Assembly: GCF_005885635.1 (NCBI RefSeq)
Contig: NZ_VATY01000001.1
Coordinates: forward strand, 1,550,001-1,614,000
Reading direction: 5' to 3'
Source of the DNA: Maribacter algarum (ex Zhang et al. 2020)
GTDB taxonomy: Bacteria; Bacteroidota; Bacteroidia; Flavobacteriales; Flavobacteriaceae
Length of the DNA stretch: 64,000 bases
The translations under genes and the position numbers were made by a program. This document shows, one piece after another, positions 1 to 64,000 of the stretch. A model generated the notes under the pieces. The model searched no databases, was not told the origin of the DNA, and saw nothing but the letters and a program-made list of their open reading frames with translations. Numbering within the stretch: position 1 is the stretch's first letter; every line of letters starts with the position of its first letter.

Positions 1-360
1 AGCACCGTAGTTAGGGAAATTGAGAACTTGTTACCGAAGGTTACGATTAAGAATTACATGAAAAAGTTGGTAAAGAAGGAAGCCGAAGATAAATTGAAAA
101 AGATTGATTTTAAACAATCCGACTTCGAGAAAGTAGGAATTGCTAAATTTTATATGGATAATTTTAAAGAGGCAGGAATACCTGTTAGTAAGCAAAGAAA
201 ATTTAAGCCTGATGGTAAATCTGAAACTTTGAATAGTACGTATAAAACAGGCCTTTGCGATTTTTTTCTGAATTCCAATATTAGTTATGAGGAACTTATA
301 TTGAATAACCCTAAACTTGACCAAATACTTGGAAACTTATATGATTTCATCGAAAACTAA
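1..360 (+). CDS. hypothetical protein, 3' part only
   Basis: The frame is open from the first base of the window to a stop at 358-360, so this is the C-terminal part of a gene that begins outside; about 119 residues are visible. The protein is lysine-rich and soluble, with no membrane segment or signal peptide. I recognise no domain. A segment with the pattern GIAKFYMDNFKEAG, followed by a basic stretch and an acidic helical C-terminus, could be a small DNA-binding or regulatory fold, but that is a guess. A short G+C-rich inverted repeat follows the stop codon. Confidence 0.5.
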   Translation, partial: STVVREIENLLPKVTIKNYMKKLVKKEAEDKLKKIDFKQSDFEKVGIAKFYMDNFKEAGIPVSKQRKFKPDGKSETLNSTYKTGLCDFFLNSNISYEELILNNPKLDQILGNLYDFIEN

Positions 361-384
361 ACCCTACCAAAAAGGCAGGGTCCA
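359..384 (+). terminator. weak hairpin after the left-edge gene
   Basis: The arms ACCCTACC and GGCAGGGT face each other across five A residues, with one A/C mismatch. No clear T run follows on the plus strand, so terminator activity is uncertain. Confidence 0.3.
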
Positions 385-411
385 ATATCTATAAGCGAAG
401 CGGTCTAAAAT

Positions 412-1014
412 CTAATACCTACTCCCATCATGTTTCCCTTTTTCCCAACCGTGTTTTCCTAAATATTGGTCGCCACTTTCAACAGCACCTTCTTCGATAG
501 ATGTTCCCATGGAGTCATTCCAACGATTCAAATATCCGAATAAAGAAATCACACCAAGCATTTCTACAATTTCACCTTCATTCCAATGTTCGTATAAACG
601 CGCTTTGATTTCAGCATCTACGCCATTTGGAACTTGTGAAGCTTGTAAAGAAAAATCCAAAGCAGCACGTTCTGCTTCTGAAAACGCAGGGTGGGTTCGG
701 TACTCCCAAATATTATCCAATTGTTCTTGTTCAGCTCCGTAACGTTCCGCGGCACGAATGGCGTGTGCTTGACAATAGCGACATCCTGTAGCATTACTAC
801 TTACCCAGGCAATCATACGTTTTAAGGCTGAAGTCACACGACCTTCATTAGCCATCACTGCCTTGTTTAAATTTATAAAAGCTTTTGAAATGGCAGGGCG
901 GTGTTGCATTGTCAATACCGAATTCGGGCAAAACCCTAGGGTTTCATTAAAGAATTTGGCCAGTTCTGCAGTTTCAGGACTATGACTTGAATCAAGCGGA
1001 TTTACTAAGGGCAT
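412..1014 (-). CDS. AhpD-like / carboxymuconolactone decarboxylase family protein
   Basis: This 200-residue protein has the alkylhydroperoxidase D-type helical fold signature: Cys78-Arg-Tyr-Cys81 followed by His84. That is the CxxC...H active site used in thiol-based peroxide reduction by AhpD relatives. The length and the N-terminal segment (LGFCPNS, then helices) match the 'peroxidase-related enzyme' branch rather than the short decarboxylases. It is divergently transcribed from osmC, another peroxide-defence protein, which supports an oxidative-stress role. It is cytoplasmic. The physiological substrate cannot be read from sequence. Confidence 0.8.
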   Translation of the reverse strand: MPLVNPLDSSHSPETAELAKFFNETLGFCPNSVLTMQHRPAISKAFINLNKAVMANEGRVTSALKRMIAWVSSNATGCRYCQAHAIRAAERYGAEQEQLDNIWEYRTHPAFSEAERAALDFSLQASQVPNGVDAEIKARLYEHWNEGEIVEMLGVISLFGYLNRWNDSMGTSIEEGAVESGDQYLGKHGWEKGKHDGSRY

Positions 1015-1043
1015 ATTGTAAATTTTTTAAGTAGTTTTTATCT

Positions 1044-1051
1044 TACTTTTG
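1044..1051 (+). promoter_or_regulatory. flavobacterial -7 box upstream of osmC
   Basis: TACTTTTG fits the Bacteroidota -7 consensus TAnnTTTG and lies 24 bases before the OsmC start codon at 1076. Confidence 0.5.
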
Positions 1052-1075
1052 TGAACACACAAGAAACGAAAATTT

Positions 1076-1504
1076 ATGGCGACTACAAATCATATTATGA
1101 CGAAATGGCTAGGAAATATGGCCTTTGAAAGTAATAACCCTTCAGGGCATAATTTTAAAATCGATATTGCGAAAGAAGACGGTGGCGATAGCAGTGGATT
1201 TCGACCGAAAGCTTTGATGCTTTCTTCCCTTGCTGGGTGTTCTGGACTAGACGTTGCATCTTTAATGAAGAAGATGAAATTGGAGGTGGAAGAGTTTACT
1301 ATTGAAACAATCGCCAATCTTACGGATGAACATCCTAAGTTTTATGACAAAGTGGTTATCGAATACCATTTTCATGGAAAAAATCTTGAAGAGAAGAAGC
1401 TACAAAGAGCGGTGGATTTATCTATTGAAAAGTACTGCGGCGTAATGGAAATGTTTCGCCAGTTTGCAGAGCTTGATATCAAAACCATTTTTCATTACAA
1501 CTAG
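1076..1504 (+). CDS. OsmC family peroxiredoxin-like protein
   Basis: This 142-residue cytoplasmic protein has the OsmC/Ohr layout. The first cysteine (Cys55) lies in the LAGCSGLDV helix and the second (Cys111) in a KYCGVM helix, the pair that reduces organic hydroperoxides in this family. The length is normal for short OsmC proteins. It is preceded by a good -7 box and followed 10 bases later by an alpha/beta hydrolase on the same strand. Whether it is a true hydroperoxide reductase or the less characterised YhfA-like branch cannot be told. Confidence 0.85.
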   Translation: MATTNHIMTKWLGNMAFESNNPSGHNFKIDIAKEDGGDSSGFRPKALMLSSLAGCSGLDVASLMKKMKLEVEEFTIETIANLTDEHPKFYDKVVIEYHFHGKNLEEKKLQRAVDLSIEKYCGVMEMFRQFAELDIKTIFHYN

Positions 1505-1514
1505 TTGAAGTTGA

Positions 1515-2399
1515 ATGGAATTTGTAAGAACACCTTCGAAGCGTTTTGAAAACCTGCCTGGTTTTGATTTTAAAGAAAACTATGTGCAGTTTCAAGATAT
1601 GCAAATGCACTATTTGGATGAGGGTTCGGGGAAGGTAATTTTAGCATTACATGGCGAACCTAGCTGGTGTTTCTTATATCGAAAATTCATACCTGAATTA
1701 GAAAGTTACCGCTTTATTGCCCCTGATTTTTTTGGTTTTGGAAAATCAGATAAACCGACTCAAACCAAAGACTATAGTTATGAATTCCATTTAAAGACAT
1801 TGACTCATTTTTGTGAGAAGCTAGAGCTTAAGGATATTACTTTGGTCGTTCAAGATTGGGGAGGTTTATTGGGTCTCGGCCTACTTGGTCAGCACCCAGA
1901 TTGGTTTAAGAGAGTAGTGATTATGAATACCTTTTTACCCATAGGAAAACCTCTAAAATTACCATTTAGAATCTGGCAGTGGTTCGCCAAATATCATCCG
2001 TCGATTCCTGTGAGTGGCATTATTAAATATGCTAGTTATACTAATCTTTCGAAAGAGGTTTTAAGTGCCTATGACGCTCCTTTTCCAAATAAAAAATATA
2101 AGGCCGGCGCAAGAATTTTTCCTTCATTAGTACCAAGCAAGAAGAATGACCCTTCGGTAAAGTATCTTAAAAAGGCAAGAGAGGTTTTAACCAATTGGAA
2201 TAAACCAGCATTGGTATTATTTTCAGATAAAGACAAAGTGTTAGGAGGTTTGGAAAAGTTCTTTTATAAATTAATTCCGACGGCTAATGATCAGCAAAAA
2301 ATTATAATCAAAGATGCCGGACATTTTTTGCAGGAGGAAAAGGGCGAGGAGATTGCTAGGTATATTGATGCGTTTATAAAAAGGGAATTAGAAGTATAA
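1515..2399 (+). CDS. haloalkane dehalogenase-like alpha/beta hydrolase
   Basis: The 294-residue protein has an alpha/beta-hydrolase core with HGEPSW at 46-51 (oxyanion region), nucleophile Asp114 in VVQDWGG, acid near Asp240 in DKDKVLGG and His270 in DAGHF. The tryptophan directly after the nucleophile and the HGEP(S/T)W motif are hallmarks of subfamily I haloalkane dehalogenases, where that tryptophan helps bind the leaving halide. A cap domain lies between the nucleophile and the acid. The role would be hydrolytic removal of halogen from short haloalkanes, but other ester-type substrates are possible. It starts 10 bases after osmC and ends just before recJ. Confidence 0.8.
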   Translation: MEFVRTPSKRFENLPGFDFKENYVQFQDMQMHYLDEGSGKVILALHGEPSWCFLYRKFIPELESYRFIAPDFFGFGKSDKPTQTKDYSYEFHLKTLTHFCEKLELKDITLVVQDWGGLLGLGLLGQHPDWFKRVVIMNTFLPIGKPLKLPFRIWQWFAKYHPSIPVSGIIKYASYTNLSKEVLSAYDAPFPNKKYKAGARIFPSLVPSKKNDPSVKYLKKAREVLTNWNKPALVLFSDKDKVLGGLEKFFYKLIPTANDQQKIIIKDAGHFLQEEKGEEIARYIDAFIKRELEV

Positions 2400-2408
2400 T
2401 CATTTAGA

Positions 2409-4097
2409 ATGCGCTGGACTATAAAACCAAAACCTGAACAAAAAGAAATTGACCGCCTGGCCTCGGAGCTAAAGATCGATTCTTTGGTTGCGCATTTATT
2501 GTTACAAAGAGGAATTTCGACCTATGAAACGGCAAAAAAGTTCTTCCGTCCGCAACTTTCTGATTTGCATGATCCTTTTTTGATGAAGGATATGGATGTT
2601 GCCGTTGCCCGAATTGAAACTGCAATAGCTGAAGGTGAAAACATCCTAGTGTATGGCGATTATGACGTAGACGGAACGACATCCGTAGCGTTGGTTTCTT
2701 CCTATCTTTTAAGCTTTTACCCTAATGTGGCTACATATATTCCGGACAGATATGGAGAAGGTTACGGCGTTTCTTATCAAGGAATCGATTTTGCAGAAGA
2801 CAATGATTTTTCACTGATTATTGCTTTAGATTGTGGCGTAAAGGCGATTGACAAAGTAACGTATGCCCAAGAGAAACAAATTGATTTTATTATTTGTGAC
2901 CACCACCGTCCTGGAGATAGTTTGCCGGAAGCCGTTGCTGTTTTAGATCCTAAGCGTGATGATTGTGAATATCCCTATGATGAGCTTTGTGGTTGCGGAG
3001 TTGGTTTTAAATTGATTCAAGCTTTGGCTTCACAACATGAAGAAACGATTGATGATTTGATTCCCTATTTAGATTTGGTGGCAACTGCTATCGGTGCTGA
3101 CATTGTCCCCATAACAGGAGAAAATCGAATATTGGCCTATCACGGACTAAAGGTTATCAACTCCAATCCGAGAATTGGGTTTAAAGCAATTATCAATCAA
3201 ACAAAAAAACCGATTCTTACGATTACCGATGTGGTTTTTATCATCGCCCCGCGTATCAATGCGGCTGGACGTATGAAGCATGGGCAACATGCCGTAAATC
3301 TATTGACCGAAACGGATATAGATCAGGCAACCAAGTTTGCCGCGGGCATAGAAAAATATAATATCGACCGTAGGAGTCTTGACAAAGAAATTACGCAAGA
3401 GGCCCTTGCCCAAATTCAGCAAAATAAGGAAGAAGAAGGATTCACATCTGTCGTTTACAAAGACTCGTGGCACAAAGGGGTTATAGGTATTGTAGCCTCC
3501 AGATTGACGGAAACCTATTATCGCCCAACTTTGGTGTTTACCAAAAGTGGAGATAAATTGGCGGCTTCGGCTCGTTCCGTGAAAGGATTTGACGTGTATA
3601 ATGCCCTAAAGGGATGTTCTGATTACATAGAGCAATTTGGAGGACATAAATATGCCGCAGGGCTAACCTTGCTAGAAGAACAGTATGGTAATTTTAAACA
3701 TCAATTTGAAAAAGTAGTTTCCGAAACCATTGACCCAAACTTGCTTACTCCAGAAATTGCAGTGGACATGACCATAGAAGTAAAAGACATCACCCCTAAA
3801 TTAATGCGGATTTTAAAACAGTTTGCTCCGTTTGGTCCAGGAAATATGACACCCGTTTTTATGGCGGAAAACCTTCAAGATTCTGGTTATGCGAAAGGCG
3901 TGGGGCAAGATGGTGCACACCTTAAACTTGCCGTTACTCAAGATGGCTGGGGACCCATAGGAGGTATAGGTTTTAATTTGGGAGATAAACTTCCGTTGAT
4001 CATTAATCGAAAGACCTTTGATGCGGTTTTCTCATTAGATGAAAACGAGTGGCAGGGCAATGTGAGTTTGCAATTGAAGTTAAAAGATTTGAAATGA
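2409..4097 (+). CDS. recJ: single-stranded-DNA-specific exonuclease RecJ
   Basis: This 562-residue protein is the 5'-3' ssDNA exonuclease of the DHH superfamily, used in recombination and mismatch or base-excision repair. Visible motifs are GDYDVDGTTS (83-92), the aspartate in ALDCG (141), DHH (164-166), and the C-terminal DHHA1 region with GGHKYAAG, followed by an OB-fold segment. The length matches bacterial RecJ. It ends with an ATGA overlap with the following VOC gene, so the two are translationally coupled. Confidence 0.95.
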   Translation: MRWTIKPKPEQKEIDRLASELKIDSLVAHLLLQRGISTYETAKKFFRPQLSDLHDPFLMKDMDVAVARIETAIAEGENILVYGDYDVDGTTSVALVSSYLLSFYPNVATYIPDRYGEGYGVSYQGIDFAEDNDFSLIIALDCGVKAIDKVTYAQEKQIDFIICDHHRPGDSLPEAVAVLDPKRDDCEYPYDELCGCGVGFKLIQALASQHEETIDDLIPYLDLVATAIGADIVPITGENRILAYHGLKVINSNPRIGFKAIINQTKKPILTITDVVFIIAPRINAAGRMKHGQHAVNLLTETDIDQATKFAAGIEKYNIDRRSLDKEITQEALAQIQQNKEEEGFTSVVYKDSWHKGVIGIVASRLTETYYRPTLVFTKSGDKLAASARSVKGFDVYNALKGCSDYIEQFGGHKYAAGLTLLEEQYGNFKHQFEKVVSETIDPNLLTPEIAVDMTIEVKDITPKLMRILKQFAPFGPGNMTPVFMAENLQDSGYAKGVGQDGAHLKLAVTQDGWGPIGGIGFNLGDKLPLIINRKTFDAVFSLDENEWQGNVSLQLKLKDLK

Positions 4098-4480
4098 GAA
4101 TCGAACACATTGCCATTTGGGTTTCTGACATTGAAAATATGCGAAGTTTTTACGAGCACTATTTTGATGCCCAATCAGGAGAAAAATATGTGAACGATAA
4201 GAAGAACTTTACTTCTTATTTTCTGAGTTTTAAGGAAGGTTCGCGACTTGAACTGATGCACAAACCAGAGATATTGACTTCAGATCGTCTTGAAAAGGAA
4301 TACTTGGGATTAATTCATTTTGCGATTTCAGTTGGGTCCAAAGAGAGGGTCAATTTCCTTACTGAAAAGTTAAGGAAAGATGGCTTTAGAATTGTTGGCG
4401 AGCCAAGAACAACAGGAGATGGGTACTATGAAAGTGTAGTTTTAGACCCTGAGGGGAATCGAATAGAAATCACGATTTAA
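4094..4480 (+). CDS. VOC family (glyoxalase/bleomycin resistance) protein
   Basis: The start is taken at the ATG of an ATGA overlap with the recJ stop; an upstream in-frame ATG at 4049 would sit inside recJ and is rejected. The 128-residue product begins IEHIAIWVSDIE and ends with SVVLDPEGNRIEITI, which are the paired metal-ligand strands of a vicinal-oxygen-chelate protein. Likely metal ligands are His5, the Glu of the LELMHK strand, a central His (LIHFAIS) and the final Glu. It may be a lactoylglutathione-lyase-like enzyme; the substrate is unknown. Confidence 0.8.
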   Translation: MRIEHIAIWVSDIENMRSFYEHYFDAQSGEKYVNDKKNFTSYFLSFKEGSRLELMHKPEILTSDRLEKEYLGLIHFAISVGSKERVNFLTEKLRKDGFRIVGEPRTTGDGYYESVVLDPEGNRIEITI

Positions 4481-5754
4481 TGTCTAAATCCCTTGACCCC
4501 TACGCTGCCCTCCGATTTCGAGAATTCAATATATTTTTAGCAGCCCGTTTTGCCATGGTATTTGCATGGTCAATGCAGTTTATCGTTATTGAATGGCAAG
4601 TATATTCAATGACAAAAGACCCCTGGTCTTTGGGACTTATTGGACTTATAGAGGTTACTCCCGCGGTCTTGGTGGCACTATTCGCTGGTCACATTGTAGA
4701 TCAAAAGGAAAAACGAAACCTACTGATTAAATGTGTTCTAGGCTTCTCGGTTATCAGTCTCGGGCTTTTTCTATTAAGTGACCCTTCTCTCACATCAGAA
4801 ATAAGTTCAAATGCCATTTTATATTCTATTTATTTTTTAGTTTTTTTGGGAGGAATTGTCCGTGCCTTTATAGGCCCAACTATTTTCTCATTGATTGCTT
4901 TAATCGTTCCTAAAAGGGCCTATCCGAATGCGGCTACATGGAGCAGTACTACTTGGCAAATGGCATCAGTGCTAGGCCCAGCTTTAGCTGGATTTTCAAT
5001 TAGCTTCATTGGCGTTCATTGGTCTATGTGTCTTATACTCGCATTTTCCATCATAGCCCTGATTGCTATTTCACAAATTTCGCGAAAGCCTATTATGAAT
5101 CCGAAAATTGGTGAACCTGTTTTTCAAAGTTTAAAAGAAGGACTAGATTTTGTTTTTGAATCAAAGGCTATTTTTGGAGCCCTAACCTTGGATATGGTTG
5201 CCGTACTTTTCGGTGGAGCTGTTGCCTTGCTTCCTGTTTTTGCCCAAGATATTTTGCAAGTTGGCTCTGTAGGTTTTGGAGTTTTAAGAGCGGCTCCAGC
5301 GGTAGGAGCAGTGATAACCATGGTGGGTTCTACCCGCTTTCCTATTCATAAATATGCAGGAAAAAAACTCCTTTGGGCAGTATTTGGATTTGGGATAAGT
5401 ATTATTGTGTTCGGACTTTCAACTTCCTTTTGGCTATCGGTATTTGCCTTATTTATGAGTGGTGCTTTGGATGGAATTTCAATGGTAATTCGTCAAACCA
5501 TACTGCAATTGAAAACTCCAGATGAAATGCGGGGCAGAGTGGCTTCGGTAAATTCTATTTTTGTGGGTTCTTCAAATGAGCTTGGAGCTTTCGAAAGTGG
5601 AGCAACAGCTAAGCTTATGGGCACAGTTACAGCGGTAGTATTTGGAGGAACAATGACACTTTTGACAGTTGGCTTCACCGCATTTATCTCACCGTCTTTT
5701 CGAAAGCTTGATTTGCAGTCTGCTGTTGAAGAACACGAAGCAACTAGTCCTTAG
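4480..5754 (+). CDS. MFS transporter
   Basis: A 424-residue inner-membrane protein with about 12 hydrophobic segments and the major-facilitator loop signature GHIVDQKEKR between TM2 and TM3. Its start overlaps the VOC stop by one base (TAATG). The overall pattern (short N-terminus with RFREFN, a conserved MRGRVASVNSIF loop in the C-terminal half) resembles the EntS/DHA3-like exporters of drugs or siderophores. The cargo is unknown. It converges on lpxH, with an 11-base overlap of the coding ends. Confidence 0.85.
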   Translation: MSKSLDPYAALRFREFNIFLAARFAMVFAWSMQFIVIEWQVYSMTKDPWSLGLIGLIEVTPAVLVALFAGHIVDQKEKRNLLIKCVLGFSVISLGLFLLSDPSLTSEISSNAILYSIYFLVFLGGIVRAFIGPTIFSLIALIVPKRAYPNAATWSSTTWQMASVLGPALAGFSISFIGVHWSMCLILAFSIIALIAISQISRKPIMNPKIGEPVFQSLKEGLDFVFESKAIFGALTLDMVAVLFGGAVALLPVFAQDILQVGSVGFGVLRAAPAVGAVITMVGSTRFPIHKYAGKKLLWAVFGFGISIIVFGLSTSFWLSVFALFMSGALDGISMVIRQTILQLKTPDEMRGRVASVNSIFVGSSNELGAFESGATAKLMGTVTAVVFGGTMTLLTVGFTAFISPSFRKLDLQSAVEEHEATSP

Positions 5755-6514
5755 GGTATTTCTCCAAAGAAAGTTGTTCGCCATCAAAAACAGCATAGGT
5801 GTAGTAGTTAATCCAATCCCCGAGATTGGTGTATTTTGATTTACCTTCTAATTCGATTTCTAAGGGAAGGTGTCTATGTCCAAAGATAAAATGGTCGTAG
5901 TGTTGGGTTTCCAGTTTTCGTTTGGCATATTGAACCAACCATTCTTTGTCTTCTCCTAAAAATTGCGCATCCTCGTCCCCAGAAATTAATTTGTTCTTTA
6001 CTGAAAAGTATTGTGCCAAACGAACACCCCAATCGGGATGCAACCATCTATACAGCCATTTTGAAACTGGGTTTGTAAATACCTTTTTCATTCGTTTGTA
6101 GCCCTTATCATGAGGCCCTAAACCATCGCCGTGACCTATAAAGAAAGAAACACCGTTGATTTCATATTGCTGAGGTTTGTGAAAGACGGGAATGTTGAGT
6201 TCTTCTTCAAAATAGCCATTCATCCACAAATCATGATTGCCTACGAAATAGTAGATAGGAATACCGGAATCTGAAATTTCCGCCAATTTCCCTAAAGTTC
6301 TGATAAATCCTTTGGGAACAACCGTTTTATATTCCATCCAGAAGTCAAAAAGATCGCCGAGCAGGAATATTGCTCCGGCATCTGTTTTGATTTCATCTAA
6401 CCATGCCACAAACTTTTTTTCTCTAGGACGACTAGCCTCTATAGTAGGAGCACCTAGGTGATTGTCACTAGCAAAATATACATTTTTGCCCTGCGGTATG
6501 TTAATGGTCGTCAT
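5744..6514 (-). CDS. lpxH: UDP-2,3-diacylglucosamine diphosphatase (LpxH-like)
   Basis: A calcineurin-like metallophosphoesterase of 256 residues. The metal-binding motifs appear in order: D17NH19, GDLFDFW (Asp54), GNHDLW, GHGDGLGP and FGHRH. The DFW and HDLWM context matches the Bacteroidota LpxH-type hydrolase, which makes lipid X from UDP-2,3-diacylglucosamine in lipid A synthesis. It acts at the inner face of the cytoplasmic membrane. A generic phosphoesterase of the same fold cannot be fully excluded. Confidence 0.82.
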   Translation of the reverse strand: MTTINIPQGKNVYFASDNHLGAPTIEASRPREKKFVAWLDEIKTDAGAIFLLGDLFDFWMEYKTVVPKGFIRTLGKLAEISDSGIPIYYFVGNHDLWMNGYFEEELNIPVFHKPQQYEINGVSFFIGHGDGLGPHDKGYKRMKKVFTNPVSKWLYRWLHPDWGVRLAQYFSVKNKLISGDEDAQFLGEDKEWLVQYAKRKLETQHYDHFIFGHRHLPLEIELEGKSKYTNLGDWINYYTYAVFDGEQLSLEKYPKD

Positions 6515-6547
6515 TTAGATGTAAAGATAGGAAAAAGCGAAGTTGAC

Positions 6548-6997
6548 TTAATTATCTGATGCGAACCACTCAGCAAATGAGGTATCAGTTTCTTGTAATT
6601 TCAAAGAATGAAGCGTAATATTTTGAGGTAATCTAGCCTTTATTTTATCAGCAAAATCAATTACCATGTTCTCACTAGTTGGCTGATAATTGGCTAAAAT
6701 TACGTTATGCCCACGTTCTGTCAATTCTTTGGCAAGTTCAATATGCGGTGTGTTTTTATTAAAAACGGTAGCATGATCAAACTGGTCTACGATTTCTTCT
6801 TTTACGATTTTCTTCAAATCGCTAAAATCAATGACCATTCCTAATTTAACATGAGATGTATCGGTAATAGGGGTTCCAATTACAGTTACCGAAAGCTTAT
6901 AACTATGCCCATGCACATTTCTGCATTTGCCATCGTAGCCATAAAGGGCATGACCAGTCTCAAAATTGAATTGCTTGGTAATTCTAATATTGCTCAT
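6548..6997 (-). CDS. queD: 6-carboxy-5,6,7,8-tetrahydropterin synthase QueD
   Basis: A 149-residue PTPS-family enzyme. The zinc ligands His16, His29 and His31 and the catalytic Cys25 are seen in FETGHALYGYDGKCRNVHGHSY, read in pieces from 12 to 33. VIDFSDLK and a FDHATVFN stretch follow, and a Glu (LQETDTSF) sits near the C-terminus. In Bacteroidota this enzyme opens the queuosine/7-deazaguanine pathway from dihydroneopterin triphosphate. It lies 34 bases downstream of lpxH in reading order reversed, so a minus-strand operon queD-lpxH is plausible. Confidence 0.88.
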   Translation of the reverse strand: MSNIRITKQFNFETGHALYGYDGKCRNVHGHSYKLSVTVIGTPITDTSHVKLGMVIDFSDLKKIVKEEIVDQFDHATVFNKNTPHIELAKELTERGHNVILANYQPTSENMVIDFADKIKARLPQNITLHSLKLQETDTSFAEWFASDN

Positions 6998-7067
6998 GAT
7001 AAAATCTTGAGCGGCAAAGGTAGGAATTCTTTGAAGGGAAACTAAATATTATGCTGAGTTGTAAACC

Positions 7068-7499
7068 TTAATCGATAGTGATAACTGCGTCACCTAAAGT
7101 AATGCTCACATGACAACAATCAGTGTCGATGACATACTCAGCTTCGGCTATTTTTTCATCATTGATGAAACCCCGAAAAAGAATAGTCCTTTTGGTATTT
7201 TGATTTTCAAAAACAAATGAATCATCATAGAGGGGGTATTGACCACTTTGTCTTGCCATTTGAAAATCATCAAAAGTAATAGCGGGAGTAAGATCTTCGG
7301 ATGTCTTTGAATCGATTACCTCAAAACGATCTAGCGGTATTAATACCCCATCAGTATCCTTTACGGTTACTACTAGGGAAATAAAAATCTCAGTACAGGC
7401 AACTTCCGTACAATCTAAAGCATCTGGATTAAAGTCATCATTATCCTTGCAATTCATTAGAAGCAAAGGAAAAATACTAAAAAGAAATAGCTTTTTCAT
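7068..7499 (-). CDS. putative lipoprotein of unknown function
   Basis: This 143-residue protein has a lipoprotein signal peptide: positive MKK, a hydrophobic core, and lipobox LLMNC with the cysteine at 17, followed by KDNDD. That acidic start is typical of surface-directed Bacteroidota lipoproteins. The mature part is beta-rich with three further cysteines (two adjacent ones near the C-terminus). I recognise no named domain. It is on the same strand as queD. Confidence 0.7.
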   Translation of the reverse strand: MKKLFLFSIFPLLLMNCKDNDDFNPDALDCTEVACTEIFISLVVTVKDTDGVLIPLDRFEVIDSKTSEDLTPAITFDDFQMARQSGQYPLYDDSFVFENQNTKRTILFRGFINDEKIAEAEYVIDTDCCHVSITLGDAVITID

Positions 7500-7548
7500 C
7501 TGAAAGAGAGATGCAATTTAAGCCGGGAGTTGCGTTAAAGGTTCGATT

Positions 7549-7662
7549 TTAACGTTTGAACTTCCGTCTCGAGCGAACACGATTTACAAAGTAAATAACA
7601 ACTACGAAGAGCGCTAGAATAGGAAAGACAAGATCTCCGTTTAAAAAACTTAAGATATCCAT
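7549..7662 (-). CDS. small single-pass membrane protein, 37 residues
   Basis: An ATG at 7662-7660 opens a 37-codon frame ending TAA at 7551-7549. The product starts MDILSFLNGD, has one hydrophobic helix (roughly 11-27, LVFPILALFVVVIYFVN) and ends in a strongly basic tail RVRSRRKFKR. This fits a small inner-membrane protein with a cytoplasmic basic tail. It lies alone between the lipoprotein and the enoyl-CoA hydratase gene. Function is unknown; the organised topology, not homology, is the evidence. Confidence 0.5.
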   Translation of the reverse strand: MDILSFLNGDLVFPILALFVVVIYFVNRVRSRRKFKR

Positions 7663-7712
7663 GTTACTAAATAATTGAGTTAGGAAATTAGAACGAAAAA
7701 TAGTGAGGCTTA

Positions 7713-8480
7713 TTATTTCTTGAATTTAGATAGTGCATTTCTGGTAAACTCCGAGAGCACTAATTTTCCCGTAATTGCAGCGCGCTCGACCAATAAGGTA
7801 TCCCAATGTGAAGTGTCTTTCCAAAGCACTTTTTTCCATTCTGCCAAAGCTTCTGGATTATAAGATGATAGCTTTTCGGTAAAGAACTCCAAATCTTTAT
7901 CTAGTTCTTTTAGGCTATCGAACACTCGTGAAAACAAGCCTTTTTCTTGTGCCCAATAGGCATTTTTCCATTCGGACGGAGAGAGCGATAGTTCTGAAAT
8001 AGCTGCCGTTCCGATTTTACGTTCAACAGCGGGTTCAATGACTAAAGGAGCAATACCGATGGTCAATTCCGATAGTCGAATCGAAGCATCTACAGAAGCG
8101 AACACATAATCACAGGCTGAGGCTAAACCAACACCGCCGCCAACTGTTTTTCCTTGAATCCGACCTACCATGACCTTTTTACAAGTACGCATCGCATTGA
8201 TGACATTTGCGAATCCGCTAAAGAATATTTTGCCTTCTTCTAAATTAGAAACCGCCATCAATTCATCGAAAGAAGCCCCAGCACAAAAGGCTCCATCTCC
8301 TTCGGATTTTAGAACGATTACCGATATATCCGGATTTTCAGAAAGTTTATGAAGTTCAGCAGTAAGTCGGTCTAAAAGTTCAGCCACAAAAGAATTACTT
8401 GCTGGATGGCCAAATTCTATTGTGGCAACTTTGCCTTGTATGTTGGTATATAAACTTCCGTTTGCTCTATCAGTTCCCAT
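7713..8480 (-). CDS. enoyl-CoA hydratase/isomerase family protein
   Basis: A 255-residue crotonase-fold protein. The oxyanion-hole segments are visible as FCAGASFDELM and GKTVGGGVGLASACD, the usual acyl-CoA binding motifs. It likely acts on an acyl-CoA thioester in the cytoplasm. The catalytic glutamate pair of classical hydratases is not clearly both present, so isomerase or lyase activity is equally possible. It reads in the same direction as the following MATE gene (start 22 bases beyond the MATE stop). Confidence 0.8.
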   Translation of the reverse strand: MGTDRANGSLYTNIQGKVATIEFGHPASNSFVAELLDRLTAELHKLSENPDISVIVLKSEGDGAFCAGASFDELMAVSNLEEGKIFFSGFANVINAMRTCKKVMVGRIQGKTVGGGVGLASACDYVFASVDASIRLSELTIGIAPLVIEPAVERKIGTAAISELSLSPSEWKNAYWAQEKGLFSRVFDSLKELDKDLEFFTEKLSSYNPEALAEWKKVLWKDTSHWDTLLVERAAITGKLVLSEFTRNALSKFKK

Positions 8481-8501
8481 GCAATAGTATTTTGCTCAAA
8501 A

Positions 8502-9845
8502 TTAAGGCTTTTGTAATAAGGGTCGAAACTTTCTCCGAAACTTCCACACTAAAGCAAGGCCACGAATCAGCATCCAAACAGTAAAGGCAATCCAGATGCC
8601 ATAAAGTCCCCATTTCATGTATTTCCCAAGAAAAAGAACAGGGATAAATCCTAAGAACGTAGCAGTCAATAACGTATTTCTCAAATATTTCATTTCTCCT
8701 AATCCCTTAAATAATCCGTCTAAAACAAAAGCCATGGTATTCATGGGCCAGCCTAAAACCACAATAAAAAAGACGGCATAGAACGTTTCCAAAACAATTG
8801 TTTCATTTGAGAACAATCTCCCAATAGGGTAGTAGAAGAGAAATCCGAAGAGTACCAAAACCAGACTTACTAGAAGTCCGTAGAGCATTATTTTTTTAGC
8901 CAGTGACCAGAGCCCGTTATAATCTTTGGCACCTAATAATCGACCTCCCATAATGTTTCCAGCAGCACCATAACCATCAATGAAAAATGCAGAGAACAAC
9001 CAAATATTCAAGGCTATGGTGTGAGCTGCGATATATTTGTCGCCCAAGGCTGTCGCTTCACGAACCGCCAAAATCAAAGCGGTATTTAAAGCTATTGCCC
9101 GAACAAAAAGATTTAGGCTCATTACAACCAATCTACCTAATTCTTTGTGTAAAGGGAATTTCAATTTCAAGCTTATATTGGTTTTGGTCATCAATAGAAC
9201 AAACGCCATTATTGCCATAATTCCTTGAGCAATCAGACTAGCCCAAGCAGCACCATCGAGGTACATGGGGTTAATAAAACCTTCTATGCCGTATACCAAA
9301 ACAAAATCTAAGCCTACATTCAAAACTGCCCCAACAATTGCAATCATCATAGGCCAATACGTATTCTGTAGTCCGCGAAAAATTCCCATAACGGCGAATA
9401 CGAAAAGTGTTAATGGAAAGCCCCAGACCCTTATAGAATAGTACGAAATACAATACTCCAATATTTTTCCGGAAGCGTTAAGCAATCTGAAAATATCATC
9501 TACGATGAATATAGTCGAAAGTAAAATCAAAATACTCAGACTGATATTCAAAAATATAGCCTGTGCGGGAAGCGTTTGAACTTCATTGATTTTTCCTGCA
9601 CCTAAATATTGTGAAATGATAGCGGAAATGGCGCTGCGGGTTTGCCCTAAAATCCAAATGAGCATGGATAAGAACGAACCAACAATACCAGCCGCGGCCA
9701 ACGATTCTACCCCATCAATGGGAATGTTACCAACAATTGCTGTATCGGTTATTGAAAGCAAAGGTTCAGCAATTCCTGCAATGGTCGCCGGAATGGCCAA
9801 TTTGTTGATTGTTTTAAAATTGATAATTGGTTTTTGAACTCTCAT
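8502..9845 (-). CDS. MATE family efflux transporter
   Basis: A 447-residue inner-membrane protein with about 12 transmembrane helices in two halves. The N-terminal half contains the MATE pattern (INKLAIPATIAGIAEPLLSITDTAIVGN), and RALALVWKFRRKF ends the C-terminus. It is related to DinF/NorM-type cation-coupled exporters of drugs or metabolites. Upstream, 3 bases away on the same strand, lies a GNAT gene, so the pair is probably co-transcribed. The substrate is unknown. Confidence 0.88.
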   Translation of the reverse strand: MRVQKPIINFKTINKLAIPATIAGIAEPLLSITDTAIVGNIPIDGVESLAAAGIVGSFLSMLIWILGQTRSAISAIISQYLGAGKINEVQTLPAQAIFLNISLSILILLSTIFIVDDIFRLLNASGKILEYCISYYSIRVWGFPLTLFVFAVMGIFRGLQNTYWPMMIAIVGAVLNVGLDFVLVYGIEGFINPMYLDGAAWASLIAQGIMAIMAFVLLMTKTNISLKLKFPLHKELGRLVVMSLNLFVRAIALNTALILAVREATALGDKYIAAHTIALNIWLFSAFFIDGYGAAGNIMGGRLLGAKDYNGLWSLAKKIMLYGLLVSLVLVLFGFLFYYPIGRLFSNETIVLETFYAVFFIVVLGWPMNTMAFVLDGLFKGLGEMKYLRNTLLTATFLGFIPVLFLGKYMKWGLYGIWIAFTVWMLIRGLALVWKFRRKFRPLLQKP

Positions 9846-9848
9846 TAT

Positions 9849-10349
9849 CTATAAAACGAGTTCAAAACAATGAAATGGATGCTCGCTTTGTTTTGGAAGA
9901 AAAATGTCACCAAGACGTCGATATCCCCTAGCTTCATAAAACTTTTGATTCCGTTTGTTTTGACTAAACGTATCGAGGCGAACGGAAACAAAACCATTTT
10001 CTTTTGCGTAGTTTTCAGCAAAATCCATAAGTTTTTGAGCGTAACCCTTTCCCTGTAGATTAGGTTCAATGGATAAGCGATGAATATAAACACTATTTCC
10101 ATTCGGTGTACGCCATTCGATAGGTACATATTCATCATCCATAAGCGTAGATATAACTATGGTTCCAATGATTTTCTCATTCACTTCTAATACATATAAT
10201 TCATCTCTTTCGATGTCTTTTTCAAACGCTGCGGCGGACGGATAATGTTCATTCCATTGGTAAATTCCATTGGAAATCATATGTGCCGCACAAGCTTTAC
10301 AAATAGTAAGAATGTCGGGTATTTCCGATATCTTTGCACGTCGAATCAT
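9849..10349 (-). CDS. GNAT family N-acetyltransferase
   Basis: A 166-residue acetyltransferase. The acetyl-CoA binding motif A is seen as the Q-G-K-G-Y-A pattern in LSIEPNLQGKGYAQKLMDFA, followed by motif B (NQKFYEARGYRRLGD). The N-terminal IRRAKISEIPDILTIC strand-helix is standard for the family. The substrate (amino acid, amine or peptide terminus) cannot be inferred. It is divergent from the universal stress protein gene and lies directly upstream of the MATE exporter. Confidence 0.82.
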   Translation of the reverse strand: MIRRAKISEIPDILTICKACAAHMISNGIYQWNEHYPSAAAFEKDIERDELYVLEVNEKIIGTIVISTLMDDEYVPIEWRTPNGNSVYIHRLSIEPNLQGKGYAQKLMDFAENYAKENGFVSVRLDTFSQNKRNQKFYEARGYRRLGDIFLPKQSEHPFHCFELVL

Positions 10350-10402
10350 TCGTGAAGTTCAATTTAATTGTAAATTTAGAATATTAATTAACATTCTTTT
10401 CC

Positions 10403-11197
10403 ATGAAACACATCCTCGTTCCTATCGGCACTTCCAATACAGGCGAAACGCTACAATATGCAGTTGATTTTGCTTCTGAGTTTTCAGCACAGGTTTTTGT
10501 TATGGATGTATTTTCCGTTTCGGCAAAGGCCGGCACATTGGCAAATATTTCAGAAAAGGTCGAGGAAAGTAGTAAAGAACGTTTACGGGAGATAATAGGA
10601 AAGGTTGATGCAAAACAGGTAACTATTAAAATAGCCACATACAATGGTGATATTGTTGATGGATTAAAAGAAATAGACAAGGAATTAGGAATTGACTTGA
10701 TAATTATCTCACCTAGAAGTAATGCTATTGAGGAAGAATTGTATTTAGGTCATACTACAGGAGGAATAATAAAGAAGACGGACATTCCTGCACTTATTGT
10801 ACCCAAAGGAACTGTTTTTACTCCTTTCAAAACAGCTTTGACCGCTTTTAAATCAGGTGTTTTGAAGAAGAAACGAATATTGGAGCCACTACTGTCTATT
10901 CAGAAAAAATTTGGCACTTTGGTAAGTTTGCTTTTAGTAAAAACCCCAGGATACGATTCGGATGATTTGAAAGTACACCCGGCGCTAATGGATATCAGCG
11001 AACAACTTACGATAACCGAAAATGCAACTACCTATCAGGGTGTTTTAGAACACTTTCAATCTCACCAACCTGATTTACTTTGTGTTTTTAGAAGAAAAAG
11101 AGGTTTCTTCAAAAAACTTTGGGAAAAGAATACCATTTTAAAATCAGAGTTTTTCGTGAAAATACCTGTTCTAATGCTTAGGGTTAAGAAGTATTAA
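10403..11197 (+). CDS. universal stress protein (UspA family), tandem-domain type
   Basis: A 264-residue protein. The N-terminal half (1-135) is a clear Usp domain: MKHILVPIG start, DLIIISPR, and a phosphate-loop-like GHTTGGIIKKTDIPALIVP near 117-135. The second half is a diverged Usp-like domain ending IPVLMLRV. The first domain keeps most of the nucleotide-binding G-2x-G-9x-G spacing with changes. It is probably a cytoplasmic stress-response protein. It ends 70 bases before the tRNA-Ala gene. Confidence 0.8.
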   Translation: MKHILVPIGTSNTGETLQYAVDFASEFSAQVFVMDVFSVSAKAGTLANISEKVEESSKERLREIIGKVDAKQVTIKIATYNGDIVDGLKEIDKELGIDLIIISPRSNAIEEELYLGHTTGGIIKKTDIPALIVPKGTVFTPFKTALTAFKSGVLKKKRILEPLLSIQKKFGTLVSLLLVKTPGYDSDDLKVHPALMDISEQLTITENATTYQGVLEHFQSHQPDLLCVFRRKRGFFKKLWEKNTILKSEFFVKIPVLMLRVKKY

Positions 11198-11268
11198 ATA
11201 AAGGTAGATTTACACCCTCTTACATTTTGATACTTATCTTAAAAGTATTTTCTTTGTCGCCAGTCAAA

Positions 11269-11347
<79 letters not shown>

Positions 11348-11354
11348 TATTTAT

Positions 11355-11390
11355 AAGGCTTCAAGAGCATTTGACTTTTGGAGCTTTTTT
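11355..11390 (+). terminator. intrinsic terminator after tRNA-Ala (island copy)
   Basis: AGGCTTCAAGAG pairs with CTTTTGGAGCTT (12 bp with three G-U pairs, which stay paired only in a plus-strand RNA), followed by a T run. It belongs to island DNA, not to the original tRNA locus. Confidence 0.7.
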
Positions 11391-11392
11391 CA

Positions 11393-11415
11393 TTTGCACG
11401 CAATTTGCACGCAAA
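11393..11415. repeat. left arm-type repeat of island 1
   Basis: A 23-bp sequence made of two head-to-tail TTTGCACGCAA units; an identical copy is at 23870-23892 beside the integrase gene. The position just inside both island ends suggests arm-binding sites for the integrase or its accessory factor. Confidence 0.6.
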
Positions 11416-11715
11416 TCATCTATATAATTGGCCTTGATAATATTTGATGCCAATTAACCTGCTTTGATTATTCTTTATCTTTTATAGAACGCTTATTTTA
11501 TAAAGAGCCATGTGATTTTTGAAGAATAATCTTAAATCGGAGAATTAAAAGTCTCATTAATGGTCAATTTATGAAAATATTAAAAAAGACCACGCATGGG
11601 ACAATTTCAAGTATTAATAAAAGTTACTTTCGGAAAAGGCCTTTAAAATGGCCATAATATGGGACTGCTTAGTATCTGAAATAGTTGTTTGGATATATAC
11701 ACATTTATAGTTGTC
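11416..11715. other. AT-rich stretch without a recognisable gene
   Basis: This part of the left end of island 1 has no ORF with coding character and no clear RNA structure that I can see. It leads into a gene fragment on the minus strand. Confidence 0.5.
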
Positions 11716-11886
11716 TTAAAACATATAAACCATCCCCAAAGTATAAGAACCATCTCCACTTTCAAAACTCAGCTCAAAATGTTCTTCCATATAAGGCGAA
11801 GTACATAAATAAGTGCTACCCACAACTGCTCCGGCTAGAACATCCCAACCGTCATGCCAGTCTTCCAGTCCTTCTAACTTACTAAA
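11716..11886 (-). pseudogene. C-terminal fragment of a PAP2-family phosphatase
   Basis: A minus-strand frame of 56 codons with no start codon (in-frame stop directly upstream) encodes SKLEGLEDWHDGWDVLAGAV in pieces, then VVGSTY and a beta-type C-terminus ending GSYTLGMVYMF. The H-x3-D followed by VLAGA is the third active-site motif of PAP2-type membrane phosphatases. The first two motifs are missing, so this is a 5'-truncated remnant. A plus-strand ORF over the same bases (11685-11885) has no coding character. Confidence 0.5.
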
Positions 11887-11987
11887 TTAAAGTGCTTGAA
11901 TTCAAAGTGTTAATAACAAATGGTAGATAAAATAAATAAAGTGAAAAAAAACAGATAATCGAATTATTTGCTAGTTTTGAATTACGA

Positions 11988-12410
11988 ATGAAAAAAATAT
12001 ACTATAAAATAACTTCAGTCTTATTAGCACTAATTGTGCTATTGTCCACAATGTCCTTTTCGTTGGATATGCACTTTTGTGGTGACCAATTGGTAGATTT
12101 TAGCATTTCTGACAAGGCAAATACTTGCCTGATGAAGACCGAAATGACCAAAACCTCTAGTTCCTGTGAAGTTATGAAAATGGAGATGGGCTGCTGTTCG
12201 GATGTCGAGGTCGTTTTCGAAGGTCGAGATGATTTGAAAATTTCGTTTGACCAACTTACTTTTAACCAACAAGTGTTCGTCGCCTCTTCGGTTTATTCCT
12301 ATATAAGCCGCTTTGAAGGATTCGATGAAAACCTAGTCCCATTAAAGGACTATAAACCCCCTCCCCTGATACGGGATTTACAGATTCTAGATCAGACTTT
12401 CCTCATTTGA
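11988..12410 (+). CDS. HYC_CC_PP family protein
   Basis: A 140-residue secreted or membrane-anchored protein with an N-terminal signal/TM helix (about 6-26). It has the three signatures that name the family: an HFCG motif after the signal, the CC pair in GCCSD, and a PPP near the C-terminus (YKPPPL). In Bacteroidota this family normally stands just before a TonB-dependent receptor in copper or other heavy-metal operons. Here the downstream receptor is missing; only decayed DNA follows, so the gene is likely an orphan left after deletion. Confidence 0.75.
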   Translation: MKKIYYKITSVLLALIVLLSTMSFSLDMHFCGDQLVDFSISDKANTCLMKTEMTKTSSSCEVMKMEMGCCSDVEVVFEGRDDLKISFDQLTFNQQVFVASSVYSYISRFEGFDENLVPLKDYKPPPLIRDLQILDQTFLI

Positions 12411-12677
12411 TTTTAAAACTTTAGAAAATTAAACCCAACAGCCATTGCTGTTCTTGGGCTGAACTTGTTGTATGCGTTGTTTAATCAACAATATTCTAAA
12501 AGTTTAACAATCTATTCTTATGCAAAACAAAGGCATTAAATTTCTTATCGAGAATTAGCTGGTTAAGGTACTGATGCTCCTTCTTTCTGTAGGGTTGGGT
12601 ATTGAAAAGGTTTCCTTTAAATGGGATATGGGCAACTTTATGTTCAAAAGTGTCCTATGGCAAATAATAACAAATGA
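12411..12677 (+). pseudogene. decayed remnant downstream of HYC_CC_PP
   Basis: A short hairpin (AACAGC/GCTGTT inside CCC...GGG, about 12431-12456) resembles the leader between a HYC_CC_PP gene and its receptor. An ATG at 12520 then opens a frame (MQNKGIKFLIEN) broken after 12 codons, with the same frame resuming beyond the stop. No intact product is possible. It is read as debris of a metal-resistance operon. Confidence 0.35.
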
Positions 12678-12770
12678 GGAATTTGGCTAAGGGCGAAAAT
12701 GGATATTAAGAACCCCTATTACGGTGAAGCTATGTTGACGTGTGGGGGTGTGATTGAGACCATTAAATAA
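12678..12770 (+). pseudogene. C-terminal remnant of a metal-efflux adaptor-type protein (DUF3347-like)
   Basis: The frame without a start codon encodes KMDIKNPYYGEAMLTCGG followed by VIETIK and a stop. The NPYYG...ML.CG pattern is typical of the end of Bacteroidota DUF3347/CusB-type periplasmic proteins of copper efflux systems. It fits the neighbouring HYC_CC_PP gene: both would be relics of one metal-resistance operon. The family name is from memory of the motif and needs a profile search. Confidence 0.4.
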
Positions 12771-12803
12771 AGGTATGCGACAACTAATGACACAGAATAT
12801 GTT

Positions 12804-13673
12804 ATGAGAAAAACTTGTAAGTCCATAAGGAATTGCCCTGAAGAAAAAGAATTATTTTTGAATAAAAACGGGTATGAAATATTTGATTGTACAACATGCG
12901 GTCATAGATTCCATGGCATAAACGATTCTGAAATACACCTTGAAAAAGTGTATTCTGATAGTTATTTCTTCGAAGGAAAATCTGGCTATCCAAATTATTT
13001 AGATGAAAAAGAAATCTTGATAAAGCATGGTAGTCGCTATGCAAAATTGATGTCTGAGTACATTGACAAACCAGGTAAAGTATTGGATGTAGGCAGTGCA
13101 GCGGGCTTTATACTTAAAGGTTTCGAGAACGAGGGTTGGGCTTGTTATGGCGTTGAGCCGAATAAAACAATGGCAGAATATGGTAAAGATGAATTTGGCT
13201 TCGACATACAAGTTGGCGATCTAGAGTCATATGAAACCAACCAAAAATTCGATTTGATAACATTAATAGAGGTGATCGGTCACTTTAACGACCTTGATAT
13301 AGCCATACAAAAGGCTCATAGCTTTTTACGACCCAATGGCATTATTCTCGTTGAATCATGGAATCGAGAAAGTCTGATAGTGAAATTAATTGGTAAACAC
13401 TGGCACGCATACTGTCCACCAAGTGTAATTCATTGGTTTTCTGACAAAACGATTTCTGAACTTTTTGATTTTTATGGTTTTGATCGCTTAAATAAGGGAT
13501 TCCCTCTAAAACGAATTAAGGTTAACCATGGAATTTCCCTAGTAGATAGTAACACACCAAATTTCTTTTTTAAAAAACGAATCATCAATTTCTTATCAAG
13601 ATCATTTGGAAAACTAAAATTGATTTATCCGCCAATTGATGTCAAATGGTACGTATTCCAAAAACGGAATTAA
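12804..13673 (+). CDS. class I SAM-dependent methyltransferase
   Basis: The 289-residue protein has an N-terminal zinc-ribbon-like part (CTTCG preceded by CPEE) and a Rossmann methyltransferase domain. SAM motif I is VLDVGSAAGFIL at about 93-104, followed by the acidic end of beta-2 (GVEPN) and FDLITLIEVIGHF (motif IV region). This is the arrangement of Methyltransf_23-type enzymes found in polysaccharide and lipid clusters. It opens a plus-strand run with a sulfotransferase, a GT39-type glycosyltransferase and GtrA, so its target is probably a surface glycan or lipid. Confidence 0.75.
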   Translation: MRKTCKSIRNCPEEKELFLNKNGYEIFDCTTCGHRFHGINDSEIHLEKVYSDSYFFEGKSGYPNYLDEKEILIKHGSRYAKLMSEYIDKPGKVLDVGSAAGFILKGFENEGWACYGVEPNKTMAEYGKDEFGFDIQVGDLESYETNQKFDLITLIEVIGHFNDLDIAIQKAHSFLRPNGIILVESWNRESLIVKLIGKHWHAYCPPSVIHWFSDKTISELFDFYGFDRLNKGFPLKRIKVNHGISLVDSNTPNFFFKKRIINFLSRSFGKLKLIYPPIDVKWYVFQKRN

Positions 13674-13755
13674 ATTTTAATGAAAACAACAGTAATAAAA
13701 CCAATATTCAATTAATCGACCAAAAAGGGGGGACTCTAGGTAAAAATGTAACATT

Positions 13756-14784
13756 ATGAGCTATTCTAACTTTAAAGACCCGGTCGGTTTGCTTAAACGC
13801 ATGCTGCTTTCTGGAAATAAAACCGCTTATTCAATTTTATTTAGGGAGTTTTTCACCAAACTTGTTGTTCCCATTGATTTACTTTTGCGAAATTCAGAGA
13901 AAAGAAAATTAAAAAAGTCAAATGATTCGACACTTCCCATTATATTGGTTTTAGGAGGCTCAAGGAGTGGAACGACACTGCTATATCAAACCTTAGAGCG
14001 ATACTTGTCCGTAAGTTATATCAGTAATTTTATTGCGTCATTTGTTAATTCCCCAATAACAGCATTTAAATTATTTCACAGATTGATTCCTAAATCTGTC
14101 AAGAGTTATCAAAGTTATTTTGGCAGTGTTCAGGGCTTTGGCGGACCAAACGACGCTTTTTTTCTTTGGAATAGATGGTTGGGTGAGGATAGAAACCATG
14201 CACCTGAGGATATAAGCGAAGAATCCAAGGTAGAAATGAGGACCTTTTTTAATACGTGGTTGAATACAACCAAAAAACCATTTCTCAATAAGAACAATCG
14301 AAATTCGCTTTGTGCCCCAATGTTTGACAAGATATTTCCAAATATCTTCTTTGTTGAAATTTATAGAGACCCAATTTTTGTTGCTCAGTCTATTATTTTG
14401 TCACGCAGAACGGTTCAAGGAAGTGATAAAATTGGATGGGGTTTGCTCAGTAAAGATTTTGAAAACAATAGTGATCCATTGGCCTATATTGATGACATTT
14501 GTCGACAAGTGTTTGAAGTTAATCGGATACTTGCAGTAAACAGGGCTAAAATCGATCCGAATAAATATTTTAGAGTTTCATATGAGGATTTTTGTGAAAA
14601 CCCAATGGACATAATTAAATTGGTCGGTACTCAAGCTCTAGACCAAACAGTGGATGATACCGACCTTACAAACCTAAAATTTTCAGCGGCATCTAACGGG
14701 CAACGATTAACGGACGAAGAGTTTAATCGTATCAAAAGTTGCTTAAAGGACCTTCAGAACAAAAAAGAATTAGCTAAAAAATGA
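13756..14784 (+). CDS. sulfotransferase family protein
   Basis: A 342-residue protein with the 5'-phosphosulfate-binding loop of PAPS sulfotransferases, GGSRSGTTLL at 67-76. It also has a 3'-phosphate-binding strand-helix VEIYRDPIFVAQSIILS at about 200-217. It would transfer sulfate from PAPS to a hydroxyl on a glycan or lipid. The same island carries all genes to make PAPS (cysD, cysN, cysC) and to remove the PAP by-product (cysQ), which strongly supports this reading. The acceptor is unknown. Confidence 0.82.
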   Translation: MSYSNFKDPVGLLKRMLLSGNKTAYSILFREFFTKLVVPIDLLLRNSEKRKLKKSNDSTLPIILVLGGSRSGTTLLYQTLERYLSVSYISNFIASFVNSPITAFKLFHRLIPKSVKSYQSYFGSVQGFGGPNDAFFLWNRWLGEDRNHAPEDISEESKVEMRTFFNTWLNTTKKPFLNKNNRNSLCAPMFDKIFPNIFFVEIYRDPIFVAQSIILSRRTVQGSDKIGWGLLSKDFENNSDPLAYIDDICRQVFEVNRILAVNRAKIDPNKYFRVSYEDFCENPMDIIKLVGTQALDQTVDDTDLTNLKFSAASNGQRLTDEEFNRIKSCLKDLQNKKELAKK

Positions 14785-14789
14785 GTTAA

Positions 14790-16049
14790 ATGAAAAAAAA
14801 ATATATTTGGCTATTGCTATTGCTATTACTGTATTTGATTTTAATAATGGTATTAAATAAGCCGCTCAAAGGAGACGAGACCAGATATATTGCATATGCT
14901 GAAAATATGACTCATGGGTTTTATACAGATGCTGAAAACCCAAATTTGTCCAATGGTCCAGGTTATCCTCTAGTTCTGTTACCATTTGTTGCTTTAGAAA
15001 GTAATCTATTAATTCCAAAACTGTTAAACGGAATCTTTGTTGTTCTTGGTATTTTCTTTTTGTACAAAACACTCCTGTTTTACACCAAAGAAAAATATGC
15101 TATAATTGTAGCTTTATTGATTGGACTGTACCCGCCGTTATTACATTGGATGACTGCGCTTTACTCTGAGTCTCTTTCATTTGTTTTGGTGAGTGGTTTT
15201 ATCTATTATTTTTGTTCATTATACCAAAAAAAGAAAAACTGGAAGACTATTATTCTGGCTTCTTTTTGCCTTGGTTTTTTGGTGCTGACCAAAGTGATTT
15301 TCTTTTATGTATTGCTTTTTGGAGCTATAATATTGGCCATTCTGTATTTGATAAAAAAGCAATCAAATACTAATCGGGCAATATTCGTAGCAATTGGTGC
15401 TTTCGTTGTCACAAGTCCATTTCTGATTTATGCCTATTCAGTTACTGGAAAAGTATTTTATCTTGGCACACGTGGAGGAGAAATACTATACCACCGTGCC
15501 ACACCTTTTGAAAATGAATATGGTAATTGGTTTTCACCAAATAAGATTATGGATGTTGCGAAGGATAAAACTTCAAAGAAAACAGAAAATCTGTCACTTT
15601 TAATTGCAAATCATGAAGCGTTCTACCGCAAGCTAGATCCACTTAGTAATATGCAGAAGGATAGTGCTTTAAAAGCTAAAGCTATTGAAAACATGATAAA
15701 GCACCCCCTTAAGTATGTTAAAAATACTGCAGCAAATACAACTAGGTTTTTGTTTAATATTCCGAACTCATATCAGACACAAAGCTTTAAAGTTTTTGGC
15801 TATATCATTCCGAATGGCTTTCTTGTAGTCCTTCTTTTGTTAATAGCTTGGCCTGCATTTTTAGCAAGAAAAAAAATACCATTTGAAATAAAGGCTGCAC
15901 TCCTATTTAGCCTCATATATGGGGGTGGAATGATTTTATTACTAGGTAAACCACGATATTTTACAATGATGGTACCTTCACTTGTTCTATTTTTAGTCTA
16001 TTGCTATAGTCATATTATAAAAATTTCAATTGTGCAAGAAAAGCAATAA
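14790..16049 (+). CDS. GT39/ArnT-like membrane glycosyltransferase
   Basis: A 419-residue integral membrane protein with about 10-11 hydrophobic helices. After TM1 comes the loop KGDETRYIAYAENM, with the Asp-Glu pair where GT-C fold enzymes (PMT/ArnT type) place their catalytic aspartate. NGPGYPLVL follows. Such enzymes transfer sugars from polyprenyl-phosphate donors on the periplasmic side. It starts 5 bases after the sulfotransferase stop and is followed by GtrA, which supplies or flips such donors. Confidence 0.75.
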   Translation: MKKKYIWLLLLLLLYLILIMVLNKPLKGDETRYIAYAENMTHGFYTDAENPNLSNGPGYPLVLLPFVALESNLLIPKLLNGIFVVLGIFFLYKTLLFYTKEKYAIIVALLIGLYPPLLHWMTALYSESLSFVLVSGFIYYFCSLYQKKKNWKTIILASFCLGFLVLTKVIFFYVLLFGAIILAILYLIKKQSNTNRAIFVAIGAFVVTSPFLIYAYSVTGKVFYLGTRGGEILYHRATPFENEYGNWFSPNKIMDVAKDKTSKKTENLSLLIANHEAFYRKLDPLSNMQKDSALKAKAIENMIKHPLKYVKNTAANTTRFLFNIPNSYQTQSFKVFGYIIPNGFLVVLLLLIAWPAFLARKKIPFEIKAALLFSLIYGGGMILLLGKPRYFTMMVPSLVLFLVYCYSHIIKISIVQEKQ

Positions 16050-16055
16050 CACTAG

Positions 16056-16457
16056 ATGTTCAAGTACAATCTAAGGAGTCCGATAGTCCATCAAATCCTT
16101 TTGTTTCTTTTTGTTGGAGGCATTTGTTACTTTTTTGGAATAGCTTTATTGTTGCTCTTCGTCGAGATTACACATTTCGAAGTTAATTTTGCCAATTTCC
16201 TAGCATCATTAATTACCATATTCGTATGCTATTTACTAAATGCCAAATTTGTATTTAAAAGTGGACGGTATTCACGACAAAAAGAAGTGATGGCATTTTT
16301 TTCGTTCTCTATAATAGGCCTGTTTTTAAATGTAGTATTGATGTATGTAATGACTACCTATTTGCCCATTTGGTATGTAATCTCAAAAACCCTAATTACT
16401 ATATTTATCGCTGTATTTAATTTTATAGTCCGAAAAAAGTTGATTTTTCTTGACTAG
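16056..16457 (+). CDS. GtrA family membrane protein
   Basis: A 133-residue protein with four transmembrane helices and the GtrA pattern: LFLFVGGICYFFG at the start, LLNAKFVF in the middle and FNFIVRKKLIF at the end. GtrA-like proteins act with polyprenyl-phosphate-linked sugars in glycan decoration and are thought to flip the lipid-linked sugar. It follows the GT39-type gene by 6 bases and closes the plus-strand operon, converging on cysN. Confidence 0.82.
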   Translation: MFKYNLRSPIVHQILLFLFVGGICYFFGIALLLLFVEITHFEVNFANFLASLITIFVCYLLNAKFVFKSGRYSRQKEVMAFFSFSIIGLFLNVVLMYVMTTYLPIWYVISKTLITIFIAVFNFIVRKKLIFLD

Positions 16458-16553
16458 CTCTAATCAGAGTGCCACTGTAATTCAGTAATACCCTTCCTTA
16501 AATTCCACATATTTATTTCCTTTTGGAATCCAGTATTAGCTACACTAAAAAGT

Positions 16554-17807
16554 CTAGGTAATCATACCCGCAGCTACAGTCTCATTTGAATTGCTGTCAA
16601 CCAAAATGATACTTCCTGTATTTCTGTTTTTTCGATATGTATCGACCATGATTGGTCGCGCAACCGAAATCTTCACCTTGGCAATGTCATTCATTTTCAG
16701 TTCTTGGTTTCCTTCTATTCTTTCTAGGGTATCGATATCTATTTTATAGATTATTTCCTTGATAACAGCCAACTGCTTATTGGAAGTATGTTGTAGGCTA
16801 AATCTGCTTTTTAAATCCAAAGGTGTATTACCTAACCAACAAAGCATTACAACAATATCTTTTGCGGCTTCAGGGGTGTTGTTTGATCTTACGATCATGT
16901 CTCCCCTGCCCACATCGATATCGTCTTCCAAAGTAAGGGCGACCGACATTGGCGCAATGGCCATATCAAGCTCTTCTTCAAACACGTCAATGGACCTTAT
17001 TTTTGAGGTTAGTCCGGATGGCATTACCAATATTTCGTCCCCCTTGCGAAAAACACCACTTTCGATTTTGCCCGTATAGCCTCTGTACTCCATAAACTCG
17101 TCCCTCTGTGGACGTAAAACATTTTGAACCGGAAAACGGGCATCGACCCTATTGGTATCACTGCCAATATACATAGTCTCCAAAGTATGCAATAGGGGAG
17201 CTCCTTGATACCAATTCATATTGTCCGATCTTCGGACCACATTATCTCCTAACAAAGCACTAATTGGTATGAACCGAATGTCCTGTACCAATAGCTTGGA
17301 AGAAAACTCCTTGAACTGATTGCACAGCTCATCGTAAACCGTTTCGTCAAAATCTACCAAATCCATTTTATTGATACAAACAATGATATGCGGTATATTC
17401 AGCAGTGATGCTATAAATGAGTGCCTTTTGGTTTGCTCGACCACCCCATGTCGTGCATCGACCAGAATTAGGGCAGCGTTAGCCGTGGATGCCCCTGTAA
17501 CCATATTTCTAGTGTATTGGATATGGCCCGGAGTATCGGCAATTATAAATTTTCTTTTTGGGGTCGTAAAATATCGATAGGCAACATCGATTGTTATACC
17601 CTGTTCTCGCTCGTCCTTTAAACCATCGGTAAATAAGGCTAGATCAATTCCATTAAACCCTTTTTTGACACTGGTCCTTTCAACGGCCTGTAGTTGATCT
17701 TCAAAAATTGATTTTGAATCGTATAATAAACGACCTATCAAGGTGCTTTTTCCATCATCTACACTTCCGGCAGTAGTAAATCGAAATAACTGATTTGTTT
17801 CAATCAT
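16554..17807 (-). CDS. cysN: sulfate adenylyltransferase subunit 1 (CysN)
   Basis: A 417-residue EF-Tu-like GTPase. The motifs are GSVDDGKST at 14-22 (P-loop), DTPGH, and NKMDLV for guanine recognition, followed by beta-barrel domains. With CysD it makes adenosine phosphosulfate from ATP and sulfate, driven by GTP hydrolysis. It has no C-terminal APS-kinase fusion (NodQ-type); the kinase is a separate gene here. It lies 6 bases downstream of cysD on the minus strand. Confidence 0.95.
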   Translation of the reverse strand: MIETNQLFRFTTAGSVDDGKSTLIGRLLYDSKSIFEDQLQAVERTSVKKGFNGIDLALFTDGLKDEREQGITIDVAYRYFTTPKRKFIIADTPGHIQYTRNMVTGASTANAALILVDARHGVVEQTKRHSFIASLLNIPHIIVCINKMDLVDFDETVYDELCNQFKEFSSKLLVQDIRFIPISALLGDNVVRRSDNMNWYQGAPLLHTLETMYIGSDTNRVDARFPVQNVLRPQRDEFMEYRGYTGKIESGVFRKGDEILVMPSGLTSKIRSIDVFEEELDMAIAPMSVALTLEDDIDVGRGDMIVRSNNTPEAAKDIVVMLCWLGNTPLDLKSRFSLQHTSNKQLAVIKEIIYKIDIDTLERIEGNQELKMNDIAKVKISVARPIMVDTYRKNRNTGSIILVDSNSNETVAAGMIT

Positions 17808-17813
17808 AACCTT

Positions 17814-18719
17814 TTAAAAATATCCTTGCTTTTTTCTATCCTCCATGGCCGTTTCAGAGCGTTTGTCGTCAGACCTATTCCCACGTTCCGTGTTACGCAT
17901 TGCTGCGACTTCTTGAATTATTTTGTTGATGTCATCACATTCTGATTCAATTCCACCAGTAATGGTGATATCACCAAGAGTCCGGAATCTGACTTTCTTT
18001 GATACCACTTTTTCCTCATTATCGATTTCCAAAAAACTTGAAAACGGAATCCATGAATCATTTCTCCAAAGAACTTCCCTTTCATGAGCAAAATATAGTG
18101 ATGGTATTTCTATCCTCTCCCTTTTTATATAATTCCAAATATCCAGTTCTGTCCAGTTGCTGATGGGGAAAGACCTAAAATGCTCTCCTTCTTGGTATCC
18201 CCCATTGTATAAATGCCATAGTTCTGGTCGCTGATTCTTAGGATCCCATTGACCAAAAATGTCCCGGTGCGAAAAGATACGCTCCTTGGCTCTTGATTTT
18301 TCCTCATCTCTCCTTCCCCCGCCTATGGCACAATCAATTCGTTTTCTTTCGATAACATCAAGGAGAGTGGTTATCTGCAAAGAGTTCCTGGTTGCATTTT
18401 TTCCTCTTTCTTCAAGAACTCTCCCTTGATCAATGGATTCTTGTACAGAAGCAACAATGAGTTGGGTATTTAATTCTTTCACTAGCTTATCGCGAAAGGC
18501 GATAGTTTCAGGAAAATTATGTCCTGTATCTACATGTAGCAATGGGAAAGGAACTTTTAATGGATAAAATGCTTTTTGGGCCAACCGTGTTGCAACGATG
18601 GAGTCCTTGCCGCCGGAGAAGAGGATTACAGGATTCTTAAACTGTGCCCACACCTCTCTAAGTATATAAATGGATTCGGCCTCTAACTCATCCAAATAAT
18701 TCAAATAGTACTTTCCCAC
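17814..18719 (-). CDS. cysD: sulfate adenylyltransferase subunit 2 (CysD)
   Basis: A 301-residue PP-loop ATP pyrophosphatase with SGGKDS at 35-40, the HVDTGHNFPE motif, and the conserved C-terminal RxTERxxRxxD-type region (NTERGNRSDDKRSETAMEDR, read in pieces). It is the catalytic subunit of ATP sulfurylase. Its stop region abuts cysN, and its start overlaps the last base of cysC, so cysC-cysD-cysN form one operon. Confidence 0.95.
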   Translation of the reverse strand: MGKYYLNYLDELEAESIYILREVWAQFKNPVILFSGGKDSIVATRLAQKAFYPLKVPFPLLHVDTGHNFPETIAFRDKLVKELNTQLIVASVQESIDQGRVLEERGKNATRNSLQITTLLDVIERKRIDCAIGGGRRDEEKSRAKERIFSHRDIFGQWDPKNQRPELWHLYNGGYQEGEHFRSFPISNWTELDIWNYIKRERIEIPSLYFAHEREVLWRNDSWIPFSSFLEIDNEEKVVSKKVRFRTLGDITITGGIESECDDINKIIQEVAAMRNTERGNRSDDKRSETAMEDRKKQGYF

Positions 18720-19309
18720 TATAATACAAGTTTATGATTGATATGTTCAAGGATCAACGCTGCGGATTCCTCAGGGGAATAAGCAGGGAAAATCACGATA
18801 TCGGGGTTTTCAGGGGTTTCATACGGAGCAGATATGCCTGTCATATTGGTTATCTCACCGGCCCTTGCTTTTTTGTACAGACCTTTAGTATCTCTTCGTT
18901 CGCATTCTTCTATACTAGTATTGACGAACACTTCAAAAAAATCATCTGCCCCAACGGTTTGCTTTATATTTTCCCTGTCTTTTTTATACGGGGATACGAA
19001 CGCGGCCAGAACAACGCAGCCAGCGTCTATAAATAGCTTCGATATTTCAGCGATACGCCTGTTATTTTCAGAACGATCTTCCGGTGAAAATCCTAGATTT
19101 TGGTTTATCCCCCTCCTTATATTATCCCCATCGAGAACATAGGTTTTAATTTTAAGTTCGAACAAAAGCTTTTCAAGCGTATTTGCTACGGTGGATTTTC
19201 CAGAACCAGACAGACCCGTAAATAACACAAGAAAGGAACCGTGACCGTTCAACTCCCTTCGTTGCGCCCTTTTTATCTTATACCGGTATTCCACCAAATT
19301 TTCTTCCAT
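18719..19309 (-). CDS. cysC: adenylyl-sulfate kinase (CysC)
   Basis: A 196-residue kinase with P-loop TGLSGSGKST at 31-40, LDGDNIRRGINQNLGFSPEDR for nucleotide binding (in pieces), and the SPYKKDRE segment with the serine used as phospho-intermediate in the family. It converts APS to PAPS. Because the island carries a sulfotransferase, PAPS here is more likely a sulfate donor than a step to cysteine. It is the first gene of the cysC-cysD-cysN operon. Confidence 0.95.
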   Translation of the reverse strand: MEENLVEYRYKIKRAQRRELNGHGSFLVLFTGLSGSGKSTVANTLEKLLFELKIKTYVLDGDNIRRGINQNLGFSPEDRSENNRRIAEISKLFIDAGCVVLAAFVSPYKKDRENIKQTVGADDFFEVFVNTSIEECERRDTKGLYKKARAGEITNMTGISAPYETPENPDIVIFPAYSPEESAALILEHINHKLVL

Positions 19310-19325
19310 GATTGCTTGTTAGGAC

Positions 19326-19344
19326 CTATCTCCCGGGAAGATAG
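19326..19344. promoter_or_regulatory. hairpin in the leader of cysC
   Basis: CTATCT and AGATAG flank a CCCGGGA loop 17-35 bases before the cysC start. It could be a translational or attenuation element, but no known riboswitch is recognised. Confidence 0.3.
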
Positions 19345-19534
19345 AGCTTTTTTAATTGTAGGTCAATTCGTTGAAAGGTAACAAAAAAGTAAAAATAAAT
19401 TTGATTGGTTTTACCAAAAAAAAGGATATTAATCAAAAATCCGATAAAGTGTTTAATTCTTCCTATCAAAGGGCTTAAACGGTCCAACCCTAATGAATGA
19501 TTTTATCGATCCTTGACAATGAACCCTATATTTT

Positions 19535-20347
19535 TCAAATGCTTTTATCATTGATATGAACTAAAAAGTCAGGGTTGGTCAAACTCCTTTTGTTGTATTT
19601 CATCTCTTGATTAACTGTCCTTGAAATTACATTTAGACCAACTGCCGTGCAGATAGCATGGCCAGCCGCCGTATCCCACTCCATGGTAGGGGCAAACCTT
19701 GGATATACATGTGCACCACCCTCCGCTAAAATACAAAATTTTAAAGAGCTGCCTTTCGATATTATCTCTACTACGGAAAACTTTTTGCGAAGTTCCTTAA
19801 TAAACATGGAAGTTTCTTGATCCATATGCGAACGACTACAAACTACGCGTATAGAATCTTTTGAAGGTTTACCTGGAAAAATCAAATCACCATCATAAAA
19901 CAAGCCTTGTTTCGATTTATGTTTATTATCCAAAATTGTTTTGTATGATTTTTTTTCGGCCGTAACGCCATAATACAATTCTCTGAGAACGGGAGCGTAG
20001 ATAACCCCAAATATTGGACGACCTTCAGAGCACAATGCGATATTCACGGTAAATTCGCCATTCTTTTTTATAAATTCCTTGGTGCCATCGAGCGGGTCAA
20101 TTATCCAGACTGTCTCCCATTCTTTTCGTAGACTATAATCCAGTTGTTCATTTTCCTCACTTATAATGGGATATTCGGTTTTTTTCAAAAAGTTATTGAT
20201 TATTTCATTTGAAGCTTTATCCGCCAATGTTATTGGCGAATTGTCTTCTTTAGTTTCTGTTTGGAAATTTGGCAGCCCATATATTCTTAATATTTCCTGT
20301 CCTGCTTCAATTGCGGCCTTAATTGCCAAGTTGTAATCTTTTTTCAT
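19535..20347 (-). CDS. cysQ: 3'(2'),5'-bisphosphate nucleotidase (CysQ)
   Basis: A 270-residue inositol-monophosphatase-fold enzyme. Metal-site motifs are EENEQ, the DPLDGTKEF signature, and EWDTAAGHAI near the C-terminus. It hydrolyses PAP, the inhibitory by-product of sulfotransferases, to AMP. It lies about 225 bases upstream of cysC on the same strand. Together with the sulfotransferase this completes a PAPS make-use-recycle set on one island. Confidence 0.92.
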   Translation of the reverse strand: MKKDYNLAIKAAIEAGQEILRIYGLPNFQTETKEDNSPITLADKASNEIINNFLKKTEYPIISEENEQLDYSLRKEWETVWIIDPLDGTKEFIKKNGEFTVNIALCSEGRPIFGVIYAPVLRELYYGVTAEKKSYKTILDNKHKSKQGLFYDGDLIFPGKPSKDSIRVVCSRSHMDQETSMFIKELRKKFSVVEIISKGSSLKFCILAEGGAHVYPRFAPTMEWDTAAGHAICTAVGLNVISRTVNQEMKYNKRSLTNPDFLVHINDKSI

Positions 20348-20817
20348 AAGTTTTTTTGTACGAAAGCTAAATTACCGCAAGACTTTTTGAACATAAAATT
20401 ACGGTTAGTTTCAAAAAGTCATGGAAATTATGAAATTAACCTTCTTTTGACCACCTTACAACTCTTGGCAAAATAAGCATTATACAAGGCATTCCTTTTT
20501 TAAAAATACTTCATTAGTCTTTTATTAAATTTTTTGTTCCTTACCCAAATCTTACCATACTTACCATGCGCCGGAACCTGTTTCGATTTTATAGTGTCCA
20601 GGTAGGTAAGCGTAAATTAAAATCGAAATAGGGCGCATCTACTTACCTTTCTTGTATTAGTTAGAATCTACTTCAGATAATCCTAAGGATTCAAGTATAT
20701 CATTATATTTTATTCAAAATAACACCTCTTCCATAGTTAAAATCAAAGTACTTCCCGATCCTATATTGCCTAACAGTTAATTTGAAGTCGGTTGGCAATT
20801 CAAGATGTGTCATTGTC
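20348..20817. other. intergenic control region of the mobilisation block
   Basis: The first 190 bases are AT-rich with no gene seen. From 20544 the region holds hairpin element H1 (in reverse), then a unique stretch, and from 20797 the candidate oriT that runs into the mobC start. Confidence 0.5.
20544..20637 (-). repeat. hairpin element H, copy 1 (reverse orientation)
   Basis: Read on the minus strand: TGCGCC, CTAT, an AT-rich stem, the loop core TACGCTTACCTAC, the complementary stem, CAGG, then GGCGCA and the tail GGTAAGATTTGGG. The other copies are at 22520-22613 and 36033-36127. The stem bases differ between copies but stay complementary. Copies 1 and 2 face each other and enclose the oriT/mob block. 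Confidence 0.65.
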
Positions 20818-20860
20818 ATGACAATCTTGCTTTTGCTCCCGAAGGTCGCAAAAGAAAAAA
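20797..20860 (+). other. candidate oriT of island 1
   Basis: This segment contains the 14-bp palindrome ATTGTCATGACAAT (20812-20825) and then a hairpin CTTTTGC/GCAAAAG around TCCCGAAGGTC. A copy lies at 35946-36006 in island 2, with 37 identical bases at its start. The hairpin there is one pair shorter on both arms, so structure rather than reading frame is kept. The position just before mobC and the relaxase is where an origin of transfer is expected. Confidence 0.6.
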
Positions 20861-21165
20861 GGAAAAAGGTGAAGCGAGAATTCATACAGTTCCGGTGCAG
20901 CATCTATGAGAAAAAGATGCTCAGGTTAAAGGCCAAAAAAGCAGGACTTTCCCTATCCGAATATTGCAGGAGTGCGGCTTTTGAAAACAACATCGCAGAA
21001 AGGCTCACTTCGGAACAATTGGAACATTATGCGATGCTGGTCAAGTACAAGAACAACTTTACAAGAATCAGCAATATGTTCAAGAAGCGTAATCCCAAAT
21101 TAGCAAAGGAAGTGGAGCAGCTCGCCAATGAAATACGGATTCATCTCTACAATTTCAAAAAATGA
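20818..21165 (+). CDS. MobC-like mobilisation accessory protein
   Basis: A 115-residue basic protein from ATG 20818. An ATG at 20782 is possible, but both lie inside the oriT-like structure, so a non-ATG start further in is also conceivable. The core KREFIQFRCSIYEKKMLRLKAKKAGLS (in pieces) leads to LSEYCRSAAF, which fits the ribbon-helix-helix domain of Bacteroidota MobC proteins that bind oriT. A helical C-terminus follows. It overlaps the relaxase start by 4 bases. Confidence 0.78.
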   Translation: MTILLLLPKVAKEKRKKVKREFIQFRCSIYEKKMLRLKAKKAGLSLSEYCRSAAFENNIAERLTSEQLEHYAMLVKYKNNFTRISNMFKKRNPKLAKEVEQLANEIRIHLYNFKK

Positions 21166-22031
21166 TAGGAAAGGGAAAATCGATATCGCATACAGGAGCA
21201 TCCATGGGCTATGGATGGAACCAGGAGAAGAATGCAGAGGTCGTCTACGAGCAACATCTGGCAGGGGATAACCCAAGGGAGATCACAGAGGAGTTCAGGA
21301 TCATCCAAGAGCAGAACATAAGAACGAAAAACAACACCCTGAGTTTTGTACTAAGCCCGACCATTGAGGATGGAAAAGACCTCACTGGAGAACAACTCCT
21401 AGAACTTACCCACAGATTCATTGCCGAAATGAAGCTATCGGAACATCAAGGAATCGGTTTCGTACATCGGGACAAACAGCACACCCATGTGCATGTCTAC
21501 GTCAACAGGATAAGTTTCGATGGGATGGCCTATAAGGACAACTTCATTGGTAAGAGAAGCCAATATGCTGCGGAAAAAGTTGCCAAGGAAATGGGACTTA
21601 CCACTGCTAGGGAAGTACAACAGGAAAAACTAAATGAACTAAAAAGGATACGCAAAGAAATCAAACAGACCCATGAAAAAGTCATGACGGAAAAGAGGCC
21701 CAAGGACTTTGACCAGTATATGAAATACATGCAGCAAAACGAGATAAAGGTTATACCAAGTATCAATAGGCAAAACCAGTTACAGGGTTTTCGATTTAAT
21801 TATAAGGGTCATAATCTAAAAGGAAGCGAAGTACACCGTTCGATGTCGGGAAGCAGATTGGCCATTCAAATAGCCAACAATTCGGAAAAGGGGATACTGC
21901 CCAAAAAAGGTAATACTATCAGCCTATCGGGTAAAACCATAGGACTCAGTATGAACCTAGCTACCAGTATTGCCAAACAAGTTTTGAAAAGAGTTATTAA
22001 AAGAACATTGGATCGAGGAATAGGAATATAA
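21162..22031 (+). CDS. relaxase/mobilisation nuclease (MobA/VirD2-like)
   Basis: A 289-residue relaxase. The three-histidine metal site is seen as H107THVHVYVN115, the motif III of MOBP-type relaxases. A candidate catalytic tyrosine is Tyr17 in the N-terminal segment SMGYGWN, and FVLSPTIEDG lies between. It would nick oriT and lead the DNA strand into a host conjugation channel. It is short, with no primase or helicase domain, as in mobilisable islands of Bacteroidota. ATG 21162 overlaps mobC. Confidence 0.85.
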   Translation: MIGKGKSISHTGASMGYGWNQEKNAEVVYEQHLAGDNPREITEEFRIIQEQNIRTKNNTLSFVLSPTIEDGKDLTGEQLLELTHRFIAEMKLSEHQGIGFVHRDKQHTHVHVYVNRISFDGMAYKDNFIGKRSQYAAEKVAKEMGLTTAREVQQEKLNELKRIRKEIKQTHEKVMTEKRPKDFDQYMKYMQQNEIKVIPSINRQNQLQGFRFNYKGHNLKGSEVHRSMSGSRLAIQIANNSEKGILPKKGNTISLSGKTIGLSMNLATSIAKQVLKRVIKRTLDRGIGI

Positions 22032-22048
22032 ACGTAAAGAATAGAACC

Positions 22049-22516
22049 ATGAAAAAGATGGAAGAGATGATGGAACTTTTCACCGATGAAATCGAGGGGT
22101 TTAGTAAATCAATCAATAAGTTGGAGAGTTTGTCCAAGAATTTCGTTGACCTGAAAATAAAGACGGATACTTCAAGTATCGAATACCTTTTAAAAGACTT
22201 CTTAAAAGAACAGCGAAAAGTAATAACGATTTACAAAGAGAAAACAACCGAAATAAAACAGGGATTAAGATTGGCTCGGATAACCCCGAATTGGATGGCA
22301 ACCTTGTTCTGTATTACAGTAACAATCCAAGTTCTATCATTGAGCTATTTTGCCTATCACTTTATTCATTCTGAGAATAGGAACAAAGCGGCTTACATAG
22401 AAGGTCAAAAAGAAAGCAATGAAAGTGCAAGACGATATTTTGAAGACCATCCCATTATTTATGAAGATTATAAAAAATGGACCAGAAAGAAAGAGGGTAT
22501 TCAAAATCAAAAGTAG
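22049..22516 (+). CDS. mobilisation-linked membrane protein, function unknown
   Basis: A 155-residue protein with a long coiled-coil-like N-terminal part (about 1-75, rich in E/K/L heptads), a single transmembrane helix at about 88-110 (WMATLFCITVTIQVLSLSYF), and a charged C-terminus. Small proteins of this design commonly follow relaxase genes in Bacteroidota mobilisable elements. It may anchor the relaxosome at the membrane, which is inference only. Confidence 0.6.
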   Translation: MKKMEEMMELFTDEIEGFSKSINKLESLSKNFVDLKIKTDTSSIEYLLKDFLKEQRKVITIYKEKTTEIKQGLRLARITPNWMATLFCITVTIQVLSLSYFAYHFIHSENRNKAAYIEGQKESNESARRYFEDHPIIYEDYKKWTRKKEGIQNQK

Positions 22517-22519
22517 GTA

Positions 22520-22613
22520 TGCGCCCTATCCTGTTTTTGCTATACGCTTATCTACCGGAACACTACAAAAACAGGACAGGGACCATGCGCAAAGTTTTGG
22601 GTAAGATTTGGGG
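22520..22613 (+). repeat. hairpin element H, copy 2
   Basis: TGCGC...GCGCA encloses CTATCCTGTTTTTG and its complement CAAAAACAGGACAG, with the loop core TACGCTTATCTACCGGAAC. The tail GGTAAGATTTGGGG ends 17 bases before the integrase stop. The stem sequence differs from copies 1 and 3, yet each pairs within itself, and the same A/C mismatch and asymmetric bulge are kept. Confidence 0.7.
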
Positions 22614-22630
22614 TAAGGAAAAAACCAATA

Positions 22631-23848
22631 CTATATTTCCATTAATTTTTTGTTATAATCATCTAATATTTCATTTGGTAAGGACTTCAAATATATTTGA
22701 GTAGTGGACAAACGATTGTGTCCAAGCATCGCTGAAATTGCTTGTAATGGAACATCTTGCAGCATGGCCTGGGTCGCAAAGCTATGGCGTGATACATACG
22801 AAGTTAACCGTTGTTCAATATTGCATTTTTTTGCAATCTCTTTTAATCCTTTATTATATCTCTTTCGAGCCCATAATACATCCTTATATTGAAGTTCAAA
22901 GGTGCCCCTTTTAACTATTGGAAATATGAAATCTGATTTTCTCTTGTTCTTGAGGTAAAACGAGAGGATCTCCATTAGCTGTGATGTTATGTTTATATCA
23001 TAAGGTTTATATGTTTTTTTCCTTTGAAACTTAATGCGGTTATCAATGATATTTTCAACTTTTAAAAAGGCCAAGTCCATAAATGAAACACCATAAAGCA
23101 TATAAGACGCTAAGAAATAGTTTCTATAATGAAATAGGCTATCTGTTTCTTCCAGTTTCAAAATCATTATAGATTTGATGCTTTTGATATCAAGAGCTCT
23201 TTTCTCGGTGGGAGTTGTTTTAATTCTATAATGGGTAAACGGATAAGAATCTCTAGAAATAACATCAGATTTAATGGCCTTATTTAAAATAGCCTTTATT
23301 GTTCTCATGTATGCCGAAAGACCGTTTACAGAATTACCTCTAGAAAAATGCCACCTTTCAAATGTTTTAAGAAAGTCATAATTAACTTCATTGAATTTGA
23401 TATCCTTCCCACCAGTAAACTTTTCCAATACTTTGATTACAGCATAGTATGTGTTGGCATTTCCAAAACGTTCTGCCTTCTTTAACTCCTTAACAATACC
23501 CTTGCTATATTCGAAAAATGATTCAAAAGACACAGTTTTTACGATTTTGCTTTTGAGTTGGAGAATAGACAAAAAGTTGAGCTCATCCTTTTCGTGAAGG
23601 TCATTGATTATGTCCACCGCTCTTGTCTTTTCTTTCAAAAGCTGATTATTTAATTTGCTAACCGATGCGGTGCCTTTAAACGCTCTTTTTACTTTCTCAT
23701 TTTTATTGTCCCAAAATTCTTTTTGAATAGATTGGCCTAAACTTATTGACGTTGTTTTACGAAAATGAGTCAATCTTAAAATAACGGGATAGGAAGAATC
23801 CTTTTTCTGCCTTCGCGTATCCAAAGAAAGTTTTATATTAGTGTTCAT
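22631..23848 (-). CDS. tyrosine recombinase (integrase of island 1)
   Basis: A 405-residue site-specific recombinase. It has an N-terminal arm-binding part (LSLDTRRQKKDSSYPVILRL), a SAM-like core-binding domain, and a catalytic domain with Arg354 (VSRHSFAT), His377 (LGHNR) and nucleophile Tyr386 (TTQIYLKSL). Where most relatives have the box I arginine (TRGMSF-type), this protein reads LYGVSFMDLAFL. It lies at the right end of island 1, reading inward, next to attR and the TTTGCACGCAA repeats. Confidence 0.9.
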   Translation of the reverse strand: MNTNIKLSLDTRRQKKDSSYPVILRLTHFRKTTSISLGQSIQKEFWDNKNEKVKRAFKGTASVSKLNNQLLKEKTRAVDIINDLHEKDELNFLSILQLKSKIVKTVSFESFFEYSKGIVKELKKAERFGNANTYYAVIKVLEKFTGGKDIKFNEVNYDFLKTFERWHFSRGNSVNGLSAYMRTIKAILNKAIKSDVISRDSYPFTHYRIKTTPTEKRALDIKSIKSIMILKLEETDSLFHYRNYFLASYMLYGVSFMDLAFLKVENIIDNRIKFQRKKTYKPYDINITSQLMEILSFYLKNKRKSDFIFPIVKRGTFELQYKDVLWARKRYNKGLKEIAKKCNIEQRLTSYVSRHSFATQAMLQDVPLQAISAMLGHNRLSTTQIYLKSLPNEILDDYNKKLMEI

Positions 23849-23869
23849 TTAAATCAAAGGTAGAAAAAA

Positions 23870-23892
23870 TTTGCACGCAATTTGCACGCAAA
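23870..23892. repeat. right arm-type repeat of island 1
   Basis: A 23-bp sequence identical to 11393-11415 (two TTTGCACGCAA units). It begins 22 bases upstream of the integrase start. Confidence 0.6.
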
Positions 23893-23996
23893 CAGAGTAT
23901 TTTATTTAATATTAAACGAATATAAATTTAATTAAAATGCTGTCTTTTAATTAGTTATAAATAGTTTTGATTTTATTTTTAGTATCAATCCTCTTG

Positions 23997-24042
<46 letters not shown>

Positions 24043-24050
24043 GTAAATAT

Positions 24051-24078
24051 AGGCCTTCACAGATGTGAGGGCTTTTCT
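24051..24078 (+). terminator. terminator after the central att copy
   Basis: AGGCCTTCAC pairs with GTGAGGGCTT (10 bp, two G-U pairs valid only on the plus strand), followed by TTTT. It is the terminator island 2 would supply to the tRNA if island 1 were absent. Confidence 0.6.
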
Positions 24079-24089
24079 GTTTTTTCTCA

Positions 24090-24113
24090 ATGCACAGTTT
24101 GTGCACACTTTTG
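24090..24113. repeat. left arm-type repeat of island 2
   Basis: A 24-bp sequence (ATGCACAGTTTGTGCACAC, then TTTTG) that differs by only two bases from 37430-37453 at the other end. It is unrelated to the repeat of island 1. Confidence 0.55.
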
Positions 24114-24369
24114 AAAATTTCTTCCTTTTTAGATAAAATTTAACATTTGATAGATTCGTTTCAGTCTATTTTATCTGGATTAGGTTAAGTTAATAGCTAT
24201 TTAACTTAAGTTTTTTCTTTTCAAACCTTAATTTCATTTCCAATTTGCCACAACAAGTTTAAACTAATTGTTTTCATCATCCGAAAAGAGGTATTCACAT
24301 GCCGTTTTTATACGTTCAAATGCTCATCAGGAATTAGGAGATGATATAATGCTATATTGAAATGATAAG

Positions 24370-26574
24370 ATGGGCATCAAAAAATTTCCTTCATACAAAC
24401 AACTGGACCAAATGGATTGTGGCCCAACTTGTCTGCGCATCATTTCCAAATTTTTTGGAAAAGAACATTCAATTGAGTTACTAAGAAGAAATGCGAATAT
24501 TACACGCGAAGGAGTTTCTTTAGGAGGTATAGCGGAGGCGGCAGAAGAAATAGGTTTTCATTCGCTTGCGGTAAATTTAGATTTTGAATCCCTTTTAGCT
24601 GAAGCTCCGTTACCTTGTATTGCCCATTGGCGACAACGACACTTTATAGTTGTTTATAAAATAACTAAAGACACGGTATACGTTTCTGACCCGGCACATG
24701 GACTCCTAAAATATTCCAAAAAAGAATTTATTCAAGGCTGGATAGGTAAAAATGCAGATGTAGACACTCCAGAAGGCTACCTTTTGTTGTTAGAACCAAC
24801 ACCCAAATTCTATGATAGTGATTTGTCTGAAAAAAAAGAATACGGCTTCGGTTTTCTTTTGCAATATTTTAAACCGCATCAAAAATACATTTACCAACTT
24901 TTTATAGGATTGCTTGTTGGTAGTGTACTACAACTGATATTTCCTTTCTTAACACAAGCTGTTGTTGATTACGGAATCAACTACCAGAACCTAAATTTCA
25001 TATATCTTATTCTAGCGGCCCAGTTGACCCTGTTCATTTCTCAGGTCACAGTAGATTTAATTAGAGGGTGGATTCTTCTTCATATGACCAGTAGAATAAA
25101 TATTAGCCTTATCTCCGACTTTTTGATAAAATTGATGAAACTGCCCATCGCGTTTTTTGACTCTAAGAACACTGGTGACATTATTCAACGAATTTATGAT
25201 CACGACCGCATTCAAGATTTTCTATCCAGTACAACCTTAAACACGCTTTTTTCGATAGTCAATCTTTTAATTTTCGGTGCGATATTGGCCTACTACAATC
25301 TCACCATATTTGCCATTTTTATGCTCGGTTCTTTGATTTATATAGGGTGGACACTTCTTTTTCTAAAGAGAAGGGCTGAACTTGACTACAAACGTTTTGA
25401 TCAGGCGGCGGATAACCAAAGTAGTATTTACCAACTTATTTCGGGGATGCAAGAAATTAAGCTAAACGGTTCTGAGAGAAGAAGGCGTTGGGAGTGGGAA
25501 GCGATTCAGGTTAAGCTTTACAAAGTGTCAATAAAAAGTCTTGCGCTATCACAGACGCAGAATACAGGAGGTCAGTTTTTTAATGAACTAAAAAATATCC
25601 TTATCACTTTTGTTGCAGCAAAGTCGGTTATCGATGGGTCTCTTACTTTGGGAATGATGCTATCTGTTCAGTACATTATTGGTCAGCTTAATCTTCCTAT
25701 CAATAATTTCATAAGTTTTATACAGGCTGGTCAAGATGCCAAAATAAGTTTGGAAAGATTAGCTGAGATTCACAATAAAAAAGATGAAGAAAAAAGTACA
25801 GAAGAAGTTGTTAAAGAGCTTCCAAAAAATAAGAGTATAATTCTTCGAAACCTTAGTTTTAAATATGGAGGTAAAAATTCTCCTAAGGTGCTGAACAATC
25901 TTAATTTTGAAATACCAGAAGGTAAAGTTACAGCAATTGTCGGTGCTAGTGGTAGCGGCAAAACCACCTTGTTAAAACTGCTGCTTCAGTTTTACAAACC
26001 CACAAAAGGGGATATTCTAGTTGGTAATACCAACTTAAAACACTTAAGCACCAATTTTTGGCGTAAAAAGTGTGGTTCGGTAATGCAAGATGGCTTCTTA
26101 TTTGGGGATACTATTTCAAGAAATATTACAGAATCTGATTCAGAAGGCATTGTCGACAAAGAAAGATTACTTAATGCCGTCAACATTGCCAATATCGAAG
26201 ATTTCATTGAAGGGCTCCCATCAGGGTATAACACCAAAATAGGCAGTAGTGGCAGTAACATAAGTGGAGGACAGAAACAACGAATTCTTATCGCAAGATC
26301 AGTATATAAAAGCCCTTCGTATATTTTCTTCGATGAGGCCACAAGTGCTTTAGATGCAAATAATGAAAAAGTAATTATGAAAAAATTACAAGAGTTCTAT
26401 AAAGGCAAAACAGTACTAGTTGTGGCCCACCGATTGAGTACGGTAAAGAATGCTGATCAGATTATAGTTCTTGACAAAGGGAGTGTAATCGAAGTGGGTA
26501 ATCATAAAGAACTTACACAACGCAAGGGAATGTACTATGAATTGGTTAAAAATCAATTGGAATTAGGAAACTAG
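24370..26574 (+). CDS. C39-peptidase ABC exporter (LanT type)
   Basis: A 734-residue bifunctional exporter. The N-terminal C39 peptidase has catalytic Cys17 (QMDCGPTC), His91 (RQRHFIV) and Asp107 (SDPAHG), all intact. Then come six transmembrane helices (about 165-440) and an ABC ATPase with Walker A GASGSGKTT near 523, signature SGGQKQR, Walker B IFFDEATSALD and the switch His (VAHRLS). It should cleave the leader of a double-glycine precursor and export the core. It is followed 5 bases later by its HlyD partner. Confidence 0.93.
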   Translation: MGIKKFPSYKQLDQMDCGPTCLRIISKFFGKEHSIELLRRNANITREGVSLGGIAEAAEEIGFHSLAVNLDFESLLAEAPLPCIAHWRQRHFIVVYKITKDTVYVSDPAHGLLKYSKKEFIQGWIGKNADVDTPEGYLLLLEPTPKFYDSDLSEKKEYGFGFLLQYFKPHQKYIYQLFIGLLVGSVLQLIFPFLTQAVVDYGINYQNLNFIYLILAAQLTLFISQVTVDLIRGWILLHMTSRINISLISDFLIKLMKLPIAFFDSKNTGDIIQRIYDHDRIQDFLSSTTLNTLFSIVNLLIFGAILAYYNLTIFAIFMLGSLIYIGWTLLFLKRRAELDYKRFDQAADNQSSIYQLISGMQEIKLNGSERRRRWEWEAIQVKLYKVSIKSLALSQTQNTGGQFFNELKNILITFVAAKSVIDGSLTLGMMLSVQYIIGQLNLPINNFISFIQAGQDAKISLERLAEIHNKKDEEKSTEEVVKELPKNKSIILRNLSFKYGGKNSPKVLNNLNFEIPEGKVTAIVGASGSGKTTLLKLLLQFYKPTKGDILVGNTNLKHLSTNFWRKKCGSVMQDGFLFGDTISRNITESDSEGIVDKERLLNAVNIANIEDFIEGLPSGYNTKIGSSGSNISGGQKQRILIARSVYKSPSYIFFDEATSALDANNEKVIMKKLQEFYKGKTVLVVAHRLSTVKNADQIIVLDKGSVIEVGNHKELTQRKGMYYELVKNQLELGN

Positions 26575-26579
26575 CAGGT

Positions 26580-27893
26580 ATGGCTGATAAGCAAAAAAGG
26601 AAAATAGACGATTTGGACCAACGCTCTGACCAAGTAAAAGAAATACTAGGTAAATCGCCTAGTTGGATTCTTAGGTCAGGCATTACGCTTGTTGCCGTAT
26701 TGGTCTGCCTACTTCTAATTGGTTCAGCTTTGATAAGTTATAATGACATCATTCCTGCACAAATAGTGATTACAAGTAAAAACCCTCCTGTATATCTAAA
26801 GGCTAATGCAACAGGTAAACTAACCAATGTATTTGTTACAGCGAATCAAAAGGTTTCAAAAGACCAACCTTTGGCCGAAATTGAAAATACGGCTAACATT
26901 GATGATATATTATATCTAAAAAAGAAACTGAAAAATTTTAAGGCGACAATTGTTTCAACAGACTCGTTACGGAAATTATTTCCTGCAAGTTTAAGTTTAG
27001 GGTCAGTGCAATTGACTTACGGAGATTTCCTGACACAATATCAAAACTATATTTTATTTAATGCGTTAACTCCTAACAAAAAGGAATCGGCAGTCATTCA
27101 GCAACAATTAAATGAGCAACAATCACTTTTAAATAAGCAGCAAAGGCAGTTACAGTTTTACAAGGAAGATTTAGAATTATCTGAAGGCACCTATCTTAGG
27201 AATAAAAAATTACATGATAAGGGTGTAATCTCCGATGCCGAATTTGAAAATGCGTCAAGAGCATATCTAAATGATCAACAGAACTACGAAGGTTTCAAAA
27301 GCGCTATGTCCAATACCCAAATAACAATTGCCAACTATTTCAATTTATTGACCAAATCAGGCATTGAAGGAGAAGAATTTAAAAATAGCTATCGACAACA
27401 ATTAGAGAAGGCCTATCAAAACCTCAATAATGAATTCTTACAATGGGAGCAGACCTATCTTTTAAAAAGCCCTATAGATGGTAAGGTTACTGTTTTTGAT
27501 ATTTGGAACAAAAACCAAAATGTGGCTGTAGGGGAGACCATTTTTACCGTTGTACCGAATGACTTGGAAGAAATTATTGGTAGGGTTACCCTACCTATTC
27601 AAAATTCTGGTAAAGTAAAACCGGGGCAAAAAGTAATTATTAAACTGGCTAATTACCCATTTCAAGAATGGGGTAGTTTGGAAGGAGAAATCGTTACTAT
27701 TTCAGAGGTGCCTAAACAAGGGCAAGAGACTTTTTATACGGTATATTTGAAAATTAATGCATTAACTACATCATATTCCAAAACCATCTCTTTTAAGCAA
27801 GAGATGAATGGTACCGCAGAAATTATTATAGAAGAGCTTACCGTATTGCAGCGAATCTTTTATCAATTGCGAAAGGTTTTTGATAGTGAATGA
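26580..27893 (+). CDS. HlyD-family membrane-fusion adaptor
   Basis: A 437-residue adaptor with one N-terminal transmembrane helix (about 33-55), split lipoyl/barrel-sandwich halves (KLTNVFVTANQKVSKDQPLAEIEN near 78-100, and KSPIDGKVTVFDIWNKNQNVAVGE near 295-318), and a long periplasmic coiled coil between them (about 105-285). It links the C39 exporter to an outer-membrane channel, which is not in this island and would have to be a host TolC. It is co-transcribed with the exporter. Confidence 0.88.
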   Translation: MADKQKRKIDDLDQRSDQVKEILGKSPSWILRSGITLVAVLVCLLLIGSALISYNDIIPAQIVITSKNPPVYLKANATGKLTNVFVTANQKVSKDQPLAEIENTANIDDILYLKKKLKNFKATIVSTDSLRKLFPASLSLGSVQLTYGDFLTQYQNYILFNALTPNKKESAVIQQQLNEQQSLLNKQQRQLQFYKEDLELSEGTYLRNKKLHDKGVISDAEFENASRAYLNDQQNYEGFKSAMSNTQITIANYFNLLTKSGIEGEEFKNSYRQQLEKAYQNLNNEFLQWEQTYLLKSPIDGKVTVFDIWNKNQNVAVGETIFTVVPNDLEEIIGRVTLPIQNSGKVKPGQKVIIKLANYPFQEWGSLEGEIVTISEVPKQGQETFYTVYLKINALTTSYSKTISFKQEMNGTAEIIIEELTVLQRIFYQLRKVFDSE

Positions 27894-27895
27894 AC

Positions 27896-27923
27896 AAGCC
27901 ACCTAAATAAACTTAGGTGGCTT
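27896..27923. terminator. perfect hairpin between the export genes and the precursor gene
   Basis: AAGCCACCTAA pairs over 11 bp with TTAGGTGGCTT around a six-base loop. It lies directly after the HlyD stop and before the convergent precursor gene. No strong T run follows on either strand, so it may act as a bidirectional terminator or an RNA 3' end stabiliser. Confidence 0.5.
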
Positions 27924-28019
27924 AAAACTTCATCATAAGCTACTATCATTTTAAACCTTCCTTACCGACTTAGATGTTGAAAATAAATAAAGACGGCAAA
28001 AGTAGTTGGCAACTTTTCA

Positions 28020-28271
28020 CTACATACATACACATACTGAACGGCCGGCTAAGGTAGGTGCAGGTACTGTTGTATTTCCACAATATTGCACGGAGGCATT
28101 ACCTGTGCCGCATGTTGCACCCGCTCTACTAGGTTCACATATGCTCATATCAGGACAAGTAAATTGACCACATGTATGGTTTGTAGTACCCCCGCCTGCT
28201 ACTTTTTGTTGATCAAAACTTGAAATTGTCTTCTTGTTTAAAGACAAGCCACTTAACTTCTTTTTTTTCAT
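28020..28271 (-). CDS. class I lanthipeptide precursor (LanA-like)
   Basis: An 83-residue peptide. The leader (1-27) begins MKKKKLSGLSLNKKTISSFD and ends QQKVAGG, the Bacteroidota 'GG-leader' pattern (L-x-L-N-K-x-x-I) recognised by C39 exporters. The core is Ser/Thr- and Cys-rich, with seven cysteines (34, 39, 45, 54, 64, 80, 82) and 13 Ser/Thr, and it ends SVCVCM. This is what LanB and LanC need to form (methyl)lanthionine rings. It sits between the exporter genes and the sensor kinase. A third glycine at 28 leaves the exact cut site open by one residue. Confidence 0.85.
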   Translation of the reverse strand: MKKKKLSGLSLNKKTISSFDQQKVAGGGTTNHTCGQFTCPDMSICEPSRAGATCGTGNASVQYCGNTTVPAPTLAGRSVCVCM

Positions 28272-28403
28272 AATACTATGATTTTAAGGATTAATAATAC
28301 CTTAAGTTAACAGTATGCCTTATCTATTGTAAGGGGTTCTTTACGAAAAGGCCAATTCAGCTTTTAAACGTGAAGAACGGCTATGTCAAGCTTTTGATGA
28401 GTT

Positions 28404-30296
28404 TTAAATCGTGTGAAATGGCATCGAAAAATTCACCTGATTATCAGTGGTTTGGGTGCCATTTTTCAAGGGTGCGTGAGTTTTAAAAATAAATCGTTGC
28501 TTATTATTTTTTTGATAAACCGCTAAACGTTCTTTTACAATAGACAGTGATAAAGATTTACGGCCAATTTTTTGATCAGCACTTATATGATTAAAACCTG
28601 GTCCGTTATCAGTAATTGAACACATAAGGGTCTTTTCTTTACCTTTTTTTATTTCAAGGGTAATATATCCTCGCTTATTGGTTTTAGAAATCCCATGTAT
28701 TATGGCATTTTCTATAAAAGGTTGAATCAACATTGGGGGTATTTCTACAATTTGCGTTTCAATAGCATCATCAATAATAATATCGTAGTTAAAATTTTGT
28801 GCGAAATTGGATTGTAACTCCAAATAGCTTTCAAGTGCATTTATTTCGTTCTCAAAGGGTACATAGTCTTCTCTAGAATTTTCCAATGTTAAACGTAATA
28901 ATTTGGCAAGTTTTTGAATGTATGTTTTGGCTTGAGCTGCTTTGGTGTCTACTAATACAGAGGCGGTATTAAGGGCATTGAATAAAAAATGAGGGTTCAT
29001 TTGCGATCGAAGTAATCGTTGCTCTAATGATACTTGTCTAAACTTTTCCTTAAGTAGTCGCTGTCTATAAAAAAGCCCTCCTAGTGCTAGTGCAAGCAAA
29101 CCTAGCCCTATGGCACTATAAGTAATGGTACGCTGCTGTTGAAGTATGGTATCGGTTTTTATTGCCTCTCCTTTTAAAATAACGATCTCTTCTTCTTTTT
29201 TTTCTGTTTCATAATCTATTTGTAATTTTTCCAGTTCTTGATCTAATTGTTTTCTGGAAAATTCGTTTTCAAATTCAAGTTGTTCTTTTAAAATAGTATT
29301 TGCCTTTTTGAATTCGTTTTTCTTTTCATAAGCCAAAATGAGATTTTCGTAGGCATCAGAAAGTATATCTCGATCATTTTTATTGTCTATATATGGCTTT
29401 AAACTATCAATCGCGAGCTTCAAATCAAGGATGGCCTTATCAATTTTATTTTCATGAATGTCAACATAGCTATTATTTATCACCTGATAGAAATCGGTAT
29501 TGTCAGGAGAAGAATTTGGATCATTTACAAAAACTTCGAACCATTCTTTCGATTTCTTATAATAGAATAAAGCTGAGTCTTGATTTATACCCCTGGTCAA
29601 ACCTGCAAGATTGCCATATATAAAGGGGAGGTTGTTTTTGTAATCAGAGTCATGACTTCTCCTTAAAGCTCTACGGAAAAAGTAGTCAGCAGAATCTATT
29701 TTATTGAGGTAGGTTTTTGAGTACAAAACCCCCATTCTTGTCAATGTAGTTATTTCTGATTGAGCGGATTTTATAAAAAGGGAATCTTTGATATTCTTAC
29801 GAAAATAGTCTAATGCTTTTTGGTCATTGCCTAGTGAAAGGTGGTTACTGGCTATGTTATTAGTAATATAAGATTTTAATGAGATGCTATATTTACTTGA
29901 AAGATCTAGAGCTGTCAACATATAACTTGTAGATTCTCTATAAAGTTCCCGCTGTCTATTGATATATCCTAAGGTAAAATAAGCGTGAACTAGCGATTTC
30001 TCTTCATTCGAATGCTTTACTAAAATATTTTGATAGATGTCTATAGATTTTTGTGCGTAAAACAAGGCAGAATCATGCTCAGCTTTGACCATTTTGTAAT
30101 AGCCATGCAATGCATAGTATTTTGACCAGCCATATAGTTTTTTGTTAGATTCTAGAATACCTTTGAATTTTTGTAAATTTTCTTCGCTAAGGGGTCTTAT
30201 TGCAAATGAATCCGCAAAAGCTTGCGTATATTTAGGGGTTTGCGCAATCATTTTTAGATGTAACACAAATAAGGATAGTATAAAAAAGAACCTCAT
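28404..30296 (-). CDS. LytS-type sensor histidine kinase with N-terminal TPR repeats
   Basis: A 630-residue protein with a signal peptide (about 1-18), TPR-like helical repeats in the periplasmic half (about 30-350), and a coiled-coil linker. One transmembrane helix lies at about 385-403 (YSAIGLGLLALALGGLFY), then the His_kinase domain with phospho-acceptor motif QMNPHFLFNALN, then an HATPase domain (IENAIIHG, SITDNGPGF). It is divergent from the LytTR regulator 48 bases away. The TPR part probably senses a peptide or protein; autoinduction by the lanthipeptide is a guess. Confidence 0.88.
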   Translation of the reverse strand: MRFFFILSLFVLHLKMIAQTPKYTQAFADSFAIRPLSEENLQKFKGILESNKKLYGWSKYYALHGYYKMVKAEHDSALFYAQKSIDIYQNILVKHSNEEKSLVHAYFTLGYINRQRELYRESTSYMLTALDLSSKYSISLKSYITNNIASNHLSLGNDQKALDYFRKNIKDSLFIKSAQSEITTLTRMGVLYSKTYLNKIDSADYFFRRALRRSHDSDYKNNLPFIYGNLAGLTRGINQDSALFYYKKSKEWFEVFVNDPNSSPDNTDFYQVINNSYVDIHENKIDKAILDLKLAIDSLKPYIDNKNDRDILSDAYENLILAYEKKNEFKKANTILKEQLEFENEFSRKQLDQELEKLQIDYETEKKEEEIVILKGEAIKTDTILQQQRTITYSAIGLGLLALALGGLFYRQRLLKEKFRQVSLEQRLLRSQMNPHFLFNALNTASVLVDTKAAQAKTYIQKLAKLLRLTLENSREDYVPFENEINALESYLELQSNFAQNFNYDIIIDDAIETQIVEIPPMLIQPFIENAIIHGISKTNKRGYITLEIKKGKEKTLMCSITDNGPGFNHISADQKIGRKSLSLSIVKERLAVYQKNNKQRFIFKTHAPLKNGTQTTDNQVNFSMPFHTI

Positions 30297-30344
30297 AAAG
30301 TAAATTTTAAACTGAATTATAGGTTTTCAAATCCAAAGAAAAAT

Positions 30345-31094
30345 ATGAATGGAAAAATCAAAAGCATAATTATTGAAGATAATGAAAATGCGATGGAAAG
30401 TTTAGTGAAACTTATAGCAACACATTTTTCTGAAATAGATATTATTGGTAAGCATTCTACAATCAAAGATTCTATAAAGGCGATAAAAAATCAGAATCCT
30501 GAATTGATTTTGATGGATATTGTTCTAAAGGATGGTAACGCTTTTGAAATTCTTGATCATTTCCCAAATAACACATTCGAGGTTATTTTTATTACGGCCC
30601 ATAGCGAATTCATGAAACGGGCATTTGAACATTTTGCCTTTACCTTTATCAGCAAACCATTTGAAGACATTGAATTGATTAGGGCAATTCAAGGGTATTC
30701 CACCAAACGAAAAAGAATTTTTGACCATCAACGACTTCAAATTTTAAAGGATTTTATCAAAGAGGATGGGTCAAAGTTTTTGGTTCATGTAGGTAATGAG
30801 TATTTGGCAGTAGATATATCAGATGTTGTGAACTGCAAGTCTGATGGAAACTACACGCAATTGCATTTGAAATCAGGTAAAAAACTACTGGCTTCAAACC
30901 CGCTAAAGTATTATGAAAACTTATTAGCATATAAAGGTTTTTATAGAATGAACAGATTTGATTTGATTAATATGAATCATGTTAAATCTATTTATAAAAA
31001 GGAGACCGTTATTTTAAGCAATGGCACCAAAATAAGTATTACCTCACGAAATAAAATAAGATTGGCTGAATTGATGGAGAGTTTTAAGTACTAG
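30345..31094 (+). CDS. LytTR-family response regulator
   Basis: A 249-residue regulator with a receiver domain (1-120: acidic pair ED at 11-12, phospho-acceptor Asp58 in LILMDIV, Thr in ITAHS, Lys in ISKPF) and a C-terminal LytTR DNA-binding domain (about 145-245: FLVHVGNEYLAVDISDVV, then GFYRMNRFDLINMNHV). It is partner of the LytS-like kinase encoded divergently next to it. It converges on the lanB/lanC operon and is well placed to control the lanthipeptide genes. Confidence 0.9.
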   Translation: MNGKIKSIIIEDNENAMESLVKLIATHFSEIDIIGKHSTIKDSIKAIKNQNPELILMDIVLKDGNAFEILDHFPNNTFEVIFITAHSEFMKRAFEHFAFTFISKPFEDIELIRAIQGYSTKRKRIFDHQRLQILKDFIKEDGSKFLVHVGNEYLAVDISDVVNCKSDGNYTQLHLKSGKKLLASNPLKYYENLLAYKGFYRMNRFDLINMNHVKSIYKKETVILSNGTKISITSRNKIRLAELMESFKY

Positions 31095-31107
31095 CAGCAA
31101 ATACTTT

Positions 31108-32013
31108 CTAATTTATTTTTAGCGCCGTCTTATTAGGAAGTTTTTTGTTTCTAGCCAAAAAAGAGCGGTAATATCTATAAAGAAAATCATAACAGACCAT
31201 CTCGTTTAATCTGTTCTTAGATTTAAAGAGTCGATTCATTAACATATGAATGTAACTACTTATGAGACTATCTAGGGTAAGTGATGAACCTTGTTCAATA
31301 CTTCCTAATATCTCTTTAGAAATGATGCCGACGCTTTTATTTTTTTCTTCAAGAAGATTAAGTAAAACCCCGTAATCAGGCTCGCTTACTTTAGAGAACG
31401 ACATAAAATGCTCTATTTTGTCCCTCTCATTTCTGAACTTATCATCAAGTTGTTTTTTCAAAGGGCGTCCCATTCCGAACTCTTCTCCAAAACCTGTCTT
31501 GAGCTTTTCAAGTAAATCTAACTTTTGCTTTGTGGTAAACTGAAAAGCACTTAGGAAAAAGTCGATTGCCCTTAGACCGAAAAGCCACCGCAATTCTTCC
31601 CCCACATCTCCTTCGATTAGGGCTATAAAATCTATGCAACATTTACTATCATAATAAAAGATTGTTTCAGAAAGCTCCATGGTCTTAGCGCCATAGCGCT
31701 CTAATTCTCTAACATAAGTATCTGTCTGAATTTTCCAAATCAAATCTTTATTAAATAAATTATTTAAGGGCTCTTTTAAGCTTTTAATTACCTCAAGTAT
31801 TCTATTGGTGTCGGGACAATGAAACCGAATTCTAAGATGATGTTTGGGGTCAGCGTATCTAATGAAAAACCATTTATCAATAGCGCCGCATGCCAACAAT
31901 TCTTCGGATATAGGTTTAATAACATCCGTCAAAATTGAATCTGAGGTCTTAGAACCGGTATATAGCTTGTAGTATACCCATTCACTACCAAAAATGAAAT
32001 TTCTTTGTTGCAT
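31108..32013 (-). CDS. LanB C-terminal elimination protein (split lantibiotic dehydratase)
   Basis: A 301-residue stand-alone version of the LanB C-terminal domain ('thiopeptide-type bacteriocin biosynthesis' family). It begins QQRNFIFGSEWVYYKLYTGSK and contains WFFIRYADPKHHLRIRF, the usual early signature, and AIDFFLSAF. In class I lanthipeptide synthesis this domain removes glutamate from glutamylated Ser/Thr to give dehydroamino acids. It is split from the glutamylation protein encoded 13 bases upstream, as in thiopeptide and pinensin-type systems. Confidence 0.87.
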   Translation of the reverse strand: MQQRNFIFGSEWVYYKLYTGSKTSDSILTDVIKPISEELLACGAIDKWFFIRYADPKHHLRIRFHCPDTNRILEVIKSLKEPLNNLFNKDLIWKIQTDTYVRELERYGAKTMELSETIFYYDSKCCIDFIALIEGDVGEELRWLFGLRAIDFFLSAFQFTTKQKLDLLEKLKTGFGEEFGMGRPLKKQLDDKFRNERDKIEHFMSFSKVSEPDYGVLLNLLEEKNKSVGIISKEILGSIEQGSSLTLDSLISSYIHMLMNRLFKSKNRLNEMVCYDFLYRYYRSFLARNKKLPNKTALKIN

Positions 32014-32026
32014 TTGCTAAGATTAT

Positions 32027-34270
32027 CTAATCAGTATTCGTAATTTTTTTTGAATTGAAGAACGAAACAACCATTTGGTTGGTATAATAACCTTCTTTTG
32101 ACTCCAATACGCCATTGTCACCATATAAAAACTCTTTCAGCACAAAACGCTCTCGATTCCTTATTTCATTGACGAACATTCGAATTGATGAGGAATTCTT
32201 GAAGTTTATCAATAGTTCATTATCACCTTCTACTAATAAAACATATTGCTGCATTTTATTTAAAGCACAAAAATCTTTTGCGGCCTTTAATAGCTTATTG
32301 GTATCACCTAATACTTTCTGCATTGATTGTATTTCATTTTTTTCAATGGTCCACCGCGCTTCATGTAGGATTAAATTTTCATATTCGACTCTTGGCAGGT
32401 GCTTGCGCAATTCTGAAATAGGTCCCAAGGTAAAACCAATTCCGCTTCTGTTATTGGAAGATTGCAAATCGCAAAGAAAATGATAAATAGGCAACGAGTT
32501 AAACGAGTAATTATGTGCATTGGTCAACCTAGGAAGCACTTCTTTATTCAGTTTTTTTGACCTTAGAAAAACTTTGTTGTTGCGAATCGAAATAAATAAA
32601 TCATCTAAGGTAAGCTGCTGTTCTCTCTCAAGAACCGATTTGGCCAAATAGGGAATTTCATACGTTCTTAATGATGGTCTAGAAAGAATATTTCCTATTC
32701 TGGATTCAGGGAGGTGTACAATTTCTGCGATTACCTTATCAGGGTTCATTGTTTCTTCACATACTGTTATTTCTTGAATGGTTTTTTTTATTTGTTCATT
32801 ACCTTGACCAAATCTTGCCAGTAAATTAGCAGCGCTTGAGCCACCTGCACCAGAAAACACAATTTTTTCAATCCCGTTTTCAACAACTAATTCAATCATT
32901 GTTGACAAGGTATCGGGCAAGTCTGTCCAATTCAAAGAGGCATCTTTAAAATCCTCATCCTTTAGTACCACTTTGTCAACACCTCTGTTATGTGATTCTT
33001 GCAATTTGTCGAATAAAATCTGAAAGTTCTCATTCCAATTAAAACTATTGCTACTTTTATTTGAATTAAGAGGAGGTAATACCAAACTATCAACTAGTGG
33101 ATTTACGTCGCCGCTGCCTTGATTCTGAAGATAGCCTATTCCTATTTCAACATCTAAGGCCTTGGCCAAAGAAATTTCACGGTCTTCATATCGTTCTCTA
33201 AAACTGTCTCTAAATGCCGTAAGGTTTGGTGAAGGAGAGGTAGCGCTTAGTTTATTTAGTAAAACCATTCCCTTTTTAATACTTTCAATATGTCTTAAAG
33301 ACAAACTGCATTGCTCAGGTCGCAACTCCATATCAGATTGATATAGATATTTAATCTCAAAAGAAGTGCCGAGGGTATTTATATATTCGCTAAGCCTAAC
33401 ATATTTTTTAGGATCATTTCCAAATTTTGTATCTAAAGAATGAAGCTCCAGTTCAATTTTTTTCAATGAACTTATATGGTGTTGCGTATTATCTAGGGTA
33501 CTTAAGATTTCTAATATTTGACTGAGAAACTCTGGCCCTGAAACTGAAGGTTCTAAATCACTAATCAAGATTTGAGACTCTACTAATTCATTTAAGAACG
33601 ATTCAGCATCTTCAAAAGAGACTTGAAAGTTATCAGCAACATAAGGAACCATGTCGCTTAACTTGGCTCCACCTATTGATTTTTCAAGGATAGCATTCAA
33701 ATACTTTGTATTATCTACTGCAGAGACATAGTGATTTCTTTTACTGTTGATATAATTATATTCCACATAGCGCCATTCATTACCACTAGTATACAAGCTG
33801 GAATTAGGATAGAAAAGCAGCTGTTTTTTAATACTATCATTCTTTGCCAAATCTTGAGATAATGCCACTAGATAATTCATATCTAACCTAGTATACCTTT
33901 TGTTGCCAGTAAAAGAATCTAACTTAATTAATGTGTTTTCTTCTAAAGTACCTGTAGCGCAACCGGCAAAAATACCGAATGGGGTACACCTGGTTGTCAT
34001 GCGCGTGATATACTTGAGTAGTGAATGTTTTAATTTCTCTTCTTTATCAGAATCCAAATCATTTGCCAACCATTTTTCCATCTCAAACAGAAGTGATGGA
34101 GAAGCTAAAAAAATAGCTTCTTTAATTACTGGGTTTGCACAGGCTGTTTTAAGTTCATTTGTTGTAACCTCTTTTTTACTGGTAAGGGTCTTATAAAATT
34201 CAAAGGGTAAGAGTGGCGTTCTTAAAACAAAATTTGAAAATTCTGAATATGGATTTTTAGATACTTTCAT
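32027..34270 (-). CDS. LanB N-terminal glutamylation protein (lantibiotic dehydratase family)
   Basis: A 747-residue protein matching the long N-terminal part of LanB. It has a start region RTPLLPFEFYK, the RMTTRCTPFGIFAGCATG motif (about 90-107) and TRLDMNYL (about 128-135), then LRPEQCSLSL and a C-terminal stretch RPSLRTYEIPYL. This part uses glutamyl-tRNA to glutamylate Ser/Thr of the precursor. The length agrees with a split enzyme that lacks the elimination domain, which is the next gene. It lies in the lanC-lanB-lanB' operon. Confidence 0.9.
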   Translation of the reverse strand: MKVSKNPYSEFSNFVLRTPLLPFEFYKTLTSKKEVTTNELKTACANPVIKEAIFLASPSLLFEMEKWLANDLDSDKEEKLKHSLLKYITRMTTRCTPFGIFAGCATGTLEENTLIKLDSFTGNKRYTRLDMNYLVALSQDLAKNDSIKKQLLFYPNSSLYTSGNEWRYVEYNYINSKRNHYVSAVDNTKYLNAILEKSIGGAKLSDMVPYVADNFQVSFEDAESFLNELVESQILISDLEPSVSGPEFLSQILEILSTLDNTQHHISSLKKIELELHSLDTKFGNDPKKYVRLSEYINTLGTSFEIKYLYQSDMELRPEQCSLSLRHIESIKKGMVLLNKLSATSPSPNLTAFRDSFRERYEDREISLAKALDVEIGIGYLQNQGSGDVNPLVDSLVLPPLNSNKSSNSFNWNENFQILFDKLQESHNRGVDKVVLKDEDFKDASLNWTDLPDTLSTMIELVVENGIEKIVFSGAGGSSAANLLARFGQGNEQIKKTIQEITVCEETMNPDKVIAEIVHLPESRIGNILSRPSLRTYEIPYLAKSVLEREQQLTLDDLFISIRNNKVFLRSKKLNKEVLPRLTNAHNYSFNSLPIYHFLCDLQSSNNRSGIGFTLGPISELRKHLPRVEYENLILHEARWTIEKNEIQSMQKVLGDTNKLLKAAKDFCALNKMQQYVLLVEGDNELLINFKNSSSIRMFVNEIRNRERFVLKEFLYGDNGVLESKEGYYTNQMVVSFFNSKKITNTD

Positions 34271-34283
34271 CGATTTGAGATGT

Positions 34284-35498
34284 TTAGCTTAATAATAAAC
34301 ATTCGTCCCACGAATTTTCATCTGTGCTGAGAAAATCAATAATAGAAAGTCCAATCCCAGCAACACCTTCCAGTAAGGATAATTCAGATTTCCAAACCTG
34401 TTCTAGACCTCCCCACTGTTTGTAGCCAGCATATCCGTCTTCATGAACTGCTTTATTCAATCCATCTTGAATCCAATATAAAGCGGTCTCTTGAAAATTT
34501 GAAATTTTTGTCTCTTGGTATATTCTATTGAAAATTTGGGCGTTGCCGTAAGAGCCATGACATAGCCCTGCATCAATAATTCGCGTTGTTTCCATTGTTC
34601 TCCGCTTAGCAGCGTGTTTTAATATTTCAATTGCATCTTTTTTAAGGTTATCACTTTCAATTGCCTTTGAGGCTTGAAGCAGGGTAATCCCAATACCTAA
34701 ATCTCCATAACACCATGAAATTCTACTTTGATACTCAATTGGCTCTGAATCCGTAATCCAACTAGGAAATAAGGAAAGATTCTCAGGGGCGTTCATTTTA
34801 AAGCTCAGGACATACGCAATTGCTTGTTTCAAAATTGGCTCAACCATCGGTTTGAACTCAGCTTCTAATGATAACCTTGTTATAAAATTGATGACGCTCG
34901 AAATACCATGAGATAGACTAAGGTTATAGCCTTCATTTCCTTTTTCGTTATCAAGTATCGACTTCCACTTGGTCATACTGTTCTCATTCTCAGAGCTGTC
35001 CTTTAATAACTCAATAAGTCTAATAAGTTTTTCATGATACTTCGTTCGTAATTCATTATTGTGAGTGCTCTTAAATCTTTTTAAAAAATAAAGACCACAA
35101 CCTAATGATCCATGTAGAAAATCATAGTTGCCATTATTAAGCTCAGAAAGCATGAAGTCACTTAAATAGGAATCTAGAGGCTCAAGCAAAGTGTCGTTAT
35201 CTAGTTCAATAAATTCTTTGTTATTTAAATGATCTAGAACCCAACCGAAACCAGCTATGCCGCTGCAAAAAGTAGCTAGCCCATAACCATTATTTATTTT
35301 CGAAATGCCTCTTGAGATGATTTCTACTCCAATATCTGAAGGTTCTTCAATATCAAGGTGTTTTGAATAGTAGAATTCAAATAAGGCCAAACCGGATAGC
35401 CCACCTAACACTCCTATGTCATTTTCTGATTGATAATTCTCCTTAATTATTAGATGAATATCGCTTAGCTTCTGTTCTAGTAATTCCCTATTGACCAT
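34284..35498 (-). CDS. LanC-like lanthionine cyclase
   Basis: A 404-residue alpha-toroid enzyme. The zinc ligands of LanC are visible: Cys263 in SWCYGDLG, and Cys313-His314 in GLCHGSYG. The conserved His197 (LSHGISS) and repeated GxxG-type helices (LSGLALF, FLHGSLGCG, VAGIGLS) are also present. It should add cysteine thiols to dehydroamino acids and close the lanthionine rings. It is the first gene of the three-gene minus-strand operon. Confidence 0.92.
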   Translation of the reverse strand: MVNRELLEQKLSDIHLIIKENYQSENDIGVLGGLSGLALFEFYYSKHLDIEEPSDIGVEIISRGISKINNGYGLATFCSGIAGFGWVLDHLNNKEFIELDNDTLLEPLDSYLSDFMLSELNNGNYDFLHGSLGCGLYFLKRFKSTHNNELRTKYHEKLIRLIELLKDSSENENSMTKWKSILDNEKGNEGYNLSLSHGISSVINFITRLSLEAEFKPMVEPILKQAIAYVLSFKMNAPENLSLFPSWITDSEPIEYQSRISWCYGDLGIGITLLQASKAIESDNLKKDAIEILKHAAKRRTMETTRIIDAGLCHGSYGNAQIFNRIYQETKISNFQETALYWIQDGLNKAVHEDGYAGYKQWGGLEQVWKSELSLLEGVAGIGLSIIDFLSTDENSWDECLLLS

Positions 35499-35945
35499 TC
35501 AAGTAGATTATTTATCCCTTCTAATTGAAAATAGTTGTTCTTACTTTGATATCGGAGGACCACTATTTGAACAGGTCAATTTCGTTCATGAACGTTACAA
35601 TCCAATCCTTAAACGAAAGTTGTTTTTTTAAAGTCGCTTAGCTTCATAGGTTTTTGAAAAGTATATTAATTGTTTTTAGAACTTGGAGTTTAATTGACAA
35701 TAAGATCGTTTTCCCAAAATAAAGTTTCTAATTAACGGTATTTTTATCACAGAAATTATTAGCCTAAGGTGTTTTTCCAAAGGTAAAGGGAAAAGCAAGA
35801 GGATAACACGCTAAAGCGATGTTATTTGTCATAAGTTGTTAAAAATCAACCTATTAATATTTTACTACGATTATTCTCTCTTTGTTTTTTCGTAAAAAAC
35901 CTCAGCAGCTCCCATTTTACAGCAAAATTTTATAGTAAAAAAGGT
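35499..35945. other. leader region of the lanC operon and intergenic DNA
   Basis: AT-rich DNA with no coding frame. It contains a hairpin ATAACACGC/GCGaTGTTAT around TAAA (about 35803-35824). The promoter of lanC must lie near 35520-35580, but no box fits TAnnTTTG exactly (TATTTTCA is the nearest). Confidence 0.4.
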
Positions 35946-36006
35946 AATTCAAGATGTGTCATTGTCATGACAATCTTGCTTTGCTCCCGATGGTTGCAAA
36001 GAAAAA
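35946..36006 (+). other. oriT-like sequence of island 2 (no relaxase gene nearby)
   Basis: A near copy of 20797-20860: the palindrome ATTGTCATGACAAT (35961-35974) is identical, and the hairpin is CTTTGC/GCAAAG around TCCCGATGGTT. One base pair has been lost from both arms compared with island 1. No mobC or relaxase follows; H element copy 3 and the integrase come next. Confidence 0.6.
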
Positions 36007-36032
36007 TTAGAACTTAAAATGACAATAGTAGA

Positions 36033-36127
36033 TGCGCCCTATTTCGATTTCACTTAACGCTTATCTATCGGAACGCTATGAAATCGAAACAGGAACCATG
36101 CGCAGTTAAGTTAGGGTAAGATTTGGG
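36033..36127 (+). repeat. hairpin element H, copy 3
   Basis: TGCGC/GCGCA ends, stem CTATTTCGATTTCA with TGAAATCGAAACAG, loop core ACGCTTATCTATCGGAAC, tail GGTAAGATTTGGG ending 10 bases before the integrase stop. It has the same position relative to the integrase as copy 2 in island 1. Confidence 0.7.
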
Positions 36128-36136
36128 ATGTTTCTA

Positions 36137-37399
36137 CTAAGCAACAATACGTTCGTTAGCTTCATCTAAAGTAGAGTTATCAAAACGTTTCAAGTAAATT
36201 TCAGTAGTTTTTAAGGAACTATGCCCCAAACCTTCACTTATTACTGCGGTCGGGATTCCCATAAATTTGGCGATTGTCGCCCAAGAATGACGAATAGCAT
36301 ATGTTGTAAAGTGCTGTTTAATTCCTGCGTCTAGCGCGATAATTTTTAGTCTTTCGTTTACCCTTCTTCTTATGGTTTTATACTTCTCATATTTAGCTGT
36401 ACTGCCATCGTAATTTGCAGGGAATAGAAAATCATCCTCTGATTTATCTATTAAATAATGGGCTAAAATCTCCTTTAGCTCAGAAGTGAGTTTTACTGAT
36501 AATGGGTCACCTGTTTTACTTCTTCCATAGAATATTCTATCCTCACGTACATTTGATTTTTTAAGCTTAACCAAGTCTATCAAATTCATTGCTCTGCAAT
36601 TAAACATTATCAGAGCATAGTTTTTCGTATGCCACAGCGCAGAGTTCTTTCCATATTTTAATTTGCGAATGTTTAGGAAGTCTTCTTTAGAAATCGCTCT
36701 CTTCTTTGTTTGATTTGAAGATGGAATCTTGTACCGATGAAAAGGGTTCTTGACTACTTCAATTCTATCTTCATTTATAGCTGCGTTATATATTGCCCTG
36801 ATAGCTCTTAGGACTGAACTTATGCTATTTGGTTTTAGGCCTTTTGATTCTTTTTCTATTTGAAAATCTTTGAGCATACTTACATTTAATTGGTCCAATC
36901 TTAAATCTTGATTGTTATTGAATTTTATAAAAGCTTTTATTCCATTTAAATACCATTCCGCTGAGCTTGGTTTGTTTGTTTTTAGTTTTCTGTCAACAAT
37001 GACTTGCCCCCAAACTTTTAGAGTTAATCCGTTTGATAGTTTGCCTTTTAGAGATGGGCTAATCTGTTCCTCCCATTTATCTTTGATTTCCGATACTAGA
37101 GTATCTACGGCCATATATTGGATAGCATCTCCGAGTTCATTTATCAAGCTTCGCGCAACATGAAGTTTGTCATACAAAATTTGGTTGACTTTTGAGCAGT
37201 CAATACTTTTATTTACAAGAACAGAGCGTTTCAGACAGAATGAATTTACATCCCATCCATTTTTTGAAGTCTCATATGGTAATCGAATAATTCTTGGCTT
37301 AGTATGGAATAATCGTAATGCAATCGGATACAATTCAGAAATTGTATTTTTCGATGATTTTCGAGTATCTAATATGAGTTTAACTTTAGCCATTTTCAC
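36137..37399 (-). CDS. tyrosine recombinase (integrase of island 2)
   Basis: A 420-residue recombinase with an arm-type N-terminal domain (KLILDTRKSSKNTISELYPI), a SAM-like core-binding domain, and the full catalytic set: a box I arginine in NCRAMNLIDL, Arg370 (AIRHSWAT), His393 (LGHSS) and Tyr402 (TTEIYLKRF). It is clearly diverged from the island 1 enzyme, yet uses the same tRNA-Ala site. It reads inward from the right end, beside its own TGCACA-type repeats. Confidence 0.92.
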   Translation of the reverse strand: MKMAKVKLILDTRKSSKNTISELYPIALRLFHTKPRIIRLPYETSKNGWDVNSFCLKRSVLVNKSIDCSKVNQILYDKLHVARSLINELGDAIQYMAVDTLVSEIKDKWEEQISPSLKGKLSNGLTLKVWGQVIVDRKLKTNKPSSAEWYLNGIKAFIKFNNNQDLRLDQLNVSMLKDFQIEKESKGLKPNSISSVLRAIRAIYNAAINEDRIEVVKNPFHRYKIPSSNQTKKRAISKEDFLNIRKLKYGKNSALWHTKNYALIMFNCRAMNLIDLVKLKKSNVREDRIFYGRSKTGDPLSVKLTSELKEILAHYLIDKSEDDFLFPANYDGSTAKYEKYKTIRRRVNERLKIIALDAGIKQHFTTYAIRHSWATIAKFMGIPTAVISEGLGHSSLKTTEIYLKRFDNSTLDEANERIVA

Positions 37400-37429
37400 C
37401 CCTTATACTACTTCAAGTTAGGAATAAAA

Positions 37430-37453
37430 ATGCACAGTCTGTGCACAGTTTTG
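37430..37453. repeat. right arm-type repeat of island 2
   Basis: ATGCACAGTCTGTGCACAG followed by TTTTG, matching 24090-24113 except for two bases. It contains the inverted repeat TGCACAG/CTGTGCA and lies 31 bases upstream of the integrase start. Confidence 0.6.
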
Positions 37454-37566
37454 TTTGTATTCATATGATGTCATATGAATATAAATCTTATGAAAATTGA
37501 GTTAATATTCTGTAAATCAACAAGTAGCGGGTTATTTTGATTTTTGATGTATTAAGGAATTTCGGA

Positions 37567-37609
<43 letters not shown>

Positions 37610-37610
37610 A

Positions 37611-37636
37611 AACCATCGCGACAGTGATGGTTTTTT
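37611..37636 (+). terminator. original terminator of tRNA-Ala, displaced by the islands
   Basis: AACCATCGC pairs with GTGATGGTT around GACA, followed by six T. Before integration it would have stood a few bases after the tRNA. Confidence 0.75.
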
Positions 37637-37753
37637 GTTTTGGAGCTTACATACTATCTCATCTACATTAAAAACCTCATTAAATACTTTCAAAACGTTT
37701 TTTTTCTTAATTTAAGGTCTTACAGGAATACCAACAATTTCATCTCGACAACC

Positions 37754-39082
37754 ATGACCACAAGAAGAAGCTTTATCAAGAAAACTACAGCAGGAACTGC
37801 AGCTGTCACTCTTGGCGGATTAGTATTGCCAAGTACCTCATACGCAAATTTCCTAGGAGCGAACGACCATATCAACTGTGCGGTACTCGGAGTTCGTAGC
37901 AGAGGAAAGGCACATTATAAAGCAATTCACGCTGATAAGAACGCTAAGGTGATTTATACCTGTGATGTAGATGATGAAATAATAGATGAACACAATGTAT
38001 GGTGCCAGAAAAACTTGGGATATGTTCCTAAAGTAGAAAAAGATTTTCGGAAAATTCTCGAAGATAAAGACGTTGATGCTGTTTTTATAGCAACACCCGA
38101 ACATTGGCACGCACCTATGGCAATTGCGGCATTGCAGGCAGGGAAACATGTTTATGTGGAGAAGCCTTGTAGTCATAATCCTCATGAAAATGATTTATTG
38201 GTGGCTGCACAGAACAAGTACGGAAAGAAAGTACAAATGGGTAATCAACAGCGTTCTGCGACAACCTCTATTATGGCCATTGATGATATCAGAAATGGAA
38301 TAATTGGAGATGTTTACAAGGGCGAAGCTTACTATTCGAATAATCGAGGTTCTATAGGAAAAGGAAATAAAATGGATGTTCCAAAAACACTTGATTGGGA
38401 GTTGTGGCAAGGCCCAGCCCCAAGAAGAGAGTACAAGGACAATATTCACCCTTATAATTGGCACTGGTTCCGCAATTGGGGAACAGGGGAAATACATAAC
38501 AATGGAACGCATGAGGTGGATATTTGTCGATGGGCTTTGGGTGTTGATTTACCCGAAAGTGTTACTTCTTTTGGTGGAAAATATACCTTCGATGACGATT
38601 GGGAATTTGTAGATAATCAACAAGTAACCTTCAAATTCGCTGATGATAAATTCATCACTTGGACAGGCCATAGCAGAGGCGTCTTAAAACCAACAAGACC
38701 TGGAAGAGGTATTACCATTTATGGGAGCAAAGGTTCCATTCAATTGGACCGAAACTATTATAAATTGTATGATTTACAGGGAAATCCCATAAAATTTGAA
38801 TTTGAAAAAACTGCGAGTGCAACGACAAATACCCGAGGTGAAGGAGGTTTGGATGTATCCCATGTTGGTAATTTCTTTGATGCCATTCGTGAGGATAAAA
38901 CCCTTCAAGCAGATATCAATGATGCCAGTATTTCGACCATGTTATGTCATCTTGGAAATATGGCGCAGGATGCCGGTGAGATGCTAAAAATAGATTCTGC
39001 AACAGGGAAGATACTGAATAATGAAAAAGCAATGAAAAGCTGGAAAAGGGAATATCAACCTGGGTGGGAGCCTAAACTATAA
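37754..39082 (+). CDS. Gfo/Idh/MocA family oxidoreductase, Tat-exported
   Basis: The start is set at ATG 37754 because the product then begins MTTRRSFIKKTTAGTAAVTL, a textbook twin-arginine signal; an upstream ATG (37640) would bury it and overlaps the tRNA locus DNA. The 442-residue protein has a Rossmann part (CAVLGVRSRGKAHY, FIATPEHWHAPMAIAAL, and EKPCSHN with the conserved Lys) and a C-terminal alpha/beta domain. Such periplasmic oxidoreductases act on sugars or glycosides with bound NAD(P). The SDR gene follows 3 bases later. Confidence 0.88.
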   Translation: MTTRRSFIKKTTAGTAAVTLGGLVLPSTSYANFLGANDHINCAVLGVRSRGKAHYKAIHADKNAKVIYTCDVDDEIIDEHNVWCQKNLGYVPKVEKDFRKILEDKDVDAVFIATPEHWHAPMAIAALQAGKHVYVEKPCSHNPHENDLLVAAQNKYGKKVQMGNQQRSATTSIMAIDDIRNGIIGDVYKGEAYYSNNRGSIGKGNKMDVPKTLDWELWQGPAPRREYKDNIHPYNWHWFRNWGTGEIHNNGTHEVDICRWALGVDLPESVTSFGGKYTFDDDWEFVDNQQVTFKFADDKFITWTGHSRGVLKPTRPGRGITIYGSKGSIQLDRNYYKLYDLQGNPIKFEFEKTASATTNTRGEGGLDVSHVGNFFDAIREDKTLQADINDASISTMLCHLGNMAQDAGEMLKIDSATGKILNNEKAMKSWKREYQPGWEPKL

Positions 39083-39085
39083 TAC

Positions 39086-39799
39086 ATGCAAAACTTAAAA
39101 GGTAAAGTAGCCTATATAACAGGGGGTTCAAAAGGGATAGGGTATGGTGTCGCAGAAAAACTCATTGCAACGGGAATGAAAGTGGCCATTAGTGGCAGAA
39201 CTTTGAAAAAGGTGGAAACTGCCGCTCAATATTTGGGGGATTCTGAAAATGTCTTGGCTTTGCAATCCGATGTTAGCAAACTCAATAGCGAGAAAGAAGC
39301 TATTCAAAAGATTCTAGATATTTGGGGACAGGTAGATGTAGTTTTGGCAAATGCAGGGGTTGGACATTTTGCTCCTGTTTATGAAATGTCAGAAGAACAA
39401 TGGCATCAAATGATAGATACGAATTTAAGTGGCGTCTTTCATACCTTAAAAGCTTCTGTTCAGGCTTTAAAAAAATCAAAGGGCTATTACATAACCCTTG
39501 CCAGTTTGGCTGGCACCAATTTCTTTGCTTCGGGAGCAGGATATAACGCCACCAAATTCGGAGTCGTTGGTTTTACTCAAGCTGCAATGTTAGATTTGAG
39601 AAAGTATGACGTGAAGGTCTCTACGATTATGCCGGGTTCAGTTGCAACACATTTCAATAATAATGAACCCTCGGAAAAAGATGCTTGGAAAATTCAACCT
39701 GAAGACATTGGCGAACTGGTTTTAGATTTACTTAAAATGCACCCCAGAACTTTACCTAGCAAGATAGAAGTGCGCCCAACCCGGCCCGATAAAAAGTAG
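39086..39799 (+). CDS. short-chain dehydrogenase/reductase
   Basis: A 237-residue SDR with cofactor motif TGGSKGIG (11-18), NAG in the LANAGVG loop, the catalytic Ser (TLASLAG) and YNATK. The residues around the second strand (SGRTLKK) favour NADP(H). The substrate is unknown. It is probably co-transcribed with the preceding Gfo/Idh/MocA gene. It ends 1 base before the stop of the convergent addB-like gene. Confidence 0.88.
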   Translation: MQNLKGKVAYITGGSKGIGYGVAEKLIATGMKVAISGRTLKKVETAAQYLGDSENVLALQSDVSKLNSEKEAIQKILDIWGQVDVVLANAGVGHFAPVYEMSEEQWHQMIDTNLSGVFHTLKASVQALKKSKGYYITLASLAGTNFFASGAGYNATKFGVVGFTQAAMLDLRKYDVKVSTIMPGSVATHFNNNEPSEKDAWKIQPEDIGELVLDLLKMHPRTLPSKIEVRPTRPDKK

Positions 39800-39800
39800 G

Positions 39801-42548
39801 TTAAACTTCCTTTTCTGTAAACGGAATTTCTGGATTGCAGATTTCTAAGATTAGTTTTTTAAGTTCTTTTTCGAAATAGGAAAGCGTTTCTTGAGAAATG
39901 ATATGATTCTTCTTTGCCCAACTTCCTCTTTTGTCTTTTGTAGCAAATTTTAGAAGTCCGCCATTCAAGTTTTTAAAGGAAATGATTCCCGACTCGATAT
40001 TTTCAATAGGATTTTTGTCGTTGTACATGAAGGCGTAACAAAGTAATTGAAACGCTTTGCTAAAATCGTATTCAGCGGTTATTTCATCCCAGCTTAGGAT
40101 TTCGACGTTTTTTGATTCTACTTTTCCGGTCTTGTAATCGATAATTCTGAGCATTCCGTCTTTCTCATCGATTCGGTCAAGTTTTCCTTTTAAAGTGATG
40201 GGAAAATCAATTTCTGAGATGTTGAGCTCGATATTTAATTTTTCCTCTATGCCAAGAATTTTAATTTGGTGATTTTTGGCCTCCTTGATTTCAGAATCTA
40301 GATAATTAGTGAGGTAGCGAACAATCACGTTGAATGCGATTAAGTTTTTGCCTCTACTGATATCACCATCGAGATAATTCTTGGTAAAATGCATTTGAAC
40401 CAAGGTTTGAATTTTGGCCTTTGCTTTTGTAAGTCCTTCAGGAGATAAATATTTTCCCAAGAAAGGGGCATATAAATCCTCTAAGGTGTCATGTACGATT
40501 GTCCCAAAAGTGTTGGCCGCTATCGTCTCTTCAACCTCAAGGGAATCATTAATACCCAATAGATTACGTTTATAAAAGTCAATGGGGTTTCTGATATAAT
40601 TGCTTAAGGAAGTAGGCGAAAAACCGTTTTCCGCATGATTTTGAATTAACCGCATCAAACCGTCATCTTTCTTAAATGAATTCAAAGTCTGTATGACAGG
40701 TTCAATCGACGGAGTAGCAACCTTTGCAACGATATCCTTTTCTTTGTTCGGGTCTGTTAGCATTTGGGAAATCAATCTGCTTTTCTCTCCTCCTTCAAGT
40801 ACATCAGGTTCCGTATTGTAAATGATATGGATGTTCTTTGCCCGCTGTAGTAAGCGGTAAAAGTGATAGGTATAAACGGCATCTTTTTCTTTAAAGGTAG
40901 GAAGGCCAAGCCTTGTTTTTAAATCAAAAGGGATAAAAGAATTGTTCGATTTACCGGAAGGTAGAATACCTTCGTTCACTGAGGTAAGGATAACCGTTTC
41001 AAAGTCAAGGTTTCTGCTTTCTAACATCCCCATTATTTGAAGCCCTTCCAATGGGTCGCCTTGAAAATCAACGGTCTCCGAAGACAAGAGCTCCTTGAAT
41101 AGACTTTGTAGTGATTTCAAATCGTTGATAAAAGAATGTTTTTGAACCAAATCCAATATTTGATTGAAAAGCGTATGAAAACGATAGAGATATTCCAATG
41201 TCAAATTGCTTTCATCTTTTTGGTACTGGGCTTTTAACTCTAGAATAATAGCTAGGCATTTTTGAACAAAATTCTTCGGACTAATTTGACTATCGAAGAA
41301 AAGCAACTTTAAATTTGGGTTTTCCTCCATAAAGGACCCCAGTTTAGACAGGGTTATGTACGTCCAGTTTTTTGTTTTAATACTTGTTTGTAAATCTAAA
41401 TTTGAATCAGTTTCCTTATAAAGGACTTGTTTAATTTGGGGATGCGATAAAAATGATAGGACATTCTGGTAAAACCAACCTAATCTGTCTCTATTGATAT
41501 ACAAATCCATAAACTGATTGAATAGACTTGCTAGTGAAGTTTTATTCAGGGGATAACCCATGGTAATGTTTACAGCTTCTATTTCCTTTGGCACAGCATT
41601 AAGTATGGGGTTCAGAAGGGCTTCATCACCTAATACGACTGCCGTTGTTTTTAATGAGTCAGGGCGTTCTTTTTTGAGCTTTTTAAGCAACGCACCCACA
41701 TATTTAGCCTGTGAAACATTTTTCGGTACTCCTGTAATTTGAATGTTTTTTTCGGAAGCATAATTTTCGCTGACACCCTGAAGTGCATGTTTTTGAAAGT
41801 GTGACCACGTCTTTTGATGTTTTCTAATAAACAATCCTGCATCGTGGATGGGGTCATTCAAGAAATAAGAATCAATATCCCAATAAATTTTAGCTTTGGA
41901 TTGCTTTAGAATACGTTGAATAATTTCACTTTCAGAAGTATTCAGGGCATTAAATCCAACGAAAACATGAATTTTGTTCTTACAACTTTCGATGTACTCT
42001 GGAAGTCGTTCACATGCTTGGCGATAAACAAGTCCCTGATGGCCTAGGCCTTTTTCAAGCAAGGCCGAATTGAATTTGTTATAAAGTTGATTAAGATTAT
42101 TCCAGAAAGCCAAATAATCTGACATCATTTTGGTCTTTTCCCCTTGAAGGGACCAGTGATTGATTTCTTGAATGTCTGCCAGGTTGGAGAACAAATTTTC
42201 CGCATCAATGAGATAACGATCTATTTCATTGAAATCTTGAAGTAATGTTAGACCCCATTTCGAAAAAGTAAAGAAGTTATCTTCATCTTTAGTGGTATTC
42301 TTTAAATAGGCATTATAAAGCTCAAAAAGCTGTTGTGTGTTTGAGACATAACCAAGTTTGGATACCCTTTCTATAAAACTCTCAATACTATATATTTCTG
42401 GAGCAAAAGCTGTTTTTATAGAAATTTTAGCTATGTTATTCTTTAAGAAAGTACCAGCACGCTTGCTCGGCAATACAAAAATGAAGTCTTCGAGGCTATC
42501 GTATTCTCTTGTTATCTTATGGATAACCTCTTCTAAAAAACTCTGCAT
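39801..42548 (-). CDS. AddB-like PD-(D/E)XK nuclease
   Basis: A 915-residue protein of the AddB/RexB-type family. The N-terminal half is an inactivated helicase-like region (FVLPSKRAGTFLKNNI), and the C-terminal nuclease domain has the RIIDYKTGKVE motif (Asp, Lys of PD-(D/E)XK). The AddA-like helicase encoded at 45273-48368 is the likely partner in double-strand break processing. The two genes are separated by ompA and kbl. A short promoter-less gap after the ompA terminator precedes it. Confidence 0.82.
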   Translation of the reverse strand: MQSFLEEVIHKITREYDSLEDFIFVLPSKRAGTFLKNNIAKISIKTAFAPEIYSIESFIERVSKLGYVSNTQQLFELYNAYLKNTTKDEDNFFTFSKWGLTLLQDFNEIDRYLIDAENLFSNLADIQEINHWSLQGEKTKMMSDYLAFWNNLNQLYNKFNSALLEKGLGHQGLVYRQACERLPEYIESCKNKIHVFVGFNALNTSESEIIQRILKQSKAKIYWDIDSYFLNDPIHDAGLFIRKHQKTWSHFQKHALQGVSENYASEKNIQITGVPKNVSQAKYVGALLKKLKKERPDSLKTTAVVLGDEALLNPILNAVPKEIEAVNITMGYPLNKTSLASLFNQFMDLYINRDRLGWFYQNVLSFLSHPQIKQVLYKETDSNLDLQTSIKTKNWTYITLSKLGSFMEENPNLKLLFFDSQISPKNFVQKCLAIILELKAQYQKDESNLTLEYLYRFHTLFNQILDLVQKHSFINDLKSLQSLFKELLSSETVDFQGDPLEGLQIMGMLESRNLDFETVILTSVNEGILPSGKSNNSFIPFDLKTRLGLPTFKEKDAVYTYHFYRLLQRAKNIHIIYNTEPDVLEGGEKSRLISQMLTDPNKEKDIVAKVATPSIEPVIQTLNSFKKDDGLMRLIQNHAENGFSPTSLSNYIRNPIDFYKRNLLGINDSLEVEETIAANTFGTIVHDTLEDLYAPFLGKYLSPEGLTKAKAKIQTLVQMHFTKNYLDGDISRGKNLIAFNVIVRYLTNYLDSEIKEAKNHQIKILGIEEKLNIELNISEIDFPITLKGKLDRIDEKDGMLRIIDYKTGKVESKNVEILSWDEITAEYDFSKAFQLLCYAFMYNDKNPIENIESGIISFKNLNGGLLKFATKDKRGSWAKKNHIISQETLSYFEKELKKLILEICNPEIPFTEKEV

Positions 42549-42562
42549 ATGTCTAAAAATAA

Positions 42563-42590
42563 AAAAAGCCTCGCAATTGCGAGGCTTTTC
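42563..42590 (-). terminator. intrinsic terminator of ompA
   Basis: AAAAGCCTCGC pairs with GCGAGGCTTTT around AATT; on the minus strand it is followed by a run of T. It lies between the ompA stop and the addB-like start. Confidence 0.8.
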
Positions 42591-42617
42591 TTTTATGAAA
42601 AAGAAATTTAAATCTTC

Positions 42618-43958
42618 TTACTTGATTAAGTTGATTTCAACTCTTCTGTTTTCTTTTCTACCAGCTCTAGTCTTATTGGTAGTAATAGGCTGATCTTCAC
42701 CGAAACCAGCAGCAGTCAATCTGTCTGCACCAATTCCTTCACCGATTAAGAAATCACGAACTGCATTTGCTCTTGACTCAGAAAGTTTCTGATTGCTAGC
42801 GGCAGGTCCTTGACTATCTGTGTGACCTTCAACTGAGAATTTAGCAGTTGGGTACTCACCTAAGATTCTGATGATATCAACCATTACTCCTGTAGACTCA
42901 GCTTTGATAGAAGATTTACCTGAATCGAATAGAATTGTTTTGGCGTAGTCATTCAATTGCTTTTGAACCTCAACAGTTACTTCAGGGCAACCATTGTTAG
43001 CAACAGTACCAGCAACATCTGGACACTGATCGTCTTTGTCTAAAACGCTATCACCATCTTTATCAGCCCATGGACATCCTTTGTTTTCAGCAGGTCCTGC
43101 TTCGTTAGGACATTCATCTTCCTTATCAGCAACCCCGTCACCATCAGCATCAGGACAACCAGCTAAGGCAGCAAGACCAGCTTCGTTAGGACAAGCATCA
43201 TCTTTATCAGCTACTCCATCGCCATCAGCATCAGGACATCCATTCATTTCTTTAGAACCAGCTTCGTTAGGACAGTTATCTTTGCTGTCTTCGATTCCGT
43301 CACCATCAGCATCTGGACAACCGTTGAATGCTTCTAAACCAGCAACTTCTGGACAAGCATCGTCTTTGTCGTAAATACCATCACTATCAGTATCAGTACC
43401 TCCAAATTTAACAGCGATACCTGCTAAATGTTGCCAGTGCTTAACTCCGTAATCTTCGAATGCATGTTTGTAACCAGTCTGTAAAGTAAGACCAACGTTT
43501 TCCGAGAACCATAAGTTCACACCAACACCAGCATTAACCGTACCTGCACCGATTTCATCAACCCAAGTATAACCACCACCTACTTCTAGGAAAGGGTCAA
43601 CTTTTTTATTTTTAAGGAAACTATATTTTATAGTACCATCTACAGCGTAGTGAGAAAGATCATCAACACGGGTGTCACCCAATTTGCTGATTTTGTTCAA
43701 AGAACCTCTAACTCCAACTGCAAATCCGTCACCAACAGACTTAGAAACGCCGATGTACGAGATTGAAGGAAGAATGTTCCAGTGATCATTAGCGTTGAAG
43801 AGCTCGTTACCAAAAGAACTTACATCCCCAGTAGGATAAACGTCAATGGCATTAACCCCAAAACTTACTTGCCAAGGGTTATTCTCGTCTTGCGCTTGAA
43901 TACTGCTAAAACCTACGAATAATAGGGCAACAGCCATTAATTTGCTAAGATGTTTCAT
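42618..43958 (-). CDS. OmpA family outer-membrane protein with TSP3 repeats
   Basis: A 446-residue porin-like protein. It has a signal peptide (1-22, ends SIQAQ) and an N-terminal eight-strand barrel region (to about 190). Five or six thrombospondin type-3 calcium-binding repeats follow (DxDGIxDxxDxCP pattern, about 192-320), then a C-terminal OmpA peptidoglycan-binding domain ([37 protein letters not shown]). It anchors the outer membrane to the cell wall and is usually abundant. It is transcribed alone, with its own terminator. Confidence 0.93.
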
Positions 43959-44071
43959 GTTTAAATTTTTAAGTTTAAGTGTTTATTAGCTGCAAATGTA
44001 ACTTGTTAAAAATTATTAACAAAATCAATATGTTATTTTTTTTATTGCATTTGACAGGTGAAATAACGCAC

Positions 44072-45265
44072 TTAAACGATTTTTAGTATGTTACCTACTT
44101 CAATAAACGCGCGAATTGCCTTATCTAAATGTTCGGTTTTATGTGCGGCTGATAATTGCACGCGAATACGCGCTTTTTCCTTAGGAACAACGGGATAAAA
44201 GAAGCCAATTACATAGATTCCTCTCTCTAACAACATGTTAGCCATTTTCTGCGCAAGTTTGGCATCATAAAGCATAACTGGAACAATTGCAGATTCTCCG
44301 TCAATTATATCAAAGCCTGCTTCTTTCATTCCTTTTTTAAAGTAATCAGTATTTCTTTGGAGTTTATCGCGAAGACTGGTATCCGTTTTTAACATATCGA
44401 ATACCTTAATAGAAGCTCCAACAATTGCAGGTGCCAGAGAATTTGAGAATAGATACGGCCTTGAACGTTGTCTTAAGATTTCTATAATTTCCTTTTTTCC
44501 AGTGGTGTAGCCTCCCATTGCTCCTCCCATTGCTTTTCCTAGCGTTCCTGTTATGATGTCAACGCGATTCATAACATTCTTTTCTTCCAAGGTGCCGCGA
44601 CCGGTTTCACCAATGAATCCGGTGGCATGGCATTCATCTATCATGACCATGGAGTCATATTGATCTGCGAGGCCGCAAATTTTATCTAAAGGAGCAACTA
44701 ATCCATCCATAGAGAAAACACCATCCGTCACAATTATCTTGAAGCGTGCATTATCTGTATTGGCCTGTTGCAGTTGTTTTTCCAAATCAGCCATATCACT
44801 ATTGGTGTAGCGGTATCGCTTTGCTTTGCACAACCTCACGCCATCAATAATAGAAGCGTGATTGAGCGAATCTGAGATTATAGCGTCGTCTGCAGTTAAG
44901 AGCGGTTCAAATACTCCGCCATTGGCATCAAAAGCGGCAGCATACAATATGGTATCTTCAGTTCCATAAAAATCGGCAATCTTTTGTTCCAATTCTTTAT
45001 GGATATCTTGCGTACCACATATGAAACGCACTGACGACATTCCGAAGCCATGCGTATCCATCGCGTCTTTGGCAGCTTGAATAACTTCAGGATGCGATGA
45101 AAGCCCCAAATAGTTATTCGCACAAAAATTAATGACCTCCTCACCTGTTGAAATTTTGATAACCGCATCTTGGGGAGAAGTGATGATGCGCTCCGATTTA
45201 TAAAGTCCGTCCTCTTTAATCTGGTCTAGCTCAGCCTGTAGATGTTCTTTTATTTTTCCGTACAT
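44072..45265 (-). CDS. kbl: glycine C-acetyltransferase (2-amino-3-ketobutyrate CoA ligase)
   Basis: A 397-residue PLP enzyme of the alpha-oxoamine synthase family. Visible are [13 protein letters not shown], the [16 protein letters not shown] motif with the cofactor-binding Asp and His, and the lysine in [14 protein letters not shown]. It splits 2-amino-3-ketobutyrate with CoA into glycine and acetyl-CoA in threonine breakdown. A start MYGKIKEHL and the full length match Kbl closely. It lies 7 bases downstream of the addA-like gene, so the two share a transcript. Confidence 0.92.
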
Positions 45266-45272
45266 AATATTC

Positions 45273-48200
45273 TTAAATGAATTCTGGTGTAATTTCTTCG
45301 TTAATATATATGATGATTTTATTTTCTATGGCATACCCCATTTCCTTTAATGCATGAGCATATGAATCTAATTGGTCCTTATAGCGAATATCTCGCCTTC
45401 CTGTTTTATAATCAATAACAGTTGCATTATTTTCTTTGATGACAACTCTGTCTGGTCTTAAAACAAGTCCGCTTTTGGTAATAATATCCCTCTCATTCTT
45501 AATTGAATGCCCCTCCTTATAATAGGTCTCAAGTTTAGGGTGGTTGATAATTTGCAAAACCATATCCCGCATTGGTTCTATTTCAATCTTACTAATATCA
45601 CCATTTCTAATTACTATGGCCAGGGCGTTTTCAATGTCTTTTTCTGTTTCCACCAAACCCATCATAAAGTGAATCAGATTTCCTTTTGATAAAGCAGCTT
45701 CACTGTCCGTATCCCAGAGCACTCCCGATTTGGCAAGAATTTTAAAACTATCTCTTTCTTTATAAGAATACTGATAACTGATATCTTCTTGTTCTTCTGA
45801 TTTATTACCCTCCCTTGGAAAGTCCAAAGAGCCAAATTGGTAAACGCTTTTGTTTTCTTCCCAAAGTGTTTTTTCCTTTAAAAAATGGATAAACAGTTCA
45901 CTATAAGTTTTAGGCGCATCTGATTTTTTAGATGAAACTTCCTCTTTCGTAATGATATATAATGCTTTAACCGCTCGGGTAAGTGCAACATACAATACGT
46001 TGAAAGCATCAAGCTCTAACTTATTATTTTCTTCCTCAAATAAGTACTCCGCTATTTCACTATAATTAATAACTTCTTGTTTCTTGTTAATAAGGAGCTC
46101 ATCAAAACCCTCGAAAGACTCGGCCTCGACAGGAAGCCAAAGCTTAGGTTCTATTTCGCTATATATTTTTGAATGGGCGTAGGGATAAATTACTATTTCA
46201 AATTCCAATCCCTTCGATTTATGAATGGTCATGATTTGAACAGCATTAATACTTGACGGTGCCGTAATACTCAGCTTGTCTTTTTTCTTTTCCCAATGGG
46301 ATAAAAATGACGGAATACCAGTACCCTCTTTTTGTTCTATATCAAGAACCGTGTCCATAAAGAAATTTATATAAGCATCTGAACTGGGTGCTAAATCAAA
46401 TTGTTTAATGGCAGTTTCAAGAGTGTCATAAACAGATGCCTGTTTCATTTTAGCAATGTCAAAACGATATTCATTTTTAAGCAGTATGCTGACATTCTCT
46501 AAATGGGCCTCAATAAATTGATGTTGCTCTAGCTCATCCTTATATAAAAAGGATAAAAGTTCAAATGCAATTTCGGAATCATCGGGTTGGTTTTGATAGC
46601 GCAACAAGTTGACTAAAAACTGAACTTTAGGACTACTTTTTAGTAAAAGACTTTCTGAAGAAATTATTGGGACACCTTCTTGAGTTAAAAAGTTAGCTAG
46701 CGCCACACCTTCTTTATTGCCGCGTACTAGAATACAGATATCTATGTATGAAAATCCCTTTGCCCTGATATCAAGAATCGATTTTAGAACCTTATTACCG
46801 TATTGCTCATCAAGACTTTCTTCATCATTTTCCTCAAGGAAAGTGAGCTGAACAAAACCATTCTTTAGCTCATTGAATTCTTGTTGGTTACCGTTAGCAA
46901 AAAGTGTTCTATAAATCTGACTATTCAACAAGGGACTTGTGGACGTAAAAAAATCATTATTGAATTTTATGATTTCTTCATGACTGCGATAGTTGGACGG
47001 TAGCGCTTCAATTTGAGGTTGTATTACAAACGGATTGGTTTTCGAATTCACTAAATTCAAAAACTGCTCGGCCTTTCCGCCTCGCCACCTGTAAATGGCT
47101 TGCTTAGCATCACCCACTAAAAAAAGTGAGCCGACTTCACTTGATAGGGCATTATCAATTAATGGAATCAAATTGTTCCATTGCATTTCAGAAGTATCTT
47201 GAAATTCATCAATGAAGTAGTGTCTGTATTTCTCCCCCAATCGTTCATAGATGAATGGGGCTGGTTGGTCTTTTATTTCATTTGATATGATAATATTAAA
47301 TTCAGAAATAGACAGTTGGTCACGTTCATTTTGAATTGTTTTTACTTCTTGCTGAATAGCATTTAAAACGGTAAGTGGAACAATGTTTTTATAGACATTG
47401 GTAAGAAGTTGATGGGAAAGTGTATTGTTTTTAATGGAATTAAAAAGCGAAACGAATTGAGATTGTAAGCCGTCTAGAAGTGGTTTTTTTGCGGCGTCAC
47501 ATTTGCCCGCATACAATGGTTCTGAATCAAAATTTTGTTTCCAGCCTGCTTTGAAATCTATGTGGAGGTCACCACTCTTAATCTTAAGCATGAATTTAGG
47601 AAACCAGCTTGATTTAAAATCGGAATGCTCTAGTCCATTTTTATCAATTATTTGGAGATTTTGCGAAGCGTCTGCAACGATGGCTTTTTTAAGGCCAGAA
47701 ATATTCTTCTTAATAGTCTTCTGCAGTTTAAGAAAATCATCAATACTTTTATCTTCAAATTTTTTAAAATGCTCGGCATCGGCCTCATTGAAAATTAAAT
47801 TTCCGACTTTCTTTAAATCAATAGTAATGTCCCAACTTTTGTCATCATCAATTTTCTCAAGTGCAAAATCGATAAGAACTTTAGTTAGTTTCGAATCACT
47901 ACCAGCTTTATTGATGAGCCTTAATACTGCTTCATCCAATAATAAATCCCTATCTAAAATGACTTCAAAATTCTGCGGAATTTTTAAGTCTTTGGCAAAG
48001 GTGCGGATTAAGCGATGGGTAAACTTGTCAATGGTAGATACATCAAAAAAGGCATAATTATGAAGTATCTTTTTTAAGGCCTTTTTCGATTTATTTTGCA
48101 ATTCGGCAGCTGTAAATGAAAGTTCCTTTAAGAGGTCAATAAACAAGGAGGGTGCTTTTTCAGTACTGGTTGTTTTACTGAAAACGAAAAGACTTTCTAA

Positions 48201-48368
48201 AATCCTCCCCTTCATTTCATTTACAGCTTTGTTGGTAAAGGTGATGGCTAGAATTTGACGGTAGCCCTCATTTGAAGAGAGAATAATTTTAAGATAGGCT
48301 TTGGTAAGGGTGTAGGTCTTGCCCGAACCGGCGGAAGCATCATATATTTTGAACGAATTCGTAAGCAC
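45273..48368 (-). CDS. AddA-like UvrD/REP helicase-nuclease
   Basis: A 1031-residue SF1 helicase. Motifs: Walker [12 protein letters not shown] (12-22), [21 protein letters not shown] (II), [14 protein letters not shown] (III), [11 protein letters not shown] (V) and YVALTRA (VI). The C-terminal nuclease part has [11 protein letters not shown]. It is the AddA/RecB-like component of double-strand break repair, the partner of the AddB-like protein at 39801-42548. It is divergent from sodB. Confidence 0.88.
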
Positions 48369-48457
48369 CTACTTTTTACCTGCAAATTACATAGAACTCT
48401 TCTATATTCGGCACCCTTCTTAACAAAGATTTATACGAATATGTTTGTTAAAATATG

Positions 48458-48465
48458 TAAATTTG
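48458..48465 (+). promoter_or_regulatory. -7 box of sodB
   Basis: TAAATTTG matches TAnnTTTG and lies 35 bases before the sodB start, giving a leader of about 28 bases. Confidence 0.55.
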
Positions 48466-48500
48466 AGGAAATCGAATTTTAAAAATTAAATATAGAGATT

Positions 48501-49109
48501 ATGGCTTTTGAATTACCAAAATTACCCTATGCCTATGATGCGTTGGAACCACATATTGATGCAAGAACGATGGAGATTCACCATACCAAACATCACAATG
48601 GATATACTACAAAATTAAATGCAGCGATTGAAGGAACTGATTTGGCAGGAAAATCAATAGAGGACATTTTATCGAATTTAGATATGTCGAACGGAGCTGT
48701 TAGAAATAACGGAGGGGGATTTTTCAACCACTCTTTATTTTGGAGTGTTATGTCACCTGATGGTGGAGGTTTACCTTCTGGAGAATTAGCTAGTGCTATT
48801 AATGACGCTTACGGTTCGTTCGAGGAATTTAAAAGTAAATTTAGTACTGCTGCTGGAACTAGATTTGGTTCGGGTTGGGCATGGCTCTGCGTGCACCCAG
48901 GAGGTAAAGTAGAAGTTTGCTCTTCGCCAAACCAGGATAATCCACTGATGCCAAGTGTTGGTTGTGGTGGCCAACCTATTTTAGGCTTAGATGTTTGGGA
49001 ACATGCTTACTACTTGAACTATCAGAATAGAAGACCTGATTATGTAAGTGCTTTTTTCAATGTTATCAATTGGGATAAAGTGGCCGAATTGTATAGCGCA
49101 CACAAATAA
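48501..49109 (+). CDS. sodB: superoxide dismutase (Fe/Mn family)
   Basis: A 202-residue cytoplasmic enzyme. The metal ligands are His27 (EIHHTKHH), a second His in FFNHSLFW, and Asp and His in [12 protein letters not shown]. It has the usual N-terminal [15 protein letters not shown] and GSGWAWL. Whether iron or manganese is used cannot be decided from these motifs. It is followed by a very strong terminator and transcribed alone. The gene symbol is by family and metal choice is not proven. Confidence 0.9.
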
Positions 49110-49139
49110 GAGTCTTTTAAGTACTCTCCAAATAAGAAA

Positions 49140-49177
49140 AATCCCTCCCCCGTAATTACGGGGGAGGGATTTTTTTA
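49140..49177 (+). terminator. strong intrinsic terminator of sodB
   Basis: AATCCCTCCCCCGTAA and its exact complement make a stem of up to 16 bp with almost no loop, followed by seven T. Confidence 0.9.
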
Positions 49178-49187
49178 GGTTCCAATT

Positions 49188-49268
49188 AAAAATAGAAAAG
49201 GGCGGAGAAGTCTCCACCCTTTTCGTCCCAAATCTTACCATAAACTTAACCTACTTATGCTATGGCAG
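49188..49268 (-). ncRNA. candidate small RNA, unit A
   Basis: The -7 box TAATTTAG (49271-49278) lies 5 bases before CCATAGCATAAGTAGGTTAA, followed by GTTTATGGTAAGATTTGGG. The terminator stem GGGTGGAG/CTCCGCCC (one T-G pair valid only in a minus-strand RNA) ends in TTTTCTATTTTT. The RNA would be about 78 nt. In this copy the 5' CCATA can pair with an internal TATGG. Confidence 0.7.
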
Positions 49269-49397
49269 TACTAAATTACTGGTATTGCGTTAAATAAAAA
49301 AGAAATTTTGGTATTTTTTAAGAGCTTTATTTATCAATAAAATCGTAGGAAATTACTTAAAAATGAGGTTAACCTTGTTAAACACTGGGGGTTTCAA

Positions 49398-49473
49398 ATA
49401 AAAAAGGCGGAACAATGTTCCACCTTTTTTCCCCAAATCTTACCATGAACTTAACCTACTTATGCTATGGTTC
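49398..49473 (-). ncRNA. candidate small RNA, unit B
   Basis: The -7 box TATTTTTG (49476-49483), a perfect TAnnTTTG, lies 5 bases before the same CCATAGCATAAGTAGGTTAA body. GTTCATGGTAAGATTTGGGG follows, and the terminator GGTGGAAC/GTTCCGCC (again a T-G pair on the minus strand) ends in TTTTTTATTT. About 75 nt. Confidence 0.75.
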
Positions 49474-49743
49474 TCCAAAAATATAGTGATTATTTGACCT
49501 TTTAAAAGGTTTTAGATGAACTTCCAAGAAGTTGGGTTGAAATGCATTTTATCGATGAGAGTCCTACAAACCGATGTAAATGACGGGTAACTTTTCTCCA
49601 AGTAGTACCATAGACTTGAGATATTGAAATAGGAGCGCGCATGGAAATCGAACTATTTTTCCAACCGTGTTTTTTGCTCAACATTCTTTTGGATTCTAAA
49701 GTTGTTGACTCAAGTATAGATCTAACTTTCGAAGGAATATTTA

Positions 49744-49819
49744 AAAATAAAAAGGCGGAGCAATGCTCCGCCTTTTCCCCAAATCTTACCATGAACTTAA
49801 CCTACTTATGCTATGGTTC
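49744..49819 (-). ncRNA. candidate small RNA, unit C
   Basis: The -7 box TACTTTTG (49822-49829), a perfect TAnnTTTG, is 5 bases before the conserved body. The terminator is GGCGGAGCA/TGCTCCGCC, fully paired with a C-G where units A and B have T-G, then TTTTTATTTTT. About 75 nt. Confidence 0.75.
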
Positions 49820-50035
49820 TTCAAAAGTAAAGCGAGTTCGTGATTCTTGAAAACTTCTTTGTTGAAGTTCGCATAATTCGGATGAAGTGTAATTTCACGA
49901 AGTGTTTTAGGAAGAGCCTTAGACTTTTGAGCCCAATAAATTGGACATTTGAAATAAATTGAGTGTTATTTAGCTTTAACGACTTTTGAATAGCTGCTTT
50001 GAAAAGAAAAGCCTTTAACAGGGAGTTTGATTAAA

Positions 50036-50111
50036 ATAAAAAAGGTGGAGAAGTCTCCACCTTTTTTGCCCCAAATCTTACCATGAACTTAACCTACTTA
50101 TGCTATGGCAA
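50036..50111 (-). ncRNA. candidate small RNA, unit D
   Basis: The -7 box TATTTTAG (50114-50121) is 5 bases before the conserved body. The terminator GGTGGAG/CTCCACC is fully paired with a T-A where unit C has C-G, then TTTTTTATTTT. This unit is nearest to the purF-like gene, whose 3' hairpins separate it from that transcript. Confidence 0.72.
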
Positions 50112-50166
50112 ATCTAAAATAGACGAGACACCTTCCATGGAGGCTAAAAACACGCTGAATAGCGTG

Positions 50167-50210
50167 AATTATCGATGAACTACAAGAATTTGTGCATTTC
50201 ATCGATAATT
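50167..50210. terminator. inverted repeat after the purF-like gene
   Basis: AATTATCGATGAA and TTCATCGATAATT (13 bp, exact) flank a 17-base loop right after the stop codon. A second small hairpin CACGCT/AGCGTG follows at about 50151-50166. No long T run is present on the minus strand. Confidence 0.5.
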
Positions 50211-50213
50211 TTA

Positions 50214-52112
50214 TTAGTAGGCCCGTTCATTTTTACCTTCGTAGAAATTAATAAATGCTCTATTGACTACACGATTTCCCCCTGCTGTCGGGTAGTTTCC
50301 GGTGAAATACCAATCTCCTAAATTCTTCGGACAGGCTTGGTGGAGATTTTCAATAGATTGATAGATGATTTCAACTTCAGCTTTAATATCCTTTGGACTT
50401 AATAATTCGCCACTTTTTTTCGAAATTTCATCGGCTGTGAAAGGAGCATAGAACTCCTTTACGTAATTAATTACCTCGGCATCTTTTGTGTTGACTTGAG
50501 TTAAACATTTTTTATAAATATCTTCCACGATATCTAATGTTCCTCTGTCTTTGTGTAGGTCTAGTGCAGCTCTAAAGGCAATAAAATCTTCGAGCTTGGC
50601 CATATCAATACCATAACAATCGGGGTAGCGAATTTGGGGAGCAGAAGAGACAACGATTATTTTCTTAGGTGATAGTCGATCAAGAATGCGAAGAATACTT
50701 TTCTTAAGTGTAGTACCTCTAACGATGCTATCATCAATAATCACCAAGTTGTCCCCTTTGTCAACTGAACCATATGAAATATCGTAAACGTGGGCAACCA
50801 AATCGTCACGACTATCATCTTGTGTGATAAAGGTTCGCAGCTTCGCATCTTTAATGGCTACTTTCTCTATTCTAGGTCGGACTTCTAAAATCTCATGAAG
50901 CTCCTCACTAGTAATTTTTGACCCGATAGAAAGAATTTGTTCCTCTTTTTTCTTATTCAAATAGTTCTGCGCTTCCTTGACCATTCCGAAGAAAGAAGTC
51001 TCGGCGGTATTCGGAATATAGGAGAAAACAGTTTTCTTGATATTATGGTCAATAGCATCCAAAATTTTAGGAAAAATGAGCTTTCCAAGTTCTTTTCGTT
51101 CTTGATAGATTTCTTTATCGCTTCCACGGGAAAAATAAATACGCTCGAAGGAGCAAGCTTTTCTTTCCGTAGGCTCAAGAACTTGTTTTAAAGAAGTGCT
51201 ACCATCTTTTTTGATGATAAATGCATGACCTGGATCCAGTTCTTTTACATCATCATAAGAAACATTAAAAACAGTTTGAATTGCTGGTCTTTCTGAAGCA
51301 ACTACTGCCACCTCATGATCTTGATAATAATAGGCAGGCCGGATTCCCGCAGGATCTCTTAATACAAAGGCATCTCCGTGCCCTAATAAACCCGCCATAG
51401 CATAACCGCCATCAAAGTTTTTAGCTGCCCTTCTAAGTATTTTAGCAACTTTGAGACGTTCTGCAATTAAGGGTGAAGCTTCTTGTTTGTTGTACCCTTC
51501 TTTTTTAATCTGCTTATATAACTTGGCAACGGCGTCATCTAAGAAATGACCAATTTTTTCCATCACGGTAACGGTGTCTGCCATTTCCTTTGGGTGTTGC
51601 CCCAATTGTACCAAGTTGTCAAAAAGCTCATGTACATTGGTCATATTAAAATTACCCGCCATGATAAGATTTCTATGCATCCAGTTATTTTGACGTAAGA
51701 ATGGATGCACACTTTCAATACTATTCTTTCCGAAAGTGCCATAGCGAACATGACCTAAAAGTAACTCCCCTATATACGGAATATTCTTTTTTTGCAAAGC
51801 CACATCACTAGCATATTCGGGGTTTTGCTCCATTTCAGTATTGATTCGGTCATTGATTTGAGCGAAAATATCTTGAATAGGTTGTTGCTGACTTGAGCGT
51901 ACGCGACTCATGTATCGCTCTCCAGCATTCATATCTAATTTGATACTTGCAAAACCGGCACCATCTTGACCCCGATTATGCTGCTTCTCCATCATCAAAT
52001 ACATTTTGTTAACTCCGTAGAAAGCAGTACCATACTTTTCTTTGTAGTACTCTAGGGGTTTTAACAATCGTATTACCGATATACCACATTCATGTTTAAT
52101 AGCGTCGCTCAT
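50214..52112 (-). CDS. amidophosphoribosyltransferase family protein (PurF-like, long form)
   Basis: A 632-residue protein with an N-terminal class II glutamine amidotransferase domain. The candidate nucleophile is Cys9 in HECGISVIR, with NRGQDGAG and HVRYGTFG following. The C-terminal phosphoribosyltransferase domain has the PRPP loop VIIDDSIVRGTT. It is longer than ordinary PurF (about 470-500), with insertions in the middle (coiled-coil-like MVKEAQNYLNKKKEEQ). Cys9 is not at the mature N-terminus unless an 8-residue propeptide is removed. It is probably a second, diverged PurF for the first purine step. The PfkB kinase lies upstream on the same strand. Confidence 0.85.
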   Translation of the reverse strand: MSDAIKHECGISVIRLLKPLEYYKEKYGTAFYGVNKMYLMMEKQHNRGQDGAGFASIKLDMNAGERYMSRVRSSQQQPIQDIFAQINDRINTEMEQNPEYASDVALQKKNIPYIGELLLGHVRYGTFGKNSIESVHPFLRQNNWMHRNLIMAGNFNMTNVHELFDNLVQLGQHPKEMADTVTVMEKIGHFLDDAVAKLYKQIKKEGYNKQEASPLIAERLKVAKILRRAAKNFDGGYAMAGLLGHGDAFVLRDPAGIRPAYYYQDHEVAVVASERPAIQTVFNVSYDDVKELDPGHAFIIKKDGSTSLKQVLEPTERKACSFERIYFSRGSDKEIYQERKELGKLIFPKILDAIDHNIKKTVFSYIPNTAETSFFGMVKEAQNYLNKKKEEQILSIGSKITSEELHEILEVRPRIEKVAIKDAKLRTFITQDDSRDDLVAHVYDISYGSVDKGDNLVIIDDSIVRGTTLKKSILRILDRLSPKKIIVVSSAPQIRYPDCYGIDMAKLEDFIAFRAALDLHKDRGTLDIVEDIYKKCLTQVNTKDAEVINYVKEFYAPFTADEISKKSGELLSPKDIKAEVEIIYQSIENLHQACPKNLGDWYFTGNYPTAGGNRVVNRAFINFYEGKNERAY

Positions 52113-52124
52113 TAGATATATAAA

Positions 52125-52150
52125 TTAAAAAAGCCCCGAATTATCAGGGC
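52125..52150 (-). terminator. terminator of the PfkB kinase gene
   Basis: GCCCTGA pairs with TCGGGGC (one T-G pair on the minus strand) and is followed by TTTTTT. It stands between the PfkB stop and the purF-like start. Confidence 0.7.
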
Positions 52151-52156
52151 GTGTTT

Positions 52157-53089
52157 TTATTTTAGTTCGATGTCGAATTGTGTTAATGCTTTAAACTGAT
52201 GCAAGCGTTTATTGACTTCGTCTCTTTCAAGAGTTTCCATGCGCTCTGTGCCAAATTTTTCCACAGAGAAAGATGCCAAGTTTGAGCCATGAATCACGGC
52301 ATTCTTCATATTTTCAAAAGAGATATTATCAGTAGCAGCTAAATAACCTACAAAGCCTCCTGCAAAAGTATCTCCAGCACCAGTTGGGTCAAAAACTTCT
52401 TTTAAGGGTAGGGCTGGAGCAAAGAATATATTCTCATCATGAAATAAAAGAGCCCCATGTTCTCCTTTTTTGATAACTACATATTTAGGGCCCATTGTTT
52501 GAATCTTCGCGGCAGCTGTTACAAGGGAATATTCACCAGTCAATTGTCTAGCCTCTTCGTCATTTATGGTAATCACATCAATATGTTTGATGACCTCAAG
52601 TAAATCGTCTAAGGCATTATCCATCCAAAAGTTCATCGTATCCAATACAATTAGATTCGGTCGTTTTGCCATTTGGTTGATGACGCTCATTTGAACCATA
52701 GGGTGCAAATTGCCCAACATGACGATATCTGCATCTTTATAATTCTCTGGCACAACTGGGTTGAAATCAGCCAGCGTATTCAGTTCAGTAACCAAGGTAT
52801 CCCTCGAATTTAAGTCGTTGTGGTATTTACCTTTCCAGTAGAAAGTCTTACCACCTTGAACGATTTCAATGCCTGAAATATCAATTCCTTTGGAAGTCAA
52901 TAGATCTAGATAGGCTTGGGGTAAATCATCGCCAACTATGGATACAATGGTAGAGTCAACATTGAATTGAGATGCAGCGAGGCCGATAAAGGTTGCGGCA
53001 CCGCCAAGAATTTTATCGGTTTTACCGAAAGGACTTTCAATTTCATCGAAAGCTACTGTACCTACAATTACTAACTTACCCATATTCAA
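52157..53089 (-). CDS. PfkB family carbohydrate/nucleoside kinase
   Basis: A 310-residue ribokinase-fold enzyme. The N-terminal glycine-rich region is KILGGAATFIGLAAS, and the C-terminal signature DPTGAGDTFAGGFVGYL holds the catalytic Asp. It phosphorylates a sugar or nucleoside with ATP in the cytoplasm. A start at MNMGKL or the internal MGKL (two codons later) is equally possible. In Bacteroidota this gene often stands next to the long PurF-like gene, which hints at a purine-linked substrate, but that is inference. Confidence 0.85.
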   Translation of the reverse strand: MNMGKLVIVGTVAFDEIESPFGKTDKILGGAATFIGLAASQFNVDSTIVSIVGDDLPQAYLDLLTSKGIDISGIEIVQGGKTFYWKGKYHNDLNSRDTLVTELNTLADFNPVVPENYKDADIVMLGNLHPMVQMSVINQMAKRPNLIVLDTMNFWMDNALDDLLEVIKHIDVITINDEEARQLTGEYSLVTAAAKIQTMGPKYVVIKKGEHGALLFHDENIFFAPALPLKEVFDPTGAGDTFAGGFVGYLAATDNISFENMKNAVIHGSNLASFSVEKFGTERMETLERDEVNKRLHQFKALTQFDIELK

Positions 53090-53287
53090 TTTGTGGCCTA
53101 AAAATTAAGCTGCAAATATACGGTTTTGTACAGGTATTTGATAAGGGTGTTTATATCAAATAATAAAATATTTGAAGTTTATATTGAGCGAAAAAAAAGG
53201 AACTAACTTTAAATTACTAAACAAAAAGTAAGAATTAACTTATATTTTGATATCATCAAAACCTCTGAATTTAAAAGGTTTTCATAG

Positions 53288-53743
53288 TACAATTTCTTGG
53301 TTGGTTTTTCTAAATTGAGGGAAGCTTTTAACCTTGAATATGCAGACGGGATTTCAAATGGTATTCCTTCAAAAGTTGCTGGAGTTGCTAATATAAATAA
53401 TACTTTCGCAACAGGTAAGGTTAACCCTGACGGCTCTTTTTTTACACATGCAGTTGAATTGAATATCCCTAAAGGATATTTTACCCTATCTCTGGGAAGG
53501 ACAAATGGGACTGCTGCAAATCAAACAGCAAGAGCTTTAAATGTTGCTAACATAAGAACACAAGTGTGGTATTTGCAAAACCCTAAAGCTAGTAACACCG
53601 CTTTGGACCAAAAATGGAATAAAAATATTGATTTAGCAATGAGGATTATTGGCGGAGGTTTTTCACAAAACAGTTCTTTTGCTCTCAGATCGCTTGCGCC
53701 GTACATCGAAGAGTTCTTTTTGGGAAGGACCTACCAACTGTAA
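53288..53743 (+). pseudogene. 5'-truncated C-terminal domain, possible orphan toxin module
   Basis: The frame is open from 53288 after an in-frame stop and has no ATG before residue 98; the first near-start is TTG 53297. About 151 residues are encoded: a glycine/asparagine-rich segment with FATGKVNPDGSFFTHAVELN, then IRTQVWYLQNP and a helical end FALRSLAPYIEEFFLGRTYQL. No domain is recognised. A small protein gene follows after 6 bases. This arrangement (headless C-terminal module plus small partner) is seen with displaced polymorphic-toxin tips and their immunity genes. The idea is weakly supported. Confidence 0.4.
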
Positions 53744-53749
53744 ATAGTT

Positions 53750-54250
53750 ATGATAAAATCCATAGTTTTTCTGTTTTTAATTATGAATAATCCCATTGAA
53801 GGTTTTTTAGGTCTAAATATTAGTGAATTACCTTATCCAGCTATTGAAATGGATTCTGAGGAAGGAATAAAAACGTACGTAGTTTCCGATCAAGAAATGG
53901 TCTTTCTTTTTAAAGAGGTTAGCCTAATTATTATCGAAACAGATAACAAAGGAATTATTAAATCGATTAGTACAGATTTTAAGGAAATTATTGATGAAGA
54001 TTATTACAAGGACCTAGTGGATAAACTTGGAAAACCAGACCAAATTAAAAAGATGAGCGCAATAATTAATGAGGATTCAGAGGTGCTTGATAGTGGAAAC
54101 ACCGCGATTTCTACAACAGGATATTTAGAAGAGTGTCAATTTGTTGATAAACCTATGTTTATAAAATGGAATAAATTAGATAAGGATATTGTCTTTTCCA
54201 TATTTCATGACCAAGGAAATACTCATTTGACAATAAATAGTAGTGAGTAG
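53750..54250 (+). CDS. hypothetical protein, possible immunity partner
   Basis: A 166-residue acidic protein. If translated from 53750 it has a short hydrophobic N-terminus (IKSIVFLFLIM); a start at the internal Met12 (MNNPIEG) would make it cytoplasmic. The rest alternates strands and helices with many Asp and Glu residues, and ends VFSIFHDQGNTHLTINSSE. No known domain is recognised. Its position 6 bases after a headless C-terminal module suggests a partner role, which is inference only. Confidence 0.55.
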   Translation: MIKSIVFLFLIMNNPIEGFLGLNISELPYPAIEMDSEEGIKTYVVSDQEMVFLFKEVSLIIIETDNKGIIKSISTDFKEIIDEDYYKDLVDKLGKPDQIKKMSAIINEDSEVLDSGNTAISTTGYLEECQFVDKPMFIKWNKLDKDIVFSIFHDQGNTHLTINSSE

Positions 54251-54316
54251 CCTTGTGTGTTAATCTGATTTTGGACTATTAAAATATTGCTTTCCAGAAA
54301 AATCAAATTTTCTAGC

Positions 54317-54952
54317 CTACTTCCTTCCAAAATCCGCAGGTATCTCCCCCCAAGCCTTTGTTTCCCATTTAACAATAGGGGTATTATAAGAATTGTTTTT
54401 CAGCCAATCAATCGCACGCCGAATCAGGTCAAACAAAGCTTTATTCTTAGTAGTTTCTGCCAATTTTGTATTGCACGATTTTTTTCGAACCCAACTCATC
54501 GCAGTTCTTGAATCGGTATAAATGATGCGGTCACTATTACGCTCCTTTAGGTAGGCAAGGCCATGTACAAGTGCCAAAAACTCTCCAATATTATTGGTGC
54601 CCTCAGCAAACGGACCTTGTTTAAAAAGTTTCTTTTTGGTTTTGGTATCTACACCTTGATATTCCATTATACCTGGGTTTCCGCTGGAAGCTGCATCTAC
54701 AGAAATGGAATGATAATTCGGTTGCCCTATTTTGAGCAGTTGTTCTTGTGAAAGGGAAGCTTCCCCTTTTTTCTTTCCCTTATATTCTTCGTAGTTTCCA
54801 TTATAGGCCTTTTTTGCAAGTTCGAATGTTGGGAAAGATTTATACTGTGCACCTTTAAATCCTGTTATAGCTGCTTTGCAATCATCCCAGGTGTTATAGA
54901 CTCCAGGTCGTTTCCCTTTCCAGACGGTATAGAATTTTGCTTTTTTAGCCAT
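54317..54952 (-). CDS. ribonuclease H with N-terminal caulimovirus-VI-type domain
   Basis: A 211-residue protein. The N-terminal KFYTVWKGKRPGVYNTWDDC and FPTFELAKKAYNG form the hybrid-binding domain (Cauli_VI), known from eukaryotic-type RNase H1. The C-terminal RNase H fold has the metal residues Asp (SVDAASSGNPG), Glu (NNIGEFLALVHGL) and Asp (IIYTDSRTAMSW). It removes RNA from RNA-DNA hybrids. It lies 20 bases downstream of purN on the same strand. Confidence 0.9.
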   Translation of the reverse strand: MAKKAKFYTVWKGKRPGVYNTWDDCKAAITGFKGAQYKSFPTFELAKKAYNGNYEEYKGKKKGEASLSQEQLLKIGQPNYHSISVDAASSGNPGIMEYQGVDTKTKKKLFKQGPFAEGTNNIGEFLALVHGLAYLKERNSDRIIYTDSRTAMSWVRKKSCNTKLAETTKNKALFDLIRRAIDWLKNNSYNTPIVKWETKAWGEIPADFGRK

Positions 54953-54972
54953 TGCTTATGGTTGAATCAACA

Positions 54973-55599
54973 CTATTGTTTTACCCCTCCTTGTGAGAGG
55001 TCAACATCGCCTAAAGCGATGTTGGGGGAGGACTTTTCATTCAATAATTTCTCTATCACTTCAGGAAAATGTTTGTATTCTAGAGCATGTACCTTTTTAG
55101 CTATTTCTTCAACACTATCTTTTGACGATACCTCTGTTCTTGATTGGTGGATTATTGCTCCCTCATCATAGTTTTTGTTCACATAATGAATTGTAATTCC
55201 AGTTTCAGTTTCCATGTTGTCTTTTACAGCTTGGTGTACATGATTTCCGTACATGCCTTTGCCTCCATATTTAGGAAGTAAAGCTGGGTGAATATTCACG
55301 ATTTTATTGGGGTAATTTTTAATCAAATTCGAGGGAATCTTCCAGAGAAAACCAGCAAGCACTATAAGGTCTGGTTGTAATGATTTAAGAATGTTTAGAA
55401 TACAATTGGTATCGTAAAAAGCAGTTCTATTAAAATATAATCCATTGACTTTCAATTTATTACATCTGTCTAAAACTTTGGCATCCCTTTTGTTAGTTAG
55501 CACACCGGCTATAGTAACGTTAGGCTTGTCATGAAAATGATGTATGATGTTTTCAACATTTGAACCAGAACCGGAGGCAAATAATACGATATTTTTCAT
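54973..55599 (-). CDS. purN: phosphoribosylglycinamide formyltransferase (PurN)
   Basis: A 208-residue GART enzyme. FASGSGSNVENII binds the phosphate of GAR near residues 8-20, and NIHPALLPKYGGKGMYG (about 97-113) holds the catalytic Asn and His. TGITIHYVNKNYDEGAIIHQ follows, with the catalytic Asp. It uses 10-formyl-tetrahydrofolate in the third step of purine synthesis. The last 17 or so residues (SSPNIALGDVDLSQGG) are encoded by an inverted-repeat sequence and look like a recent tail. Confidence 0.92.
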   Translation of the reverse strand: MKNIVLFASGSGSNVENIIHHFHDKPNVTIAGVLTNKRDAKVLDRCNKLKVNGLYFNRTAFYDTNCILNILKSLQPDLIVLAGFLWKIPSNLIKNYPNKIVNIHPALLPKYGGKGMYGNHVHQAVKDNMETETGITIHYVNKNYDEGAIIHQSRTEVSSKDSVEEIAKKVHALEYKHFPEVIEKLLNEKSSPNIALGDVDLSQGGVKQ

Positions 55600-55718
55600 G
55601 AAGGGAATCGGCGTTACCGAAGAAGAATTATTTGGAGCTAAAATAGCACTCTTGTACTTAAATTTCTTAAATTACGAGACATTTTAACGGTAAAACGTGT
55701 TATTAATCCAAAGTTTTT

Positions 55719-55726
55719 TATTTTTG
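55719..55726 (+). promoter_or_regulatory. -7 box of acpP
   Basis: TATTTTTG matches TAnnTTTG; it lies 34 bases before the acpP start. Confidence 0.6.
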
Positions 55727-55760
55727 CCAACAATTTAAATTTTTAAAACCAAATATTATT

Positions 55761-55994
55761 ATGTCAGACATTGCATCAAGAGTTAAAGCTATCATCGTTG
55801 ATAAATTAGGAGTTGATGAAAACGAAGTGGTTACAGAAGCTAGCTTTACTAACGACCTAGGGGCGGACTCACTAGATACAGTTGAGTTGATTATGGAATT
55901 CGAGAAAGAATTCGATATTCAGATTCCAGACGATCAAGCTGAAAATATTGCAACAGTTGGCCAAGCCATAAGTTATATAGAAGAAGCGAAGTAA
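55761..55994 (+). CDS. acpP: acyl carrier protein
   Basis: A 77-residue acidic four-helix protein with the phosphopantetheine attachment serine (Ser37) in [10 protein letters not shown]. It carries growing acyl chains in type II fatty acid synthesis. It is directly followed by fabF, the usual order. The length and motif are standard. Confidence 0.97.
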
Positions 55995-56096
55995 TCTTTA
56001 TGATTTCTTGAACAAGATTTGAAATTATCCATGCGGTAACTGTATCGCATGGATATTTTTTTTAATTTGCTTAGTAAGCGTGTAAAATTTAGTTCA

Positions 56097-57347
56097 ATGC
56101 AGATAAAGCGAGTTGTAGTTACCGGATTGGGGGCACTTACTCCCATCGGAAACAACATTGAGGAATATTGGGAAGGACTAGTAAACGGCAAGAGCGGTTC
56201 TGCTCCCGTTACTTACTACGATACCGAAAAATTTAAGGTCAAGTTCGCCTGCGAATTAAAGAACTACAATCCCGAGGATTTTTTTGATAGAAAGCAAGCC
56301 CGTAAACTGGATAAGTTTGCGCAGTATGCACTTGTTGCATCTGATGAGGCTATTGAAGATTCCGGTTTGGACTTAGATACAATCGATAAGTTTCGAGTTG
56401 GTGTTATCTGGGGTGCAGGTATTGGAGGGCTAGAGACTTTTCAGAACGAGGTGATGAATTTCGCTGAAGGTGATGGTACGCCGCGATTTAATCCCTTCTT
56501 TATCCCTAAAATGATAGCTGATATTGCTCCTGGCAATATTTCTATAAAGCATGGTTTCATGGGGCCGAATTATACAACGGTTTCTGCCTGTGCGTCATCA
56601 GCGAATGCAATGATTGATGCGTTGAACTATATTCGTTTAGGATATTGTGATGTCGTAGTTTCTGGTGGAAGTGAAGCAGCAGTAACTATTGCAGGTATGG
56701 GAGGATTCGGCGCTATGCACGCCCTCTCCACAAGAAACGATAGTCCTGAAACCGCATCAAGACCTTTTGATGGAACTCGGGACGGTTTCGTTTTAGGCGA
56801 AGGGGCAGGAGCTTTGATTTTAGAGGAATATGAACACGCCAAGGCGCGTGGTGCAAAAATATACGCTGAAGTAGTTGGTGGCGGATTGTCAAGTGATGCG
56901 TATCACATGACGGCACCGCATCCCGAAGGAATAGGAGTGGTTCAAGTAATGAAAAACTGCTTAAAAGATGCAGGTTTAAAACCCGAAGATGTTGACGCCA
57001 TTAATACACATGGTACATCAACCCCCTTGGGAGATGTTGCTGAACTAAAAGCAATTTCAGAAGTGTTCGGCGAGCATGCTCCAAACATCAATATAAACTC
57101 TACCAAGTCGATGACAGGCCACTTACTGGGAGCGGCAGGAGCCATAGAAGCGATTGCATCTATACTAGCGATGAAACACGGTATTGTTCCACCGACCATA
57201 AATCATACTACGGTTGATGAAAATATAGACCCGAAATTAAACTTGACCCTGAATAAGGCTCAGAAGCGAGAAGTAAATGTCGCATTGAGCAATACATTTG
57301 GTTTTGGAGGTCATAATGCTTGTGTAGTATTTAAGAAAATCGACTAA
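56097..57347 (+). CDS. fabF: beta-ketoacyl-ACP synthase II (FabF)
   Basis: The start is set at ATG 56097 (MQIKRVVVTGLGALTPIGNN), since the first 16 codons from 56049 have no family match. The 416-residue enzyme has the catalytic Cys in VSACASSANA and two histidines in NTHGTSTPLGD and SMTGHLLGAAG. It condenses malonyl-ACP with acyl-ACP. It lies between acpP and rnc in the conserved acpP-fabF-rnc order. Confidence 0.96.
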   Translation: MQIKRVVVTGLGALTPIGNNIEEYWEGLVNGKSGSAPVTYYDTEKFKVKFACELKNYNPEDFFDRKQARKLDKFAQYALVASDEAIEDSGLDLDTIDKFRVGVIWGAGIGGLETFQNEVMNFAEGDGTPRFNPFFIPKMIADIAPGNISIKHGFMGPNYTTVSACASSANAMIDALNYIRLGYCDVVVSGGSEAAVTIAGMGGFGAMHALSTRNDSPETASRPFDGTRDGFVLGEGAGALILEEYEHAKARGAKIYAEVVGGGLSSDAYHMTAPHPEGIGVVQVMKNCLKDAGLKPEDVDAINTHGTSTPLGDVAELKAISEVFGEHAPNININSTKSMTGHLLGAAGAIEAIASILAMKHGIVPPTINHTTVDENIDPKLNLTLNKAQKREVNVALSNTFGFGGHNACVVFKKID

Positions 57348-57354
57348 TCAACAA

Positions 57355-58092
57355 ATGAACTTCCCATCTAATTTATTTAATTCCCATTCTAAAGAAGATG
57401 GGAATTTTTTTTTGGGAATGACCAAAATCTTGGGTTTTAAGCCAAAGAAGCTCAAAATCTACCAGAAGGCATTTCTACATCGATCCGCTAATAAAAGGGA
57501 CAAAGATGGGAACCCCATGAACTATGAACGTTTAGAATTTTTGGGAGATTCCATGCTGGGCACCATTATCTCAAGACATCTGTATAATGAAGTCCCTTTG
57601 GGTGATGAAGGATATCTCACTAAAATGAGGTCAAAGATTGTAAGTCGAGAACATTTGAACGAACTAGGAAAGGATTTGGATTTAATTAAATATGTGGAAA
57701 GCCGAATTCCTAAGTCGCATTTCGGAGATAATATTCATGGCAACGTCTTTGAGGCCTTAGTTGGCGCCATTTATCTGGATAGGGGGTATAACTACTGCGA
57801 AAAATTTATAAACGAAAGGGTTATTGCACCTTACGTGGATATCGAAATGCTAGAGGGCAAGGTTATAAGTTATAAAAGTTTAGTAATTGAGTGGTGCCAA
57901 AAACAGAAAAAAAACTTCAATTACAATGTTTATGAAGATACTGGTAATGATAGTTTAAAGCACTTCGCTGTAAAACTTTCCATCGGAAACAACGTAGTGG
58001 CAAAGGCCAGGGCAACTTCTAAAAAAAAGGCCGAAGAGCGGGCTTCCAAAAGAGCCTATTTTGCACTTCAGGATAAGATGAAAAAATCCTAA
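57355..58092 (+). CDS. rnc: ribonuclease III
   Basis: A 245-residue endonuclease for double-stranded RNA. The RNase III signature ERLEFLGDSMLG lies at about 61-72, with the second acidic pair in VFEALVGAIYLDRGY. A C-terminal double-stranded RNA-binding domain ends AKARATSKKKAEERASKRAY. It starts 7 bases after fabF. The bases just after its start contain a local inverted repeat (AATTCCCAT/ATGGGAATT), which could influence its translation. Confidence 0.95.
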   Translation: MNFPSNLFNSHSKEDGNFFLGMTKILGFKPKKLKIYQKAFLHRSANKRDKDGNPMNYERLEFLGDSMLGTIISRHLYNEVPLGDEGYLTKMRSKIVSREHLNELGKDLDLIKYVESRIPKSHFGDNIHGNVFEALVGAIYLDRGYNYCEKFINERVIAPYVDIEMLEGKVISYKSLVIEWCQKQKKNFNYNVYEDTGNDSLKHFAVKLSIGNNVVAKARATSKKKAEERASKRAYFALQDKMKKS

Positions 58093-58179
58093 GTATAAAT
58101 TTAATGTAACTAAACCGTTATAGTTTGTCAATTAATGGCATTCTATTGGCCTACTCTAGGCTGTTTTGGTTTTTAGTTT

Positions 58180-58187
58180 TATATTTG
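58180..58187 (+). promoter_or_regulatory. -7 box before the IPExxxVDY gene
   Basis: TATATTTG matches TAnnTTTG. It lies inside the longest reading frame, which argues that translation starts at 58202 or 58205 and not at 58166. Confidence 0.5.
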
Positions 58188-58204
58188 AAGTTCGCACTTA
58201 CATG

Positions 58205-58666
58205 ATGGCAATACATAAAATCACGGATGATTTTTATGAAGACTCCTTTACACTGCTAGCTTTACACAGTAGTATGGAGGATTACGCTATTGTATATGCC
58301 CTTAATTCGTGCTTAAAATCAAACTTTAAAAGAGCATCGAAAGATTTAGACTTGACGGAAGATATTTCCTTTCCGATTTTCGAATGGAGAGATGAACAAA
58401 ATGACAGTTATTGGACGCTTATCACCAATACTAGTATACAAGAGGAAAGTTTAGTAGGAAGTGACTTGTTTGCAAACGAGCCATCCTATACCAAAAATCA
58501 TTTGGTGCCAGAATACAAAGAAGCAGACTATCTTTTGAAAATTGAACATGATGACGATAGTATAGAAGAGCGTACGGTAAAGCAGTTACAAACCATACCC
58601 AAAATAATAACCGCTTACATTTTAGAAGTTGATTATCTAAAATCTAAGAACAACCTAATTTTTTAA
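58205..58666 (+). CDS. IPExxxVDY family protein
   Basis: The start MAIHKITDDFYED at 58205 (or the preceding ATG at 58202) is preferred over 58166, which precedes a promoter box. The 153-residue product ends with the family signature region IPKIITAYILEVDYLKSKNN, where the Glu of IPE is Lys in this copy. Members are confined to Bacteroidota and commonly stand next to pyruvate kinase, as here (3 bases before pyk). Function is unknown. Confidence 0.8.
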   Translation: MAIHKITDDFYEDSFTLLALHSSMEDYAIVYALNSCLKSNFKRASKDLDLTEDISFPIFEWRDEQNDSYWTLITNTSIQEESLVGSDLFANEPSYTKNHLVPEYKEADYLLKIEHDDDSIEERTVKQLQTIPKIITAYILEVDYLKSKNNLIF

Positions 58667-58668
58667 AA

Positions 58669-60111
58669 ATGCCGAGTAAGAAAAAAACCAAAATAGTAGC
58701 AACTTTAGGACCAGCTACAAGTAAGAAAGAGGTACTGAAAAAAATGATGTTGGCGGGAGTAGATGTCTTTCGAATCAATTTTTCACATGCTGATTATGAA
58801 GATGTGAAAGAGCGAATTAAAATGATTCGTGAGCTTAATGAGGAAATGCAAATCTATACTTCTATTCTAGCGGATTTACAAGGACCAAAACTTCGTGTGG
58901 GAGTAATGGCTGGTGAAGTGGTAGTTGCACCAGGAGATGAAATTACCTTTGTGACAGGAGAACCTTTTGAAGGAACAGCAGAGAAGGTATACATGAACTA
59001 TACTAACTTTCCGCAAGATGTAAAAGCAGGGGAGCGCGTTTTATTAGACGATGGAAAATTAATGTTCGAAGTGGTTTCGACCAATGGTAAAGATGAGGTT
59101 AAGGCGAAGGTCATCCAAGGAGGTCCATTGAAATCTAAGAAAGGAGTGAACTTACCCAATACGAACATCTCATTGCCTGCTCTGACAGAGAAGGATGTTA
59201 AGGATGCTATTTTTGCAGTTTCTTTGGATGTAGATTGGATAGCCCTTTCGTTTGTTCGATTCAGTCAAGATCTTATTGACCTCCAGAATATTATTAAAGA
59301 ACATTCTGAACACAAAATTCCGATTATTGCAAAAATCGAGAAACCGGAAGCTGTAGAGAACATTGACAAGATTGTTGCCTATTGCGATGGACTTATGGTA
59401 GCCCGTGGTGATTTGGGCGTTGAGGTTCCTGCACAAGAAGTACCTTTGATTCAAAAGCAACTTGTACTGAGAGCTAAGAAGGCTAGAATACCAGTAATTA
59501 TCGCTACGCAGATGATGGAAACTATGATTACAAGCCTCACGCCAACAAGAGCTGAAGTAAACGATGTGGCCAATTCGGTTATGGATGGTGCTGATGCTGT
59601 AATGCTTTCTGGAGAGACTTCCGTTGGGAACTACCCGGTTCAGGTTATCGAAAAAATGGCGAGTATACTACAAAGTGTTGAGAGTTCTGAATTGATTAAT
59701 GTGCCTCACGACCCACCTCATATTCGTACAAACCGATATATTACAAAATCGGTTTGTTATCATGCTGCAATTATGGCGAATGAGATTAAGGCCAAAGCAA
59801 TTTCCACTTTAACCAACAGTGGTTATACCGCTTTTCAAATATCAGCTTGGAGGCCAAGTGCTCACATTTTAGTTTTTACATCCAATAAAAGAATACTTAC
59901 CCAACTCAATCTACTTTGGGGAGTAAAAGCATTCTATTATGACAAGTATGTTTCTACAGATGAAACCATCGAAGATGTGAATCAGATTGCCTGTAAAAAA
60001 GGTTTTTTAGATGTAGGTGATATGTTGATTAGCCTTGCTGCCATGCCGATTAAAGATAAAGGTATGGTAAACACTTTGCGTGTGACTGAAATCGAAACCT
60101 GTAATTTTTAA
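58669..60111 (+). CDS. pyk: pyruvate kinase
   Basis: A 480-residue glycolytic enzyme. TKIVATLGPATS and FRINFSHA are at the N-terminus, the metal/substrate segment is IIAKIEKPEAVENID with the catalytic Lys, and MVARGDLGVEVP, ATQMMETMI and DGADAVMLSGETSVG follow. It makes pyruvate and ATP from phosphoenolpyruvate and ADP. It is coupled to the IPExxxVDY gene and followed by a terminator. Confidence 0.97.
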   Translation: MPSKKKTKIVATLGPATSKKEVLKKMMLAGVDVFRINFSHADYEDVKERIKMIRELNEEMQIYTSILADLQGPKLRVGVMAGEVVVAPGDEITFVTGEPFEGTAEKVYMNYTNFPQDVKAGERVLLDDGKLMFEVVSTNGKDEVKAKVIQGGPLKSKKGVNLPNTNISLPALTEKDVKDAIFAVSLDVDWIALSFVRFSQDLIDLQNIIKEHSEHKIPIIAKIEKPEAVENIDKIVAYCDGLMVARGDLGVEVPAQEVPLIQKQLVLRAKKARIPVIIATQMMETMITSLTPTRAEVNDVANSVMDGADAVMLSGETSVGNYPVQVIEKMASILQSVESSELINVPHDPPHIRTNRYITKSVCYHAAIMANEIKAKAISTLTNSGYTAFQISAWRPSAHILVFTSNKRILTQLNLLWGVKAFYYDKYVSTDETIEDVNQIACKKGFLDVGDMLISLAAMPIKDKGMVNTLRVTEIETCNF

Positions 60112-60130
60112 GGCAAGAATTTATTGTATA

Positions 60131-60166
60131 AAAAAGAGCCAATCAACTAAATCGATTGGCTCTTTT
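60131..60166. terminator. bidirectional terminator between pyk and the PAS gene
   Basis: AAAAGAGCCAATC pairs exactly with GATTGGCTCTTTT over 13 bp; the A and T runs serve both convergent genes. Confidence 0.85.
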
Positions 60167-60184
60167 CACTTAAACATGTAACTC

Positions 60185-60706
60185 TTAAGCTACTTCTTTT
60201 TCATAGGCGATGAAGTTCACTACTTCACCAGATTTATTTAATATCGGCTCTCCCTTTATCCAACAATTGTAGGTGCTTCCGTCTTTTCTATAATTTAATA
60301 CTACAGCTTCAAAGGGTTCTCTGTTCTTTATTGCAATACCTATATTTCTTGATGTTTCCTTACACGTTTTTATACCTTGAAACATTTTCGGTTTCTTACC
60401 CAAAATTTCTTCCGGTCTATAACCATTCATAAGGCGTATATTTTGAGTGGCATAAACTATTCTCAATTCAGCATCAGTAACTACTACCACGTGCTCTTTT
60501 TGTAATAACTCCTCGTTAAAGTCTTCCCTATAAGACCACAAATTACTTTTCGCTAAATTCTTTAGCACAAAGACGTCATTAATTGATTGACAGATTTTGT
60601 CAAAAAAAGTGGCGTATAAATCCCATGAGTTTATAGGCAAACTTTTTATATCCAATGTGTCATAAAATTTATTGGCGGCACGGTCGTAGTTTTTAATTTC
60701 CTGCAT
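60185..60706 (-). CDS. PAS domain protein
   Basis: A 173-residue protein with a PAS fold at about 70-172. VVVVTDAELRIVYATQNIRL is strand-loop, GYRPEEILGKKPKMFQG is the typical PAS core, and FEAVVLNYRKDGSTYNCWIKGEPI is the PAC part. No kinase or output domain is attached, so it is a single-domain sensor or part of a signalling complex. The LOV motif NCRFLQ is not present (KPKMFQG instead), so flavin photochemistry is not expected. Confidence 0.8.
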   Translation of the reverse strand: MQEIKNYDRAANKFYDTLDIKSLPINSWDLYATFFDKICQSINDVFVLKNLAKSNLWSYREDFNEELLQKEHVVVVTDAELRIVYATQNIRLMNGYRPEEILGKKPKMFQGIKTCKETSRNIGIAIKNREPFEAVVLNYRKDGSTYNCWIKGEPILNKSGEVVNFIAYEKEVA

Positions 60707-60946
60707 TTTTTAAAGTCGATTTTTAGGGCAAAACGTTCTTTTTGAACAAACTAGAGGAAAAATTAATTTCCTTGATTATAGCAATTTTACATAAAATTAG
60801 AAAAAGCCTGAATTGTGTTAAAATATAAAGCAATGATTAACAGTCTTGTTTAATAAATAACTGAATTAGAATGATTTTGCAGGCGTAAGGATGAACAAAA
60901 AAACAGACTAAATCAGTGTTTTTAAGCTCATGTAAGCAATAGATGT

Positions 60947-61795
60947 ATGAAATTTGAATTCCACGACAAGAAGATTGGGTCGTTGTTTGCCTTTACTGAT
61001 GATATCAAAAGCAACGAAAATCGTTTCTCCGTAAACACTGGTAACATAACTATTTTATGGAATAGAAATGACTCAGTCACCGAATTAGAGGTTGATGGAT
61101 TGAGAGTGCAATTGCTTCCAAATCAATTGATGACTACCACCTATTTGCAAAAAATATCCTATGAGAATTCAAACCTTCCGTTGACTGCCTTTTTATTTAA
61201 CAGGGAGTTTTATTGCATCTCAGATCACGATAGTGAGGTGTCCTGTAACGGAATTTTGTTTTTTGGAACACAAGATCTACCTATCGTTACAATACCAGAA
61301 GGGCAAAACCGGAAATTCGAAACCCTTTACGAGGTCTTTGTAGATGAGTTTGCTACTCCAGATAAAATACAAGGAGATATGCTTCAAATGCTTTTGAAAA
61401 GATTAATTATTATTTGTACACGTTTGGCAAAAGAGCAATTGATAGTTAAAAAACTAGATAACGAACAGATTGATGTGGTTCGTAAGTTCAATGTTTTAGT
61501 TGATACGCATTATAAGACTAAACGTAAAGTGAGTGATTATGCTGACTTGCTTTTTAAGAGTCCAAAGACTCTTTCCAATTTGTTTGCATTATATAACCAG
61601 AAGTCGCCGCAACAAATAATTTTAGAACGTTTAGCCCTAGAGGCAAAACGCCTTATCCGTTTCACGGATAAACAGAATCAAGAGATTGCTTATGAATTAG
61701 GCTTCAACGACCCTGCCCATTTTAGTCGTTTTTTTAAGAAAATGACGAGTCAGTCTCCCACAAATTATCGTGAAACCAAAGCGGTTTCTTCCTAA
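60947..61795 (+). CDS. AraC family transcriptional regulator
   Basis: A 282-residue regulator with an N-terminal cupin-like sensing region (about 1-150) and a C-terminal AraC DNA-binding domain (about 185-278). The second helix-turn-helix shows NQEIAYELGFNDPAHFSRFFKKMTSQSPTNYR, read in pieces. It probably controls the downstream set on the same strand: a 51-residue peptide, an AhpD-like protein and a cupredoxin. Its ligand is unknown. Confidence 0.85.
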   Translation: MKFEFHDKKIGSLFAFTDDIKSNENRFSVNTGNITILWNRNDSVTELEVDGLRVQLLPNQLMTTTYLQKISYENSNLPLTAFLFNREFYCISDHDSEVSCNGILFFGTQDLPIVTIPEGQNRKFETLYEVFVDEFATPDKIQGDMLQMLLKRLIIICTRLAKEQLIVKKLDNEQIDVVRKFNVLVDTHYKTKRKVSDYADLLFKSPKTLSNLFALYNQKSPQQIILERLALEAKRLIRFTDKQNQEIAYELGFNDPAHFSRFFKKMTSQSPTNYRETKAVSS

Positions 61796-61887
61796 CGGGA
61801 AATTTCTACAAGCCGTCGGGCAATTCATAATAACATACACCTTCTTTTGTGTCGCATCTTTGCCTTGTAATTAAAAGATAGCATAAG

Positions 61888-62043
61888 ATGAAAGCACAAA
61901 TAAAATCAGTATTCAATTTAATAGAGATTTTTCGACAGTCGAGAAACTCAAGCGTGAAGCCCATAAATGCACAAATGCATTGTGAGCAAAAACATCATCA
62001 CGATTTTTATTGTGATGCTGAGAAACCATATGTATCAATATAA
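61888..62043 (+). CDS. small Cys/His-rich peptide, 51 residues
   Basis: An ATG at 61888 opens 51 codons ending TAA at 62041-62043. The product has a basic helical N-terminus (MKAQIKSVFNLIEIFRQS) and a C-terminal cluster HCEQKHHHDFYCDAE with two Cys and four His in 12 residues. That could bind a metal ion. It lies 24 bases before the AhpD-like gene, likely in one transcript. No family is recognised; the evidence is the compact organised sequence and the operon position. Confidence 0.5.
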   Translation: MKAQIKSVFNLIEIFRQSRNSSVKPINAQMHCEQKHHHDFYCDAEKPYVSI

Positions 62044-62067
62044 ATAATAATTAAAAACTAAAATAGT

Positions 62068-62616
62068 ATGAGCACATTTAATGTTCCTAAAAGAGAAGAA
62101 GTAAGTGAAAAAAATCAAGCGATTTTTGATAACCTAGAAAAAGCTTTGGGCTTTGTTCCTAACTTATATGCGACCTATGCACATTCAGAAAACGCATTGG
62201 AGAATTACCTAAACCTTAGTGGTTCGAAGACTTCGCTCAACGCAAAACAAAAAGAAGTTGTGAACCTTGCCGTAAGTGAGGTTAATAACTGTACGTACTG
62301 TCTTTCTGCGCACACAGCGATTGGTAAAATGAATGGTTTTACCGATGAGCAAATTTTGGAGTTGCGAGGTGGACAGGCGACATTCGATTCAAAATTGAAT
62401 GCACTTGCTAAGCTAGCCAAGAATATTACCGAAAATAGAGGAGCTGCTAGTGAAGCCGTAGTTGAGAATTTCTTAAACGAAGGATGGACAAAAGAAAATC
62501 TTGTCGACACTATAGTTTTAGTGGGCGATAAAACCATATCGAATTACCTGCACAAGACCACAAATGTACCTGTTGATTTTCCAGCAGTACAGTCTTTGGA
62601 AGCCATTGAAGCTTAA
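62068..62616 (+). CDS. AhpD-like / carboxymuconolactone decarboxylase family protein
   Basis: A 182-residue helical protein with the active-site pattern C-T-Y-C-L-S-A-H (about 75-82), the CxxCxxxH of alkylhydroperoxidases. The N-terminal LGFVPNLYATYAHSE is shared with uncharacterised peroxidase-related enzymes and with the protein at 412-1014. It probably reduces peroxides or a related thiol-linked substrate in the cytoplasm. It stands downstream of an AraC regulator. Confidence 0.82.
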   Translation: MSTFNVPKREEVSEKNQAIFDNLEKALGFVPNLYATYAHSENALENYLNLSGSKTSLNAKQKEVVNLAVSEVNNCTYCLSAHTAIGKMNGFTDEQILELRGGQATFDSKLNALAKLAKNITENRGAASEAVVENFLNEGWTKENLVDTIVLVGDKTISNYLHKTTNVPVDFPAVQSLEAIEA

Positions 62617-62708
62617 TATGGAAGTATAACGTAGGCTGTCCGTTTGAGCATAGTCAGAAATAAATAGTTTTAAAACGTTCTGGGAAGCCAGAATAAAATC
62701 AAGTAATT

Positions 62709-63098
62709 ATGAAAAAAGTAATAGCAGTAGTAGCACTAGTATTTGGAGTAGCATATTCAGTGAGTGCACAGGATAAAATGATGAAAGGAGAAGTAAGTAC
62801 AATTTCTTTAGAACAGACTCCTGGAGAGTTTACTCAAAAACAAATAACGGTTTCAGAAGGAACCTATGTTTTTGAAATCGCAAACAATGCCGTTGGTCAT
62901 GACGTGGGCTTTGTATTGGTACCAAAAGGCAAAGATATCAGTAAGCCGGAAAATCATATCCAAACAGCTTATGTAACTGAAGTAGTTGCAACAGGAAAAA
63001 AGCAGACTTCAAAGCCGACAAAATTGGCAAAGGGAGAATATGTATATTTCTGCCCAATGAACCCCACGGCAACAGATAATGCATTGATTGTCAATTAA
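62709..63098 (+). CDS. secreted cupredoxin-like protein
   Basis: A 129-residue protein with signal peptide 1-20 (VSAQ) and a small beta-sandwich. GTYVFEIANNAVGHDVGF gives one His ligand, and YVYFCPMNPTATDNALIV gives the Cys and a possible Met. The second His usual after CxxxPT is not present. It is therefore either a copper protein with an altered site or a structural relative of plastocyanin-like proteins. It acts in the periplasm. It follows the AhpD-like gene and has its own terminator. Confidence 0.72.
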   Translation: MKKVIAVVALVFGVAYSVSAQDKMMKGEVSTISLEQTPGEFTQKQITVSEGTYVFEIANNAVGHDVGFVLVPKGKDISKPENHIQTAYVTEVVATGKKQTSKPTKLAKGEYVYFCPMNPTATDNALIVN

Positions 63099-63118
63099 AC
63101 ATGAAATTATTGATATAA

Positions 63119-63149
63119 AAAAACCCGAGCTTTTGCTCGGGTTTTTTTT
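63119..63149 (+). terminator. terminator of the cupredoxin-like gene
   Basis: AACCCGAGC pairs with GCTCGGGTT around TTTT and is followed by a long T run. Confidence 0.88.
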
Positions 63150-63167
63150 ATGCTTAAAAGAAGCTAA

Positions 63168-63308
63168 TTACTCAGTAACAGCTGTCTCAGTTGTTTCTTC
63201 TAACTCTTCTACGATATCCTCGATTTCTCCTTTAACGCTGCAAGAAACTGCAAATAAAGAAACTGCGAATAAGGCTAACATTTTTGGTTTGTTGATAGAA
63301 ATTTTCAT
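63168..63308 (-). CDS. small lipoprotein, 46 residues
   Basis: An ATG at 63308-63306 opens 46 codons ending at 63168. The product starts MKISINKPKMLALFAVSLF, has a lipobox FAVSC (Cys23), and a very acidic mature part of 23 residues (EIEDIVEELEETTETAVTE). It is a tiny membrane-attached acidic peptide of unknown function. It is convergent with the cupredoxin gene, whose terminator may serve both. Confidence 0.6.
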   Translation of the reverse strand: MKISINKPKMLALFAVSLFAVSCSVKGEIEDIVEELEETTETAVTE

Positions 63309-63434
63309 GGTTTAAAGATTTTAGGTTATTAAAATTTGTCTATCTAAAACCACCTTATCTAGATTTTATTGTGAATTATAAATTTATTCGATGAACTGCA
63401 CTTTTAGGAATTATTGTATTTGAAGGGGGTTTTT

Positions 63435-64000
63435 TTAAAAATCGAATTTCAGTTGAACAGAAACTTCTTTCTCCCCGTTAATGGTCTCTTTCCTTTCTGT
63501 GTTTAAATTGGCCAGTGAGATTCCTAGTAATCTAACTGAATTTTCGAGGCTATTTTGGTATAATAAATTTTTGGCAGTTTCGAGGATTAAATCTTTGTCA
63601 GATATAAAGTAAGGGAGGGTCTTACTTCTTGTTTGTAGAGAGAAATCACTGTACTTGATTTTGAGTGTAATTGTTTTACCGGCAATTTTAGACTTTTTAA
63701 GACGACGTTCTAATTCTTGCGCGATATGCTCCAAACGTTCTAGCATGAAGATTTCACTACTTAGATTTTCACTAAATGTGCGTTCGGCCCCAACGGATTT
63801 TGGTATGCGATGAGGTTTTACTTCACTAGTATGAATGCCACGAACTACATGGTAGTAATGGTTTCCGCTCTTACCAAACTTTTGATCTAGAAATTCGAGG
63901 GATTTTGTTTTTAAATCTCTACCGGTGAAAATACCAAGCTTATACATTTTTTCCGCAGTTACCTTTCCGACACCATAGAATTTTCGAATTTCTAAATCTT
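63435..64000 (-). CDS. dinB: DNA polymerase IV (Y-family), C-terminal part
   Basis: The frame stays open through the right edge of the window, so only about 188 C-terminal residues are seen. RKFYGVGKVTAEKMYKLGIFT is the thumb/helix-hairpin-helix of Y-family polymerases, and the little-finger domain follows: RIPKSVGAERTFSEN, LKIKYSDFSLQTRSKTL and SVRLLGISLANL. It is a low-fidelity translesion polymerase. The catalytic palm lies outside the window. Confidence 0.88.
   Translation of the reverse strand, partial: DLEIRKFYGVGKVTAEKMYKLGIFTGRDLKTKSLEFLDQKFGKSGNHYYHVVRGIHTSEVKPHRIPKSVGAERTFSENLSSEIFMLERLEHIAQELERRLKKSKIAGKTITLKIKYSDFSLQTRSKTLPYFISDKDLILETAKNLLYQNSLENSVRLLGISLANLNTERKETINGEKEVSVQLKFDF

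What the first reader, a model, noticed from the sequence alone, without database searches (positions are those of the whole stretch)
49188..50121. Four tandem promoter-RNA-terminator units: a likely undescribed multicopy small-RNA locus
In the 1-kb gap between sodB and the purF-like gene, one design occurs four times on the minus strand. It comprises a TAnnTT(T/A)G box, exactly 5 bases, a body of about 40 nt beginning CCATAGCATAAGTAGGTTAA and ending GTAAGATTTGGG, then an intrinsic terminator with a T run. The -7 box spacing is identical in all four. At one terminator position the pairs are T-G, T-G, C-G and T-A, so the stem covaries, and the T-G pairs hold only for minus-strand RNA. Stop codons occur in every frame. 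The DNA between units is not conserved, so selection appears to act on the unit. I infer four sibling RNAs of about 75 nt, possibly differently regulated.
Basis: partly seen in the sequence, partly recalled or inferred. Interest (0 to 1): 0.87.

Follow-up and report, generated by a model that had tools for sequence, protein, structure and literature searches.

The report
Tandem flavobacterial small-RNA genes with decoy
Four near-identical small-RNA genes sit side by side next to an antioxidant-enzyme gene; the same array is kept across a large bacterial family, probably blocks the start codons of some surface-protein messages, and seems to have a second RNA made to soak it up.

Summary
Four minus-strand units (starts 50108, 49816, 49470, 49265) each have a TAnnTTWG box, 5 bases, an almost invariant 5' domain and an intrinsic terminator. 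No Rfam family reaches its cut-off. The array is conserved in Flavobacteriaceae, mostly between purF and sodB, 1-6 copies (235 units read in 114 named stretches). The sodB-proximal copy is a class of its own with its own promoter.

Two further findings bear on mechanism. (1) A separate gene ('B', outside the window; 18 of 295 relatives) has its own promoter and terminator and encodes an RNA antisense to the 5' domain: a probable decoy. (2) Among 1,666 ORF starts in about 2.06 Mb of the own genome, four reach a two-part pairing score of -24 or better (400 nulls: mean 0.26, maximum 2). In these, the AUG pairs with sRNA nt 7-9 and an upstream stretch pairs within nt 27-40. The four products look exported.

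Best reading: a multicopy, start-codon-blocking sRNA family for surface proteins. It may work like Bacteroides FopS but fails FopS membership tests. Transcription, repression and regulation are untested.

The parts
50038..50108 (-). sRNA unit 1 (first in transcription order), 71 nt, GTTCATGG class
50114..50121 (-). -7 box TATTTTAG, 5 bases before unit 1
   Evidence: spacing statistics
49749..49816 (-). sRNA unit 2, 68 nt
49822..49829 (-). -7 box TACTTTTG, 5 bases before unit 2
49400..49470 (-). sRNA unit 3, 71 nt
49476..49483 (-). -7 box TATTTTTG, 5 bases before unit 3
49196..49265 (-). sRNA unit 4 (sodB-proximal class: GTTTATGG, GGGACG), 70 nt
49271..49278 (-). -7 box TAATTTAG, 5 bases before unit 4
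49279..49287 (-). CAATACCAG promoter stretch special to the last copy (33 of 62 last copies)
48501..49109 (+). sodB, Fe/Mn superoxide dismutase; downstream flank of the array, opposite strand
50214..52112 (-). purF-like gene (weak GATase matches in Pfam); upstream flank, same strand as the array
20545..20556 (+). 12-nt complement of sRNA nt 27-38 (CCAAATCTTACC) at one end of a mob element
22600..22611 (-). same complement at the other end of that element, just after a tyrosine-recombinase gene
36115..36126 (-). same complement just after a second tyrosine-recombinase gene

Best explanation
The four units are a tandem array of paralogous, independently transcribed small RNAs of about 68-71 nt, members of a conserved Flavobacteriaceae family that is not in Rfam. 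Each has a 5' domain (predicted hairpin, nt 1-28), a linker GGUA(A)GAUUUGGGG and an intrinsic terminator. I propose that it acts in trans by base pairing: nt 7-17 (CAUAAGUAGGU) pair across the start codon (AUG with nt 7-9), and part of nt 27-40 pairs with a CCC(A/T)AAT-like stretch just upstream, blocking translation of a set of exported proteins. A second RNA gene, 'B', carries complements of both segments and probably titrates the sRNA. Several promoter classes let nearly the same RNA be made under different conditions. Shown by computation: the family, its conservation, promoter and terminator geometry, copy classes, the B gene, an excess of two-part start-codon sites. Inferred: transcription, repression, titration, differential regulation.
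For: Geometry and terminators in 235 units; synteny in 114 of 118 stretches; family hits in 62 same-family genomes against 11 listed without a match; copy classes; no shared frame. B gene: 18 genomes in 12 genera, duplex -46 to -50 kcal/mol, z -11 to -13 for six genes. Targets: 4 starts <= -24 among 1,666 against a null mean of 0.26 and maximum of 2 in 400 nulls; the four starts with CTACTT before ATG all also have E1 <= -9, a property of 188 of 1,666 starts. One of the four came from stretches fetched after the motif was noted and one from a hold-out with a prior written prediction.
Against: No transcript, protein or target data. The hold-out alone is modest: 15 of 300 nulls reach its top score and 33 of 300 have some start <= -24. 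At rank 10 and 20 the two-part scores are not unusual (17 and 38 of 120 nulls). Exported proteins are not enriched in the top 20 or 40 hits. One target may start 11 codons further down. The start motif TTAACCTACTT is not more frequent than its reversed control in the genus once arrays are set aside. Orthologues of the targets were not checked. The 5' hairpin barely varies, so covariation cannot support it. B was not found in most relatives.
Confidence: 0.6

Rival explanations
1. A real sRNA family that works mainly by binding a protein: the invariant hairpin is the binding site and multiple copies set the dose for titration of an unknown RNA-binding regulator.
For: Nearly every base of nt 7-30 is invariant, loop and stem alike, which is more than a pairing seed usually needs; copy number varies 1-6.
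Against: The B gene and the mobile-element sites are long complements of the same domain, which points to pairing; no RRM_1 protein in the own genome.
Confidence: 0.14
2. The RNA's chief partners are mobile elements: it silences, or is soaked up by, recombinase transcripts that carry its complement; or the sRNA gene was the integration target from which the elements took that sequence.
For: All 10 exact CCAAATCTTACC sites of the own genome outside the array and B lie beside the element hairpin. The site follows the host's sRNA length: 18 of 18 long in the window's genus, 4 of 4 short in three genera with the short sRNA.
Against: One genome (G031) has a site that does not match its sRNA; the G018 and G031 sites lack the full hairpin. 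The exact site was found in only 11 of 98 relatives, whereas the array is far wider.
Confidence: 0.12
3. The units are DNA elements (recombination sites, regulator-binding repeats or a transposable repeat) and not RNA genes.
For: They are repeated, and part of the sequence recurs at mobile-element ends.
Against: Fixed box spacing, T-tailed stems on one strand with G-T pairs, fixed orientation and locus.
Confidence: 0.03
4. The units encode a small protein from the conserved ATG in GTTYATGG.
For: The ATG is conserved and N-termini MVDLGQ or MVRFG recur.
Against: One base is present or absent after GGTA, which shifts the frame between clades; ORF lengths from this ATG are spread from under 10 to over 50 codons (read to 200 nt only).
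Confidence: 0.02

Closest known systems
FopS, family of paralogous sRNAs of Bacteroides (Rfam RF04319; PMC11697453)
   Same: Short multicopy sRNAs of Bacteroidota, each with a sigma-A-type promoter, a conserved 5' seed and a terminator; proposed to block start-codon regions of surface-protein mRNAs. The unit shares UUCAUGGUA(UU)AGAUUU with the FopS consensus (38 of 5,000 shuffles as good).
   Different: Scores 20.2 bits against a cut-off of 56. Here a tandem array at one locus instead of dispersed genes; a further conserved 5' segment (CAUAAGUAGGUUAA) that carries the best predicted start-codon pairing; a predicted 5' hairpin; no RRM_1 protein found in the genome; predicted targets are not SusC.
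Rfp18 and other Rfp RNAs of Flavobacterium psychrophilum (PMC9723704)
   Same: Conserved flavobacterial sRNA linked to metalloproteases and an adhesin (passages); two of our predicted targets are a type IX adhesin-like protein and a putative metallopeptidase.
   Different: Rfp18 is described with a third stem-loop that pairs, whereas this RNA has two. Its sequence and place were not available, so identity with one of the Rfp RNAs is open.
Multicopy sRNA families with near-identical siblings (Qrr, LhrC, OmrA/B; recalled) and sRNA decoys (recalled)
   Same: Siblings under different promoters; an antisense RNA that could titrate them.
   Different: No sequence relation was tested. Here the probable decoy is a free-standing gene with its own conserved promoter and terminator, and it covers two pairing segments.

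Membership tests
FopS (RF04319) | Covariance-model score over the curated cut-off (56 bits) | tested here: not met
   20.2 bits for unit 1; 0 of 1 own genome with a match over cut-off, while the control Bacteroides ihuae has one (150 of 898 candidates scored)
FopS (RF04319) | Several paralogues per genome, each with a sigma-A-type promoter and terminator | tested here: met
   4 copies in the window; 1-6 per array in relatives; box at fixed spacing in 193 of 235, terminator in 227 of 235
FopS (RF04319) | R1/R1' seed near the 5' end | tested here: inconclusive
   15 letters shared with one 2-nt gap; 38 of 5,000 dinucleotide shuffles score as well; could be convergence on start-codon regions
[quoted passage not shown]
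   A 5' hairpin is predicted in the six RNAs folded, but invariance leaves no covariation to test it
FopS (RF04319) | RRM-1 protein partner (RbpB) | tested here: not met
   PF00076: 0 matches in the own genome at E <= 0.001; the control Bacteroides ihuae rings. A protein without a Pfam match would be missed
FopS (RF04319) | Represses SusC-type transporters at the start codon | tested here: inconclusive
   No SusC gene among the four best sites; the direct look at SusC starts was poor because minus-strand loci were not re-oriented
Rfp18 of F. psychrophilum | Same sequence or same locus | not testable with these tools
Bona fide small RNA | Promoter, terminator and absence of a conserved frame | tested here: met
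Bona fide small RNA | Transcript detected | not testable with these tools
   no expression data held
Transposable repeat family | Copies scattered at unrelated places | tested here: not met
   114 of 118 named stretches at purF and/or sodB; 4 with neither, and isolated extra copies exist

The most novel reading that the evidence does not exclude
A two-RNA switch for the cell surface of Flavobacteriaceae: an array of sibling sRNAs under different promoters blocks start codons of exported adhesins and degradative enzymes through two separate pairing segments; a dedicated antisense RNA with its own promoter soaks them up through both segments; and mobile elements carry the same complement beside their recombinase genes, in the form that fits the host's version of the RNA.
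Probability: 0.33. Interest if true: 0.88.

Novelty: new variant of a known kind. Interest (0 to 1): 0.76.

Why it matters
Post-transcriptional control in Bacteroidota is known mainly from Bacteroides, and Flavobacteriaceae have few studied sRNAs (my general knowledge, plus the two papers seen). This offers a family-wide, strongly conserved, multicopy sRNA with named candidate targets and a candidate antagonist, so that the control of surface and secreted proteins becomes directly testable in culturable species. The antisense gene, the start-codon sites and the mobile-element copies give three separate handles on the pairing region.

Tried and rejected
FopS membership: not met at the cut-off; kept only as 'may work like'. 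Start-codon pairing through UUCAUGG (the FopS register): weak excess only (CC-ATG-AA 13 against 7.7 expected, ACC-ATG-AA 7 against 3.4; 729 starts). SusC targeting: no support, with a poor test. Unconstrained duplex ranking: barely beyond shuffles (the shuffle counts at -14 there were capped at 30 by my script and mean nothing). Exported proteins among the top two-part hits: 9 of 20 against a null mean of 7.7, 16 of 40 against 15.2, so only the extreme tail stands out. Single 7- and 8-mers of the sRNA at starts: a few small excesses, biased by the fixed ATG. Low-bit Rfam matches such as STnc40 and sraA rest mostly on the terminator. The element hairpins near recombinases match no Rfam family at cut-off. 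The terminator count picked stems for pairing, so its 94% paired fraction (70% when re-dealt) is partly circular, and 68 of 354 distinct units were dropped for want of an anchored stem. In one search and later I set aside G058 from the B count because its match has no matching body. Literature: a full-text search for the 12-nt core in three spellings found 2 papers, on watermelon and Candida by their titles (listing only); searches listed no description of this RNA that I recognised. I claim no absence from print beyond those searches, and supplements were closed.

Full report
OBSERVATION. The four units described are present at the stated place. On the minus strand each has a TAnnTTWG box, exactly five bases, a body CCATAGCATAAGTAGGTTAAGTT(C/T)ATGGTAAGATTTGGG, and an intrinsic terminator. 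Folding gives a 5' hairpin (nt 1-28), a linker and a terminator stem; z-scores of the four are -3.2 to -3.9. In the whole window the only Rfam 15 match at cut-off is a tRNA at 11270-11343.

A FAMILY. The 20-nt start pattern with up to three mismatches is found in 52 of 98 relatives. All 14 genomes of the genus have 3-6 matches; the reversed control pattern gives 0-5 per genome over the 98, so single weak matches can be chance. A covariance model from 57 units hits 65 of 296 genomes of the order at E <= 0.01. Of these 62 are of the same family; 11 family genomes without a match are listed, and 211 more genomes without a match are not listed. Three marginal hits (E 0.003-0.01) lie outside the family and are probably chance. 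The 80 titles shown name Flavobacteriaceae genera such as Maribacter, Zobellia, Flagellimonas, Winogradskyella, Aquimarina and Flavobacterium, and a few are labelled only Flavobacteriia, Bacteroidetes or Bacteroidota. Both purF and sodB flank the array in 82 of 118 stretches; in 21 only purF was seen nearby, in 11 only sodB, in 4 neither. Orientation is that of purF in 103 of 103 and opposite to sodB in 93 of 93. Arrays with both flanks hold 1, 2, 3, 4, 5 or 6 units in 32, 17, 17, 10, 5 and 1 cases. Start-to-start spacing has a median of 206 nt, and 109 of 124 lie within 170-260.

ANATOMY. In 235 units of 114 stretches the -7 box (>=5 of 6 fixed letters of TAnnTTTG, the sigma-A consensus given in PMC9723704, passages) lies at spacing 5 in 193; the next best spacings have 29 and 25. 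A terminator-like hairpin is found in 227. Nt 7-30 were part of the search pattern there, so their invariance is partly built in; in the 57 units, found with a looser seed (nt 1-20, up to 2 substitutions), nt 21-30 are also invariant except for C or T at nt 24. Terminator stems change by compensation (third pair from the T run: TA 141, CG 62, TG 57, GC 16, AT 10 of 286, with the caveat that stems were picked for pairing). There is no conserved frame: GGTAAGATTT in one clade is GGTAGATTT in another, and ORFs from the conserved ATG have scattered lengths (235 units, read to 200 nt).

COPY CLASSES. In 62 arrays of two or more units, the sodB-proximal copy carries TTTATGG in 55 (2 of 62 first and 3 of 62 middle copies) and the promoter stretch CAATACCAG in 33 (0 first, 1 middle). 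Many middle copies in the stretches printed have a TTCATCTAAAA-like stretch and a box followed by GGAGAA or GGAGGA. The siblings thus keep different promoters and one pairing domain, which supports 'differently regulated' at sequence level only.

A COMPLEMENTARY RNA GENE. A fifth match in the own genome reads in the opposite sense. From G000:C14:289586 it has TTGACAACT, CATCTTTG 28 nt on, then CCCAAATCTTACC AAA CTTAACCTACTTA GTGCTA and an intrinsic terminator. The body is complementary to nearly all of sRNA nt 4-39 with a small central bulge. For six genes of the genus the duplex is -46 to -50 kcal/mol, z -11 to -13 against shuffled bodies. A strict body pattern finds 6 of 98 relatives, all in the window's genus. 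A pattern on its promoter and first bases finds 19 of 295; I dropped G058, whose match has no matching body. That leaves 18 genomes in 12 genera: 7 of 14 in the window's genus and 11 others, with three tandem copies in G429. Outside the genus the match to the sRNA is less complete, but the first bases CCAAATCT(T/G)A(C/T)C persist, and the T run is weak in a few. I call it 'B' and read it as a decoy; that is inference.

START-CODON SITES. I called ORF starts (ATG, at least 80 codons, longest frame) in held stretches of the own genome. A first look (864 kb, 729 starts) gave only a weak generic excess, but some of the best duplexes shared a two-part site: a CCC(A/T)AAT-like stretch, then ACCTACTT-ATG. 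I noted the motif, fetched more, and wrote a prediction before a hold-out. Over 1,666 starts four score <= -24; 400 nulls with shuffled segments that keep CAU have a mean of 0.26 and a maximum of 2. They are the four starts that have CTACTT before ATG, and all four also have E1 <= -9, a property of 188 of 1,666 starts. The other 59 permutations of that 6-mer give 4 such joint cases in 27. Split by time: in the 607 starts fetched after the motif, 4 of 300 nulls reach the top score; in the 332 hold-out starts, 15 of 300 do, and 33 of 300 have some start <= -24. The written prediction came true, but the hold-out alone is modest evidence. Two of the four sites are from the first set, so the pooled null is somewhat flattered. 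Products: a protein with a CHU_C type IX secretion domain; a polysaccharide lyase with what I read as a lipoprotein signal; a putative lipoprotein with metallopeptidase matches just below Pfam's cut-offs; and a protein with a signal-like N-terminus and no Pfam match. The lyase may start 11 codons further down, which would put its site in the leader.

MOBILE ELEMENTS. The own genome has 15 exact CCAAATCTTACC sites: 4 in the array, 1 in B, and 10 beside a hairpin of roughly 75 nt. Three of the ten are in the window. Several lie just after, or overlap, the stop codon of a tyrosine recombinase (three Pfam-tested: two in the window and L069). Two bound a 2-kb stretch with NikA-like, relaxase and DUF6730 genes. 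With the longer pattern (23 places in 11 of 98 relatives), 18 of 18 places in the window's genus have the long form, as their arrays do; in three genera whose sRNA is one A shorter, 4 of 4 places have the short form; one place, in G031, fits neither its own sRNA. The G018 and G031 places lack the full hairpin. Pairing, or an origin of the element ends in the sRNA gene, could each explain this.

COMPARISON. The nearest kind is FopS (abstract, passages and section 8 of PMC11697453 seen). Its Rfam consensus shares UUCAUGGUA(UU)AGAUUU with the unit (38 of 5,000 shuffles as good). But the score is far below cut-off, no RRM_1 protein is found in the own genome, the genes are in tandem and the best predicted pairing uses another segment. 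I do not file it as FopS; it may work like FopS. Identity with one of the F. psychrophilum Rfp RNAs could not be tested (passages).

VERDICT. A real, conserved sRNA-gene family with a good case for being regulatory. The proposed mechanism, start-codon blocking of surface-protein mRNAs with an antisense decoy, rests on computation alone.

Noticed in passing
window 20540-22640: A 2-kb stretch with NikA-like, relaxase and DUF6730 genes, bounded by inverted hairpins that carry a complement of the sRNA linker; near copies in G009 C76, G010 C23 and G002 C1 (L264-L266).
   Followed up: partly
window 36022-36130 and 36137-37399: The same kind of hairpin with the complement lies just after a second tyrosine-recombinase gene.
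   Followed up: partly
L351 (G000:C14:289586 onward; also L005): Gene 'B': a promoter- and terminator-bearing RNA antisense to the sRNA domain, with TTAGCATACAAAAA and TTGACAACT kept upstream at fixed spacing in several genera.
   Followed up: yes
L250 about 1520-1865 and 10140-10490 (G018:C13): Two isolated sRNA copies 8.6 kb apart, away from that genome's main array, share an upstream stretch that differs from the array promoters.
   Followed up: no
L347 (G429:C9:58972-59426): Three tandem B genes about 200 nt apart, a spacing much like that of the sRNA arrays.
   Followed up: no
window 49137-49174: A perfect 19-bp inverted repeat between sodB and the array, probably a terminator usable from both sides.
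   Followed up: no
window 50167-50210: An 18-nt imperfect inverted repeat (89% complementary) between the end of the purF-like gene and the promoter of unit 1.
   Followed up: no
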